The position numbers were made by a program, and so were the translations under genes. From Deltaproteobacteria bacterium (lineage in GTDB: Bacteria > Desulfobacterota > Desulfuromonadia > Geobacterales > Pseudopelobacteraceae), in the NCBI GenBank assembly GCA_021779135.1, contig JAJYBH010000010.1, forward strand, positions 1-44,655: 44,655 nt of DNA. Reading direction: 5' to 3'. Positions 1 through 44,655 of the stretch are shown here, piece after piece. Each line of letters begins with the position of its first letter. Positions within the stretch are counted from its first letter, which is position 1. The notes below the pieces were generated by a model. It saw only the letters and a program-made list of their open reading frames with translations. It ran no database searches and was not told the origin of the DNA.

Positions 1-2
1 AT

Positions 3-3000
3 GCCAAGGGCCATACCAAAAAGAGCTTCAGGTTGCATAAATCAGTAAAACCTCCGGGTAATGGATTGAAGACAGATTATACCATTACCCATTCACGACA
101 ACGAAGAGCCACCGATAGATGGGGAAATTGCACAGGCACTTGCACAAACTACTGCCCCCAATACTGCACAGGTCAAGGAAGTTCCACTAGCACGGAAACA
201 GCAACCATTACCCTCGATACCAAAGTAACAGGGAACATGGCATCTGATCGTTATGGACACACGGCAACCCTGTTATCCGACGGCAAGGTACTAGTAAGCG
301 GAGGGTATAATGGCAGTAATTTGAATACAGCGGAGATTTATGATCCGTCAAACGGAACGTTTAGCGCGATTTCAGGGAGTATGGTGACTGCACGTCAAAA
401 CCATACGGCAGTATTGCTTCCCAACGGCAAGGTACTTGTGTCCGGTGGATATAATGATAGTTATTTAAATACGGCGGAGATTTACGACCCAGTTGCCAAG
501 ACATTTACCGCAACAGGGAACATGACAATTGAACGCCAAAAACACACAGCAACACTGCTTTTCAACGGTAAGGTGCTCATTATCGGAGGGTCTAATGGTG
601 GTTATTTAAACACGGCAGAAATTTATGACCCTGCTAACGGGACATTTACCGCCACGGGGAATATGACAGCTTCTCGTCAAAATCACACGGCAACGCTGCT
701 GCCTAATGGCAAAGTTCTTATTGTCGGCGGTTCTAACGGGAGTTATTTATTCACTGCAGAGATTTATGACCCTGCTGACGGGACATTTACCGCTACGGGG
801 AATATGACAACTGCACGTCAGGATCATACGGCAACACTGCTGCCTAACGGAAAGGTTTTTGTAGCCGGAGGATATAATGGTCTTGATTTAAGCACAGCAG
901 AGATTTATGACCCGGGAATCGGTACATTCAGTGCTGTAGCGACTATGTCGGCTGCCCGTTATAGCCACACGGCGACGCTGCTTCCCAGTGGAAAGGTGCT
1001 TGTATCCGGTGGACATGGCAGCGCTATGAACACGTCAGAGATATATGACCCTGCTGCCGGGACATTTACCGCAACAGGAAACATGTCGTTTGGCCGTTAT
1101 GGGCACACGGCAACGCTGTTAGCCAGCGGTAACGTTTTGTTTACCGGCGGGTCAAATGGCAGCTATTTAAATACGGCAGAAATTTATGATTCTACTGCGG
1201 GGACATTTATCGTTACAGGGAACATGACAAATTCCCGGTACTGGCACACATCAACGCTGCTGCCCAACGGCAAGGTGCTTATTACAGGTGGAATTGGCAG
1301 TAATTCGTACACGGCAGAAATTTATGACCCTGCTACCGGGACTTTTACCGCGACAGGGAACATGCTGATTGGCCGTTATGGTCACACGGCAACCCTGCTG
1401 CTCAACGGCAAGGTGCTTATTTCAGGAGGGTATGGCAGTGGTTGGTACACTGCAGAAATTTATGACCCTGTTACCGGAACATTTACCATGACAGGTAATA
1501 TGTCGATTGGCCGTTACGGGCACGCGGCAACGTTGCTGTACGACGGCATGGTGCTCATTACGGGTGGAGATAACATAAATTCGCAAACGACAGAAATTTA
1601 TAACCCTGTTACCGGGACATTTTACATTACTGGGAGTATGGCAACCGCTCGTTTCCGGCACACGGCAACGTTGTTACCAGGCGGAAAGGTGCTTATATCA
1701 GGTGGATATAATTATAATAGCAACAGTTATTTGAATTCAGCTGAAATATATGATGTATCTGCTGGGACTTTTACCACGACAGGTACCATGGCATCTAGTC
1801 GATATGGTCACACGACAACGTTGCTTCCAAACGGCAACGTGCTTATAACCGGCGGATATAATGGCAGCACCGTCTTGGACAAAGCTGAGATTTATAACCC
1901 TGTAGCAGGCACATTTACAACTACAGGAAATATGGCCTTTGGTCGTAATAGTCACAATGCAACGTTGCTCCCAAGCGGCAAGGTGCTTGTAACCGGAGGA
2001 TATAATGGCAGCATTGACTTAAACACAGCAGAGATTTTCGACCCCGCTGCCGGGGCATTTACAGCTACAGGAAATTTGATAACAGCACGTGAATTTTCAA
2101 TGTCAACACTGTTACCGAGCGGGAATGTGCTTGTAACCGGAGGATACAATGGAGGTAGCTATTTAAACGCTGCCGAGTTATATGATGCCGGACTGGGATA
2201 CACTGCCAATCGCCAGTCGGTGATTTCAGGGATAACCGCCTCGTCCGGCAAGATGGTCCTGAGCGGGACAGGATTCAGGGGAGATTCAGAAGGTTCCTCA
2301 GGAAATTCCAATAGCTCTTCTTCCGGGCTTCCCATACTTCAACTGCAGAGAGTGGAAGGCGGCGACTTGCACATTTTAAGCCCCGACCCGAACAGCAATT
2401 GGTCATCTACTTCATTCACATCTACTGCATCGTCTCTATCTTCCCTGATAAACGGTCATTACCTTATTTCCATCATAGCAGGTGGGGTTCCAGGCATACC
2501 AAATATAGTGTCTATTGCCCCGGCCATCTCCTATTCTCCGATTGGTGAAAAAGATTTCGGCTCTGTTACTCAAGGCAGCTTGTCCACTCCACAGACTTTC
2601 ACAATTACGAACTCCGGACTAAAATATCTCAATGTAAGCTCAATATACATCAGCGGTACAAATCCTTCTCAGTTCTTTATAGTAGGTGATTCATGCTCTA
2701 ATTCCACACTGACACCCGGGGGAACCTGCTCGGTAAATGTCTACTTTAGACCAAACGGCGTTGGCACTATGAACGCAAGCGTTTCGATTCCATCTAATGC
2801 GCCTTCCAGTGGGCCGGCCACCTTGATAAACCTGACCGGCATTTCCTTAGCATCACCTGTAAATGGTGCATGCGGTTCTGCAAACGGTGGATCATTTATC
2901 ACTGCCCCCGAAAGCGATCTCTGTGCAGCAGGCACTCCGACAACAGTGTCAGGCAGCGGCCCGTGGACATGGAGCTGTACAGGTCTCTACGACGGCACAA

Positions 3001-6000
3001 CCGCTGACTGTTCGGCAAACATCCAGACCTATACGGTATCCTTTGTCAGCGGCGGTAACGGCAGCCTGTCCGGGACAGTCAGCCAGACAATCAATGCAGG
3101 GGCCGCGACATCAGTTGTGACCGCTGTTCCGTCCACGGGCTATCATTTCGTCAACTGGACCGGCACGGGCGGATTCGTCACTACCACGACCAACCCGCTA
3201 ACAGTCGCCAATGTCGCGGCAGATCTGACGATTACTGCCAATTTTGCTCCTGATACTGTCAACGGTGTCTGCGGTACATCCAATGGAAGCTCTTTTGCCC
3301 TGGCCCCCGACAGCAACCTCTGCACAAACGGCATCCCGACATCTGTGACCGGCAGCGGCCCGTGGACATGGAGTTGTACGGGAATAAATGGCGGTACGAC
3401 AACCGATTGTTCAGCAAATATAACGACTGCAAGCGTGTCGAAGGTTCTCGTCGCGGGAGGGATGTCCAGTAACAGCACGGCACCACCTACGGCAGAGGTG
3501 TTCGACCAAGCCACAGGAACCTGGAGTTCGACGTCAAATACGATCGCCTACGGTACCATCCCGACCGACGGCATTTGCAATGCAAACATGACGCTGCTCG
3601 GCTCCGGAAAGGCCCTTATCGCCGGCGGCAGCTGCGGCGGAGACGATGGGACCACCACCAATGCCACAAGCCTCTATGATCCGGCCACCAATCTTTGGAG
3701 CACGGGCGCCTTAATGGCATACGGCAGGAACAGCTTCGGTCTCGTGACACTTCCCAATGGTGATGCTTTGGCCTTCGCCGGCTGCGCGGGCGGCTGCTCG
3801 GGTCCTAACGTGCTCTGGCAGTATTTCTGGACTGTTGGAGGGACAGCCGAGCTGTACTCCTCTACGAACAACAGCTGGGTCACAAAACATCCGCTCAACA
3901 CGGCCCGTGCAGGAATGGGAGGTCAGAACAGCAAGACGGTCGCCTTGCAGGATGGAAAGGTGCTGGTGTGTGGTGGTAATGATGCCTTCAACACCACTTA
4001 TACCAGCTGTGAGATCTATGACCCTGCCGCCGACGCTTGGACGACCACCGCCGGAGCCTATCCCGAACTCTACGGCCCTAACGGCCTGGTTCTGCTTGAC
4101 ACCGGAAAGGTCCTGTCTGTCCTTAACTATTCGCTCGGAGCGGTGTTGTTCGATCCGGCCACCGGTATGTGGAGCGCAACTGGCGCCCCGTTGAGCATCC
4201 AGACCAACGCACATCTCGTCAAGCTGGGTGACGGCCGCGTCCTCATGACCGGCGGTTTTGTCAACAACTCCGGGACGTACGACACACTGGCAACCGCCCA
4301 GATATATGACCCAACCACTGGTACTTGGTCAGCTACCGGTTCCATGGGCATCGGGCGATACAGTCACTTTGCCGTTCTGCTTGGAGACGGAAAAGTACTT
4401 GCCGGTGGTGGCGTTACCGGAAGCACCACATCAACGTGGGGACTGCCGGTTGTATCCGCCGAGATTTTCGACCCGTTCACCGGCCTGTGGAGCCCGACCG
4501 GCTCTATGTCCCAGCCTCGCTGGAGTAATGTCAACGCCGTGCGCCTGCCGCCCCCCGCAGACACAACGGCGCCAGAAGTCACCTTCGCCCTGCCGGCCAA
4601 TGCCTCCAGTACGACAGTTGGTATTACCACTCTTAGCGCCACCGACAATGTCGCGGTTACCGGCTATTGCCTGAGCGAGACCGACAGCAGCAGCAGCTGC
4701 AATTGGAGCAGCAGCGCTCCGTCGATCTACACCTTTGCAACCGATGGCATCAGGACACTCTTCGCCTTTGCCAAAGACGCGTCAGGCAATATTTCACCAT
4801 CCGTTTCTGCAACAGTAAACATACAGACCGAGAAATTCTTGACTATCACCAAATCAGGTTCCGGGACAGGAACAGTCATCAGTTCGCCTGCCGGCATCAA
4901 CTGCGGAACAACCTGCTCTGCACCTTTCCTCAGCGGGTCGGCAGTGGTGCTATTTCAAACGCCTGACAGCAACGCGGGGTTCAGCTGGTGGGAAGATGCA
5001 TGCAGCGGCACCGGAGACTGTGCCTTCAGCATGTCGACTGACAAAGGAGTTACAGCCAATTTCACTTCATCACCCATGGTGAAGAACAAGAGGACGGGAG
5101 TGGCCTACAGCCTGCTGCAAACGGCATATAGCGAAGCGCTGCATGGCGATACGATCATGGCGCTTTCTACGCTGCCGGCCGCCGGGCTGTTACTTGACGC
5201 GCCTAAAAGCCTTACCATCGAAGGCGGGTATGCTTCCGACTATGCATCCTGCAACGGCCTGACCCCTGTCTTTGGACCGATAACCGTAAAAGTCCTGACA
5301 CAGGTGAGCGGTATTGCCGTCAGGGCCTTGCAGAGCAGCACCAAGACCATCACGGCATTCAGTTTTGCGAGCCCTGCCGTAGAGGGTATTATAGACGAAG
5401 CAACTCATTCCATTACTATAACCGTCCCATCCGGCACAGATGTCACTGCCCTGACTCCGACAATCACCCACACCGGGGCAAGCATCTCCCCTGCAACAGG
5501 GACGCCACGAGACTTCACCAATCCGGCCGTTTATTCCGTTACAGCTGAAGACTCCACGACTCAGGCGTATACGGTAACCATCCAGTTCATGGAACCGTAT
5601 GCACTCCCCACAACCGCAACAGATGTCAGCCTGGGGGCAAATAGTGTGTTGGTCGATGGCAACAGGGCCTACATCACTGAGGGGACAGTATTCAAGGTGC
5701 TCGATGTCAGCAACCCGCTGAGCCCGGTTTTGCTCGGAAGCGTCAACCACGGTTTTACCGATCTGCGCGTTGAGGCCCACGCCATCTTCAACAACATCGT
5801 GTGGTGCGTGAGGTCGTCTTCGGGCGGCTACGGTGAGGCAACTTATGTATTCGGCGTCGATGTCAGCGACCCGGCAAACCTTGTGGTTCGAGGCACGCTG
5901 ACCCTGCAGACATCGTCTTCTCTGCTCGCTAATGTCTCGCTAATATATGCGGGCTATTTGATCGTGCATGACTATAGTCGCAACCTGATCTACGTTATCA

Positions 6001-6584
6001 GCATCAGCAACCCGGATGCGCCAACGATATACAGCTCGTGGCCGGTCCCCAGTATGGTAAATAGCGGCCCTGGTGTTATGATGATCGATGGAACGCTGCT
6101 TTATCTGAATTGTAGAGAAAATTACACCTTTAGGATATATAACCTCGCCGACCTTACAGCAGTTGCTCAATTAGGTTTCGTAGCATTACCGGAAGACTCT
6201 TCGGGGCCAGCAATTAAAATAGGATCATATGTCTATATTTCAGATGGCTCTGGGCTGCGCGTCATAGATGTTTCCAACCCGGCGACCCCCTCTATTGCAG
6301 GATCATTGGCAGTGAGTAGTGGGTATCTTAAATCGAGACATGGCAAGCTGTTTTCATTTGACCTTAGCACTCCTACGGTTCGGGCTTACTCGTTAACTAA
6401 CCCGATAGCCCCTGTGCTCGAGGCATCTTCTACCGTGGCCGTTCCAGCCCCTTCAACCAGCTTGACTCTATATCCGTTATCCTTCCCGGCTAGTGATTGG
6501 GTCGGGAATTATCTGATAGGGATGACATGGGGAAGTGCCGTACAATTTAATGGCGCCAGGGCATTGAACTTAACGGTGAATTGA
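3..6584 (+). CDS. Giant secreted multidomain kelch / LVIVD repeat protein (5'-partial)
   Basis: The frame is open to the left edge, so the true start and any signal peptide lie outside the window. A TTG at 33 is in frame but has no good ribosome site. Numbered from that TTG, residues 67-725 hold 14 kelch repeats of about 48 aa (GNM...RxxHTATLLPNGKVLvxGG...TAEIYDP.tGTFTaT). An Ig-like choice-of-anchor-D domain follows (about 830-940). Two Cys-containing GSGPWTWSC modules then flank an InlB-type repeat (about 945-1125). A second, more divergent kelch block covers about 1134-1503. After that come Ig-like and bacterial-repeat modules, a DUF5018-like domain, and C-terminal LVIVD beta-propeller repeats (about 1856-2183). 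No sortase or membrane anchor is visible at the end. It is probably an extracellular or outer-surface adhesion or structural protein; this role is inferred from the domains. The family is common in Geobacter-like genomes. Confidence 0.85.
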   Translation, partial: AKGHTKKSFRLHKSVKPPGNGLKTDYTITHSRQRRATDRWGNCTGTCTNYCPQYCTGQGSSTSTETATITLDTKVTGNMASDRYGHTATLLSDGKVLVSGGYNGSNLNTAEIYDPSNGTFSAISGSMVTARQNHTAVLLPNGKVLVSGGYNDSYLNTAEIYDPVAKTFTATGNMTIERQKHTATLLFNGKVLIIGGSNGGYLNTAEIYDPANGTFTATGNMTASRQNHTATLLPNGKVLIVGGSNGSYLFTAEIYDPADGTFTATGNMTTARQDHTATLLPNGKVFVAGGYNGLDLSTAEIYDPGIGTFSAVATMSAARYSHTATLLPSGKVLVSGGHGSAMNTSEIYDPAAGTFTATGNMSFGRYGHTATLLASGNVLFTGGSNGSYLNTAEIYDSTAGTFIVTGNMTNSRYWHTSTLLPNGKVLITGGIGSNSYTAEIYDPATGTFTATGNMLIGRYGHTATLLLNGKVLISGGYGSGWYTAEIYDPVTGTFTMTGNMSIGRYGHAATLLYDGMVLITGGDNINSQTTEIYNPVTGTFYITGSMATARFRHTATLLPGGKVLISGGYNYNSNSYLNSAEIYDVSAGTFTTTGTMASSRYGHTTTLLPNGNVLITGGYNGSTVLDKAEIYNPVAGTFTTTGNMAFGRNSHNATLLPSGKVLVTGGYNGSIDLNTAEIFDPAAGAFTATGNLITAREFSMSTLLPSGNVLVTGGYNGGSYLNAAELYDAGLGYTANRQSVISGITASSGKMVLSGTGFRGDSEGSSGNSNSSSSGLPILQLQRVEGGDLHILSPDPNSNWSSTSFTSTASSLSSLINGHYLISIIAGGVPGIPNIVSIAPAISYSPIGEKDFGSVTQGSLSTPQTFTITNSGLKYLNVSSIYISGTNPSQFFIVGDSCSNSTLTPGGTCSVNVYFRPNGVGTMNASVSIPSNAPSSGPATLINLTGISLASPVNGACGSANGGSFITAPESDLCAAGTPTTVSGSGPWTWSCTGLYDGTTADCSANIQTYTVSFVSGGNGSLSGTVSQTINAGAATSVVTAVPSTGYHFVNWTGTGGFVTTTTNPLTVANVAADLTITANFAPDTVNGVCGTSNGSSFALAPDSNLCTNGIPTSVTGSGPWTWSCTGINGGTTTDCSANITTASVSKVLVAGGMSSNSTAPPTAEVFDQATGTWSSTSNTIAYGTIPTDGICNANMTLLGSGKALIAGGSCGGDDGTTTNATSLYDPATNLWSTGALMAYGRNSFGLVTLPNGDALAFAGCAGGCSGPNVLWQYFWTVGGTAELYSSTNNSWVTKHPLNTARAGMGGQNSKTVALQDGKVLVCGGNDAFNTTYTSCEIYDPAADAWTTTAGAYPELYGPNGLVLLDTGKVLSVLNYSLGAVLFDPATGMWSATGAPLSIQTNAHLVKLGDGRVLMTGGFVNNSGTYDTLATAQIYDPTTGTWSATGSMGIGRYSHFAVLLGDGKVLAGGGVTGSTTSTWGLPVVSAEIFDPFTGLWSPTGSMSQPRWSNVNAVRLPPPADTTAPEVTFALPANASSTTVGITTLSATDNVAVTGYCLSETDSSSSCNWSSSAPSIYTFATDGIRTLFAFAKDASGNISPSVSATVNIQTEKFLTITKSGSGTGTVISSPAGINCGTTCSAPFLSGSAVVLFQTPDSNAGFSWWEDACSGTGDCAFSMSTDKGVTANFTSSPMVKNKRTGVAYSLLQTAYSEALHGDTIMALSTLPAAGLLLDAPKSLTIEGGYASDYASCNGLTPVFGPITVKVLTQVSGIAVRALQSSTKTITAFSFASPAVEGIIDEATHSITITVPSGTDVTALTPTITHTGASISPATGTPRDFTNPAVYSVTAEDSTTQAYTVTIQFMEPYALPTTATDVSLGANSVLVDGNRAYITEGTVFKVLDVSNPLSPVLLGSVNHGFTDLRVEAHAIFNNIVWCVRSSSGGYGEATYVFGVDVSDPANLVVRGTLTLQTSSSLLANVSLIYAGYLIVHDYSRNLIYVISISNPDAPTIYSSWPVPSMVNSGPGVMMIDGTLLYLNCRENYTFRIYNLADLTAVAQLGFVALPEDSSGPAIKIGSYVYISDGSGLRVIDVSNPATPSIAGSLAVSSGYLKSRHGKLFSFDLSTPTVRAYSLTNPIAPVLEASSTVAVPAPSTSLTLYPLSFPASDWVGNYLIGMTWGSAVQFNGARALNLTVN

Positions 6585-6635
6585 CATACTGAGGAACCTG
6601 CCTTGCACATTTAGATGGGATTGCATCCAACTGAT

Positions 6636-6666
6636 ATAGAAGCCGTCCCAGGCCGGCGGCTTCTAT
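6636..6666 (+). terminator. Hairpin after the kelch gene, possible terminator
   Basis: A perfect 10-bp stem (ATAGAAGCCG / CGGCTTCTAT) with an 11-nt loop starts 52 bp after the stop codon. No U-tract follows, so intrinsic termination is uncertain. Confidence 0.35.
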
Positions 6667-6702
6667 CATGTGTCGTTCCTTTCAATCTCCACCTTATCCA
6701 TC

Positions 6703-6732
6703 TTGATAAGCCGCCAGTGTATGTGGTATAAA
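6703..6732 (+). promoter_or_regulatory. Candidate sigma70 promoter for the peptidylprolyl isomerase gene
   Basis: TTGATA and TATAAA are separated by 18 bp and lie 50 bp upstream of the start codon. This was found by eye only. Confidence 0.35.
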
Positions 6733-6782
6733 CTGCCTGATTTTATACCCACTTTGGGTGATAAACTTCAGAGGTGAAAAAC

Positions 6783-7718
6783 ATGCTGGCAAAAACTATT
6801 CTCGTGGCACTTTTTCTGGTGGTATCGATAGCAGGCACTCTATCGGCTGAAGAAACCAATCCGATTTTAGGAAAAACAGAGGATTTTATAATCAGAGAAG
6901 CAGACCTGGACCGTATTCTGGCCAGCCAACCGCCAGCCGTTCAGAAACAATTTCAGGACAATCCAAAACAACGATTCGACCTTGTCAGGGAAATCCTGAT
7001 AAAAAAGGCGATCGTTGCCAAGGCAAGGAAAGAGGGTTTTGACAGGAAACCGGAGATAAAGGAACAATTGAGCTACGTTTTCGACAATTTCATCTCGCAG
7101 GAATATCTGGCCAAGGTTGTGGCCGCAGGCGTAACCGTACCGGAAGAAGATCTGAAAAAATACTATCAGGAACATGAAAAGGATTTTCAACTGCCCGAAC
7201 AGATCAAGGTGCGGCACATCCTGATTGCATCGCCGAAAGACGCAATACCGGAGGAGCGGGAAAAGGCCCGTGCCAGGGCGGAAAAGATCCTGCAACGACT
7301 GAACAAGGGAGAGGATTTCGCCAAGTTGGCCGGCGAGGCTTCCGAAGACCCGATCTCAGCACCGAAGGGGGGGGAACTCGCCCCCATCACCCTCGGGAAG
7401 ACCAATTCCGAAGAGTTTGAAAAGGCTGCCTTTGCCCTGAAGGACGGCGAAATAAGCGGCATAGTGCCCACCTCCTACGGGTTTCACATCATAAAGATGG
7501 ACGAACGGAAGGAGAAACGGACCGCGTCCTTTGCAGAGGCCCGGGATTTCATTTACAACAAACTGAAGACCGAGCTGGAGCAGAAGAAGGTCCAGAAATT
7601 TGTGGAGCAAGCCGTCAAAGATGCCGGCCTGGAGGTATATGCTGAAAAACCATCCGGGACACAAGAGATGAGTGAAAAGAACCAGGACTCCGGTAAAACG
7701 GGCGACATAAAAAAATAA
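6783..7718 (+). CDS. Periplasmic parvulin-type peptidylprolyl isomerase (SurA/PpiC-like)
   Basis: This is an exported foldase that would isomerise X-Pro bonds and help fold envelope proteins. A hydrophobic signal peptide (LAKTILVALFLVVSIAGTLSA) is followed by an N-terminal SurA_N-like helical region. The rotamase domain lies at about residues 140-240; it contains the typical IKVRHILIASP strand, the PKGGELAPI loop and the end SYGFHIIKMDER. I chose ATG 6783 because AGAGGTG lies 6 nt upstream; a GTG at 6774 in the same frame overlaps that ribosome site. The C-terminus is a charged, Glu/Lys-rich tail. It stands alone between the kelch gene and prs. It is close to SurA/PrsA in layout, but one rotamase domain rather than two makes PpiC/PrsA-like the safer name. 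Confidence 0.85.
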   Translation: MLAKTILVALFLVVSIAGTLSAEETNPILGKTEDFIIREADLDRILASQPPAVQKQFQDNPKQRFDLVREILIKKAIVAKARKEGFDRKPEIKEQLSYVFDNFISQEYLAKVVAAGVTVPEEDLKKYYQEHEKDFQLPEQIKVRHILIASPKDAIPEEREKARARAEKILQRLNKGEDFAKLAGEASEDPISAPKGGELAPITLGKTNSEEFEKAAFALKDGEISGIVPTSYGFHIIKMDERKEKRTASFAEARDFIYNKLKTELEQKKVQKFVEQAVKDAGLEVYAEKPSGTQEMSEKNQDSGKTGDIKK

Positions 7719-7821
7719 TTTCCTGGCGGAACCGGGGCTAACCTATCGTCGATGTTCGTAGAACCGGTCATCTTCCGTATGGCGGACGACGCCCCAGACT
7801 AGATAAAATATGCATTTATGA

Positions 7822-7850
7822 TTGACTTTGATGTGACGATATTGTAAAAA
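7822..7850 (+). promoter_or_regulatory. Candidate promoter upstream of prs
   Basis: TTGACT is followed after 17 bp by a weak -10 (TAAAAA), 100 bp before the prs start. The rest of the 231-bp gap shows no gene. Confidence 0.25.
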
Positions 7851-7949
7851 TTTGCATTTCAGGGAATTCCTGACTCGGCCATCTTGCGTCTCGATTCCGG
7901 ATACCCCTGAAACGTGTCTCTTTTCACATTGAAAGGTAACTGAACGATC

Positions 7950-8894
7950 ATGCACGACAAGATCAGGGTTTTTACCGGGAACTCCAATCCCGCCCTCGCC
8001 CAGAAAATTTGTGACTGTCTCCATGTGCCTCTCGGCGGCGCCCGTGTCCGCACCTTCTCCGACGGCGAGATCATGATCGAAATCACTGAGAATGTCCGCG
8101 GCCGAGATGTCTACATTGTCCAGTCCACCTGCGCCCCCACAAACAACAACCTGATGGAACTGCTGATCATGACCGATGCCCTCAAGCGGGCTTCGGCCGC
8201 GACCATTACTGCCGTGATGCCCTATTACGGCTATGCCCGCCAGGACCGCAAGGCCGCGCCGCGCACACCCATCACCGCCAAACTGGTGGCCGACGTGATT
8301 ACCACGGCCGGTGTCGACCGGGTGGTTACGATCGACCTGCATGCGGGACAAATCCAGGGATTCTTCAATATTCCGGTGGACAACCTGTATGCAGCGCCGG
8401 TTATGCTCGACTACCTCAAAAATCGCTTTAAAGACGAAAAGGTCGTCATGGTATCCCCGGATGCCGGAGGTACCGAGCGGGCGCGGGCATTCGCCAAACG
8501 CCTGGAATGCACCCTGGCCGTAATCGACAAGCGCCGCACCGGCCCCAATGTGGCCGAGGTGATGCATCTGATCGGTGATGTACGGGACAAGGTTGCCATT
8601 ATCCTGGATGATATGATCGATACCGCCGGGACCCTGACCCAGGCAGCCAAGGCACTCAAGGAAAACGGCGCCAGCGCCATCTATGCCTGCGCCACCCACG
8701 GTGTGCTTTCCGGCCCGGCCATCGAACGCATCAACAACTCCGCGATAGAAGAAATCCTTCTGACCGACACGATTCCACTGGGTGACAAAGAGCTGCAGAC
8801 CAGCAAGGTGCGCATGCTGTCCATTGCCGAACTACTGGCTGAAGCCATCCGGCGTATTCATGAGGATGAATCGGTCAGCTCGCTTTTCGTTTAA
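7950..8894 (+). CDS. prs: Ribose-phosphate pyrophosphokinase (PRPP synthetase)
   Basis: It makes 5-phosphoribosyl-1-pyrophosphate from ribose 5-phosphate and ATP, for nucleotide, histidine and tryptophan synthesis, in the cytoplasm. The 314-aa length is normal for class I enzymes. Visible family signatures are the N-terminal [10 protein letters not shown], the ATP-binding [11 protein letters not shown], the metal-site [14 protein letters not shown], the VSPDAGG segment and the PRPP loop [11 protein letters not shown]. The ATG is preceded by AAAGGTAA. It heads a same-strand run with rplY, pth and ychF, a neighbourhood commonly conserved in bacteria, and so is probably co-transcribed with them. 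Confidence 0.97.
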
Positions 8895-8980
8895 ATAGAA
8901 TACTTCCGGAATCACAAAGAAAATTTACTATAGATGAGTACCGGGTGGGTCTATGCCACCACAACAATTGGAGGAACACT

Positions 8981-9577
8981 ATGCAATATAAACAGTTGAA
9001 CGTAGAATTGAGATCAAAAACCGGCAAGGGCATCAGCCGCCAGTTGAGAATGGCAGATATGGTTCCGGGAGTCGTGTACGGCAAGGGGATGGATCCAGTA
9101 GCTGTCAGTATAAAATACCGCGAGCTCCGGACCGCATTGGCAGGCGAAGGCGGCCAGAACAACCTGCTAACCTTGGTTGGAGGAGGAAGCCTGGATCAGT
9201 CCACCGTCATCATCGTCGACCTGCAGCGCGATGCGCTCAAGGGCACCTACAAGCATGTAGACCTTCATCGCATCAATATGACCGAGAAACTGCGCGTCAC
9301 CGTTCCGGTTGTCCTGAAAGGCGATTCGATTGGCGTCAAGGAAGGCGGCCTGCTCGACCTGGCTCATCACGAGCTGCATGTGGAATGCCTGCCTAACAAT
9401 ATTCCCGACCACATCGAAATCGATATTTCCAAGCTTGGGATCTCCCACTCGATTCATGTCGGTGAGATAACGCTTCCTGAAGGGGTGACGATACTGGACA
9501 ACCCCAAAACACCCGTCGTCAGCGTTCTCGGCAGGGCCAAGGAAGCTGAAGCGACAGCTGAAGCCACGGCAGCCTGA
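8981..9577 (+). CDS. rplY: 50S ribosomal protein L25 / general stress protein Ctc
   Basis: This is a 5S rRNA-binding ribosomal protein of the long (Ctc) type, with an N-terminal L25 domain (about 1-90) and a C-terminal TL5/Ctc beta domain (about 95-185). The opening pattern [18 protein letters not shown]...VPGVVYGKG is characteristic. The open frame extends to 8945, but the start at 8981 is supported by GGAGG placed 6 nt upstream, giving 198 aa. An Ala/Glu-rich tail ends the protein. It lies between prs and pth, its usual neighbours. Confidence 0.94.
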
Positions 9578-9597
9578 TCAGCGACGAATTCCATCAG

Positions 9598-10197
9598 ATG
9601 AAAACGTATGTCATAGCGGGGCTGGGAAATCCCGGCCCCCAGTATCAATGGACCCGCCATAACGCGGGTTTCCTTTTTTTGGATCGGCTGGCACAACTAG
9701 AGAGCCTCTCGATTACCCGCAAGACGTTCTCTGGGCTTACCGGAGAGTGGAAGTATAACGACACCCGTCTCATCCTTCTCAAACCTCTGACATTCATGAA
9801 TCTCTCGGGGCAAGCTATCATGCAGGCGCTCCAGTTCCACAAACTTCCCCTGTCGCATCTGATCGTCGCCCACGACGACCTGGATCTGCCCTTCGGCACG
9901 ATCCGGCTCAAACAGGGCGGTGGGCATGGCGGTCATAACGGCCTGCGCTCGATCATGGGGCAGCTCGGCAAGGGTGACTTCACCCGCCTGCGCATCGGGA
10001 TCGGCAGGCCGCCCCACGGCGATACGACCAACTATGTGCTGGGAACCATTCCACCTGCCGAGATGGAGCTGTTGCCCCGAATACTGGACGGTGGCCTGGA
10101 CATGCTTGAGATGATGCTGGACGAGGGGTTGCCCAAGGCCATGAGCATGTACAACAACAGAAACTATCTGGCCCCTGATAACGGGTTAGTTCGTTAA
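9598..10197 (+). CDS. pth: Peptidyl-tRNA hydrolase
   Basis: It releases peptides from prematurely dissociated peptidyl-tRNA so the tRNA can be reused. The 199-aa length is typical. Conserved catalytic and binding residues are in place: N11 in GLGNPG, the catalytic His21 in TRHNAGF, M67-N68 in LTFMNLSG, and D94 in HDDLDLP. The GGGHGGHNGLRS segment is also present. The gene starts 20 bp after rplY with only a weak ribosome site, so translation may depend on the upstream gene. Confidence 0.97.
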   Translation: MKTYVIAGLGNPGPQYQWTRHNAGFLFLDRLAQLESLSITRKTFSGLTGEWKYNDTRLILLKPLTFMNLSGQAIMQALQFHKLPLSHLIVAHDDLDLPFGTIRLKQGGGHGGHNGLRSIMGQLGKGDFTRLRIGIGRPPHGDTTNYVLGTIPPAEMELLPRILDGGLDMLEMMLDEGLPKAMSMYNNRNYLAPDNGLVR

Positions 10198-10212
10198 CCA
10201 AAGGATATCATT

Positions 10213-11307
10213 ATGGGTTTCAATTGCGGTATTGTCGGACTACCCAATGTCGGCAAATCAACCATCTTCAACGCACTGACCTCGGCCGGCGCCGAATCGG
10301 CCAACTACCCGTTCTGCACCATCGACCCCAACGTCGGTATCGTGCAGGTGCCGGACCCTCGCATGGACCAGCTGTCCGCCATCGTCAATCCGCAGAAAAT
10401 ACAGCCGACCACCATTGAGTTCGTCGACATTGCCGGCCTGGTCAAAGGCGCAAGCTCGGGAGAAGGTCTCGGCAACCAGTTTCTGGGACATATCCGCAGC
10501 ACGGATGCCATAGTCCACGTAGTGCGCTGTTTCGATGACGATAACGTCGTCCATGTCAGCGGCCGTGTCTCACCGGCGGACGACATCGAGGTAATCAACA
10601 CAGAACTGGCTCTGGCCGACCTGGAGACGGTCGAGAAGAAGATCCAGCGTGCCGAGAAGATGGCCCGCAGCGGTGACCAAAAATCCAAGGATGAGGTCAG
10701 CTTCTACCTGCGGGTCAGGGCACTTCTGGAGCAGGTGAAGAAACTGCAGGGCGTGGCGGAGAACGAAGATGAACGCGCCTGGATGCGCGAACTGCACCTG
10801 CTGTCGGACAAGCCGGTCCTCTATGTGGCCAACGTGGCTGAAGATGATCTGGAGGGAGGCCACCCCTTTGTCGGCCAGGTGCGCGAAATCGCCGCAGCCG
10901 AGGGTGCCGGAGTAATCGTCATCTGCGGAAAACTGGAGGCGGAGATATCGGAGCTGGAGAGCGACGAAAAACAGGCCTTTCTTCAGGACATGGGTCTGGA
11001 GGAACCGGGGCTGGATCGTCTGATCCGCAGCGGCTATGAGCTTCTCGGCCTGATCACCTACTTCACCGCCGGGGTCAAGGAGGTGCGTGCCTGGACCATC
11101 GTCAACGGTACCAAGGCCCCCGGGGCGGCCGGTGTCATCCACACCGACTTCGAAAAGGGTTTTATCCGTGCCGAGGTCATCGCCTTCAAGGACTTCATCA
11201 CGTGCCACGGCGAATCTGGCGCCAAAGAAAAGGGGCTTATGCGGCTGGAGGGCAAGGAATATGTGGTCAAGGACGGGGATGTCATGCATTTTCGTTTCAA
11301 TGTGTAG
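10213..11307 (+). CDS. ychF: Redox-regulated ATPase YchF (Obg-like)
   Basis: This is a ribosome-associated P-loop NTPase of the TRAFAC/Obg group that prefers ATP. The G1 motif is GLPNVGKST (9-17) and G3 lies in the [10 protein letters not shown] region. The G4 position reads NVAE instead of NKxD, the change linked to ATP preference in this family. A coiled-coil insert (about 125-190) and a C-terminal TGS domain (about 280-363) complete the normal 364-aa layout. AAAGGA precedes the ATG. It lies 15 bp after pth and ends the operon before a strong terminator. Confidence 0.97.
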
Positions 11308-11337
11308 TAATTGACCGCACATGCGTTAACATACTGG

Positions 11338-11372
11338 AAAGGCTGACCGGTCGCGGACCATTCAGCCTTTTT
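11338..11372 (+). terminator. Rho-independent terminator after ychF
   Basis: AAAGGCTGA pairs with TCAGCCTTT, with an inner GGTC/GACC stem, and the arm runs into Ts. It closes the prs-rplY-pth-ychF unit. Confidence 0.85.
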
Positions 11373-11436
11373 CAGTAATAACACCCGTCAACTAATTTAT
11401 CAGTTTTTTTATTCGTGTAAGGACAAGGAGTATCCA

Positions 11437-14115
11437 TTGGCGCGTCAACTACCAAAGAGCCGTCTGTTCGCCTTCATAGCGCAGCGCCCCCGTATGATCC
11501 TGGGCCTGGCGTTTCTTCTTTCCACCCTTTCAGTCATCTACACGATCAGGAACATGGAGTTTCTCACCGGCCGCGATGACCTGATGCCGAAGAGCGCCCC
11601 CTTCAAGGTGGATTACCGCGCCTACCGCGCAGAATTTGGCGATCAGGAAGAGATCGTCGCCGTTATCGAGTCGGATGACGCCGAGCGGTCAACCCGTGCC
11701 GCTGATGCGCTCTATAAGCGTTTAAAGCAGGAGAAAGGCGTCTTTCGGGAGGTATTTTATCCAGGAGGTCTGCCCTATTTCCGCAAGAACGGTCTGCTGT
11801 TCATGCCACTGGATGAGATCAGGCAACTTCGCAACACTCTGACCATGGCCGCTCCGGTGCTGACGGATCTGGCCGCGGCGCCCTCGATCAAGACCCTCTT
11901 CACCAGCCTGACCCGGCAGATAGACGGCTATCTGGCCAATCCTGATCCGACTACGCTGAAAAGCCTGACCTTCATGCTGACAACGCTGGACAAGGGATTC
12001 AAGTCCTTTGGCAGCACCGACGGCGGGATGTCGATGGACTCATTCCTTAAAGGGAACAGCGAAGGCAAGCCATCCATGCTCGAATCCGCGGGGCGCCAGC
12101 AGGTCATCACGCTCCTGCCGATAAAGGAGCAGGGCAGCTTTGTCCCTGCCGAAAAGGCGATTCAGGTCACGCGGACGGCATTAAATGACATCCTCGGGAA
12201 TCCTGAGTTCAAAGGGATCAAGGGCGGCCTGACCGGCGTGCCGGTGCTGGAAAACGAGGAGATGGCCACCAGCCAGCGTGACATCGAGCTCGCCACGGTG
12301 ATTTCGTTGTCGCTGACCGTCATGCTGCTGCTGTTTGCCTTCAGGGGGATCCTGAATGTCATCGCCGCCATGGTCTCGCTGATTGCCGGCATCTGCCTGT
12401 CATTCGGGTTTGCCACGCTGGCAATTGGTCACCTCAACATCCTCTCGATGGTCTTCGCCATCATGCTTATCGGTCTGGGGATCGAATACGGCATCCAGGT
12501 AGTGCTGCGCTACCAGGAAGAGCTGAGGAACGGTGCGAGCGGCATGGTAGCCATCGAAACCGGCCTGCAGGCCAATATCCGGTCGATTATCATGGCTGCC
12601 GCCACAGTGGCGCTGGCCTTTGCCACCTTTGCCTTTACCGACTTCAAAGGCATCGCCGAACTGGGCATCATTGCCGCCGGCGGTGTGGTGATCTGCGTCA
12701 TCGCGACCTTCACCGTGTTGCCAGCCATGCTGATCCTGCTGGAACGTTACCGGAAGCCGGGGCGCAGCTATCTGCCCCATCCCGATAGCACGAGAGAACC
12801 GGACCTTGGCGGACGTCCCACCTTACAGGCACTGTTGAAGCATCCGCGGGTTGTGATCGCCGTAACCCTGTTGCTGGGGCTGGCCTGCATCTACCCTGCA
12901 ATTCAGATGCGGTTCGATTACAATCTGATGAACCTGCAGGCCAAGGGGCTGCAATCGGTGGATTACGCCTACAAACTCATGCGCAGCAAGGAAAACTCGG
13001 GTTATTTTGCCGTGGTTACGGCACAGGACAAGGCCGAAGCCAGACTATTGACGGAGCGCCTGGAAAAGCTGCCTACGGTGGATCATGTTGTCAGCCTGCT
13101 GACGCTCGTACCCGAACAGCAGAAGGACAAGCTGGCGGAACTGTCAGCCTTGCGGCAGGTCATGAAGGCCGTACAACCGGCACCCTATGAAGAAAATATG
13201 AATGTCATGGAACTGCCGGCTGTCTTCGAGAACTTCCGCGGGCGGGTGCTAAAGCTCAAGGATGCCCTGCAAGCCGGCAAGAAGGATGAAGCCCGGCCGG
13301 TCGGAATGTTCCTGGTCACGCTGGACAGCTTTTTCAGCTCACTGGAGAAGGAGAAAGACCGGAATGCCCTGGGTATGCTGCGGGAGTTTCAGGGGGGCAT
13401 GTTTGCTGAGCTCCCTGACAAGCTTCGCATGCTGAAGGAGAGCCTGGAAGCCGCACCGGTGACCGAATCAGATGTGCCGCAGGAACTGCGACATCGTTTT
13501 GTGGGTACAAGCGGGAAACTGCTGCTGCAGGTGGCGCCAAAAGCGGAAATATTCGAGCGGGAACCATTGGAAAGCTTTGTAAAACAGGTCAAATCGGTTG
13601 TTCCGAATGCCACCGGAGAGCCGATCATGGTCTACGAATCATTGACCGTTCTGCGCGACTCCTACCTCAAGGCCTTCGTCTATGCCTTTATCGGCATCGC
13701 AATCATACTGCTGATCAACTTCAGGAGCTTCCGCTTTGCCCTGCTCGGCTCACTGCCCCTGGCAGCAGGACTGCTGCTGATGGTGGGTGGCATGTGGCTG
13801 GCCGGTGTCAGCTTCAACTCGGCCAACATCATCGTCCTGCCGCTGATCCTGGGTGTGGGGATCGACTCGGCCATCTACATCATCAACCGTTACCGCCAGG
13901 GTAGCGAGACACCCGCCCAGGTAGTCATGAGCAGCGCCGGCATCGGGGTCTTCCTGAATGCCCTGACGATCCTGTTCAGTTTCGGAGCCCTGATGGTGGC
14001 CCACCACCAGGGGGTCTTCAGTATAGGCGCGGTCATGTCCCTGGGCATGGCAGCCAGCGTGGCGGTTTTCATGTTCTTCCTGCCGGCCTTGCTGGATATA
14101 TGGGGCAGGCGCTGA
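11437..14115 (+). CDS. MMPL/RND-superfamily transporter, HpnN-like
   Basis: This is an inner-membrane lipid or hydrophobe exporter of the RND/MMPL type, 892 aa. It has the standard two halves: one TM helix near residue 20, a large periplasmic loop, then five or six TM helices (about 280-440); the arrangement then repeats, with helices at about 470 and 745-890. Long helical periplasmic insertions and overall length match the hopanoid-associated HpnN group. In that family the protein carries hopanoids to the outer membrane, but the substrate here is inferred. The start is TTG, chosen because AAGGAG lies 7 nt upstream. No hopanoid synthesis genes are nearby. The adjacent minus-strand block contains lptFG, so an envelope-lipid role fits the context. 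Confidence 0.8.
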   Translation: MARQLPKSRLFAFIAQRPRMILGLAFLLSTLSVIYTIRNMEFLTGRDDLMPKSAPFKVDYRAYRAEFGDQEEIVAVIESDDAERSTRAADALYKRLKQEKGVFREVFYPGGLPYFRKNGLLFMPLDEIRQLRNTLTMAAPVLTDLAAAPSIKTLFTSLTRQIDGYLANPDPTTLKSLTFMLTTLDKGFKSFGSTDGGMSMDSFLKGNSEGKPSMLESAGRQQVITLLPIKEQGSFVPAEKAIQVTRTALNDILGNPEFKGIKGGLTGVPVLENEEMATSQRDIELATVISLSLTVMLLLFAFRGILNVIAAMVSLIAGICLSFGFATLAIGHLNILSMVFAIMLIGLGIEYGIQVVLRYQEELRNGASGMVAIETGLQANIRSIIMAAATVALAFATFAFTDFKGIAELGIIAAGGVVICVIATFTVLPAMLILLERYRKPGRSYLPHPDSTREPDLGGRPTLQALLKHPRVVIAVTLLLGLACIYPAIQMRFDYNLMNLQAKGLQSVDYAYKLMRSKENSGYFAVVTAQDKAEARLLTERLEKLPTVDHVVSLLTLVPEQQKDKLAELSALRQVMKAVQPAPYEENMNVMELPAVFENFRGRVLKLKDALQAGKKDEARPVGMFLVTLDSFFSSLEKEKDRNALGMLREFQGGMFAELPDKLRMLKESLEAAPVTESDVPQELRHRFVGTSGKLLLQVAPKAEIFEREPLESFVKQVKSVVPNATGEPIMVYESLTVLRDSYLKAFVYAFIGIAIILLINFRSFRFALLGSLPLAAGLLLMVGGMWLAGVSFNSANIIVLPLILGVGIDSAIYIINRYRQGSETPAQVVMSSAGIGVFLNALTILFSFGALMVAHHQGVFSIGAVMSLGMAASVAVFMFFLPALLDIWGRR

Positions 14116-14167
14116 CCTTCGTTTCACCCGGAGAGCGTGCCGCGACCAAGAGGAGTCGAAAACAGAA

Positions 14168-15094
14168 TCAGGGGGCTGTCACGTTGATGGTCTGGCTCGT
14201 CTCCCCCCCCGGATTCATGACCATGATACGAAAGTCCTTGTCGACCGGCGAGTAGGGATGCCTCTGGTAGACCAGTTTCGTACAGTCGCTATAGATCAGC
14301 TTCTCGCGCTCTGCCAGGTCCTGGCCACCCTGCCCGCCTATTTTCTGACCGTCTACGTATATCGATGAGTTCTGCTGAAAGTTTTTCCCCACTATGATCA
14401 ATTCGTAATAATTCACATACTGGCTGCCAATCATAACCTGATTGATTTCCGGCTTGGTATCGATCATCAGCCCCAGTGCCACGGAAGCATTGTCCGGAGA
14501 GTTCCTGACAACGACTTGATGCAGCCCACCAGGTACCTGGGGAACAATGAACGAAAGTGCTTCAGTTGACAGGAAGCGGCTCTTCAGAACGGCACCGTCA
14601 AAGACGAGTTGTGACGTTTCCAGGAAGTTCTGGCCGCGGGCCGTCACCTCCCGGTCCGCCCCTTGGGCGCACGAGCTGATCTCATCCGGCGACACCGCAT
14701 TCAGGACCGGGCGCTGCGGAAGTATGGTGAAGTTGTACGGGCGGCTGAAAACACCATCGGAGCGCTTGAGGAACAGCGCGTAAATACCGGGTTCAAGCTG
14801 TTGCGGGATAGAAAACTCGACCTGTTTTCCCTCAAGAACCCGGGCAGGAATTTCCACACTACCGAGATACACGCTGGCCTGGGCACCAAGCGCGGATCCG
14901 AACATCATCACCTTGACGCCCGGTTCCGCCTGGGACGGGATAATGCTGAGGATCGCCGGCGCCGGGGCGGCCGCGAGAGCATCCGCGGGCGCAGAGGAGG
15001 TCTTTACACGCTGCGGACGCGCCGCGGCATTAACACTGGCAGTCCCGGCGCAGAAACACATAAATGTGATCAGAAGCGTTGTAAAGACTTTCAT
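14168..15094 (-). CDS. Exported IPT/TIG-domain protein
   Basis: This is a 308-aa secreted protein with an N-terminal signal peptide (about 1-24). An Ala/Pro-rich linker is followed by two or three Ig-like IPT/TIG units: AILSIIPSQAEPGVKVMMFGSAL at about 48, RPVLNAVSPDEISSC at about 127, and KPEINQVMIGSQY at about 212. The function is unknown; such domains usually sit in surface or periplasmic scaffolds. It lies 44 bp downstream of lptG on the same strand and may be read through from lptFG, which would hint at an envelope role. That link is inference. Confidence 0.75.
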   Translation of the reverse strand: MKVFTTLLITFMCFCAGTASVNAAARPQRVKTSSAPADALAAAPAPAILSIIPSQAEPGVKVMMFGSALGAQASVYLGSVEIPARVLEGKQVEFSIPQQLEPGIYALFLKRSDGVFSRPYNFTILPQRPVLNAVSPDEISSCAQGADREVTARGQNFLETSQLVFDGAVLKSRFLSTEALSFIVPQVPGGLHQVVVRNSPDNASVALGLMIDTKPEINQVMIGSQYVNYYELIIVGKNFQQNSSIYVDGQKIGGQGGQDLAEREKLIYSDCTKLVYQRHPYSPVDKDFRIMVMNPGGETSQTINVTAP

Positions 15095-15138
15095 AATTCA
15101 CCTCACTGAGTATGATACCACCAAGTATTGAATCCGCA

Positions 15139-16218
15139 TCAACTCTTCGTCGTCATGGACACCCAGATCCCACCCAGCACAAACAGGAAATTGGCCCCCC
15201 AGGCCGCCACCAGGGGTGGCAACACACCACTTCGCCCGTATGAAAGCAGCACCGCATTGACCACGAAATAGGCGAATCCGATTGCAACGCTGGCGCCAAT
15301 ACCGAGGGCAATACCGCCCGAACGGCTGTTCCTGAGAGCAAAAGGGATCCCCAGAATCACCATCACAAAGGCTGCAAACGGCGCCGCGAACTTGGTGTGC
15401 ATCATGGTCAGGTAGCGAAAGGCCTGGTATCCGCCGCGTCGCAGGTTGTCGGCATATTCCTTCAATTTGCGATAGCTGAGATTATCCGCGTTTCTGTCCA
15501 GAATCTTCAGGTCATCGATCTTCAGGTTCAGGGTGATTGCCATGGAGGGAACTTTCCGTATGCTGACACCGGAATTAGTATTGAATACCTTCAGAACGGC
15601 ATTTTTCAGAACCCAGACACCACCGCGAAACTCGGCTGACTCGGCATCGATGCGGGTGAGCGGGCTCATCTCACCGTCCACGGTCCAGACGACAACCCCT
15701 TTGAGCGTCTTCTCCTGGGGTTCAAACAAACTGGCCTGAACAATCGTCGCATCGGAGCGAAACCAGATGTTATTGCGTTTGAAGGCAGCGTTGATACCCT
15801 GCTTCCTGATGGCGACCCTCTCGATGAAGTCCATTCGCTCATAGCTCTTCGGTACAACCAGCTCCGCATTGAGAAGCAAGAGCAGGCTTGCCAACAGTCC
15901 AAGCGCCAACATGGGCAGAGAGATACGCAGCAGACTGACACCACAACTGCGCATGGCGGTTATCTCGCTGTTGCGGGACAGCAGCCCCAGGGTCAACAAG
16001 GTGGCCATCAGGATGGAAAAGGCGGCGGTTTGGCCAACCATCTCCGGCAGTTTGTAGATAAAAAAAACGACCATATCGCGGACATTTCCACCGGCCCGGA
16101 TAAAACGCGGGATCTTGTCCATCATATCCAGAACAAGATAAACGGACATGAAACTTCCCAGACACAAGGCCAGAAGTCGCAGCCAGGCAGTGGCTATGTA
16201 GCGGTCGAGAATACTCAT
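15139..16218 (-). CDS. lptG: LPS export ABC transporter permease LptG
   Basis: With LptF it forms the inner-membrane permease pair of the LptB2FG ABC exporter that extracts lipopolysaccharide and feeds the Lpt bridge. The 359-aa protein has the YjgP/YjgQ fold: N-terminal TM helices (DRYIATAWLRLLALCLGSFMS onward), a central periplasmic beta-jellyroll (about 130-260), and C-terminal TM helices. The FAAPFAAFVMVILGIPFALRN segment is the conserved coupling region. The frame is open to 16347, inside lptF, but MSILDRY at 16218 is the family start and leaves a 5-bp gap after the lptF stop. The two genes are therefore tightly coupled. Confidence 0.92.
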   Translation of the reverse strand: MSILDRYIATAWLRLLALCLGSFMSVYLVLDMMDKIPRFIRAGGNVRDMVVFFIYKLPEMVGQTAAFSILMATLLTLGLLSRNSEITAMRSCGVSLLRISLPMLALGLLASLLLLLNAELVVPKSYERMDFIERVAIRKQGINAAFKRNNIWFRSDATIVQASLFEPQEKTLKGVVVWTVDGEMSPLTRIDAESAEFRGGVWVLKNAVLKVFNTNSGVSIRKVPSMAITLNLKIDDLKILDRNADNLSYRKLKEYADNLRRGGYQAFRYLTMMHTKFAAPFAAFVMVILGIPFALRNSRSGGIALGIGASVAIGFAYFVVNAVLLSYGRSGVLPPLVAAWGANFLFVLGGIWVSMTTKS

Positions 16219-16223
16219 CCTGG

Positions 16224-17372
16224 TCAGCTCGCCTTCCATTTTCTGAACAGTACGTCGATCGGCAGAAAAAGCCGAATTCGCCGTTCCCGGGAAGCCATGA
16301 AGAGCAGATAAGACCCCAGGCCCAGAAAGATCATATTGGGCAGCCACAGCGCCAGGACAGGCGGGAGGCCTCCCTTTTCAGCCAACGTCCGCAGCAGAGA
16401 CTCCAGGACATAATAGGCCAGCAGGATTCCAATGCTGGTGGAAAAACCGGCCGACTTTCCCGAGCGCCGGTTCTGCATCCCGAGTGGCACCGCTACGACA
16501 GCAAACACCAGTGATGCAAACGGAAAGGCGAAGCGGCTTTGAAGCTCAGACTGCATCTTGAGCCGGAGCTGCTTCGTCGTTTCCGGGCTGTCGATCTGAC
16601 GGTGCAACTCGCCAACCGACATCTCCAGCTCAGTCCGGCCAATCCCGCTCCCCTGGCCGGAGACACCGATCGTCATGGTGTACTTGCCGAAATGTACCAG
16701 GCGATACTCTTCAGACACACCAGCGGAATGGATGCTGCCATTATTGAGTACCAGGCGGATATCCGAGCGATCAGACCCTCCTCCGATAAGACCATCTGCT
16801 GCAAAAATGGTTAACGGCCGGGCAGTGTCGCGGCCATCATAAATAATGACTCCCTTGAGAGTGTGATGCTCCTCGTCATAATGGTCGGTATACATCACAA
16901 TGCCGGGGATATCGTCCCAAAACACCTTCTCACGAATGGTGGCGGCTACATTCTGTTTCAGCACGGCAAAACTCAGTTCCTTGAAGGCGCTGTTTCCCCA
17001 CGGGACACCAACCGTACTGGCGGCAAGTGTCAACAGCGCCGCACACAGCCCGCATACCAAAACCGGCGGCATCAACTGCATCAGGCTGATGCCGCCAGCC
17101 TTCATGACCGTAATCTCGTTGTCCGCGGATAACCGGCCAAAGGCCAGCAGCACCGCCAGCAGAAAGGCCATCGGAATGGTAAAAACCAGGAACGAGGGCA
17201 TCAGGTACAGGATCATACGACTGACTTCCGCCAGAGGCACCCCGCGCGAAACCACCAGGTCGGTCAGCTTGATCAGCCGCCCCATCAGCAGGATCAGGGT
17301 AAACACCATGATCCCCAGCAAAAACAGTGAGGCGATCTCGCGGATTATATAGAGGCTGAGAATGCGTTTCAT
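16224..17372 (-). CDS. lptF: LPS export ABC transporter permease LptF
   Basis: This is the partner permease of LptG in LPS export. It starts MKRILSLYIIREIASLF, as in the family, with three N-terminal TM helices, a periplasmic domain (about 130-270), and three C-terminal helices. The KSAGFSTSIGILLAYYVLESLLRTLAEKG segment matches the YjgP/YjgQ family. The length of 382 aa is normal. It is the first gene of the lptF-lptG unit. The ATPase LptB and periplasmic LptA are not in the window. Confidence 0.92.
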   Translation of the reverse strand: MKRILSLYIIREIASLFLLGIMVFTLILLMGRLIKLTDLVVSRGVPLAEVSRMILYLMPSFLVFTIPMAFLLAVLLAFGRLSADNEITVMKAGGISLMQLMPPVLVCGLCAALLTLAASTVGVPWGNSAFKELSFAVLKQNVAATIREKVFWDDIPGIVMYTDHYDEEHHTLKGVIIYDGRDTARPLTIFAADGLIGGGSDRSDIRLVLNNGSIHSAGVSEEYRLVHFGKYTMTIGVSGQGSGIGRTELEMSVGELHRQIDSPETTKQLRLKMQSELQSRFAFPFASLVFAVVAVPLGMQNRRSGKSAGFSTSIGILLAYYVLESLLRTLAEKGGLPPVLALWLPNMIFLGLGSYLLFMASRERRIRLFLPIDVLFRKWKAS

Positions 17373-17431
17373 AGCGGGTGATGATACATGACTACGGCGT
17401 GAGTGTAAAGACAGGGTATTTGAAATACAAA

Positions 17432-17460
17432 GCCTGCCAGATAGGTAATAACTGGCAGGC
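17432..17460 (-). terminator. Terminator after desulfoferrodoxin
   Basis: A 9-bp perfect stem (GCCTGCCAG / CTGGCAGGC) has an 11-nt loop. Read on the minus strand it is followed by a T-rich run. It separates the desulfoferrodoxin gene from lptF. Confidence 0.6.
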
Positions 17461-17486
17461 TTCGCAGCAGAATTTAGTACAAGAAT

Positions 17487-17867
17487 CTAGGCTGCTGCCG
17501 ACCACAGGCCGTGCAGATTGCACAGCTCACGGGCAGTCACCTTCGTGGCGGTAATCAGAAAAGTGGCCTCGGGGGCATCGCCCGGCTTGAGGAACTGTCG
17601 GTAAGCCTTACCGTCGGCAATTAGTTCGATCCATTCAATGTAGTGTTTTTCCTCCATTGGATGGGCCACGCTGCCGATCATCACCTTGTAGCCGCCAGCT
17701 ACCTTCTCGATTACCGGAACATGCTTTTCTTTGGCAGCATCAACGGTGTTTTCGGTCAACAGGGCCATGGGCTCTCCACAACAGACGAGATCTCCTTCGC
17801 CGCCATGAACCACTTCAACAATGTTTCCGCATAGTGAACATTTGTAGACTTCCAGTTTTTTCGGCAT
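17487..17867 (-). CDS. dfx: Desulfoferrodoxin (superoxide reductase)
   Basis: It reduces superoxide to peroxide in anaerobes without releasing oxygen. The 126-aa protein is the two-iron type. Center I (rubredoxin-like, FeCys4) uses C10, C13, C29 and C30. Center II (FeHis4Cys) uses H49, H69, H75, C116 and H119, with the conserved E47-K48-H49-V50-P51 motif. A good ribosome site (AAGGAG) precedes the ATG. It is transcribed alone, between hairpins on both sides. Cytoplasmic oxidative-stress defence is established for the family. Confidence 0.95.
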
Positions 17868-17963
17868 AGTCTGCTCCTTTTTGTAATTGATTGTCTATCC
17901 TGTCTAACACGACAAAATCAATCCTTTTATACCGCACTTTCAGTTTTTTGCAACCAGGAATGC

Positions 17964-17997
17964 ACAAAAAAATGGGGATGCGTTGCCGCATCCCCAT
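17964..17997 (-). terminator. Rho-independent terminator after citrate synthase
   Basis: An 11-bp perfect stem (ATGGGGATGCG / CGCATCCCCAT) with a 4-nt loop is followed on the minus strand by seven Ts. Confidence 0.92.
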
Positions 17998-18020
17998 CAA
18001 AGATAAATGTATTTGCCTAC

Positions 18021-19349
18021 TTAGGAGAGCTGACGGCCGCCTTCAGCAGCCCACTTCTCCAGCATGGCGGTAGTAACGGACTTGGGACGCTCGATGGCGT
18101 AGCCCAGACCGCGGTCCCAGGTGATGTTGGCCATGCAGCCGAGAGCGCGACCCACGCCGAACAGAACGGTGTAGAAGTCCCATTCCTTGAGACCGTAGTA
18201 CCACTGGATAACGCCGGACTGTGCATCGACGTTCGGCCAGGGGTTCTTGGTCTTGCCGTGCTCGGTCAATACGCCTGGTGCAACTTCGAAGATCATGGAT
18301 ACGACTTTGAACAACGGATCGTCCTTGAGGCCGGGGGTGTTCTGGCAAAATTCACGCTGCGACATGTATCGCGGGTCGGTCTTGCGGAGAACGGCGTGAC
18401 CGTAACCGGGGATGACCTGGCCTGCATTGAGCGTATCCCAGAGAGCATTTTTGATCAGCTCTTTGGTCGGCTCGACGCCTTTGCAGTACTTCTCCTGGAA
18501 CTTCATGGTCCAGTCGAGAACTTCCTGGTTGGCGAGGCCGTGCAGCGGACCTGCCAGACCGTTCAGGCCAGCTGAGTATGCATAGTAGGGGTCGGAGAGG
18601 GCCGAGTGCACCAAGTGAGTGGTGTGGGCCGAAACGTTGCCGGACTCGTGGTCGGAGTGCAGGATGAAGTACATGCGGGCCACGTCCTTGTACTCTTCAC
18701 TCTGGCCGATCATGTGGGCGAAGTTGGCGCCCATATCCAGTTTCGGATCGATGGCGATCTGCTTGTCGCCCCTGAATTTCAGGTTGTAGATGAAAGCAGC
18801 GATTACAGGGATTCGGGCCACGATGTCGCTGGCGTCCTCGTAGACGTATTCCCAGGCGGTCATCTTGTTGAATTTACCGGAGTTGTAGAAACCGGCGAAT
18901 TTGGAGTCTTTCTGGAGTGCCAGGATACCAACGGAGAGCATGACCATTGGATGGCTTTCAATCGGCAGTGCACGAATGGCGTCAAACGCATACTGAGGAA
19001 CAGCCTGACGTGTCTTCCACTCGGCCGCAACCTCGGCAACCTGGGCATCGGTAGGTACATCACCGGTCAGCAGGAAGTACCAGAAGGATTCAACAGTCGG
19101 GTACTTGGAGTTCGGTGCCTTGGGCAGTGCAGCAAAGGTTTCGGGGATGGTCTTGCCGCGGAAGCGGATACCTTCCTGGGGGTCCAGGTAGGAGATGTCG
19201 GTTACGAGGGAGCGGATGTCGCGGGCCCCACCGATGCACTGGTCAATATTGACCTGATCGATAATAACCTTGCCGAACTCCTTGACAAGACGGGTGGTAC
19301 GGGGACGGTGCTCCTCGATTTTCTGCTTGAGTGTTTCTTTCAAAGCCAT
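18021..19349 (-). CDS. gltA: Citrate synthase, eukaryotic-type
   Basis: It condenses acetyl-CoA and oxaloacetate to citrate, the entry step of the oxidative TCA cycle used for acetate oxidation. The 442-aa protein resembles the mitochondrial type, as known for Geobacter, rather than the usual bacterial hexameric GltA. Supporting segments are RGKTIPE, the catalytic-site HSDHESGNVSAHTTHLVHSAL, GLAGPLHGLANQEVLDW and PGYGHAVLRKTDPRY. The last contains a conserved active-site His and Arg, and an Asp lies in the later segment near NPWPNVDA. GGAGAG precedes the ATG. It is a single-gene unit with its own terminator, and acetate uptake genes lie 4 kb away, which fits an acetate-oxidising lifestyle. 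Confidence 0.96.
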   Translation of the reverse strand: MALKETLKQKIEEHRPRTTRLVKEFGKVIIDQVNIDQCIGGARDIRSLVTDISYLDPQEGIRFRGKTIPETFAALPKAPNSKYPTVESFWYFLLTGDVPTDAQVAEVAAEWKTRQAVPQYAFDAIRALPIESHPMVMLSVGILALQKDSKFAGFYNSGKFNKMTAWEYVYEDASDIVARIPVIAAFIYNLKFRGDKQIAIDPKLDMGANFAHMIGQSEEYKDVARMYFILHSDHESGNVSAHTTHLVHSALSDPYYAYSAGLNGLAGPLHGLANQEVLDWTMKFQEKYCKGVEPTKELIKNALWDTLNAGQVIPGYGHAVLRKTDPRYMSQREFCQNTPGLKDDPLFKVVSMIFEVAPGVLTEHGKTKNPWPNVDAQSGVIQWYYGLKEWDFYTVLFGVGRALGCMANITWDRGLGYAIERPKSVTTAMLEKWAAEGGRQLS

Positions 19350-19460
19350 GTGTGTACTCTCCTTTCGTGGGGTGGGGGTAATTTATAATTACCTCTATTT
19401 CAGACGGTTGCAGGAAGAAATACTTGCTTTTTAGAATACTGTATACAATTTGTTGCCGTA

Positions 19461-19491
19461 GTTATACCAAAGCTTTGACAAAAAGCAACAA
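19461..19491 (-). promoter_or_regulatory. Candidate gltA promoter with embedded palindrome
   Basis: On the minus strand TTGTTG or TTGCTT precedes TATAAC with 19- or 16-bp spacing. The palindrome CAAAGCTTTG (19468-19477) lies between the boxes and could be an operator. This was found by eye. Confidence 0.3.
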
Positions 19492-19505
19492 AAATTTTGC
19501 GGGAA

Positions 19506-20702
19506 TCAGGGAGGTAATATGAAAAGATCTTCACTAGAATATGTTATTTGTTTAAGGCCAGCGTTGCTGAGGTAAAAGGTATTTTCTATGCCGATGGCCC
19601 CCTCGCCGGGGAAAACGACTTTCGGTTCAAAGGCAAACGCCATGCCGACTTCCAGTGTCATTTCCTTAAACCCGCGCGCGATGAATGGATATTCATCAAT
19701 TTCGATCCCCAGGCCGTGACCAATGAACGAGACCTGTGACCCCTTGGCTCCCATGAAGCTGTCGGCGTATCCCATATCCACGGCCAGAGCAAGGCATTGA
19801 TCATAGATCGCACCCCAGCTTGCTCCCGGCACCGCAAGTTCGGTCATCAGCCGCTGAACCGCCAGCATATCGTCATATCCTTTGCGCAAACGGTCCGTAA
19901 TCGCGCCGATGGAAAAAACCCTCGTCTGGTCGATAAGATAACCATCCGCACAGCCAGCAAAATCGATGATAACCGGTTCATTGCGCTCAATCCGCTTGAG
20001 ACCGGCGCTCTGGCCGAAGGAGGGATTAAGGCCGAGCCCCCCCAGGGGCGTATCGGCGTAAGAGGGCACGGCACTGTCGGTGCCGGAGAAAATTTGGGCG
20101 TAGAACAGCTCGGAATTGAATCCGCGCATTCGCACCAGCCCTTGATGACCGTCCTTTCTGGCGGTGTACTCAAGCTCAGCCGCGATTTCAAGATCCGTGG
20201 CACCCTCGCGAATGACCTCGCCGGCCCGCAGCCAGACGCGGTGCACCTGATCGGCGGCTTCTTTCATCAGGTTAATCTCGTAATGGGATTTGATCATCCG
20301 CACCTGACGGATCAGTGGTGTGGCATCATGATATTCGGCGTTCGGATAGACCTTTTTATAGCGCTCGAAGAAATTGACCGGCACCACATCCAGTTCCATG
20401 CCTATCCGCTTCGGCGCAGGATAGCCGTACTGCGCAAGAATCCCGGGGATGTCCTTCATCGACCCGAAGGGTACGATTTCTCTTAGCCCCGACTCCATCC
20501 GCGCCCGACTGAATTCCTTGCGGGCCATGTAGATCGGTTGTCCTTGGGCCGGCACGTACAGGCAGCCGCTCTGGGTGGTGCCGGTAAAGTAAAACAGGTC
20601 GGCGTTCTGGACAATAATGACCGCATCCTGTCCCTCTCCTGCCATCAGGTCCTGGAGCCTTTTGCAGCGATATTCAAGTTCTATTGCCGGGGTAAGGCGC
20701 AT
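19506..20702 (-). CDS. M24-family metallopeptidase (Xaa-Pro aminopeptidase-like)
   Basis: This is a cytoplasmic pita-bread-fold peptidase predicted to cut N-terminal residues before proline. The N-terminal creatinase-like domain (1-135) precedes the catalytic domain (140-398). The five metal ligands of the family are visible: D247 (IIDFAG), D258 (DQTRVF), H329 (IGHGLG), E359 (FEPK) and E373 (GIEN). The 398-aa length is usual for PepQ/PepP-like proteins. It has no clear operon partner; the SPFH gene lies 68 bp upstream on the same strand. The exact substrate (prolidase versus aminopeptidase) cannot be told from sequence. Confidence 0.88.
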   Translation of the reverse strand: MRLTPAIELEYRCKRLQDLMAGEGQDAVIIVQNADLFYFTGTTQSGCLYVPAQGQPIYMARKEFSRARMESGLREIVPFGSMKDIPGILAQYGYPAPKRIGMELDVVPVNFFERYKKVYPNAEYHDATPLIRQVRMIKSHYEINLMKEAADQVHRVWLRAGEVIREGATDLEIAAELEYTARKDGHQGLVRMRGFNSELFYAQIFSGTDSAVPSYADTPLGGLGLNPSFGQSAGLKRIERNEPVIIDFAGCADGYLIDQTRVFSIGAITDRLRKGYDDMLAVQRLMTELAVPGASWGAIYDQCLALAVDMGYADSFMGAKGSQVSFIGHGLGIEIDEYPFIARGFKEMTLEVGMAFAFEPKVVFPGEGAIGIENTFYLSNAGLKQITYSSEDLFILPP

Positions 20703-20770
20703 GGTAAACTCCTAAGTGATAGCAAGCGAAAGGCTATAACGGGTCAGATCAAGGCGGACATGCCCGGGGG

Positions 20771-21895
20771 TTATACCGACGGAATGGGCGGCGGCAGGGA
20801 TGCGAACAGGTCGGAAAGCTCGGGGAGTTTTCCGGCAGAGGTCCAGGCTGCCAGGCCATGTTTCCAGACCAGGCTGTCGCGGTTGAACTGCCCTGACTGT
20901 GCCATCTGCCGCAAAACGGCCAGCTCAAATGGGCCGGTTTGCTGACCGTTGACGGCCACAAACAAAAGCAAGGGAGGTGGTACCCGAGAATTCCCATCGA
21001 TACCAGGTAGCTGCCCCGACTGGGCATGCCCGACTACCACGCTGCCCATGGCACCCCCCACCTGTCCACCCATACCAAATCCCATGCCGACGCCGACGCC
21101 AGCAGCCGCCAACCCACCTGGATTGTTGGCGGCATCATTGATGGAATTGGCGGTCTCATAGCGGGTAAACTCCTGCATGTCGCCAATGGCCCGCATGGCA
21201 CCAGCCTTGTCTATTGCCCGCTCTACCTCTTCCGGAAGACCGATGTCCTGGACCTGCACCTCCGTCAGATCGAGCCCCAGGGCTTCAAAAGACGCTGAGA
21301 TCCTGGTTCGCAGGGCCTCACCCAACTGGGCGACCTTCCCCTCCAGATCGAGAATCGAAATGCCGGCGTCAGGCATGACCCCCTTTATGCTACTGCCGAT
21401 CTTGCCGCGCAGGTTGTCTTCGATCTGCCCGGTAGTGAAGTTGCCGTCAGTGCCGACGATCTCACGGATAAAAACGGCCGGGTCCTTGATCTTGATCGAG
21501 TAAAGGCCGAAGGCGGTCACACGGACAGCTCCGAATTCAGGGTCACGCATAGTGACCGGACCAGGTGTGCCCCATTTCAGGTTCGTAAACTGGCGGGTCG
21601 AACAGAAGTAAACTTCCGCCTTGAAGGGGGACTCAAAACCGTACTTCCACCCCTTGAGCGTCGCCAGCACCGGCAGGTTCCGCGTTGCAAGGGTATAGGT
21701 GCCCGGCTTGAACAGATCCGCCAGTTGTCCCTCGTTGATGAAGGCCGCCATCTGCCCTTCGCGTACAACCAGCTTGGCATTGTACTTGATCTCATTGCCC
21801 CGGCGTTCAAACCGGTAAACCATTGTGTCGCCAGTGTCATCCAGCCACTGAATCACGTCAATCAGTTCGGCCTTCAGCTTTTCCAACAAACCCAT
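20771..21895 (-). CDS. SPFH-domain protein with C-terminal GYF_2 domain
   Basis: This is a 374-aa SPFH (band-7-like, virion-core-type) protein. The N-terminal SPFH fold spans about 25-240 and includes WKYGFESPFKAEVYF and VRVTAFGLYSIKIKDP. A Gly/Ala-rich linker (about 265-310) is followed by a GYF_2 domain (about 317-370; YxxxNGQQTGPFxxxxLxxM...VWKxGxxxWxxA). Proteins of this type often pair with toxic-anion/TerD-like or zinc-ribbon partners, but none is adjacent. ATG 21895 is preceded by GGAGGTG at 7 nt; a longer frame to 21913 would start inside that site. The role is unknown; membrane-associated scaffolding is an inference. Confidence 0.82.
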   Translation of the reverse strand: MGLLEKLKAELIDVIQWLDDTGDTMVYRFERRGNEIKYNAKLVVREGQMAAFINEGQLADLFKPGTYTLATRNLPVLATLKGWKYGFESPFKAEVYFCSTRQFTNLKWGTPGPVTMRDPEFGAVRVTAFGLYSIKIKDPAVFIREIVGTDGNFTTGQIEDNLRGKIGSSIKGVMPDAGISILDLEGKVAQLGEALRTRISASFEALGLDLTEVQVQDIGLPEEVERAIDKAGAMRAIGDMQEFTRYETANSINDAANNPGGLAAAGVGVGMGFGMGGQVGGAMGSVVVGHAQSGQLPGIDGNSRVPPPLLLFVAVNGQQTGPFELAVLRQMAQSGQFNRDSLVWKHGLAAWTSAGKLPELSDLFASLPPPIPSV

Positions 21896-22412
21896 GTCTT
21901 GGCACCTCCTCAAAATGATTCTATGCGGGAAACGGCATACAGGTTAAAGACCGACTCATTACCAAGTACTTTCATGCGGTTGCGGCTCTTCGGGAGAAAG
22001 CACGCGGACTCCGTCCATGTTTCTCCGTATCTAAAAGCGCCAGTTGGCTTGGCCGGAATACTACCCGCGAACTACTTTCGGCCGCAACTGTTTTTTCAGA
22101 TCGAACATGCTTGTTATAACGCAATCTCAATCATCAACACCTGCGATCAGCAGGCATTACAACAGTGCCAACCCATCCCATGACCAATCGGTTCAAAACG
22201 ATGCAAGGCCATCCCCAGCCGGCATCGAAGATCTCTTCGCACATCTACCCAATAAGCGTAATCGAGAGGGCAAGGCTATTGATGAGGATGAATAAAACGT
22301 CGGTTATTTTTTATAAAAGTGCTCTTTTTTGTTTAAATGTACATTAATTGTTTTTTTATCTTATTATTTTATATATGTTTTTTCATACCTGTTTTTTTTA
22401 TAAAAATAAATA
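21896..22412. other. Long intergenic gap between divergent SPFH and iclR genes
   Basis: I see no convincing gene or RNA here. Short frames exist but lack ribosome sites and recognisable products. From about 22290 the base composition becomes very AT-rich, with T-runs, up to the iclR promoter. This may be a regulatory or bent-DNA stretch. Confidence 0.5.
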
Positions 22413-22441
22413 TTGACCTATTTAAAACATTGTATTAAATA
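22413..22441 (+). promoter_or_regulatory. Candidate iclR promoter
   Basis: TTGACC and TAAATA are 17 bp apart in the AT-rich gap, 70 bp before the predicted iclR start. Confidence 0.4.
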
Positions 22442-22511
22442 GATTCAAGATCATCTGTTATATTTTTTAAAACATTTGTTAGGCCGTATACAAAACAGTC
22501 ACGGAGTACAT

Positions 22512-23288
22512 GTGGACAGAGAAAAAGGGACATATTCAGTACAGTCCGTTCTCAAGGCATTTGATCTCCTTGAAATTCTTGCGTCAGAGGAATCTCTGGC
22601 GACTCTACCGGTCCTGGCCGAAAAACTCGGTTTGAGTCGCAACAAAATATTCCGGCTTCTGGCAACATTGGAAGACAAGGGGCTTGTTGAGCGTGACGAA
22701 CCTACAGGCACCTTCCGGCTCGGTATCCATGCCTTTGAAATGGCTCAGCATATCCTGAAAAGCGCTAATCTCATCAGACTGACCCACCCGGTCATGGAGG
22801 AGCTGGCCAGAAAACACGATGAGGCGGTCTACATGGCCGTTCAAAATAATGACGAGGTATTTTTTCTGGATATGGTCGACTCATTCCAGCAGATTAAAGC
22901 CACGAACATGGTCGGCAAACGTTTTCCCTTCTTTACGAATGCAGCAGGAAAGGCCATCAAGGCCATGAGTTCCACCGACTTGATTGAGCGACTCGGCAAA
23001 CGCCGGGCCAACATGAGCGGAGTTATTGATATAAAGAAACTTGAAATGGAACTGCGTGATATCCGCCAGTCCGGTGTTGCGGTCGACTCCGGCGGCTTGG
23101 GTGAAGGGATCAGCTCGGTAGCGGTCGCCATCAGGGATTATGCCGGCAAGGTCGTGGGGGCACTGACCATGCTGGCCCCCTCCTTCCGCATGCTTCAGGA
23201 GCGACTTGAGGCGGAGATCATACCTTCCATGCAGGAGAGCGCCGAGACACTCTCCATGAAATTCGGTTACGTAAAAACTTCCGCTTAG
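22512..23288 (+). CDS. IclR-family transcriptional regulator
   Basis: This is a DNA-binding regulator with an N-terminal winged HTH (TYSVQSVLKAFDLLEIL...LPVLAEKLGLSRNKIFRLLATLEDKGLV) and a C-terminal IclR effector domain (about 75-250). I chose GTG 22512 because GGAG lies 5 nt upstream; a TTG at 22476 would add 12 residues without a ribosome site. It lies 88 bp upstream of the DUF485-actP pair on the same strand. Control of acetate or other carboxylate uptake is therefore likely, but that target is inferred from position only. Confidence 0.9.
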   Translation: MDREKGTYSVQSVLKAFDLLEILASEESLATLPVLAEKLGLSRNKIFRLLATLEDKGLVERDEPTGTFRLGIHAFEMAQHILKSANLIRLTHPVMEELARKHDEAVYMAVQNNDEVFFLDMVDSFQQIKATNMVGKRFPFFTNAAGKAIKAMSSTDLIERLGKRRANMSGVIDIKKLEMELRDIRQSGVAVDSGGLGEGISSVAVAIRDYAGKVVGALTMLAPSFRMLQERLEAEIIPSMQESAETLSMKFGYVKTSA

Positions 23289-23376
23289 GAGTGCTATCAC
23301 AATTTGGAAAGGAGGCTTGAAGCTGAATTTGACACCCTGTGCAGTACAACGAACATCCATATGAAAGGAGTATCTC

Positions 23377-23688
23377 ATGGCAGAAAGACAGTATGACTGG
23401 GCTGCAATCGCAAAAAACCCGAAATTCATTGAACTGCATCACAAAAAGCAGGCGTTCCTTTTCGGCTGGTGGATCTTTTCCAGCGTGTATTACTTCCTGC
23501 TCCCCATCGGAGCAGCCTATGCGCCGGGCCTCTTCAAGATCAAGATGATCGGTGTCATCAACTTCGGCTACATCTTCGCCCTCTCCCAGTTTTTCGTATC
23601 CTGGGCACTGGCCCTGTACTATGCCCACGTGGCCAACAAGGATTTTGACCGGTTGACCAAAGAACTTATCGACGAACTTCATCTTTAG
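23377..23688 (+). CDS. DUF485 membrane protein (YjcH-like)
   Basis: This 103-aa inner-membrane protein has two TM helices (about 28-50 and 60-85) and the DUF485 pattern: N-terminal NPKFxELxxKKxxFxxxW and C-terminal ALxYAHxAxKDFDxLxxELI. It is the standard partner encoded just before ActP; its exact role in acetate uptake is not established. AAAGGAG precedes the ATG, and actP starts 16 bp after its stop. Confidence 0.92.
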   Translation: MAERQYDWAAIAKNPKFIELHHKKQAFLFGWWIFSSVYYFLLPIGAAYAPGLFKIKMIGVINFGYIFALSQFFVSWALALYYAHVANKDFDRLTKELIDELHL

Positions 23689-23704
23689 AAAAGGAGGATA
23701 CGAC

Positions 23705-25702
23705 ATGACATTCAGGAATTTCATCATCGCCGCAAGCTTAACCCTCACCGTTGCCGCAGCCGCCTTTGCTGAAGAATCGAAGAGCGCTCCGGCCGCTCCC
23801 GGCACACCGCCGGCAGCAACCGCACCGACAACCGCAGCTCCGGGCGCGCCTGCCATGGCTGCTCCTGGCGCCGCCACTCCGGCCCCGGCCCCTGCCGCAG
23901 CTCCGGCACCACTCAAGAAACAGGTGACGCTGAAGGCCAACAAGGTCGTCACCCTCTCCATGTTCGCCGTTATCATCGGCATCACCATGTGCGTCGTTGT
24001 CTGGGCCGCCAAGCAGACCAAGACTGCAGCCGACTTCTACGCCGCCGGCGGGGGCATCACCGGCACCCAGAACGGCTGGGCCATTGCCGGCGACTACATG
24101 TCGGCTGCCTCCTTCCTGGGTATTTCCGGCCTGATCTCGCTCTACGGGTATGACGGGTTCATGTACTCGGTTGGGTGGCTGGTGGCATACATCACGGTTC
24201 TGCTGATCGTGGCCGAACCATGTCGTAATGCCGGCAAGTACACCCTGGGGGATATCCTCTCCTTCCGTACCGATCCCAAACCGGTTCGCGCCTTTGCAGC
24301 CATCTCCACCGTAGCCGTATCAACCTTCTATCTGACCGCCCAGATGGTCGGCGCAGGCAAGCTGATGGCACTGCTGGTAGGCGTCCCCTACAAGACCGCC
24401 ATCATCGGCGTCGGCATCCTCATGGTCGGCTACGTCGTCTTCGGCGGCATGACCGCCACCACCTGGGTCCAGATCATCAAGGCCGGCCTGCTTATGTCGG
24501 GCGCCTTCCTGCTCTCCTTCCTGGTCCTGTTGAAATGCAACTTCAACCCTCTGACGTTTTTCAGCCAGATCGTCAACAGCCCGGATATCCAGGATCATGT
24601 CTCCAAGATGGTGCTGAAAGACGGCGTCATCCTCAATGGTATCGATGCCGGTCAGCGCTTCCTTGAGCCTGGCCTGTTCCTGAAAGACCCGCTCGACCAG
24701 ATCTCCCTCGGGATGGCCCTGGTTCTGGGTACCGCCGGTATGCCGCACATCCTGATGCGCTTCTTCACCGTACCGACCGCCCAGGCTGCACGCAAATCGG
24801 TCATCATCGCCATGTTCATCATCGGCGGCTTCTACGTCCTGACCACCCTGCTCGGTTTCGGCGCAGCCATCAACTTGACCCCCCAGGGCATCATTTCGGT
24901 TGACCCGGGCGGCAATATGGCCACCCTGATCCTGGCTCAGACATTGGGCGCTGAAATCGCACCGATCCTAGGTGATATCTTCCTGGCCTTTCTCTGCTCG
25001 GTCGCCTTCGCCACCATTCTGGCGGTTGTCTCCGGTCTGGTTCTGGCTGCCTCGGCCGCCATCGCCCACGACATCTATGTCAACGTCATCAAGGACGGCC
25101 ATGCCGACCAGCATGAGCAGGTCATGGCTGCCCGCATCACCTCCCTGGTGGTTGGCGCCGTCGGCATCATGATCGGTCTGATGGCCGAGAAGGCCAACGT
25201 TGCCCACCTGGTAGCCCTGGCATTCGCCGTGGCCTCCTCCGGCAACCTTCCGGTCGTCGTGCTGTCGCTGTTCTGGCGCAAGTTCAACACCGCCGGCGTC
25301 ATCTCCGGTCTTGTAGTCGGTACGGTTGCCTCCATCGGCCTTGTTATGGTTTCCCCCAATATGACCTATCCTCTGAAAGTGGCTGATGGAGCCAAGAAGG
25401 TGGTTGCCGCCATGGAAAAGAAACAGGCTGCCCTGCCTCCAGGCGCAACACTGTCTGAAAAAGATGCCAAGGCGCTTGCCAAGGCCAAAGTTGATGCCCA
25501 GTTGACCGGTACATCCATGATGGGTCTGGAGAAACCGCTCTTCAAACTGAAAAATCCGGGCCTTGTCTCTATCCCGCTGGGCTTCATCGCAGCTATTTTG
25601 GGATGCCTGATGTTCCCCAACAAGCGTTCGGAAGAGATGTTCGACGAGGTCTACGTCCGCCAGAATACCGGCCTCGGCATGGCCAAGGCGATCGATCACT
25701 AG
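23705..25702 (+). CDS. actP: Cation/acetate symporter ActP (SSS family)
   Basis: This is a sodium:solute symporter for uptake of acetate and similar short carboxylates. The 665-aa protein is longer than the approximately 550 aa of E. coli ActP. It begins with a signal-like segment (1-22) and then a Pro/Ala-rich linker (about 27-72) before the first core helix. The SSS core includes TAADFYAAGGGITGTQNGWAIAGDYMSAASFLG, YTLGDILSFR and a dense set of TM helices. A second oddity is a long Lys/Ala-rich hydrophilic loop (about 560-615) before the last TM. It is coupled with the DUF485 gene. The likely regulator is the IclR protein encoded upstream. Confidence 0.92.
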   Translation: MTFRNFIIAASLTLTVAAAAFAEESKSAPAAPGTPPAATAPTTAAPGAPAMAAPGAATPAPAPAAAPAPLKKQVTLKANKVVTLSMFAVIIGITMCVVVWAAKQTKTAADFYAAGGGITGTQNGWAIAGDYMSAASFLGISGLISLYGYDGFMYSVGWLVAYITVLLIVAEPCRNAGKYTLGDILSFRTDPKPVRAFAAISTVAVSTFYLTAQMVGAGKLMALLVGVPYKTAIIGVGILMVGYVVFGGMTATTWVQIIKAGLLMSGAFLLSFLVLLKCNFNPLTFFSQIVNSPDIQDHVSKMVLKDGVILNGIDAGQRFLEPGLFLKDPLDQISLGMALVLGTAGMPHILMRFFTVPTAQAARKSVIIAMFIIGGFYVLTTLLGFGAAINLTPQGIISVDPGGNMATLILAQTLGAEIAPILGDIFLAFLCSVAFATILAVVSGLVLAASAAIAHDIYVNVIKDGHADQHEQVMAARITSLVVGAVGIMIGLMAEKANVAHLVALAFAVASSGNLPVVVLSLFWRKFNTAGVISGLVVGTVASIGLVMVSPNMTYPLKVADGAKKVVAAMEKKQAALPPGATLSEKDAKALAKAKVDAQLTGTSMMGLEKPLFKLKNPGLVSIPLGFIAAILGCLMFPNKRSEEMFDEVYVRQNTGLGMAKAIDH

Positions 25703-25765
25703 CAGATCGCATGTATGCCGTTTGGCTCGCCTAATACTTTGATTTTCATGAGATTGTGATATAGT

Positions 25766-25792
25766 GGGGATGGCTTCGGTCATCCCCTTTTT
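25766..25792 (+). terminator. Terminator after actP
   Basis: GGGGATG pairs with CATCCCC around a TTCG-type loop, followed by five Ts. Confidence 0.8.
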
Positions 25793-25828
25793 AGTACCCG
25801 CCTGAACATCACTCGCGAGGAGTCATTT

Positions 25829-27046
25829 TTGGCAACCGGATATCCGACAACCGTCACTCCCGATATATTGCTGTCGCTGCCTGACCTGCGCCAGATTACC
25901 CGCTTCTGCACGTCAGCTGAAATAAGCGCCTTTCTGAAACATGTCAATGAGACACTTGAACAGGACCGCCTGCGTATGTCCTGGTGGAATGACCGCTTGC
26001 ACGAACTCGATCATAGTATCGCCAGCAGCCCGCGCCAGGAACTCAGAAATATTCACGACGAGCTTAACCAGATCGAACTTGAGCGTTTCCTGCTTACGTA
26101 CTCTGTTTCCGCGCTGCACCATTCCTGCACTCACTATCGGGACATGCTGGCCAAAAAGGCCATGGCGCTGGTTGCCGACGAAATGGAAAAAAACGGCAGA
26201 GCGCTGCCGGCCATCCCTTTTGCGCTGATCAGCATGGGCAGCGATGGCCGCGAGGAGCAGACCCTGATCACTGACCAGGATTATCTCCTCGTGTATGGCG
26301 ACGGTGGCGGAGCTGAGGCAGACAGCTATTTTCTGGACTATTCGATCCTGCTGGTGGATAGACTGGAAGAGGTTGGCTTCAAGCGTTGCACCGGTGGGAT
26401 CATGCCTTCCAACCAGACCTGGCGGGGCTCACTGGCGCAATGGCACAAACGCTTGCTGGCTATTGTCCGCTATGAGACCGAAGACTACGCCAAGAACATA
26501 ATGGACCTGATTGTCCTGTCAGACGCGCGCTACGTCGCCGGAGAGCGCAGACTGGCCGATGAGCTTGTCACCATGATCAGGGAAATGGAGCGTGAGTATT
26601 CCCGCGTTCTGTGGGGCATGGCAAAGGCTGCTACCGAAATGAAGCTTGCCCTGGGATTTTTGAAGCGCCTCTGGACCGAGAGCAGCGGAGAACACAAGGG
26701 AGAATTTAATCTAAAACTGCTGGCATGGGCGCCCTTGGTTATGAATGTCCGCATACTTTCGATCAACCAGGCGATCCCCGCCACGAATACCGTCGCACGC
26801 ATCAGCCTGCTGGAAAAAGAAGGCAGCCTATCGGCCTCCATGGCAAGCGACCTGCGGGAGGCCTACCATGTGCTTACCAAACATCGCATCCTGTTGCAGA
26901 TAAAGAACATCAAAGGCATTCAAAATGACTCTCACCACCTCAATCCCTACCAACTCCCCGCTGATGAGCGTGAACGCATACGCCACGCTCTGCTCAGAAT
27001 CGACGAACTGCAGAAAATGATTCATACCAACTTCTCGATTGTCTGA
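25829..27046 (+). CDS. DUF294 putative nucleotidyltransferase (GlnD-like)
   Basis: This 405-aa cytoplasmic protein has an NTase catalytic core GSDGREEQ (137-144) followed by D149 and D151 in the TDQDY motif. It also has a C-terminal DUF294 helical domain (about 270-400). Relatives carry CBS or cNMP-binding domains in front; here the N-terminal part is a helical DUF294-associated region instead. The start is TTG, with GAGGAG 6 nt upstream. It follows actP, and linkage of DUF294 genes to acetate permease loci is known in other bacteria, so regulation of acetate metabolism by protein modification is possible. The substrate is unknown. Confidence 0.82.
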   Translation: MATGYPTTVTPDILLSLPDLRQITRFCTSAEISAFLKHVNETLEQDRLRMSWWNDRLHELDHSIASSPRQELRNIHDELNQIELERFLLTYSVSALHHSCTHYRDMLAKKAMALVADEMEKNGRALPAIPFALISMGSDGREEQTLITDQDYLLVYGDGGGAEADSYFLDYSILLVDRLEEVGFKRCTGGIMPSNQTWRGSLAQWHKRLLAIVRYETEDYAKNIMDLIVLSDARYVAGERRLADELVTMIREMEREYSRVLWGMAKAATEMKLALGFLKRLWTESSGEHKGEFNLKLLAWAPLVMNVRILSINQAIPATNTVARISLLEKEGSLSASMASDLREAYHVLTKHRILLQIKNIKGIQNDSHHLNPYQLPADERERIRHALLRIDELQKMIHTNFSIV

Positions 27047-27100
27047 GCGCTCCATTTATCTGACTCGCCACCAGTCTCGACAGTAGCGCAACCTGCAAAC

Positions 27101-27134
27101 AAGAAGGCCGGTGAACGAGTTCACCGGCCTTCTT
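27101..27134. terminator. Bidirectional terminator
   Basis: A 15-bp perfect stem (AAGAAGGCCGGTGAA / TTCACCGGCCTTCTT) lies between the convergent DUF294 and cytochrome genes, with A- and T-rich ends on the two sides. Confidence 0.9.
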
Positions 27135-27157
27135 GCTTACGCAATAGGTAACACTAC

Positions 27158-28021
27158 CTACTTTTTCTTCCTGGCACCTTTTTTGGGTAATGGCACCGGT
27201 GCATCCTTATCGCTCGTGTCTAATGTACCCGGATCCCAGTGATTCAATTTGTGGGCAATATTGTGGCAGTCGCTGCATTTGGTGAAGCGTGCCATTATAC
27301 CGGCCGCGTGCGGCACACCGTGGCAGCTCTGACAGGTCGGAATCATCTTGTGCTTGTCCTTGTGACAGGTAACACACAGCAGGTTCCTATGTTTTGCATC
27401 ACTGCTGGCAAGGGTCTCGTAAGGACGCTTATGGCAGGGGGCACACATCTTGTTTGGCGTGTTGGCAGACATGTAAACCGCCGTCGGCATATGGGCCTGG
27501 TGACATTTTTTGCACTCGGTGGCGGTCATTTCCGGGCTGTGAGGCTTGTGACACTGGGTACAGAGCGGGACCTTGCCGTGAACATTGTGGCAGAAGGTAC
27601 ACGCCAACGCGGAATGCTTGCTCTTGACCTGCTTCAACTTGACGATCTGCTCGGTATGGCAGGTCAGGCACTCGTCAGTGATATTGTTTGTCAGCTTGAT
27701 TATCTTGGGGGTATGCGGGTTGGTGTGGCAGCGCAGACAGTTGGACAGGTTGTAATGAGCCTTGCCGGTGTGGCACTGGCTGCAGGCCGGAATAATCTTT
27801 TTCACCAAAGGAGGGTGGCCGGCATGGCAGTCCTGACAATTGAGACTCGTCTTGTGGGCGCCACCATTGGCGGCGATATCTGCAGGTGCAGCCGTATGAC
27901 ACTTGTCGCAGTCCGCAACGGTCAGTGCCGGCTTGTCAGCGGCGCATGCAACAACCGCCAGCATGCCAGACAACAGGGATGAAATAACTACTGCTTGCAT
28001 CAAAACCACCAACTTCTTCAT
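27158..28021 (-). CDS. Twelve-heme c-type cytochrome
   Basis: This 287-aa exported cytochrome has 12 CXXCH motifs (CDKCH, CQDCH, CSQCH, CLRCH, CLTCH, CTFCH, CTQCH, CKKCH, CAPCH, CVTCH, CQSCH, CSDCH), with many extra His residues available as distal ligands. The signal region is MKKLVVLMQ...LAVVACAADK. Its VVAC at Cys26 also fits a lipobox, so the protein may be soluble periplasmic or lipid-anchored. The C-terminus is a basic KKGARKKK tail. GAGGAGG precedes the ATG. It is a single gene. A role in periplasmic or outer-membrane electron transfer is expected for a metal-reducing lineage, but the partner is not visible here. Confidence 0.95.
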   Translation of the reverse strand: MKKLVVLMQAVVISSLLSGMLAVVACAADKPALTVADCDKCHTAAPADIAANGGAHKTSLNCQDCHAGHPPLVKKIIPACSQCHTGKAHYNLSNCLRCHTNPHTPKIIKLTNNITDECLTCHTEQIVKLKQVKSKHSALACTFCHNVHGKVPLCTQCHKPHSPEMTATECKKCHQAHMPTAVYMSANTPNKMCAPCHKRPYETLASSDAKHRNLLCVTCHKDKHKMIPTCQSCHGVPHAAGIMARFTKCSDCHNIAHKLNHWDPGTLDTSDKDAPVPLPKKGARKKK

Positions 28022-28274
28022 CGTTCCTCCTCATTCCAGGATAATATATTTATGAGCCAGTTCTATCGTTGAATGGCCATCATTTCATAATGCGAGGCAA
28101 GCAAAATCGGCGAGAAATACTGCCATCAATTACTCCATGAGTCAATATATTTGCGCGGCAAAACTTGCATAACAGCCCAAACTAACCGGGTCCAGGACGA
28201 ACATGACTCCATTTCCCCCTCTCCGGAAGACTTGACATACCTGTTCTGCTCTGATATTAAATTAGAACTTTTCA

Positions 28275-28349
28275 GGGCGCTTAGCTCAGCGGGAGAGCAC
28301 TGCCTTCACACGGCAGGGGTCACTGGTTCAATCCCAGTAGCGCCCACCA
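28275..28349 (+). tRNA. tRNA-Val (anticodon CAC)
   Basis: A full cloverleaf is visible. The acceptor GGGCGCT pairs with AGCGCCC and CCA is encoded. The D arm is GCTC...GAGC. The anticodon arm CTGCC-TTCACAC-GGCAG gives anticodon CAC. The T arm is ACTGG-TTCAATC-CCAGT. It reads GUG codons. It marks the left edge of an accessory region, a common use of tRNA genes as integration sites. Confidence 0.97.
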
Positions 28350-28359
28350 TGAAAACAGC

Positions 28360-28385
28360 AGGGCCGGATCATTGATCCGGCCCTT
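28360..28385 (+). terminator. Terminator after tRNA-Val
   Basis: The palindrome AGGGCCGGATCA / TGATCCGGCCCT lies immediately after the tRNA and is followed by TTTATTT. Confidence 0.85.
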
Positions 28386-28465
28386 TATTTATCTGGCCTC
28401 CGGCAATTTTCAAACTGATTTTTTCAGCTGTCATTCCTTACAACATTTCCCTCTGCGACAAAACC

Positions 28466-28542
28466 TGTGCCCATCTTGTGCCCATGCTGTGCCCAACCAA
28501 TTGGTAGATGCTCCAAAACCGACCACTACCCCACCGTGCCCA
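28466..28542 (+). repeat. TGTGCCCA direct repeats beside the tRNA (candidate integrase arm sites)
   Basis: TGTGCCCA occurs at 28466, 28477 and 28488, exactly 11 bp apart (about one helical turn), with a fourth near-copy CGTGCCCA at 28535. The cluster begins about 115 bp inside the island from the tRNA-Val 3' end. Arm-type binding sites of tyrosine integrases look like this, but no integrase gene is present here. Confidence 0.5.
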
Positions 28543-28567
28543 AAATGCCGGCTTTTATTTTTACTTC

Positions 28568-29707
28568 TTACACCTGAGCCTTCTTGCCTGATGCCAACCA
28601 CAGCCTAAAAACTGGATCCACGATCTTCCAGTATTCTTCATCGTCCTGTTCGATCAAGTCCAGTTGTTGCAATTGTTTCACAGCATTCTGGAGGGCGCTT
28701 AGAGAGCCGAGGTTGTGTTTGCGGGTGTAGGCCCTGGCAAAGGGTTGTTTCGTTGGCTCCATGGCCAGAGCCCGTAAAAACATCCGCTGTTGAGATGGTA
28801 TGCCCTGAAGAGATGCCTCAAATGCCGCCTTCTCGTTTGAAAGCATATCGTTAGTGCCCGCGGTGATTTCTCCGCCATTGATGACACCCTCTGCTTTTGC
28901 GTATTCATATATAAAATACGCCATTTTTTGTGCATAGTATGGGAACGCTCCAACTTGCTTCACCATGAATAAGCACCAGGTGAAATCACAGGTTACTCCA
29001 TTCTCCTTAAACTGCTGCTGCAGAAACTCTGCCAGTTCATTTTCGGGTAGCGGGGGCAGCTTATAATCAAAAGCAGATCTGAAAAATGGTCGGTGAGATT
29101 CACTGAATATGGCACCCAGAATTCTGCGCTGGCTGCCAATAAAAAAATATGAAGCCTGTTGACGTTGAATTTCTGTTCTCATTGTAGCTTCGATTTTGAG
29201 GCTGTCGTGAAGTGATACAATTTCCTGGAACTCGTCCAGAGCTATGTGAACCAAGCCATCATAATCTTTGATAAATTGTCCGAGCTCCTCCATGGTATTT
29301 TTAAGAAGCGGAAGTCCTACCGTCCCGCCTGCAGGCTCTACAGTCAACTCGATACCACTATCTCTATTTGGCCGGACAATCGGCCTGAACGATGTGATAG
29401 CCCTGATAGCTTTCTTCCAGATGGGTTCATTTTGCCGGGTAACCCGAAACACCGACTCCGCCATCCTTGCCGCAACTTCTTCGACTGATCCAACCCCGAA
29501 AAAATCGGCAAATATGGTGATTGCGCCTTCTGCAGCAAGATTATTCTGAACGCGGCGGACCAAAGATGTTTTTCCAAAACGTCGAGGAGAGTGTATGACT
29601 GCGTTGTTTTTGGAACGAGCCATATCAGCTAACTCGGTCAACTCCTTAACCCTATTGCAAAACGGGCCGTCAACGGGCAGTTCTTTAAGATAAAATGGGT
29701 TCGGCAT
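28568..29707 (-). CDS. AAA ATPase (archaeal-ATPase-like, PRRFGKTS type)
   Basis: This 379-aa P-loop ATPase has an unusual Walker A, HSPRRFGKTSLV (39-50, Lys46). This is the arginine-rich form typical of the archaeal ATPase/ATPase_2 group. The Walker B is HIALDEFQEI. A winged-helix-like C-terminus follows (about 300-379; LGSLSALQNAVKQLQQLDLIEQDDEEYWKIVDP). ATG 29707 has GGAGG 5 nt upstream. The biological role of these ATPases is poorly known; many lie in mobile regions. It is the first gene of the island next to the tRNA. A regulator gene lies 31 bp upstream on the same strand and may control it. Confidence 0.82.
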   Translation of the reverse strand: MPNPFYLKELPVDGPFCNRVKELTELADMARSKNNAVIHSPRRFGKTSLVRRVQNNLAAEGAITIFADFFGVGSVEEVAARMAESVFRVTRQNEPIWKKAIRAITSFRPIVRPNRDSGIELTVEPAGGTVGLPLLKNTMEELGQFIKDYDGLVHIALDEFQEIVSLHDSLKIEATMRTEIQRQQASYFFIGSQRRILGAIFSESHRPFFRSAFDYKLPPLPENELAEFLQQQFKENGVTCDFTWCLFMVKQVGAFPYYAQKMAYFIYEYAKAEGVINGGEITAGTNDMLSNEKAAFEASLQGIPSQQRMFLRALAMEPTKQPFARAYTRKHNLGSLSALQNAVKQLQQLDLIEQDDEEYWKIVDPVFRLWLASGKKAQV

Positions 29708-29738
29708 AGCAACCTCCACAATTATTACTTAATGGTTA

Positions 29739-30362
29739 CTATACTATAGTAATTATATATTGGTAGTGATTTTTTTTTGCTGGCTTTGTTGAGCGGGCTT
29801 TTGGCTCATTGGATTTAGGCTTGGTTTCCTTGACCGCCACGGGAACGGTTGACTTTACTTTTACAGTCGGGACTGGTGCTTGCGCCTTCACCATCGGCAA
29901 TTCAGCCTTAGCCCTTTTGACCGGTACCGGAGCCGCCTGACCCTGCCCTTTTGTTTTTCTAGCTGCCCTGGCTTTCGCAAGATTATCGCCCAATTCCCTG
30001 TCGAGTGCATCCTGCCTGCGTATCTCGGAATACGATTTTGCCACGAGTGGCTGGCTGGATGGAATATTGAACTGTTTCCGGTATGCACCCGGCTTCAGGT
30101 CATGTGCCTGGGCCAGATGTCGCTTGAGGGTTTTGAATCCTTTGTTGCAGATCAGGCAGATGACCTCGTCCTTCTTGAACGCCTGCTTCAGGGTGAGCTT
30201 GGGCTTTTCTCCAACGGCAACATCAGGAGAGCCCCCATGTTCAAGAGTCTTCAATGAAGCGTGTACCTTTTGGAGCTCTTCGAGCAGTTGCTCTTGGGTC
30301 ATTTGTGAGCCGGCGGCATGTGCTGATACGATCTGTGCGGTGAGTTCAATGAGGGTGGGCAT
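29739..30362 (-). CDS. MucR/Ros-family zinc-finger transcriptional regulator
   Basis: The 207-aa protein has a Ros/MucR core: LTLKQAFKKDEVICLICNKGFKTLKRHLAQAHDLKPGAYRKQF, with a C2H2-type zinc site (C69, C72, H82, H87). The N-terminal helical part matches MucR (MPTLIELTAQIVSAH). Unlike typical MucR (about 140-150 aa), it has a roughly 60-aa Lys/Pro/Ala-rich tail from about residue 145, possibly extra DNA-binding or a drifted frame end. AAGGAG precedes the ATG. MucR-type proteins often act as nucleoid-level repressors, including of acquired DNA; that role here is inferred. Confidence 0.82.
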   Translation of the reverse strand: MPTLIELTAQIVSAHAAGSQMTQEQLLEELQKVHASLKTLEHGGSPDVAVGEKPKLTLKQAFKKDEVICLICNKGFKTLKRHLAQAHDLKPGAYRKQFNIPSSQPLVAKSYSEIRRQDALDRELGDNLAKARAARKTKGQGQAAPVPVKRAKAELPMVKAQAPVPTVKVKSTVPVAVKETKPKSNEPKARSTKPAKKNHYQYIITIV

Positions 30363-30433
30363 ATTCTTCTCCTTTCAATATCGATGCTTCATGTGGTTGA
30401 CAGATTCATAGGGTTGTAGCGTTGAGAGGTACG

Positions 30434-30634
30434 TTACGCCGCCGCCCGCAATTCAATCTCCTGCAGCAGTTGGATGAACCTGGGCGCGCCGGCGTCCCCA
30501 AACAGCCCATCCAACCCTTCGGTATGCAAGTCGGTGAAGGGCGGCTCGTAGAGCAGGCCGGGGTCCATGCTGCCGTTCTGAGTCAGGTAGCTGATAACCT
30601 GATCAATGAACCTGATCTGGGTGGCCGAATACAA
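30434..30634 (-). pseudogene. hsdR: Remnant of type I restriction endonuclease subunit R (C-terminus)
   Basis: The roughly 65-residue frame (QIRFIDQVISYLTQNGSMDPGLLYEPPFTDLHTEGLDGLF) resembles only the extreme C-terminus of HsdR/EcoEI-type R subunits, which are about 800-1000 aa. No helicase or nuclease part is present upstream, and no HsdM or HsdS is in the window. The sequence is a decayed piece of a former restriction system. Confidence 0.6.
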
Positions 30635-30670
30635 CGGAGATTCGTTTCAGCTTGACGTTGCTGGACTTAG

Positions 30671-30949
30671 CAACCTGGATCCCGAAAACTACAGATCGCT
30701 ATCACCGTAATACGTGGCCGCTATGAGACAAGTCGAGAACCGCACGAAGTGGTGGCAAACGGCAGCAGTATTTTCAGTGCCTTGTGGCAGCAATGGCAAA
30801 GATTAGAACTTGTTGAACGAGCAAAACGCAGATGCCCCGACTGCGATGGTCGCGGTGCTGAGTATATCAACCAATAAGACGATAATGATATGAGGGTAAA
30901 ACCGTGTGTACGATGCTCAGGGACAGAGAGAATCTGCAGGTGTGAGTGA
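30671..30949 (+). pseudogene. Fragment of a Cys-rich (zinc-ribbon-like) protein with an in-frame stop
   Basis: The frame has no good start and reads through ...SALWQQWQRLELVERAKRRCPDCDGRG. A TAA at 30875-30877 interrupts it. It then continues in the same frame through DMRVKPCVRCSGTERICRCE to a TGA. Both halves carry CxxC pairs like DnaJ-type zinc ribbons. The shared frame across the stop suggests one broken gene. I do not recognise the family. Confidence 0.35.
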
Positions 30950-31011
30950 TCGGATTATTCACCAACAACGAGAATACGAATGCCATATCATTTGAAAAGG
31001 AGACTTACACA

Positions 31012-31383
31012 ATGGAACACATAGATTTGCTGGATAAAATACTCGCCGAACCAATGGATAAAAATCTTCGCTTCGAACTTTTAAGGAATTTGTTTATCAA
31101 TACCGGCAAAAGAACGACTGGGATTACGGAGGGCACTCTACAGGATCTACTCTGGACCAGGGACTACAAGGTCGACGCTTCCAAGTTGGGCGGCCGGACC
31201 CTGGTCACCGGGCACACCCGGACACCGCTCTTCGAAGTAAAGCAATCACTGGCTTAGAACCACATCAAGCTGGATAATGGCTGTTGCAACAAAGGGGAGA
31301 TTGGGTATGGCTCCCTCGTCGCCCTTAATCTGGACACAAGAGAGCTGCTGGTACAGACAAATATTGAAGATGAACGATCATGA
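31012..31383 (+). pseudogene. Broken metallophosphoesterase (Ser/Thr phosphatase-like) tail with amber codon
   Basis: ATG 31012 has AAGGAG upstream and opens an 81-codon frame. From about residue 35 it reads as the C-terminal part of a calcineurin-like phosphatase (LLWTRDYKVDASKLGGRTLVTGHTRTPLFEVKQSLA). A TAG at 31255-31257 interrupts it, and the same frame continues NHIKLDNGCCNKGEIGYGSLVALNL to a TGA at 31381. The amber fits CAG to TAG (SLAQNHIKLDNGC). The catalytic N-terminal half is missing and replaced by an unrelated 30-aa start, so a deletion fused two genes. Confidence 0.65.
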
Positions 31384-31407
31384 AACGACTATTCCCCTTT
31401 CAAATAG

Positions 31408-31443
31408 ATTTAACCCCTGATAATATACAAACGGGGGTTAAAT
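31408..31443 (+). promoter_or_regulatory. Inverted repeat over the NTase ribosome site (candidate operator)
   Basis: A 10-bp perfect inverted repeat (ATTTAACCCC / GGGGTTAAAT, 16-bp spacer) ends 1 bp before the NTase ATG. The right arm contains the ribosome-binding Gs, and the spacer holds TGATAAT, a possible -10. It could be an autoregulatory operator or an RNA hairpin that masks the ribosome site. Confidence 0.5.
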
Positions 31444-31444
31444 T

Positions 31445-32488
31445 ATGACAATTGAACTTTCTATAGAAACAAGAACACTCCACGCAGAACTGATGGAAAG
31501 GCTATCCATCCGGGAAGCGCAGAGAAACATCGGTAACCTTGATGGATCCTTTTCGACGAAGACCATCTCCGGGCATGAATATCTGTACTTTCAGTACTAC
31601 TCTGCCGGAAGTGGGAAAAGAAGTTTCTGCCTAGGTGTGAAATCACCTGCGCTCGAAGAGCTGATTAACCAGTACAAGGCAGAGAAGATTGAAAACAACG
31701 CTGACCCAATCGGTACCCAAGAATTATGTGCTCAGTTAATTGCAGGCAGAATAGCCGTTCTGCCTTCAAGTATTGTTCGAGTAATCCGGGAGCTTGCTGA
31801 ATGCTCAGTTTTTCGAGTCGGGGGAATACTTGTGGGAACACAGGCCTTCGCCTGTATTGGCAACCTGCTCGGTGTACGGTGGGACGATACGACGGTTATT
31901 ACACAAGACGTGGACATTGCGATCGAGAAAAATATCAGCATCGCCATACCTGGCCTTACGTCCGATATCCCCAAAGCTCTCGAAAGTCTCTCAATGGGTT
32001 TTCTCCCGGTCCCGCGCCTCAATCACAAACACCCTTCAACATCGTTCTCGATCCGGAAAAGCCCGATCAGGGTAGACCTGCTCACGCCGAAGACAGGCCC
32101 AAGCGAAGATCCGATCTATATTCCCAGACTAAAAGCCGCAGCTCAGCCATTGAGCTATCTTGGCTATCTGATCGAGGACCCGATCCCCGCAGCGGTAATC
32201 TCCGAAGACGCCATCGTCGTGCAGGTGCCTCAACCGCTGAAATTCGGGCTACACAAGCTGATTATCTCCCAACTCCGAGATGTAACTGCTCGGGCAAAGT
32301 CAGAGAAAGATATTTATCAAGCTTATCAGATTCTTTCCTTTTACAACAAGGAACGACCCGTAGAACTGCAGGAGGTCTGGATTGAGCTGATCTCCAGAGG
32401 CAGTTCGTGGAAGAAACTCGCTGAAGCTGGTCGAAATGCAATGCAGCAAAGATACGGCAATATTCCTGAACTAGAGGCAAAATCATGA
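31445..32488 (+). CDS. GSU2403-type nucleotidyltransferase-fold protein (NTP_transf_8)
   Basis: The 347-aa protein has an NTase-like active-site block at about 125-160: FRVGGILVGTQAFACIGNLLGVRW followed by TQDVDIAI (D155, D157). These match the G-G-x-x-x-G-T and D-x-D patterns of the minimal polymerase-beta fold. A helical N-terminal part (1-90) and a long C-terminal part follow the NTP_transf_8 layout known from Geobacter proteins. Many such solitary NTases act in toxin-antitoxin or abortive infection systems, but nothing here proves that. Its stop overlaps an ATG at 32485, so a coupled partner once followed and is now truncated. Confidence 0.75.
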   Translation: MTIELSIETRTLHAELMERLSIREAQRNIGNLDGSFSTKTISGHEYLYFQYYSAGSGKRSFCLGVKSPALEELINQYKAEKIENNADPIGTQELCAQLIAGRIAVLPSSIVRVIRELAECSVFRVGGILVGTQAFACIGNLLGVRWDDTTVITQDVDIAIEKNISIAIPGLTSDIPKALESLSMGFLPVPRLNHKHPSTSFSIRKSPIRVDLLTPKTGPSEDPIYIPRLKAAAQPLSYLGYLIEDPIPAAVISEDAIVVQVPQPLKFGLHKLIISQLRDVTARAKSEKDIYQAYQILSFYNKERPVELQEVWIELISRGSSWKKLAEAGRNAMQQRYGNIPELEAKS

Positions 32489-32529
32489 AACGATTATACA
32501 CCCAGTATCTGGCAGATCGGACGTACTGA
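32485..32529 (+). pseudogene. 5' stub of a gene coupled to the NTase
   Basis: ATG 32485 overlaps the NTase stop (ATGA), the usual sign of translational coupling. The frame (MKRLYTQYLADRTY) ends after 14 codons, about 30-40 bp before IS21-type sequence begins. The partner gene seems to have been cut off by the insertion or a linked deletion. Confidence 0.35.
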
Positions 32530-32564
32530 AATGCTAGATCATCATCTGCAAGAGCCTCTCTATA

Positions 32565-33126
32565 TCCTCAACGGCCCTGGTTACCTTTGACCGCAACAGC
32601 TACAGCGTCCATGTCTCGGCAGTCGGCAATCCGGTCACGGTGCGGGCTTATGCCGACCAGCTGACGTTCGTGCATCGTGCAGGATGGCAGAACCGTCGGC
32701 TTTCACCGGCGACGGTTCTGCCGAGGCGAGGTGTTCTTTGACCCGTGGCATTATCTGGAGGTATTGAAGAGGAAGCCGGGGGCACTGAGAAACGGAGCAC
32801 CGTTCAAGGAGTGGAATCTGCCGGAACCGGTTGAATTGGTGCGGGTGGCCCTTGCCAGGCATCATGACGGAGATCGGCAGTTCGTCGGAATTCTGTCCGT
32901 TGTCCCGATCTATGGCATTGAAGCGGTGACCAAGGTCTGCTCCGATGTGCTGGCGGCCAATACGGTCAGCCGGGACGTGGTACTCAACCTGCTTTCCAGA
33001 ACCCACGAAGAACCTCAGCCGGAACCAGATCCATCAGCCCGTCTGCCTATTCTGACCACGCCACCCATAGCGGATTGCCAACGGTATGACCAGCTGCTTC
33101 TCGGAGGTGCCTATGCTACTGCGTGA
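32565..33126 (+). pseudogene. istA: IS21 transposase IstA, C-terminal fragment with frameshift
   Basis: One frame gives ALVTFDRNSYSVHVSAVG...VRAYADQLTFVH up to about 32675. The next frame continues QDGRTVGFHRRRFCRGEVFFDPWHYLEVLKRKPGALRNGAPF to 33126, so one extra base lies near 32676-32679. Only the last approximately 185 residues of a roughly 500-aa transposase remain, without the DDE catalytic core. The end overlaps the istB start by 14 bp, as in intact IS21 elements. Confidence 0.75.
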
Positions 33127-33856
33127 GAAGCTCATGTCCGCAATGGGCGCACTTGGTCTTTACGGCATGAAGGGCACCTTTGATGAAGTGATTGCCACCG
33201 GCATCAAACAGCGGGCAACACCGGAGAAGATACTGCTTGATCTGCTCGAAGCGGAAATGGCCGAGCGAAGAGTTCGCAGTATCCGCTACCGTATGGGAAT
33301 CGCCAAGTTCCCGGTGGAAAAGGATCTGGACCACTTCGAGTTCTCCGAATCACCGGTTAATGAGCAGCAGGTCAAAACACTCTACGATGGAAGCTTTCTT
33401 GCCCAGAAGAGCAACATAATTCTGGTCGGCGGTACCGGCACCGGCAAAACGCACCTGGCAATCGCTATTGCCCGGCAGGCCATCAGAAACGGCAAACGGG
33501 GCCGGTTCTTCAATCTGCTTGACCTGGTCAATCAACTGGAACAGGAAAAGCTGGGCGGACGTGGCGGCAAGCTGGCTGAAAGCCTGGCCCGGCTTGATCT
33601 GGTGGTGCTGGATGAACTGGGTTATCTGCCGTTCTCGAAAGCTGGCGGGCAGTTGCTGTTTCACCTGATCTCAAAGCTCTACGAACGGACACCCCTCATC
33701 ATCACGACAAATCTGCCATTCAGCGAATGGCCACAGGTGTTCGGTGATGGCAAGATGACCACAGCTCTTCTGGACCGGGTTACGCATCATTGTGAAATTG
33801 TCGAAACAGGAAATGACAGCTGGAGAATAAAGACAAGAAACTCAGGCAAAAACTAA
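33113..33856 (+). CDS. istB: IS21-family helper ATPase IstB
   Basis: The 247-aa AAA+ ATPase assists IstA in strand transfer and target choice. Walker A is GGTGTGKT (106-113), Walker B is [14 protein letters not shown], and a sensor-like [15 protein letters not shown] follows. ATG 33113 has CGGAGG upstream; a longer frame from 33086 lacks a ribosome site. The gene looks intact although its partner transposase is broken. Confidence 0.93.
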
Positions 33857-33900
33857 CCGCTGGGGTGGGTCAATTTTGGACGCCGATGGTGGGTCTATTT

Positions 33901-34287
33901 TCAAAGCCGATTGACAACCGAGATAAAACTCTCCCCGCGACCAGCCGCGATACCCAATCCACTCTTACCGGCCCGCTCCCATTTCTCTATGGTAACGGAA
34001 GTAACAATCTCGGGGCCTTCGCCAGGGGTGAACTTATGGATCAGCTTTTCCTTCCCTCCTTCGTTGAATACCTTCGTCATCCTCATTGACAAATCGAATG
34101 CCTCCCACGGCTCCATTTGGAATTTAATCTGGGTGGTCTTGCCGGCAGCATCAGGTGACTGCAGGAGGAAAAACCGTAGTTGAACGATACCTGCCTTTGT
34201 GGCCTTCCCGATGTTGGATTTGACTTCGGGCGTAATTTCCAGGCCGGAGTTAAGACTGTAAAGAGGAAATATCAATTTAGCTGCCAT
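33901..34287 (-). CDS. Hypothetical protein truncated by the IS21 end
   Basis: ATG 34287 has GGAGG 6 nt upstream and starts MAAKLIFPLYSLNSGLEI. I do not recognise the 128-aa product; it is mixed alpha/beta without signal or TM segments. Its last three codons and stop are read out of the IS end (the element ends at 33916), so the original C-terminus has been lost. The region around QIKFQMEPWEAFDLSMRMTKVF looks well folded, so the gene was probably functional before the insertion. Confidence 0.6.
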   Translation of the reverse strand: MAAKLIFPLYSLNSGLEITPEVKSNIGKATKAGIVQLRFFLLQSPDAAGKTTQIKFQMEPWEAFDLSMRMTKVFNEGGKEKLIHKFTPGEGPEIVTSVTIEKWERAGKSGLGIAAGRGESFISVVNRL

Positions 34288-34469
34288 CTCGTGCCTCCAT
34301 TGCAATCTTCTCTGACAATTGCAGATTCTCTGCGAAAATCCGTATTACCCATGATTCGAAAACATCGCCTTCAGTCGACTGAGCCACCCTACCCTTTCCT
34401 CAACAAACCTTCTTTTCTGCCAATTGCCAGCAGGGTCCGCAACCAACATGCTGCCGTCGTCCGAAAATC

Positions 34470-34718
34470 TCAGTTTGCAAGGCGTGATGAGCTTGCACTC
34501 AAAGCAGACCGCGTAAATATTTTACGATTTGCAAATATAAGCAGAAAGCCCTCTAAGCCATCCCGTGCAATATATGAGTCGGTTGCAGGTAAAAGTATCG
34601 CTTCCTTATAAGTGTCAGACATTAAATATAAAGGTTTTCTAGGTTGAGACGGAGTAAATGACTTAAAATCAATATTTTCCCAATATGAATCTGTGAGTTT
34701 CTCTTTGATAAATGCCAT
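34470..34718 (-). CDS. Small hypothetical protein
   Basis: This is an 82-aa product, MAFIKEKLTDSYWENIDFKS onward, with GAGG about 8 nt before the ATG. No family is recognised. The last dozen residues (Ser/Ala-rich) differ in character from the rest, so the end may have drifted or been truncated. It lies between the IS-damaged gene and a gene cassette. Confidence 0.45.
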   Translation of the reverse strand: MAFIKEKLTDSYWENIDFKSFTPSQPRKPLYLMSDTYKEAILLPATDSYIARDGLEGFLLIFANRKIFTRSALSASSSRLAN

Positions 34719-34816
34719 GAAATTAAACCTCAGATATTAATAAGGGGTTAGTTTGGTTTTTGATGTTGTATTTCAATAAGTAGACTTTCTCATATTCGCC
34801 AATTTATTTTGGGGTG

Positions 34817-34874
34817 ACATAACGGGGTGGGAGAACAGCGGCGGTTTTAGGCCGCTGCTTCTGCCTGGTTGGTC
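34817..34874 (-). repeat. Integron-type attC site (attC-1)
   Basis: Read on the minus strand it has these parts. R'' is GACCAAC, then a 6-nt spacer. L'' is GAAGCAGCGG and is separated by a short loop from CCGCTGTTC. A 9-nt spacer then leads to R' GTTATGT. The two arms pair except for one extra G in L'', the extrahelical base that defines attC polarity. It lies 5 bp after the stop of the 98-aa gene, where a cassette attC should be. The GACCAAC core recurs on the plus strand at 35192-35198, the expected other end of the cassette. Confidence 0.8.
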
Positions 34875-34878
34875 GCCT

Positions 34879-35175
34879 CTAGTCGATTTTGCTTGTGCGA
34901 AATTTATCCACGAACCACCCAATGATAAAACCAATTAACCCATACTGGAATGCGCCAAACACCAACAGTAAAATCAAATCAATATAAATATTTTTTAGTC
35001 CGTCCCCGAAAACACCCGCAATTGCCCTAGAGAGAATATCTGCTACTGATGATGCTGGAATTGAAATAACAGCGAAAAACCATGCAGCATCAAAAATATT
35101 TTTGGCTGTCATTACCCCGTAACTAAAATACATTGCAAAAAGTCCTGCAGCAGCAATTGCAAATTTGACTCTCAT
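34879..35175 (-). CDS. Cassette-borne small membrane protein
   Basis: This 98-aa protein has three predicted TM segments (about 5-22, 28-50 and 65-88) and ends in a short basic tail. AAAAGGAC precedes the ATG. The family is not recognised. The gene fills a cassette of about 380 bp (about 34823-35198), with its stop 5 bp from attC-1 and the cassette start 17 bp before its ATG. That is the compact layout normal for integron cassettes. Small membrane proteins of unknown role are common in such arrays. Confidence 0.65.
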   Translation of the reverse strand: MRVKFAIAAAGLFAMYFSYGVMTAKNIFDAAWFFAVISIPASSVADILSRAIAGVFGDGLKNIYIDLILLLVFGAFQYGLIGFIIGWFVDKFRTSKID

Positions 35176-35212
35176 TTTGTCCTTTTATGATGACCAACTC
35201 CCTATTGAGCAG

Positions 35213-35230
35213 TTCACGCGCGCGCGTGAA
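35213..35230. repeat. 18-bp perfect palindrome upstream of the cassette
   Basis: TTCACGCGCGCGCGTGAA is an uninterrupted palindrome just outside the cassette boundary. It could be the stem of a preceding attC-like site or an operator. The rest of 35231-35635 has no gene that I can support. Confidence 0.5.
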
Positions 35231-35355
35231 ATGGTGATCTACCGAAACGGAACACTTAGCTTATGATCATTAAAACACGGGTACTGGATATTTACTCGAC
35301 ATATCTATATCACTCTTTAAGTGTTTTGTAATTATTACTTCCGCTTGGTGACATA

Positions 35356-35410
35356 CAACATGTGTAATTTGGGTACACCCACAGGGCACACTTTTGGTTT
35401 ACACATGTTG
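35356..35410. repeat. 12-bp inverted repeat upstream of the serine recombinase
   Basis: CAACATGTGTAA and TTACACATGTTG are perfect inverted arms separated by 31 bp. The arrangement suits a dimeric protein site, such as a recombinase res subsite or an operator. It lies 226 bp before the recombinase gene. The spacer contains TACACCCACAGGG, seen again at 38667-38679. Confidence 0.5.
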
Positions 35411-35635
35411 AGTGTACTAAGGGTCGAATAAGAAATTAATTTACAACTTTCAAGATGGGTCATAGAACTCAGATACACAGTTTCGATAAACATCAGTGGG
35501 GGTTTTTCTGGTTTATATCAAACTAAAATAACGGTCGTTAACACAGTTCTTTACAATTTACGCAACGTAATGTATTTTAGTTTATATTTAACTATCAAAT
35601 ATGCAAAGTGTGCTTATTTTGGAATGAGGTAAAAA

Positions 35636-36256
35636 ATGGGAAAAATTGTCGGATATATCAGAGTCAGCACATCCCAGCAGGATGTAGAAAATCAAAGACA
35701 TGAAATTCTTGAATGGGCAAGTGCCAAGAAGGTTTTTATAACAGAATGGATCGAATGCGAACTATCTAGCCGCCGGTCCGAGACGGAAAGGCAAATTGAT
35801 AAAATCCGCTCCTTGGAAAAGGGCGACAAGATTATTGTATCTGAATTGTCGCGACTGGGTCGAAGTACAGGACAAGTTATTATGTTGGTGAATGACTTGG
35901 TGAGGAAGGGTGTAAGCATCGAAGCCTTGAAACAAGGCATTTCTATCAAGGCTGGAAATGGAGAGGAGATAGACCAGCAATCAAAGATCATGGTTACAGT
36001 GTTTTCGCTGATGGCTGAATTGGAAAGAGATCTTATTTCACAGAGGACGAAGACGGCTCTTGCAGCGCGGAAGGCCGCTGGAAAGTCCTTGGGAAAACCG
36101 AAGGGACTCAGTTCAAGTAAGCTTGATGCTCACAGAGAGAAAATTGAAGAATTGTTGAAATTCCAAGTAAGCCATGCGGCCATCGCAAGGATGCTCGAGA
36201 TGAGCACAACGGCAGTACGACACTATTGCATATCGAGAGGGTTGAGTAATAAGTAA
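35636..36256 (+). CDS. Serine recombinase (resolvase/invertase family)
   Basis: The 206-aa site-specific recombinase has an N-terminal resolvase domain with catalytic Ser11 in GYIRVSTSQQ and the conserved ELSRLGRSTGQVI and AELERDLISQRTK segments. The C-terminal HTH is RMLEMSTTAVRHYC. Length and layout match Tn3-type resolvases and DNA invertases. GAGGTAAA precedes the ATG. The 12-bp inverted repeat upstream is a candidate site. No Tn3-type transposase is in the window, so it may be a remnant or a stand-alone invertase. Confidence 0.93.
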   Translation: MGKIVGYIRVSTSQQDVENQRHEILEWASAKKVFITEWIECELSSRRSETERQIDKIRSLEKGDKIIVSELSRLGRSTGQVIMLVNDLVRKGVSIEALKQGISIKAGNGEEIDQQSKIMVTVFSLMAELERDLISQRTKTALAARKAAGKSLGKPKGLSSSKLDAHREKIEELLKFQVSHAAIARMLEMSTTAVRHYCISRGLSNK

Positions 36257-36384
36257 GCTGGCTTGATAAGAATGGCAGAAGAGTGAAGATCAGACCAGGT
36301 TTCTTTGTATTCCGCACTGGTGACTGTCGGCATAGAGGAAATCAAGCAATAGCACCTGAAGGCATTTAACAACGATTTATCCGG

Positions 36385-36720
36385 TCAAGGCGGACGGGCT
36401 ATCGTGTCCTGTATCATGCGCTTTGTGACCCCACTGGCGGCAAACTCATTGACGGTAAGGCGTCGCAGGGTTATCTCGTCCTGCATCATCTCGGAGATCA
36501 CCAGAAGCTGTTTCTTGCGCCTCTCCTTGATAAAGGGGTAGCGGTTGACAAAGTAACCGCAAGGAGTCTCTCGATCCTACCAAGCTCGTTTCGATGATCT
36601 CTTACGAGCATCCTGGCATTCCTGACAGAAGCAAGAACGCTGTCAATTACCCATACGGGAATCGGGAACAATGAACCTGCCGCAGAACTCACAATGCTTA
36701 GACAATGGCCACCTCCGGAT
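36385..36720 (-). pseudogene. Degraded mobile-element-associated zinc-ribbon gene
   Basis: One minus-strand frame reads KHCEFCGRFIVPDSRMGN, then TGA, then QRSCFCQECQDARKRSSKRAW, then TAG. It then runs on through GYFVNRYPFIKERRKKQLLVISEMMQDEITLRRL to a TGA at 36385. Small CxxCG...PD.R.G.RQ.SC...C..ARK proteins of this type are often found beside transposases. The two internal stops mark it as dead. The rest of 36257-37070 holds only hairpins. Confidence 0.6.
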
Positions 36721-36965
36721 CTTAAATCCTGGAAACGGTCATACCAAGTTGAAGATGTAAATGGATTAAACAGAAATTGGATCAACAGACGGGAAATAAG
36801 GAAAGACTCCTAAGCCACCACCATGCTGGAAAATAGTGCCGTTTCAATGCGGGCCAACAGTGACTTCTGCCCGGCTGGATCATCTGTTGTGGGAGAGCAA
36901 GAGTGGAATTATAGAAGGGAAATAATATGAAATATCGGTAGTGCCTCAGATTGATGGTAACAAAG

Positions 36966-36995
36966 TTAATGCGGCTGTTCAAACAGCCGCATTAA
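36966..36995. terminator. Perfect 14-bp hairpin upstream of the NYN gene
   Basis: TTAATGCGGCTGTT and AACAGCCGCATTAA are separated by 2 nt. There is no T-run, so it may be a terminator-like barrier or a protein site. A weaker AGCACCC / GGGTGTT hairpin follows at 37021-37044. Confidence 0.45.
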
Positions 36996-37070
36996 TGGGC
37001 TATGCAGTTTTAGCCTGAAAAGCACCCTGCCTCTTTTGGGTGTTCTAAATCACATTTCAAAGGATAAATA

Positions 37071-37916
37071 ATGGACCACAAATCTTCCAATCCACGCTAT
37101 GTCCAACGATTAGATCAGGAAGAGGCTCAAAAGCGTCTTGCGGTCCTGATAGATGCCGATAACGCCCAGGCATCAATTGTTGAAGGGTTGTTTGAGGAAA
37201 TTGCTAAATTCGGCGTGGCCAGTGTCAAGCGTATCTACGGCGACTGGACTGCCCCGCAGCTGATTAGCTGGAAAAAGGTGCTGCTTAACTACTCCATCAA
37301 TCCTGTTCAGCAATTTGCCTACACCAAGGGGAAGAACGCCACCGACAGCTCACTGATTATCGATGCCATGGATCTGCTCTACACCCGGCGTTTCGATGGC
37401 TTCTGCCTGGTATCGAGTGACAGCGACTTCACCCGCTTGGCGTCTCGCCTGAGAGAAGAGGGCTTGACTGTGTATGGCTTTGGTGAAAGAAAAACTCCTG
37501 CGCCATTTGTCTCCGCCTGTGACAAGTTCATTTACACGGAGATTCTCCGCACCCCGGCTCAAACAACTACCGATCCCGCCTCCAGCCCGAAAAAACCTGC
37601 AGCAAAGGGTAGCAGCAAACTTCCTGCAACCACTGCCACAGTCGAAGGAAAACCGCCGGAAGTTTCGGCCCCCATAAAAGCCGAGGTGCCGCTGGATGTG
37701 ATCGCAAAGGTGATCGATGATATCTCCGATGAAAGCGGATGGACGAATCTCGGTCCTGTCGGCAACAATATCAGCAAACTTCGTCCAGACTTTGATCCTC
37801 GCTTGTATAATTTCAAGAAACTCAGTGAACTGATCAAGGCTTATCCTAATAATTTTGTAATTGAAGAGCGCGGGAGTGGTAAGGCGCTGTATGTGAAGAA
37901 CACGAAAGGCAAATAG
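37071..37916 (+). CDS. NYN (PIN-like) ribonuclease with C-terminal OST-HTH/LOTUS domain
   Basis: The 281-aa protein has an N-terminal NYN domain (about 20-160). Its acidic residues match the PIN-like metal site: D28 and D30 in LIDADNAQ, D92 and D98 in NATDSSLIIDAMD, D117 and D119 in SSDSDFTRL. A Pro/Ala/Lys-rich linker (about 163-200) leads to an OST-HTH (LOTUS) RNA-binding domain (about 205-278). This pairing is known from LabA-like bacterial and eukaryotic RNA-processing proteins. AAAGGA precedes the ATG. It is in the accessory island, so an RNA-targeting defence or regulatory role is possible, but this is inference. Confidence 0.88.
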   Translation: MDHKSSNPRYVQRLDQEEAQKRLAVLIDADNAQASIVEGLFEEIAKFGVASVKRIYGDWTAPQLISWKKVLLNYSINPVQQFAYTKGKNATDSSLIIDAMDLLYTRRFDGFCLVSSDSDFTRLASRLREEGLTVYGFGERKTPAPFVSACDKFIYTEILRTPAQTTTDPASSPKKPAAKGSSKLPATTATVEGKPPEVSAPIKAEVPLDVIAKVIDDISDESGWTNLGPVGNNISKLRPDFDPRLYNFKKLSELIKAYPNNFVIEERGSGKALYVKNTKGK

Positions 37917-38087
37917 GGTTGGTCACGGGGGATGAGGAATCATGTTGAAAGAATATTCGCACCCTTCGCGTATTCGCAATTGAGGAAAAGGGATGTTCTA
38001 ACTTTCGTGTGGACTCGATCGCGGCGGAAAATCTGTCGCGCCGGTCAGGGGACTTGCACCCCATAAGTTCGCGCCCATGACGGGCGT

Positions 38088-38138
38088 ACACAAGCGGGTG
38101 GTGCGGTCAAGGGCCGCACACCCTCAGCCCCGTTGGAC
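38088..38138 (+). repeat. attC-like site (attC-2)
   Basis: GGGTGGTGCGG (38096-38106) pairs with CCGCACACCC (38114-38123) across a 7-nt loop with one unpaired G. An 8-nt spacer and the core GTTGGAC (38132-38138) follow. The left core (ACACAAGC) lacks the usual AAC ending. The structure matches the attC plan, but the left core is degenerate. A further GTTGGAA core at 38236 may close a roughly 100-bp empty cassette. Confidence 0.5.
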
Positions 38139-38252
38139 GAGGAAAAAGAAAGATATGAAGCTGGAATACCTCCATAACCAGACGCTCAGGCAATGACCGG
38201 ATGATTAAACTGCCCGGCAGGTCAAGAGCCGCCACGTTGGAAGGAAGAAATT

Positions 38253-38558
38253 ATGATAAAGTAGGCAGATTACTGGATTTCAGAAGTCAGGTACAATGGA
38301 GAACACACTCACATCGATCAAGTAAAAGTGCATGTAGTCAATGATGAGACTATATCGGTTGCTACTGTCTGGAAGCGAGAAAATGTAGTTAAGTCGTTAG
38401 AGAGTGGCAAGAATTTTGTGACAATCATGAAAGGCACCAATGAGAAATGGAAAAAAGACCAACCGGTTTATGTAATCAAAGTCGGTGTCGTTAAGTTTAT
38501 TAAAACTATCGATAACAATAAGGCATCTGACAATCTTGAGAATCTTCCTGAATATTGA
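38253..38558 (+). pseudogene. DUF3892 protein gene with amber at codon 4
   Basis: AAGGAAG precedes ATG 38253. The frame reads MIK, TAG, then ADYWISEVRYNGEHTHIDQVKV...GKNFVTIMKGTN...DNLENLPEY, a full DUF3892 domain. In relatives a Trp commonly lies at this place (KWADYWI), so TGG to TAG is the likely change. Everything after the stop is intact. Translation could restart at GTG 38328, but that would lose the first conserved strand. A GTTGGAA cassette-like core lies 11 bp before the ATG. Confidence 0.65.
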
Positions 38559-38770
38559 TCTGCTCTCTTGGTCGTTTGACCGGTAAGATGGGCCGCCGCG
38601 TAAGCAAGATTGAACCCTTGATTCCGCTCCAATTGAGGTGCGCGTACAGTTGGCCAACATCATCATTACACCCACAGGGTGTGGATTTTAACCCACATTA
38701 AAAAGATGTATATTAGCAAATGTTGACTTAAAATCTGACTAGGGCTAGGTTATTAGCACTAACACATAAG

Positions 38771-38850
38771 TCATCGAAAAGGCACAGCACGGGTAACCGT
38801 GTGTCGCAAAACTACCATCCCGGCGAGGGATAGAGGGGTTACCGAAATGG
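38771..38850 (+). promoter_or_regulatory. GEMM-I (cyclic di-GMP class I / cGAMP-type) riboswitch aptamer
   Basis: The stretch contains the GEMM-I marks in order. GCACAG leads into hairpin P1b, CACGG-GTAA-CCGTG, with a GNRA tetraloop. The conserved TCGCAAAACTACC follows. P2 is ATCCC-GGCGA-GGGAT, and the closing strand is AGAGGGGTTACCGAAATGG, close to that of the V. cholerae Vc2 aptamer. A terminator hairpin follows 22 bp later and a lipoprotein gene after that. By my alignment a G occupies the Vc2 G20 position, which fits c-di-GMP. Geobacter also has variants that bind 3',3'-cGAMP, so the ligand is open. Confidence 0.85.
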
Positions 38851-38871
38851 AAATTATCGTTCTATATCTCA

Positions 38872-38913
38872 GCGCCACGTCTCAATTTGATTTGAGATTG
38901 TGGCGTTTTCTTT
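38872..38913 (+). terminator. Riboswitch expression-platform terminator
   Basis: CGCCAC/GTGGCG and TCTCAA/TTGAGA form a strong hairpin followed by TTTTCTTTT, between the aptamer and the gene start. It is the expected switchable terminator. Confidence 0.85.
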
Positions 38914-38956
38914 TCTGGTGACTAGGTTTGCGGCTTGGTAGAAAGGGGATTGCGGC

Positions 38957-39994
38957 ATGGTACTAAAAAAGCGACAGTCCATGATTCAACTCGTAACGAT
39001 GGTGATGCTGGTGATTTTGGCTGCACTCTGCTCTGGTTGTGAAAGTAAGGGAACATCTTCCGAATACAAGATAGTTGATTCAGGGATATGGACATACTTG
39101 GGATTGGATCAGACGGTCTGGTTAGACAATGACCGTATTCTATTTGAATCAAACAAAACTTTGAAGCCAGGTGGCGGTGCGGCACATCTGACAGTTTGGA
39201 ACATAACTACCGGAAAAATTGAGTCTTCTCACAAAGCTCGTTTGGTTTGTGCACGGAATGGCAATGTTGTTACTGTCGAGAGGGATGAGATGAGTCGCCC
39301 CACCAAGTTCTATCGGGGTACTTTGGAAAACCTGATAGAGCATCCTATGCCTCATTCTGAAATGATGATTGATAGCCTTTTTGATTGTGATTGGGTGCCA
39401 AAGGCAACGTGGGGAGTAGTTCCACCCAGCTATCCATATACTCGGAAGCTTCATGGAGACAACCACTTTGTAACTGTTGATCGCGAAACACGGACATCGA
39501 ACGGAAGGGCAATATATTACGAAAAGTCGGGTTCAGAAGGGATAGAATTGCCAATATATCTCCTTTCATACCGAATTTCCTACAGTGAATTTCTTGACGC
39601 CTACATGGTTGATAATGGCATATATGACCCCGCAAATTCGGAAAAAGGGGGGTTCAAAGTTCTTGAGCGGAACGGAAACCTAAGAGACGTGCAAATGCCA
39701 AAGTCGATGCTCATAGGGAAACAATACATATACCCTCTGAAAAATGGATATCTTTCTGAATACAGGGATGGGAAACATTTGACCGGCAATCCTTTTGATT
39801 GTGGCCTGTTGCTGTTGCAGGGAGAAAAAGTGACCCGTCTGATTGTCGGTTCCATACATGGCGTCAGCATCTCTCCCGATGGGTGCAAGGCAGCATTTAT
39901 ACATTCGCGCGATTCAAACGAATATTTTTCCCAGAAGAAACCATATCGTACTGTTAAATTTATCAACTTTTGTAAAGGAGAAACTAAGCCATGA
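38957..39994 (+). CDS. Riboswitch-controlled putative lipoprotein, beta-propeller-like
   Basis: The 345-aa exported protein begins with a TM-like signal (QLVTMVMLVILAALCSGCES). Cys28 in CSGC is a likely lipidation site, although the -3 residue is Cys rather than Leu. The body is rich in short beta-strand units, with an SPDG motif near the end (ISPDGCKAAFIHSRD) as in WD40/PD40 propellers. No known family is recognised. GAAAGGGG lies before the ATG. The upstream GEMM-I aptamer plus terminator means its expression should respond to a cyclic dinucleotide, which fits a surface or envelope function. A small ORF overlaps its stop. Confidence 0.75.
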   Translation: MVLKKRQSMIQLVTMVMLVILAALCSGCESKGTSSEYKIVDSGIWTYLGLDQTVWLDNDRILFESNKTLKPGGGAAHLTVWNITTGKIESSHKARLVCARNGNVVTVERDEMSRPTKFYRGTLENLIEHPMPHSEMMIDSLFDCDWVPKATWGVVPPSYPYTRKLHGDNHFVTVDRETRTSNGRAIYYEKSGSEGIELPIYLLSYRISYSEFLDAYMVDNGIYDPANSEKGGFKVLERNGNLRDVQMPKSMLIGKQYIYPLKNGYLSEYRDGKHLTGNPFDCGLLLLQGEKVTRLIVGSIHGVSISPDGCKAAFIHSRDSNEYFSQKKPYRTVKFINFCKGETKP

Positions 39995-40125
39995 TAACCA
40001 GCGAACAAGCAAGGATTCTAGCATCTTCAAGTCATGCATCTTCTGGTGATTCCCCTGTGCCGGTTAGGTACGAGCGTGTCAACTCCGTTAGCAATATTGG
40101 CAATAACATATTTTGTGGTTTATAA
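39991..40125 (+). CDS. Small ORF translationally coupled to the lipoprotein gene
   Basis: The ATG overlaps the lipoprotein stop (ATGA) with AAAGGAG about 10 nt upstream. The frame gives 44 aa (MITSEQARILASSSHASSG...NNIFCGL). A one-base shift near the end would extend it into a hydrophobic TM-like segment (FITLFSIIYVGCSLAGACF). It may therefore be a frameshifted small membrane protein. No family is recognised. Confidence 0.4.
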   Translation: MITSEQARILASSSHASSGDSPVPVRYERVNSVSNIGNNIFCGL

Positions 40126-40194
40126 CTCTTTTCTCGATTATTTATGTTGGTTGCTCTCTGGCAGGGGCATGCTTTTGACTCACCAAAGCAGCCA

Positions 40195-40243
40195 CTAGAG
40201 CCGATTCGCTGAAGCTTTCTGCTCAGCGGCAATACCGTTATGT
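40195..40243 (+). repeat. Possible attC-like site (weak)
   Basis: The stem CGCTGA / TCAGCG (extendable by ATT / AAT) is followed by a 7-8-nt spacer ending ACC and the core GTTATGT, the same R' core as attC-1. The left core CTAGAGC is poor. It marks the start of the cassette that carries the 175-aa gene. Confidence 0.4.
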
Positions 40244-40256
40244 AAGGAACAACGAC

Positions 40257-40784
40257 ATGAATGAAAACAGCATTGCAGATAATCCTGATTTGGAGATTAA
40301 TTTCATACCTAATCCAAAACTCACTCAGGCCTTTTATGTATTTGGTGGTGGTGGCATTTTTTGTTTGGTGGGTGCCTTAAATGCGAAATCACTTTATCAA
40401 GGATTGTATCTGGGTATAGGTGCTATAGCATCGTTGTTTACTGCTTATAAGAGTCGACAAGCGATAGATTTTGAAAACAACCCTTACTTAGTTATCTCAA
40501 AGGAAGGAATTGTGTTAGCCACTTTGAGTAGAGACATTATCAAGTGGGGAAACATTTCAACTATAAAAAGAAAAAAAGGCCCCTTAGGTGAAATGCTTCA
40601 AATATCATTAAAAGACAAAAGCATAATTGCTAATAACCAATCTTTTTACCAGAAATGCATTGAGACACCAGATAAAATTATTAATGGCAGTGACATATCA
40701 ATAATATTTACCCCTCTTTCTCATACTATTGATGAAGCTATTTCTGAAATAGAGAAGCATTACCTTGACAAAGTGAGTGCATAG
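40257..40784 (+). CDS. Cassette-borne membrane protein with PH-like domain (STM3941-like)
   Basis: The 175-aa protein has two TM helices near the N-terminus (about 25-42 and 48-65). A soluble PH-like region follows (NNPYLVISKEGIVLATL...IIKWGNISTIKRKKG), resembling the STM3941/YcxB-type membrane-anchored PH group. That assignment is tentative. AAGGAAC precedes the ATG, and the gene starts 20 bp after a GTTATGT core. Its stop codon overlaps a weak R''-like core (GCATAGC), consistent with a tightly packed cassette. The base composition is AT-rich compared with the core genes. Confidence 0.65.
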   Translation: MNENSIADNPDLEINFIPNPKLTQAFYVFGGGGIFCLVGALNAKSLYQGLYLGIGAIASLFTAYKSRQAIDFENNPYLVISKEGIVLATLSRDIIKWGNISTIKRKKGPLGEMLQISLKDKSIIANNQSFYQKCIETPDKIINGSDISIIFTPLSHTIDEAISEIEKHYLDKVSA

Positions 40785-40847
40785 CCATCGGCGGCAGTCG
40801 GTCAGCACAAAAGACCGCGCCGTCTCTACGCCTCACTACCGTTGGAA
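40779..40847 (+). repeat. Possible attC site (attC-3), imperfect
   Basis: GCATAGC (a 5/7 match to ACATAAC, the complement expected from the cassette start GTTATGT) is followed by CGGC...GGTC / GACC...GCCG hairpin arms. The spacer TCACTACC and the core GTTGGAA (40841-40847) come next. The arms are asymmetric. The right core is well supported because its exact complement lies at the end of the next cassette. Confidence 0.45.
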
Positions 40848-40901
40848 GCGTAATAACTCAACAATAATCGTAGTAAGCGTCATTTTACCAAGGAGATAGC
40901 G

Positions 40902-41594
40902 ATGGACCCTTCTGCGCTTGATGGACTCGGCTTCCTCTTTGTATTCTTGGTACTTGGGTTGATATATATCGGGTATCCCATACTTTCAATAATGATAGGA
41001 GCACTTTTAAAACGAAAATTAACATCAAACGGCTATGGCAGTCGAATCTCCTGGACCATGGGCGTTGTGATAGCATTCACGTTACTGGCAATTCCTTTTA
41101 TTGATTATCCTTACAAGAGATATTTGCTAAAGGAATATTATTCTCAGGATGGCGGGTTCCATATTTCAAGAGTGGTAACTGGAGTTGCTGGAATACATGG
41201 TTTGCGTTACGCTTGCGACTATGGATACCAATATGGGGAGGAATATTTAGGAACGTCTAAGGAGAAATCTTTGTGGCGTTATCGTAAAGCCCCACAGGGC
41301 AATAACCGAGGAAAATATTTAGAAGAAAAAAACGTCAATCCCTCGCCTTATGGATTTAGGAAGATACGTACCCAGAAAGAAAGCTCCATTTACCGTGTAG
41401 ATTTGCAAACGTATGTCACCAGTACAGGAGAGGAACTCGGTAGATATGTCTATTACGAGAACGTCCCAGATAAAGACTCTAGTATATCAATTAACTCCTT
41501 TCGTATTTGGATGAGAATGTCTTATCCAAACATGAAAAGCGGGTACTATATGCATTTGAGGGAATTACTTAATAAAACATTAATTCCAAGTTGA
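40902..41594 (+). CDS. Cassette-borne hypothetical membrane protein
   Basis: The 230-aa protein has two N-terminal TM helices (about 10-36 and 49-66). A soluble, Tyr-rich C-terminal region follows (about 75-230; RYACDYGYQYGEEYLG, IYRVDLQTYVTSTGEELGRYVYYENVP). I do not recognise the family. AAGGAG precedes the ATG. It is the only gene of a cassette running from the GTTGGAA core at 40841 to the attC at 41618-41675, about 830 bp, with both ends well defined. Confidence 0.65.
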   Translation: MDPSALDGLGFLFVFLVLGLIYIGYPILSIMIGALLKRKLTSNGYGSRISWTMGVVIAFTLLAIPFIDYPYKRYLLKEYYSQDGGFHISRVVTGVAGIHGLRYACDYGYQYGEEYLGTSKEKSLWRYRKAPQGNNRGKYLEEKNVNPSPYGFRKIRTQKESSIYRVDLQTYVTSTGEELGRYVYYENVPDKDSSISINSFRIWMRMSYPNMKSGYYMHLRELLNKTLIPS

Positions 41595-41617
41595 CTACGA
41601 AGTAAAAGAGAAGAATA

Positions 41618-41675
41618 TTCCAACCAGGCAGAAGCAGCGGCCAAAAACCGCCGCTGTTCTCCCAAACCGTTGGAG
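41618..41675 (+). repeat. Integron-type attC site (attC-4)
   Basis: R'' TTCCAAC is followed by a 6-nt spacer, GAAGCAGCGG, a loop, CCGCTGTTC, a 9-nt spacer and R' GTTGGAG. It is 58 bp, like attC-1, with the same arms and the same extra G. R'' is the exact complement of the GTTGGAA that opens this cassette at 40841, as expected if the cassette was once a circle. Confidence 0.82.
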
Positions 41676-41681
41676 ATAACT

Positions 41682-41969
41682 TTGGAGACTCAAACGAAGA
41701 AGAATATTGTTCCTATTCCTACATGGGCGTGGTTTGCTGCAGCTGCCATTATGATTCTAATTGGCATCGTCCAAAGTCATATGGCTGTTCATGGTTTTAT
41801 GAATGATGTGGCAATTGGAAGAAGCAATCATGTTTATATTCGTGCAGAACATCCATATAATTTTTGGGTATATAACATTTCTCATATTTTTTGTGGAATA
41901 TTAGGCTTTATACTTGCGATATTTTCTTCGTGGTCTGGTTACAAAAAAATAAAGTTTAAAGCTTCTTGA
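41682..41969 (+). CDS. Cassette-borne small membrane protein, TTG start
   Basis: The 95-aa protein has two TM helices (about 15-33 and 67-85) with a short basic end. No family is recognised. I place the start at TTG 41682, because the GGAG inside the attC core (GTTGGAG, 41669-41675) then lies 6 nt upstream as ribosome site. A TTG at 41670 in the same frame would lie on the core itself. Its own attC is not clear; GTTCCAAT with a CGGG/CCCG hairpin near 42070 may be a decayed one. Confidence 0.55.
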   Translation: METQTKKNIVPIPTWAWFAAAAIMILIGIVQSHMAVHGFMNDVAIGRSNHVYIRAEHPYNFWVYNISHIFCGILGFILAIFSSWSGYKKIKFKAS

Positions 41970-42170
41970 GACCCAAAATAAGAATATTTGAAATGGATAA
42001 ACAAGATGTCAAGGTGTGCATGCAATGGAAATAGTAAGATAAGTAAACAAATAGGATGAGAGGCAGTTCCAATCGGGTATCCCGCCAATAATTACTGTTT
42101 TAATATGATTACCTTCTTTAGAGTTTGTGAAGATTTACATTACGACCAAATGCGTCTATCGGCAATCTCA

Positions 42171-43052
42171 CTATCGCCACTGGTTCAGGGCAGTGACAAC
42201 AGGCAGAATAATGCGGGCTCCCTCTATCACGGCCAACAGCGGATTGCCGACAGTTCTGACGCTGATGCCGGTTCGCTCCTCAAACCGCTCACGGATGCCG
42301 GGGATCAGTGCCCCGCCACCGCTCAGCCAGATGCCGCTGTCGATGATCTCGCACCCCAGGCTGTGGGGCAAGTCTCGCAAGAACATGTCAATAGTGCCCA
42401 GTATCTCTTCCACAACCGGTTCCACGGCCGCTGACGGAAACGCCCCCCCGACAGAACCAAGGCTGCTGGAACCGGTTACGGCAACACCATGGGATCGAAG
42501 GAGGGCCTCGGCATCTCCATCGCTGATGGCTGAATCGTTTCGCTCCGCAGTCTGTACGATTTCCCGGCGCATCCTGGCACAACCGCTTCTGACGGCACAG
42601 GTTGCCAGAATCTTGCTGGATTGTATGACCGCGCAATCGGACACCCCTTCACCGATATCGATCACCATCTGGGCATAGGGAGATGAGACGTCAGTCCCCG
42701 CACCGACAGCTGCGGCAAGCGGCTCCGGAATAACGACCACCGAGGAAGCCCCGGCCTTGACAATGGACTCAATCAGCAATTGGCGCTCATTGAGTTTCAC
42801 GTCGCTGGGAGCACAGGCCAGGACTCGCGGACCGACTACACCGAACACCCGCACTTGAGTCAGCAAAGGCTTCAGAAACGCAACGGCCGCATCGCCGTCA
42901 ACAACCACCCCCCCGCGGAGCGCACGCTTGACGATCGTCTCAGAGGGTTGTTCGATCAGCCGGTGCTCGCCGATCGCCACACGCGTGGTTGCCGTGCCGA
43001 CATCCAGGGCAACGTCCTGTCTCCAGAACTTGTGTGATGGTAATAATAACAT
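42171..43052 (-). CDS. MreB-like actin-fold protein (short paralogue)
   Basis: The 293-aa protein follows the MreB plan: phosphate-1 loop VALDVGTATTRVAI, phosphate-2 MVIDIGEGVSDCAVI (normally DIGGGTTD), and adenosine motif IWLSGGGALIPGI. It is about 50 aa shorter than cell-shape MreB, and both the Gly-Gly-Gly and Thr-Thr of phosphate-2 are altered. AGGA precedes the ATG. No mreC or mreD is adjacent. It is probably a divergent paralogue with weak or altered ATP handling rather than the main MreB. Confidence 0.78.
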   Translation of the reverse strand: MLLLPSHKFWRQDVALDVGTATTRVAIGEHRLIEQPSETIVKRALRGGVVVDGDAAVAFLKPLLTQVRVFGVVGPRVLACAPSDVKLNERQLLIESIVKAGASSVVVIPEPLAAAVGAGTDVSSPYAQMVIDIGEGVSDCAVIQSSKILATCAVRSGCARMRREIVQTAERNDSAISDGDAEALLRSHGVAVTGSSSLGSVGGAFPSAAVEPVVEEILGTIDMFLRDLPHSLGCEIIDSGIWLSGGGALIPGIRERFEERTGISVRTVGNPLLAVIEGARIILPVVTALNQWR

Positions 43053-43148
43053 GCCTGATCCTTCTCAAACATCCTCAACGTCATGATGCGATTGCCTGTT
43101 CGATGGACAAGTATCTAGTAATGTCTGGAAGTTGAATCCTTCAACGGG

Positions 43149-43862
43149 TCACAGTTCTGCCACCTTGGGGAAGAGGATGTTGTTCTCCAGATGCACATGC
43201 TTGTGGAGATCATCCTCGAACTCTTTGAGCTTCCGGTAGGTAAGCATGAAGGTATTGCAGACATCAGCCGGTATGGCGTACTCGTTTGAGAGATGGCGGA
43301 TCTCATGGATTGCATCGCCGATCTCCTCGTGTTCGCGAAGAAGCTTGAGCAGTGACGCCCGGATTGTCTCCAGGTCCTTCTCATCGGGCGTATTACCGGA
43401 TATCCTGGCCGCATCGACTCGCTTGATGGCCGGGAAAAAGACCTCCTCCTCTTCCTTCAGATGCCCCGTCATATCGGTTGCGATCTTATCAAAGATGGCC
43501 GCGATCCGGATAACCTCGGGATGGTGAGTGCCATGAACGCCGGCGATCTTCCGGGCATAAGCGGCGATCTGTTCATCGTTCTCCTTGAGATACACATGGT
43601 GGGTGTTGACAATATAGTCTGCGAGGAACGGCAGTGCCCACGATGAATAATTCTGGCTCCGTTCGGCCGGCTCACTCAGCACCGCCTCCAGTTCGCTTGA
43701 TATCGTTGCGAGATCGAGTCCTTTTTCCGCACAGATTCTTCCGAGGGCAACCTTGCCGCCACAGCAAAAATCGATTCCATGATGTTCAAAGACCGTGGCG
43801 GTCCTGTAATCGGCCGCAACAATCTCGCCGATAGTGGTGTTCCCTGATGGTAATTCCTGCAT
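43149..43862 (-). CDS. ric: Iron-sulfur cluster repair di-iron protein (RIC/YtfE/ScdA)
   Basis: This cytoplasmic di-iron protein repairs Fe-S clusters damaged by nitric oxide or oxidants. The N-terminal ScdA domain (about 1-60) carries FEHHGIDFCCGGK with C33-C34. The C-terminal hemerythrin-like domain (about 80-235) has the His/Glu ligands, seen in NTHHVY, GTHHPEV, GHLKEEEEVFFP, REHEEIGD and HKHVHLENNILFP. The 237-aa length is typical. AAGGAG precedes the ATG. It is transcribed singly, probably under nitrosative-stress control, though I cannot point to a clear operator. Confidence 0.95.
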   Translation of the reverse strand: MQELPSGNTTIGEIVAADYRTATVFEHHGIDFCCGGKVALGRICAEKGLDLATISSELEAVLSEPAERSQNYSSWALPFLADYIVNTHHVYLKENDEQIAAYARKIAGVHGTHHPEVIRIAAIFDKIATDMTGHLKEEEEVFFPAIKRVDAARISGNTPDEKDLETIRASLLKLLREHEEIGDAIHEIRHLSNEYAIPADVCNTFMLTYRKLKEFEDDLHKHVHLENNILFPKVAEL

Positions 43863-44236
43863 AGTCTTCTCCTTTTATGGGATGGCAGCATAGTAAGCCA
43901 CTCACCCATTGCAATGACGCATATCGATTATCAGGCCCTGTTTTTCAATAGAATTATCCTAAGTCAACCATATCGGGTGTTGTGATTATTATTTCAAGGG
44001 TTCACTTTACAACGCAACAGCATCCATCACTGTAAGCATCTTAGGCAAGCAGACATTATTGATCTAATTTCCAGTGACTCTTTGCCCGATCTCTTGTCCG
44101 GGTATTACAGAAAATGGCCTCTTTTTTTACTAATCGGTCTGAATGCAGTTTTTTATCCCGTTACGTGTCATACTGCCGAACAGTTGCTCCACTTGATAAT
44201 TAGATATAGACCCACCTCGTCTCCATCCACCAACTA
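43863..44236. other. Intergenic region between ric and the thioredoxin-fold gene
   Basis: This gap of about 370 bp has no gene that I can support. A 60-codon plus-strand frame at 44082 lacks a ribosome site and a recognisable product. The ric promoter should lie in the first 150 bp. Confidence 0.4.
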
Positions 44237-44488
44237 TTATGAAAATGTCGAGTGGTTCTGTTGAAGAAACTTCATGATTTTATCCGGCGGCAGCGTTTTC
44301 CCAGCAAACATCACAATCCCATTTACAATAAGTGCCGGGGCCGATTTCACCCCATACTTCAAAATGGTCTTGATATCATTAACTAACACAACCTTCCCGT
44401 TCATACCGCATGCTTTTAAGGCTTCCAACACATTGCCAAACAAGGTGCTGCGTGCCTTGCCAATGGTTTCGATAACTTCAATTTTCAT
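44237..44488 (-). CDS. Thioredoxin-fold protein lacking the CXXC motif
   Basis: The 83-aa protein follows the plan of the small redox-active disulfide protein family: MKIEVIET..., a helix, VLVNDIKTILKYGVKSAPALIVNG with the cis-Pro, and GKTLPPDKIMKFL. Where relatives have GCxxC it reads TIGKARST, so both active-site cysteines are gone; the only Cys is in KACGM. It cannot be a normal dithiol reductase. ATG 44488 has GGGAGGG upstream. The gene lies 81 bp downstream of a membrane protein gene on the same strand, a common pairing for this family. Confidence 0.8.
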   Translation of the reverse strand: MKIEVIETIGKARSTLFGNVLEALKACGMNGKVVLVNDIKTILKYGVKSAPALIVNGIVMFAGKTLPPDKIMKFLQQNHSTFS

Positions 44489-44569
44489 TTTGCCCTCCCA
44501 TGTGATCACAAACTTCTAACTCCCGGTATCCATTTAGACATTTTTTTGGAGTTGCCCTCGATAACTTAC

Positions 44570-44655
44570 TCAAATAGGATTGGGTAGACGCCTGCTGCTC
44601 AAAAAGACCGAGGCAATGATCGAAATGGCCAGTACACCGAAAATCACCACGAGTG
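44570..44655 (-). CDS. C-terminal end of a membrane protein (partial)
   Basis: Only the last 28 codons are in the window: LVVIFGVLAISIIASVFL, a TM helix, then a short basic tail SSRRLPNPI and TGA. A permease upstream of the thioredoxin-fold gene is plausible, but the family cannot be told. Confidence 0.5.
   Translation of the reverse strand, partial: LVVIFGVLAISIIASVFLSSRRLPNPI

Follow-up and report, generated by a model that had tools for sequence, protein, structure and literature searches.

A c-di-GMP-I riboswitch with its own transcription terminator would control an orphan exported protein, probably a lipoprotein, in a Deltaproteobacteria bacterium of the Geobacterales, and the gene and its control region have probably been captured together as an integron gene cassette. 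The window, by which is meant the whole 44,655-nucleotide stretch of contig JAJYBH010000010.1 (assembly GCA_021779135.1) that was analysed, holds an aptamer recovered by a covariance model, a terminator hairpin found by folding, the gene in order behind them and attC sites in the same region. From this arrangement we infer that the riboswitch forms part of a single cassette and does not lie in DNA trapped between neighbouring ones. The control region and gene comprise the following elements.

38723-38751, forward strand: weak sigma-70-like promoter (TTGACT-17-TAGGTT), read from the sequence and under the threshold of the promoter scan
38771-38846, forward strand: GEMM-I (c-di-GMP-I) riboswitch aptamer, by RF01051 model match
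38822-38876, forward strand: candidate antiterminator pairing the P2 loop/3' strand with the terminator 5' arm, by folding
38872-38905, forward strand: intrinsic terminator hairpin, by folding (-20.2 to -21.3 kcal/mol), with a U-rich tail at 38906-38915
38957-39994, forward strand: 345-aa exported protein, probable lipoprotein of no known family, by open reading frame and N-terminus
39991-40125, forward strand: 44-aa ORF overlapping the gene end (ATGA), with AAGGAG upstream, by sequence

The element at 38771-38846 is almost certainly a genuine riboswitch. The preliminary description had read it as a GEMM-I aptamer with a GNRA-capped P1b and a conserved closing strand, and had called for an Rfam covariance-model search. 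That search, run over the whole window, bore out both points: RF01051 scored 50.5 bits against a gathering threshold of 35 (E 4.6e-07), with a GUAA cap, a GNRA tetraloop, on P1b and the closing strand present. The only other over-cut-off Rfam match in the window was a tRNA. In a permissive scan of 37950-40300, RF03168 (c-di-GMP-I-UAU) was the top family of the clan, with 58.7 bits at 38772-38847, and did not reach its own cut-off of 65.9 bits. The P1 internal loop carries ACA and GUC instead of the conserved AAA and GAC, and the CUAA/uAu receptor positions of the RF01051 P2 are deleted in the match. This receptor is common in GEMM-I, and membership does not need it. It is likewise deleted in six of the seven printed alignments of relatives, all seven of which lie above the RF01051 cut-off. 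In an aligned set of 35 aptamers covering both loop types, both partners had changed at 4 of the 15 predicted pairs. The window aptamer has both the specificity-position G and the ligand-pairing C, these positions being mapped by the model alignment and from published structures.

A search with the leader DNA gave matches in 65 of 293 genomes, including the host, nearly all of them confined to the aptamer; the best relatives' copies were 85-98% identical, some across only about 50 bases. The comparison set held 40 distinct aptamers (the window copy and 39 others), 14 repeats of identical aptamers being counted once and four of the 20 loci of one set (L114, L117, L128 and L132) being dropped for want of a pattern match. 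The consensus places A at both of two P1-loop positions; 25 of the 40, the window copy included, carry C and U there instead. In the other 15 the two bases are A and A (11 aptamers) or A and G (four), the 5' base being A in the alignment of L115, L116, L123, L126 and L130, and no mixed type occurs among the 40. As judged from these alignments, the window aptamer is a member of a tight GEMM-I subfamily whose P1 internal loop has two linked changes. Within this C/U subfamily, the ligand-pairing position is U in 20 of 25 members and C in five, one of them the window copy. The 20 that combine a specificity G with this U (L081-L098, L113 and L110) are candidates for an altered ligand preference. 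The exact core pattern was found in 13 stretches of genome_contigs, all of them Geobacter, Pelobacter, Desulfuromonadales or Deltaproteobacteria MAGs by title, and was absent from the viral contigs searched. A script located a terminator in 15 of the 25 C/U-type members, starting 22-32 bases past the aptamer in 14 of those 15, and detected none in the other 10. Like the window copy, 12 of 20 relatives have TTGAC in the 80 bases 5' of the aptamer. Downstream of subfamily aptamers, the first long frame often has a signal-peptide-like start (by eye). One locus, L095, has three subfamily matches in about 1.2 kb (blastn 3959-4009, 4730-4779 and 5141-5190). The subfamily, in which the loop change is linked and the ligand-pairing base is often U, offers a ready test of GEMM-I specificity rules.

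The controlled gene gave no match to Pfam, NCBIfam or PDB sequences. No relative was found in genome_contigs, viral contigs, plasmids or phages, the single-protein scans of the first two detecting close relatives only. Among the 293 genomes, the only match besides the host copy was a 23-aa stretch resembling the C-terminus of the protein; this fragment adjoins a frame resembling an IS transposase (by eye). A single-sequence AlphaFold model had a mean pLDDT of 33.6. The N-terminus consists of a hydrophobic signal followed by LCSGC, with Cys at -3, a departure from the usual lipobox pattern, and suggests that the protein is likely a lipoprotein. The product had earlier been described as an unrecognised lipoprotein; an orphan exported gene with no family found does stand, and the lipoprotein part is weakened by the non-canonical lipobox. 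The 44-aa ORF behind it had no convincing relative among the fetched loci.

The host encodes two integron integrases, on contigs C32 and C3, with TIGR02249 scores of 375.6 and 345.1 bits (cut-off 265). On C32, attC matches of 32.2, 23.6 and 21 bits lie beside the integrase, the first of them in the model training set, and on C3 no convincing attC match was found. Sites in the window were sought with covariance models and by homology. Model R3 was built from 41 attC sites, all outside the window; its members were gathered with R1, whose nine training sites include the two that R3 finds in the window, so the R3 test is not fully independent. The relevant features of the region are as follows.

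34816-34875, reverse strand: attC site of an opposite-strand cassette (ORF 34879-35175), R3 70.5 bits
38172-38242, forward strand: left attC-like site, R'' CCATAAC ... R' GTTGGAA, by homology
38265-38558, forward strand: DUF3892-like frame whose start codon is unclear, preceded by TAG at 38262-38264, by Pfam
40182-40243, forward strand: right attC-like site, R' GTTATGT, R'' degenerate, by homology
40766-40848, forward strand: attC site downstream of ORF 40257-40784, by homology to an attC on C2
41617-41676, forward strand: attC site downstream of ORF 40902-41594, R3 77.9 bits, E 1.1e-17

For the two attC sites that R3 finds in the window, direct DNA similarity to sites on C6 and C10 gives the same answer, and that at 41617-41676 is 87-94% identical to sites on C6, on C10 and in the window. 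The site at 40766-40848, which models R1 and R3 missed, has 86% identity to the C2 attC across 43 bp (E 5e-9) and scores 41.7 bits with R2, a model trained on it. The riboswitch and gene themselves are flanked by attC-like sites of the same orientation, homologous to places inside other arrays and matched by no model at either end. On the left, 38176-38256 matches L141:6977-7056, which lies between attC matches of an array in genome G094, at 80% identity across 81 bp (E 1e-14); models R1-R3 gave no match at the site. On the right, where no attC covariance model matched either, 40191-40241 has counterparts of 76-88% identity in the host genome (C25) and in relatives, and some of its homologues lie between attC matches of the C10 and G010 arrays; the right-site query was matched in 20 of 293 genomes including the host, a few of them through other short pieces. 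Together the two sites enclose the DUF3892-like frame (PF13031 on 38328-38555, 23.0 bits against a cut-off of 22.3), the riboswitch, the gene and the 44-aa ORF. The stretch that separates the DUF3892-like frame from the riboswitch has no recognised attC; the unit would then be a single cassette of about 2.0 kb, or a pair with a decayed shared attC.

Several further observations concern this region. The TAG within 38253-38264 immediately precedes the conserved beginning of the DUF3892-like frame. A 50-base piece at 38653-38702 has an 85% identical counterpart next to a reverse-transcriptase-like frame (by eye) in genome G009, and a 28-base part of it recurs in G152 (twice) and G168; a group II intron remnant was considered for the missing middle attC, and a permissive Rfam scan found no intron. 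The stretch 38046-38111 is repeated on host contigs C18 (66 bp at 88% identity) and C94 (49 bp at 98%), overlapping a weak attC match on C94 and lying about 0.9 kb from one on C18. The island also encodes a putative RNase with NYN and OST-HTH/LOTUS domains (37071-37916). A divergent MreB-like paralogue (42171-43052) adjoins a hemerythrin protein; it has close homologues (49-60%) in 5 of 19 relatives, the host aside, while distant MreB (31-34%) occurs in 20 of 20.

The proposal of an accessory island between gene cassettes agrees with the attC sites found and with the base composition, which is 0.434 GC across 34801-42000 as against 0.543 across 1-28000. Since the 34816 site is inverted, the region has been rearranged too, and IS21 and a serine recombinase (resolvase) lie to the left of the riboswitch region. 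These nearby elements, and the opposite orientations of the sites at 34816 and 41617, would suit a standard chromosomal GEMM-I gene that came to stand among cassettes through insertions or rearrangements and never moved as a cassette. The same history would fit a riboswitch with no attC recognised directly 5' of it, a left attC-like site that precedes the DUF3892-like frame instead, and other subfamily copies that, where examined, are not near attC matches. It is nevertheless rather doubtful: sites of one orientation stand on both sides, with homologues inside other arrays, the low GC continues through the gene, and the 345-aa gene has no relative in three same-genus genomes. Carriage of the riboswitch by the integron array is the likelier account by a good measure. 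The more specific reading of a self-regulated cassette, in which the promoter, the second-messenger riboswitch, the terminator and the gene would travel as one mobile unit, is somewhat favoured. If true, wherever IntI places the unit, the gene would answer to host c-di-GMP and not to the integron promoter.

Leader RNA would be initiated at the promoter at about 38723-38751. The strong intrinsic terminator claimed at the outset was recovered as a separate hairpin at 38872-38905, 3' of the aptamer and of about -21 kcal/mol; folding of 38866-38910 gave -21.3 kcal/mol with a U-rich tail, and a simple consensus terminator scan missed it. The gene starts at 38957, 51 bases past the terminator stem. 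At low c-di-GMP, the terminator 5' arm could be taken up in pairing with the P2 3' strand, allowing read-through; with c-di-GMP bound, the aptamer would keep P2, the terminator would fold and the gene would be off. The antiterminator pairing is predicted to be favoured once the transcript ends at 38876-38882 (pair probability 0.58-0.68 at 38880). It was no better than with shuffled linkers, which did as well in 269 of 500 cases and, in a second test, were as good in 296 of 1000 dinucleotide and 79 of 1000 mononucleotide shuffles. Across the subfamily the mean z was -0.4, with p<0.1 in only one of 15 members. Antiterminator strength was therefore rejected as a statistical result, shuffles being comparable in window and subfamily, and the antiterminator is offered as a proposal because shuffled linkers often do equally well; for the same reason we infer the OFF direction from the layout.

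An excerpt of PMC9262584 describes two arrangements: in pilM, aptamer and terminator are mutually exclusive and the switch is ON, and in Cd1 the two can coexist and the switch is OFF. The terminator in the window is separate from the aptamer, with no overlap, so both can coexist, which favours an OFF switch as in Cd1. By this analogy, ligand binding probably leads to termination. An ON switch, in which ligand binding favours read-through, is unlikely on this layout, even with an antiterminator for the OFF mode that is not significant and with five of the nine host loci (L005-L009) in which the 3' strand of the aptamer could double as the terminator arm (by eye), the layout of pilM in the same excerpt.

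The host genome has nine GEMM-I matches over cut-off, the window copy among them. The specificity base is A in five (L001 and L006-L009) and G in four (the window, L002, L003 and L005). The A that replaces the specificity G in GEMM-Ib (cGAMP) riboswitches is absent from the window copy, which has G; pocket bases of this cGAMP relative are listed in the part of PMC7288161 consulted. As the specificity base is the c-di-GMP type, c-di-GMP is likely the ligand, and the original wording, c-di-GMP or cGAMP, can be narrowed for this copy, unlike the five host copies with A. The host genome has 19 GGDEF matches, two of them halves of a single frame. Recognition of 3',3'-cGAMP or another dinucleotide is improbable, as the window copy, unlike the A-bearing host copies, retains both the G and the C, although its subfamily has the double P1-loop change and mostly U at the ligand-pairing C position. 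Elsewhere in the host, L008 and L009 (G000 C65:429-505 and 569-645) are two near-identical A (cGAMP)-type aptamers in tandem, each followed by a terminator-like hairpin, with a signal-peptide-like protein with threonine-proline repeats downstream.

The preliminary description had called the switch unusual. GEMM-I is common in the group (54 of 57 genomes searched, host included), and exported proteins are its usual target type; the riboswitch class is known, and what is unusual is the integron-cassette address, together with the subfamily. AttC-like matches occur in 44 of these 57 genomes, again including the host; among the matches listed, GEMM-I and attC lie less than 10 kb apart only on G032 C94 besides the window, at about 5 kb (by eye). 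Spread of the subfamily by integrons was considered and is unsupported: R1 on 20 relatives' loci and R2 on 34 partly overlapping loci found no confident attC (best E 0.21 and 0.11, respectively). Rfam scans of attC-bearing stretches likewise gave no support to the idea that riboswitches are common in cassette arrays. Thirteen such stretches of relatives (141 kb) yielded a single riboswitch, in a stretch whose sole attC match lay about 5 kb away, four host loci yielded none, and no riboswitch lay between attC sites in either set or in 12 further fetched loci.

In the literature searched, no report of a curated riboswitch class within a cassette was found, and a self-regulated cassette would be the first curated-class riboswitch in a cassette array within that literature. 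Cassettes are generally promoterless genes dependent on the integron promoter, according to the abstract of PMC11014356. Finding a genuine riboswitch in an array would establish that ligand-responsive control can be part of a cassette, and such a cassette would plug an acquired exported protein directly into host second-messenger signalling.

Compared with known systems, the window copy shares with GEMM-I (RF01051) an over-cut-off match, the GNRA-capped P1b, P2 and the specificity G, and differs in the ACA/GUC P1 loop, the missing receptor and a short P2 loop. With the Cd1 OFF-switch of C. difficile, as excerpted from PMC9262584, it shares a terminator separate from the aptamer, so that coexistence is possible, and differs in host and target. 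The cGAMP GEMM-Ib riboswitches of Geobacter, as they appear in part of PMC8835794, belong to the same clan, and the host has A-bearing copies of its own (L001, L006-L009); the window copy differs from them in having G and not A at the specificity position. The nearest precedent in setting is the aminoglycoside riboswitch claimed for class 1 integron cassettes, likewise a proposed riboswitch in an integron. According to the sections of PMC9410878 and PMC8876359 available, that claim is contradicted by experiment in the former, and the latter agrees that cassettes carry no aminoglycoside riboswitch. The RNA of that claim is largely the attI site (PMC9410878, in part), whereas the window element belongs to a curated riboswitch class and has its own terminator.
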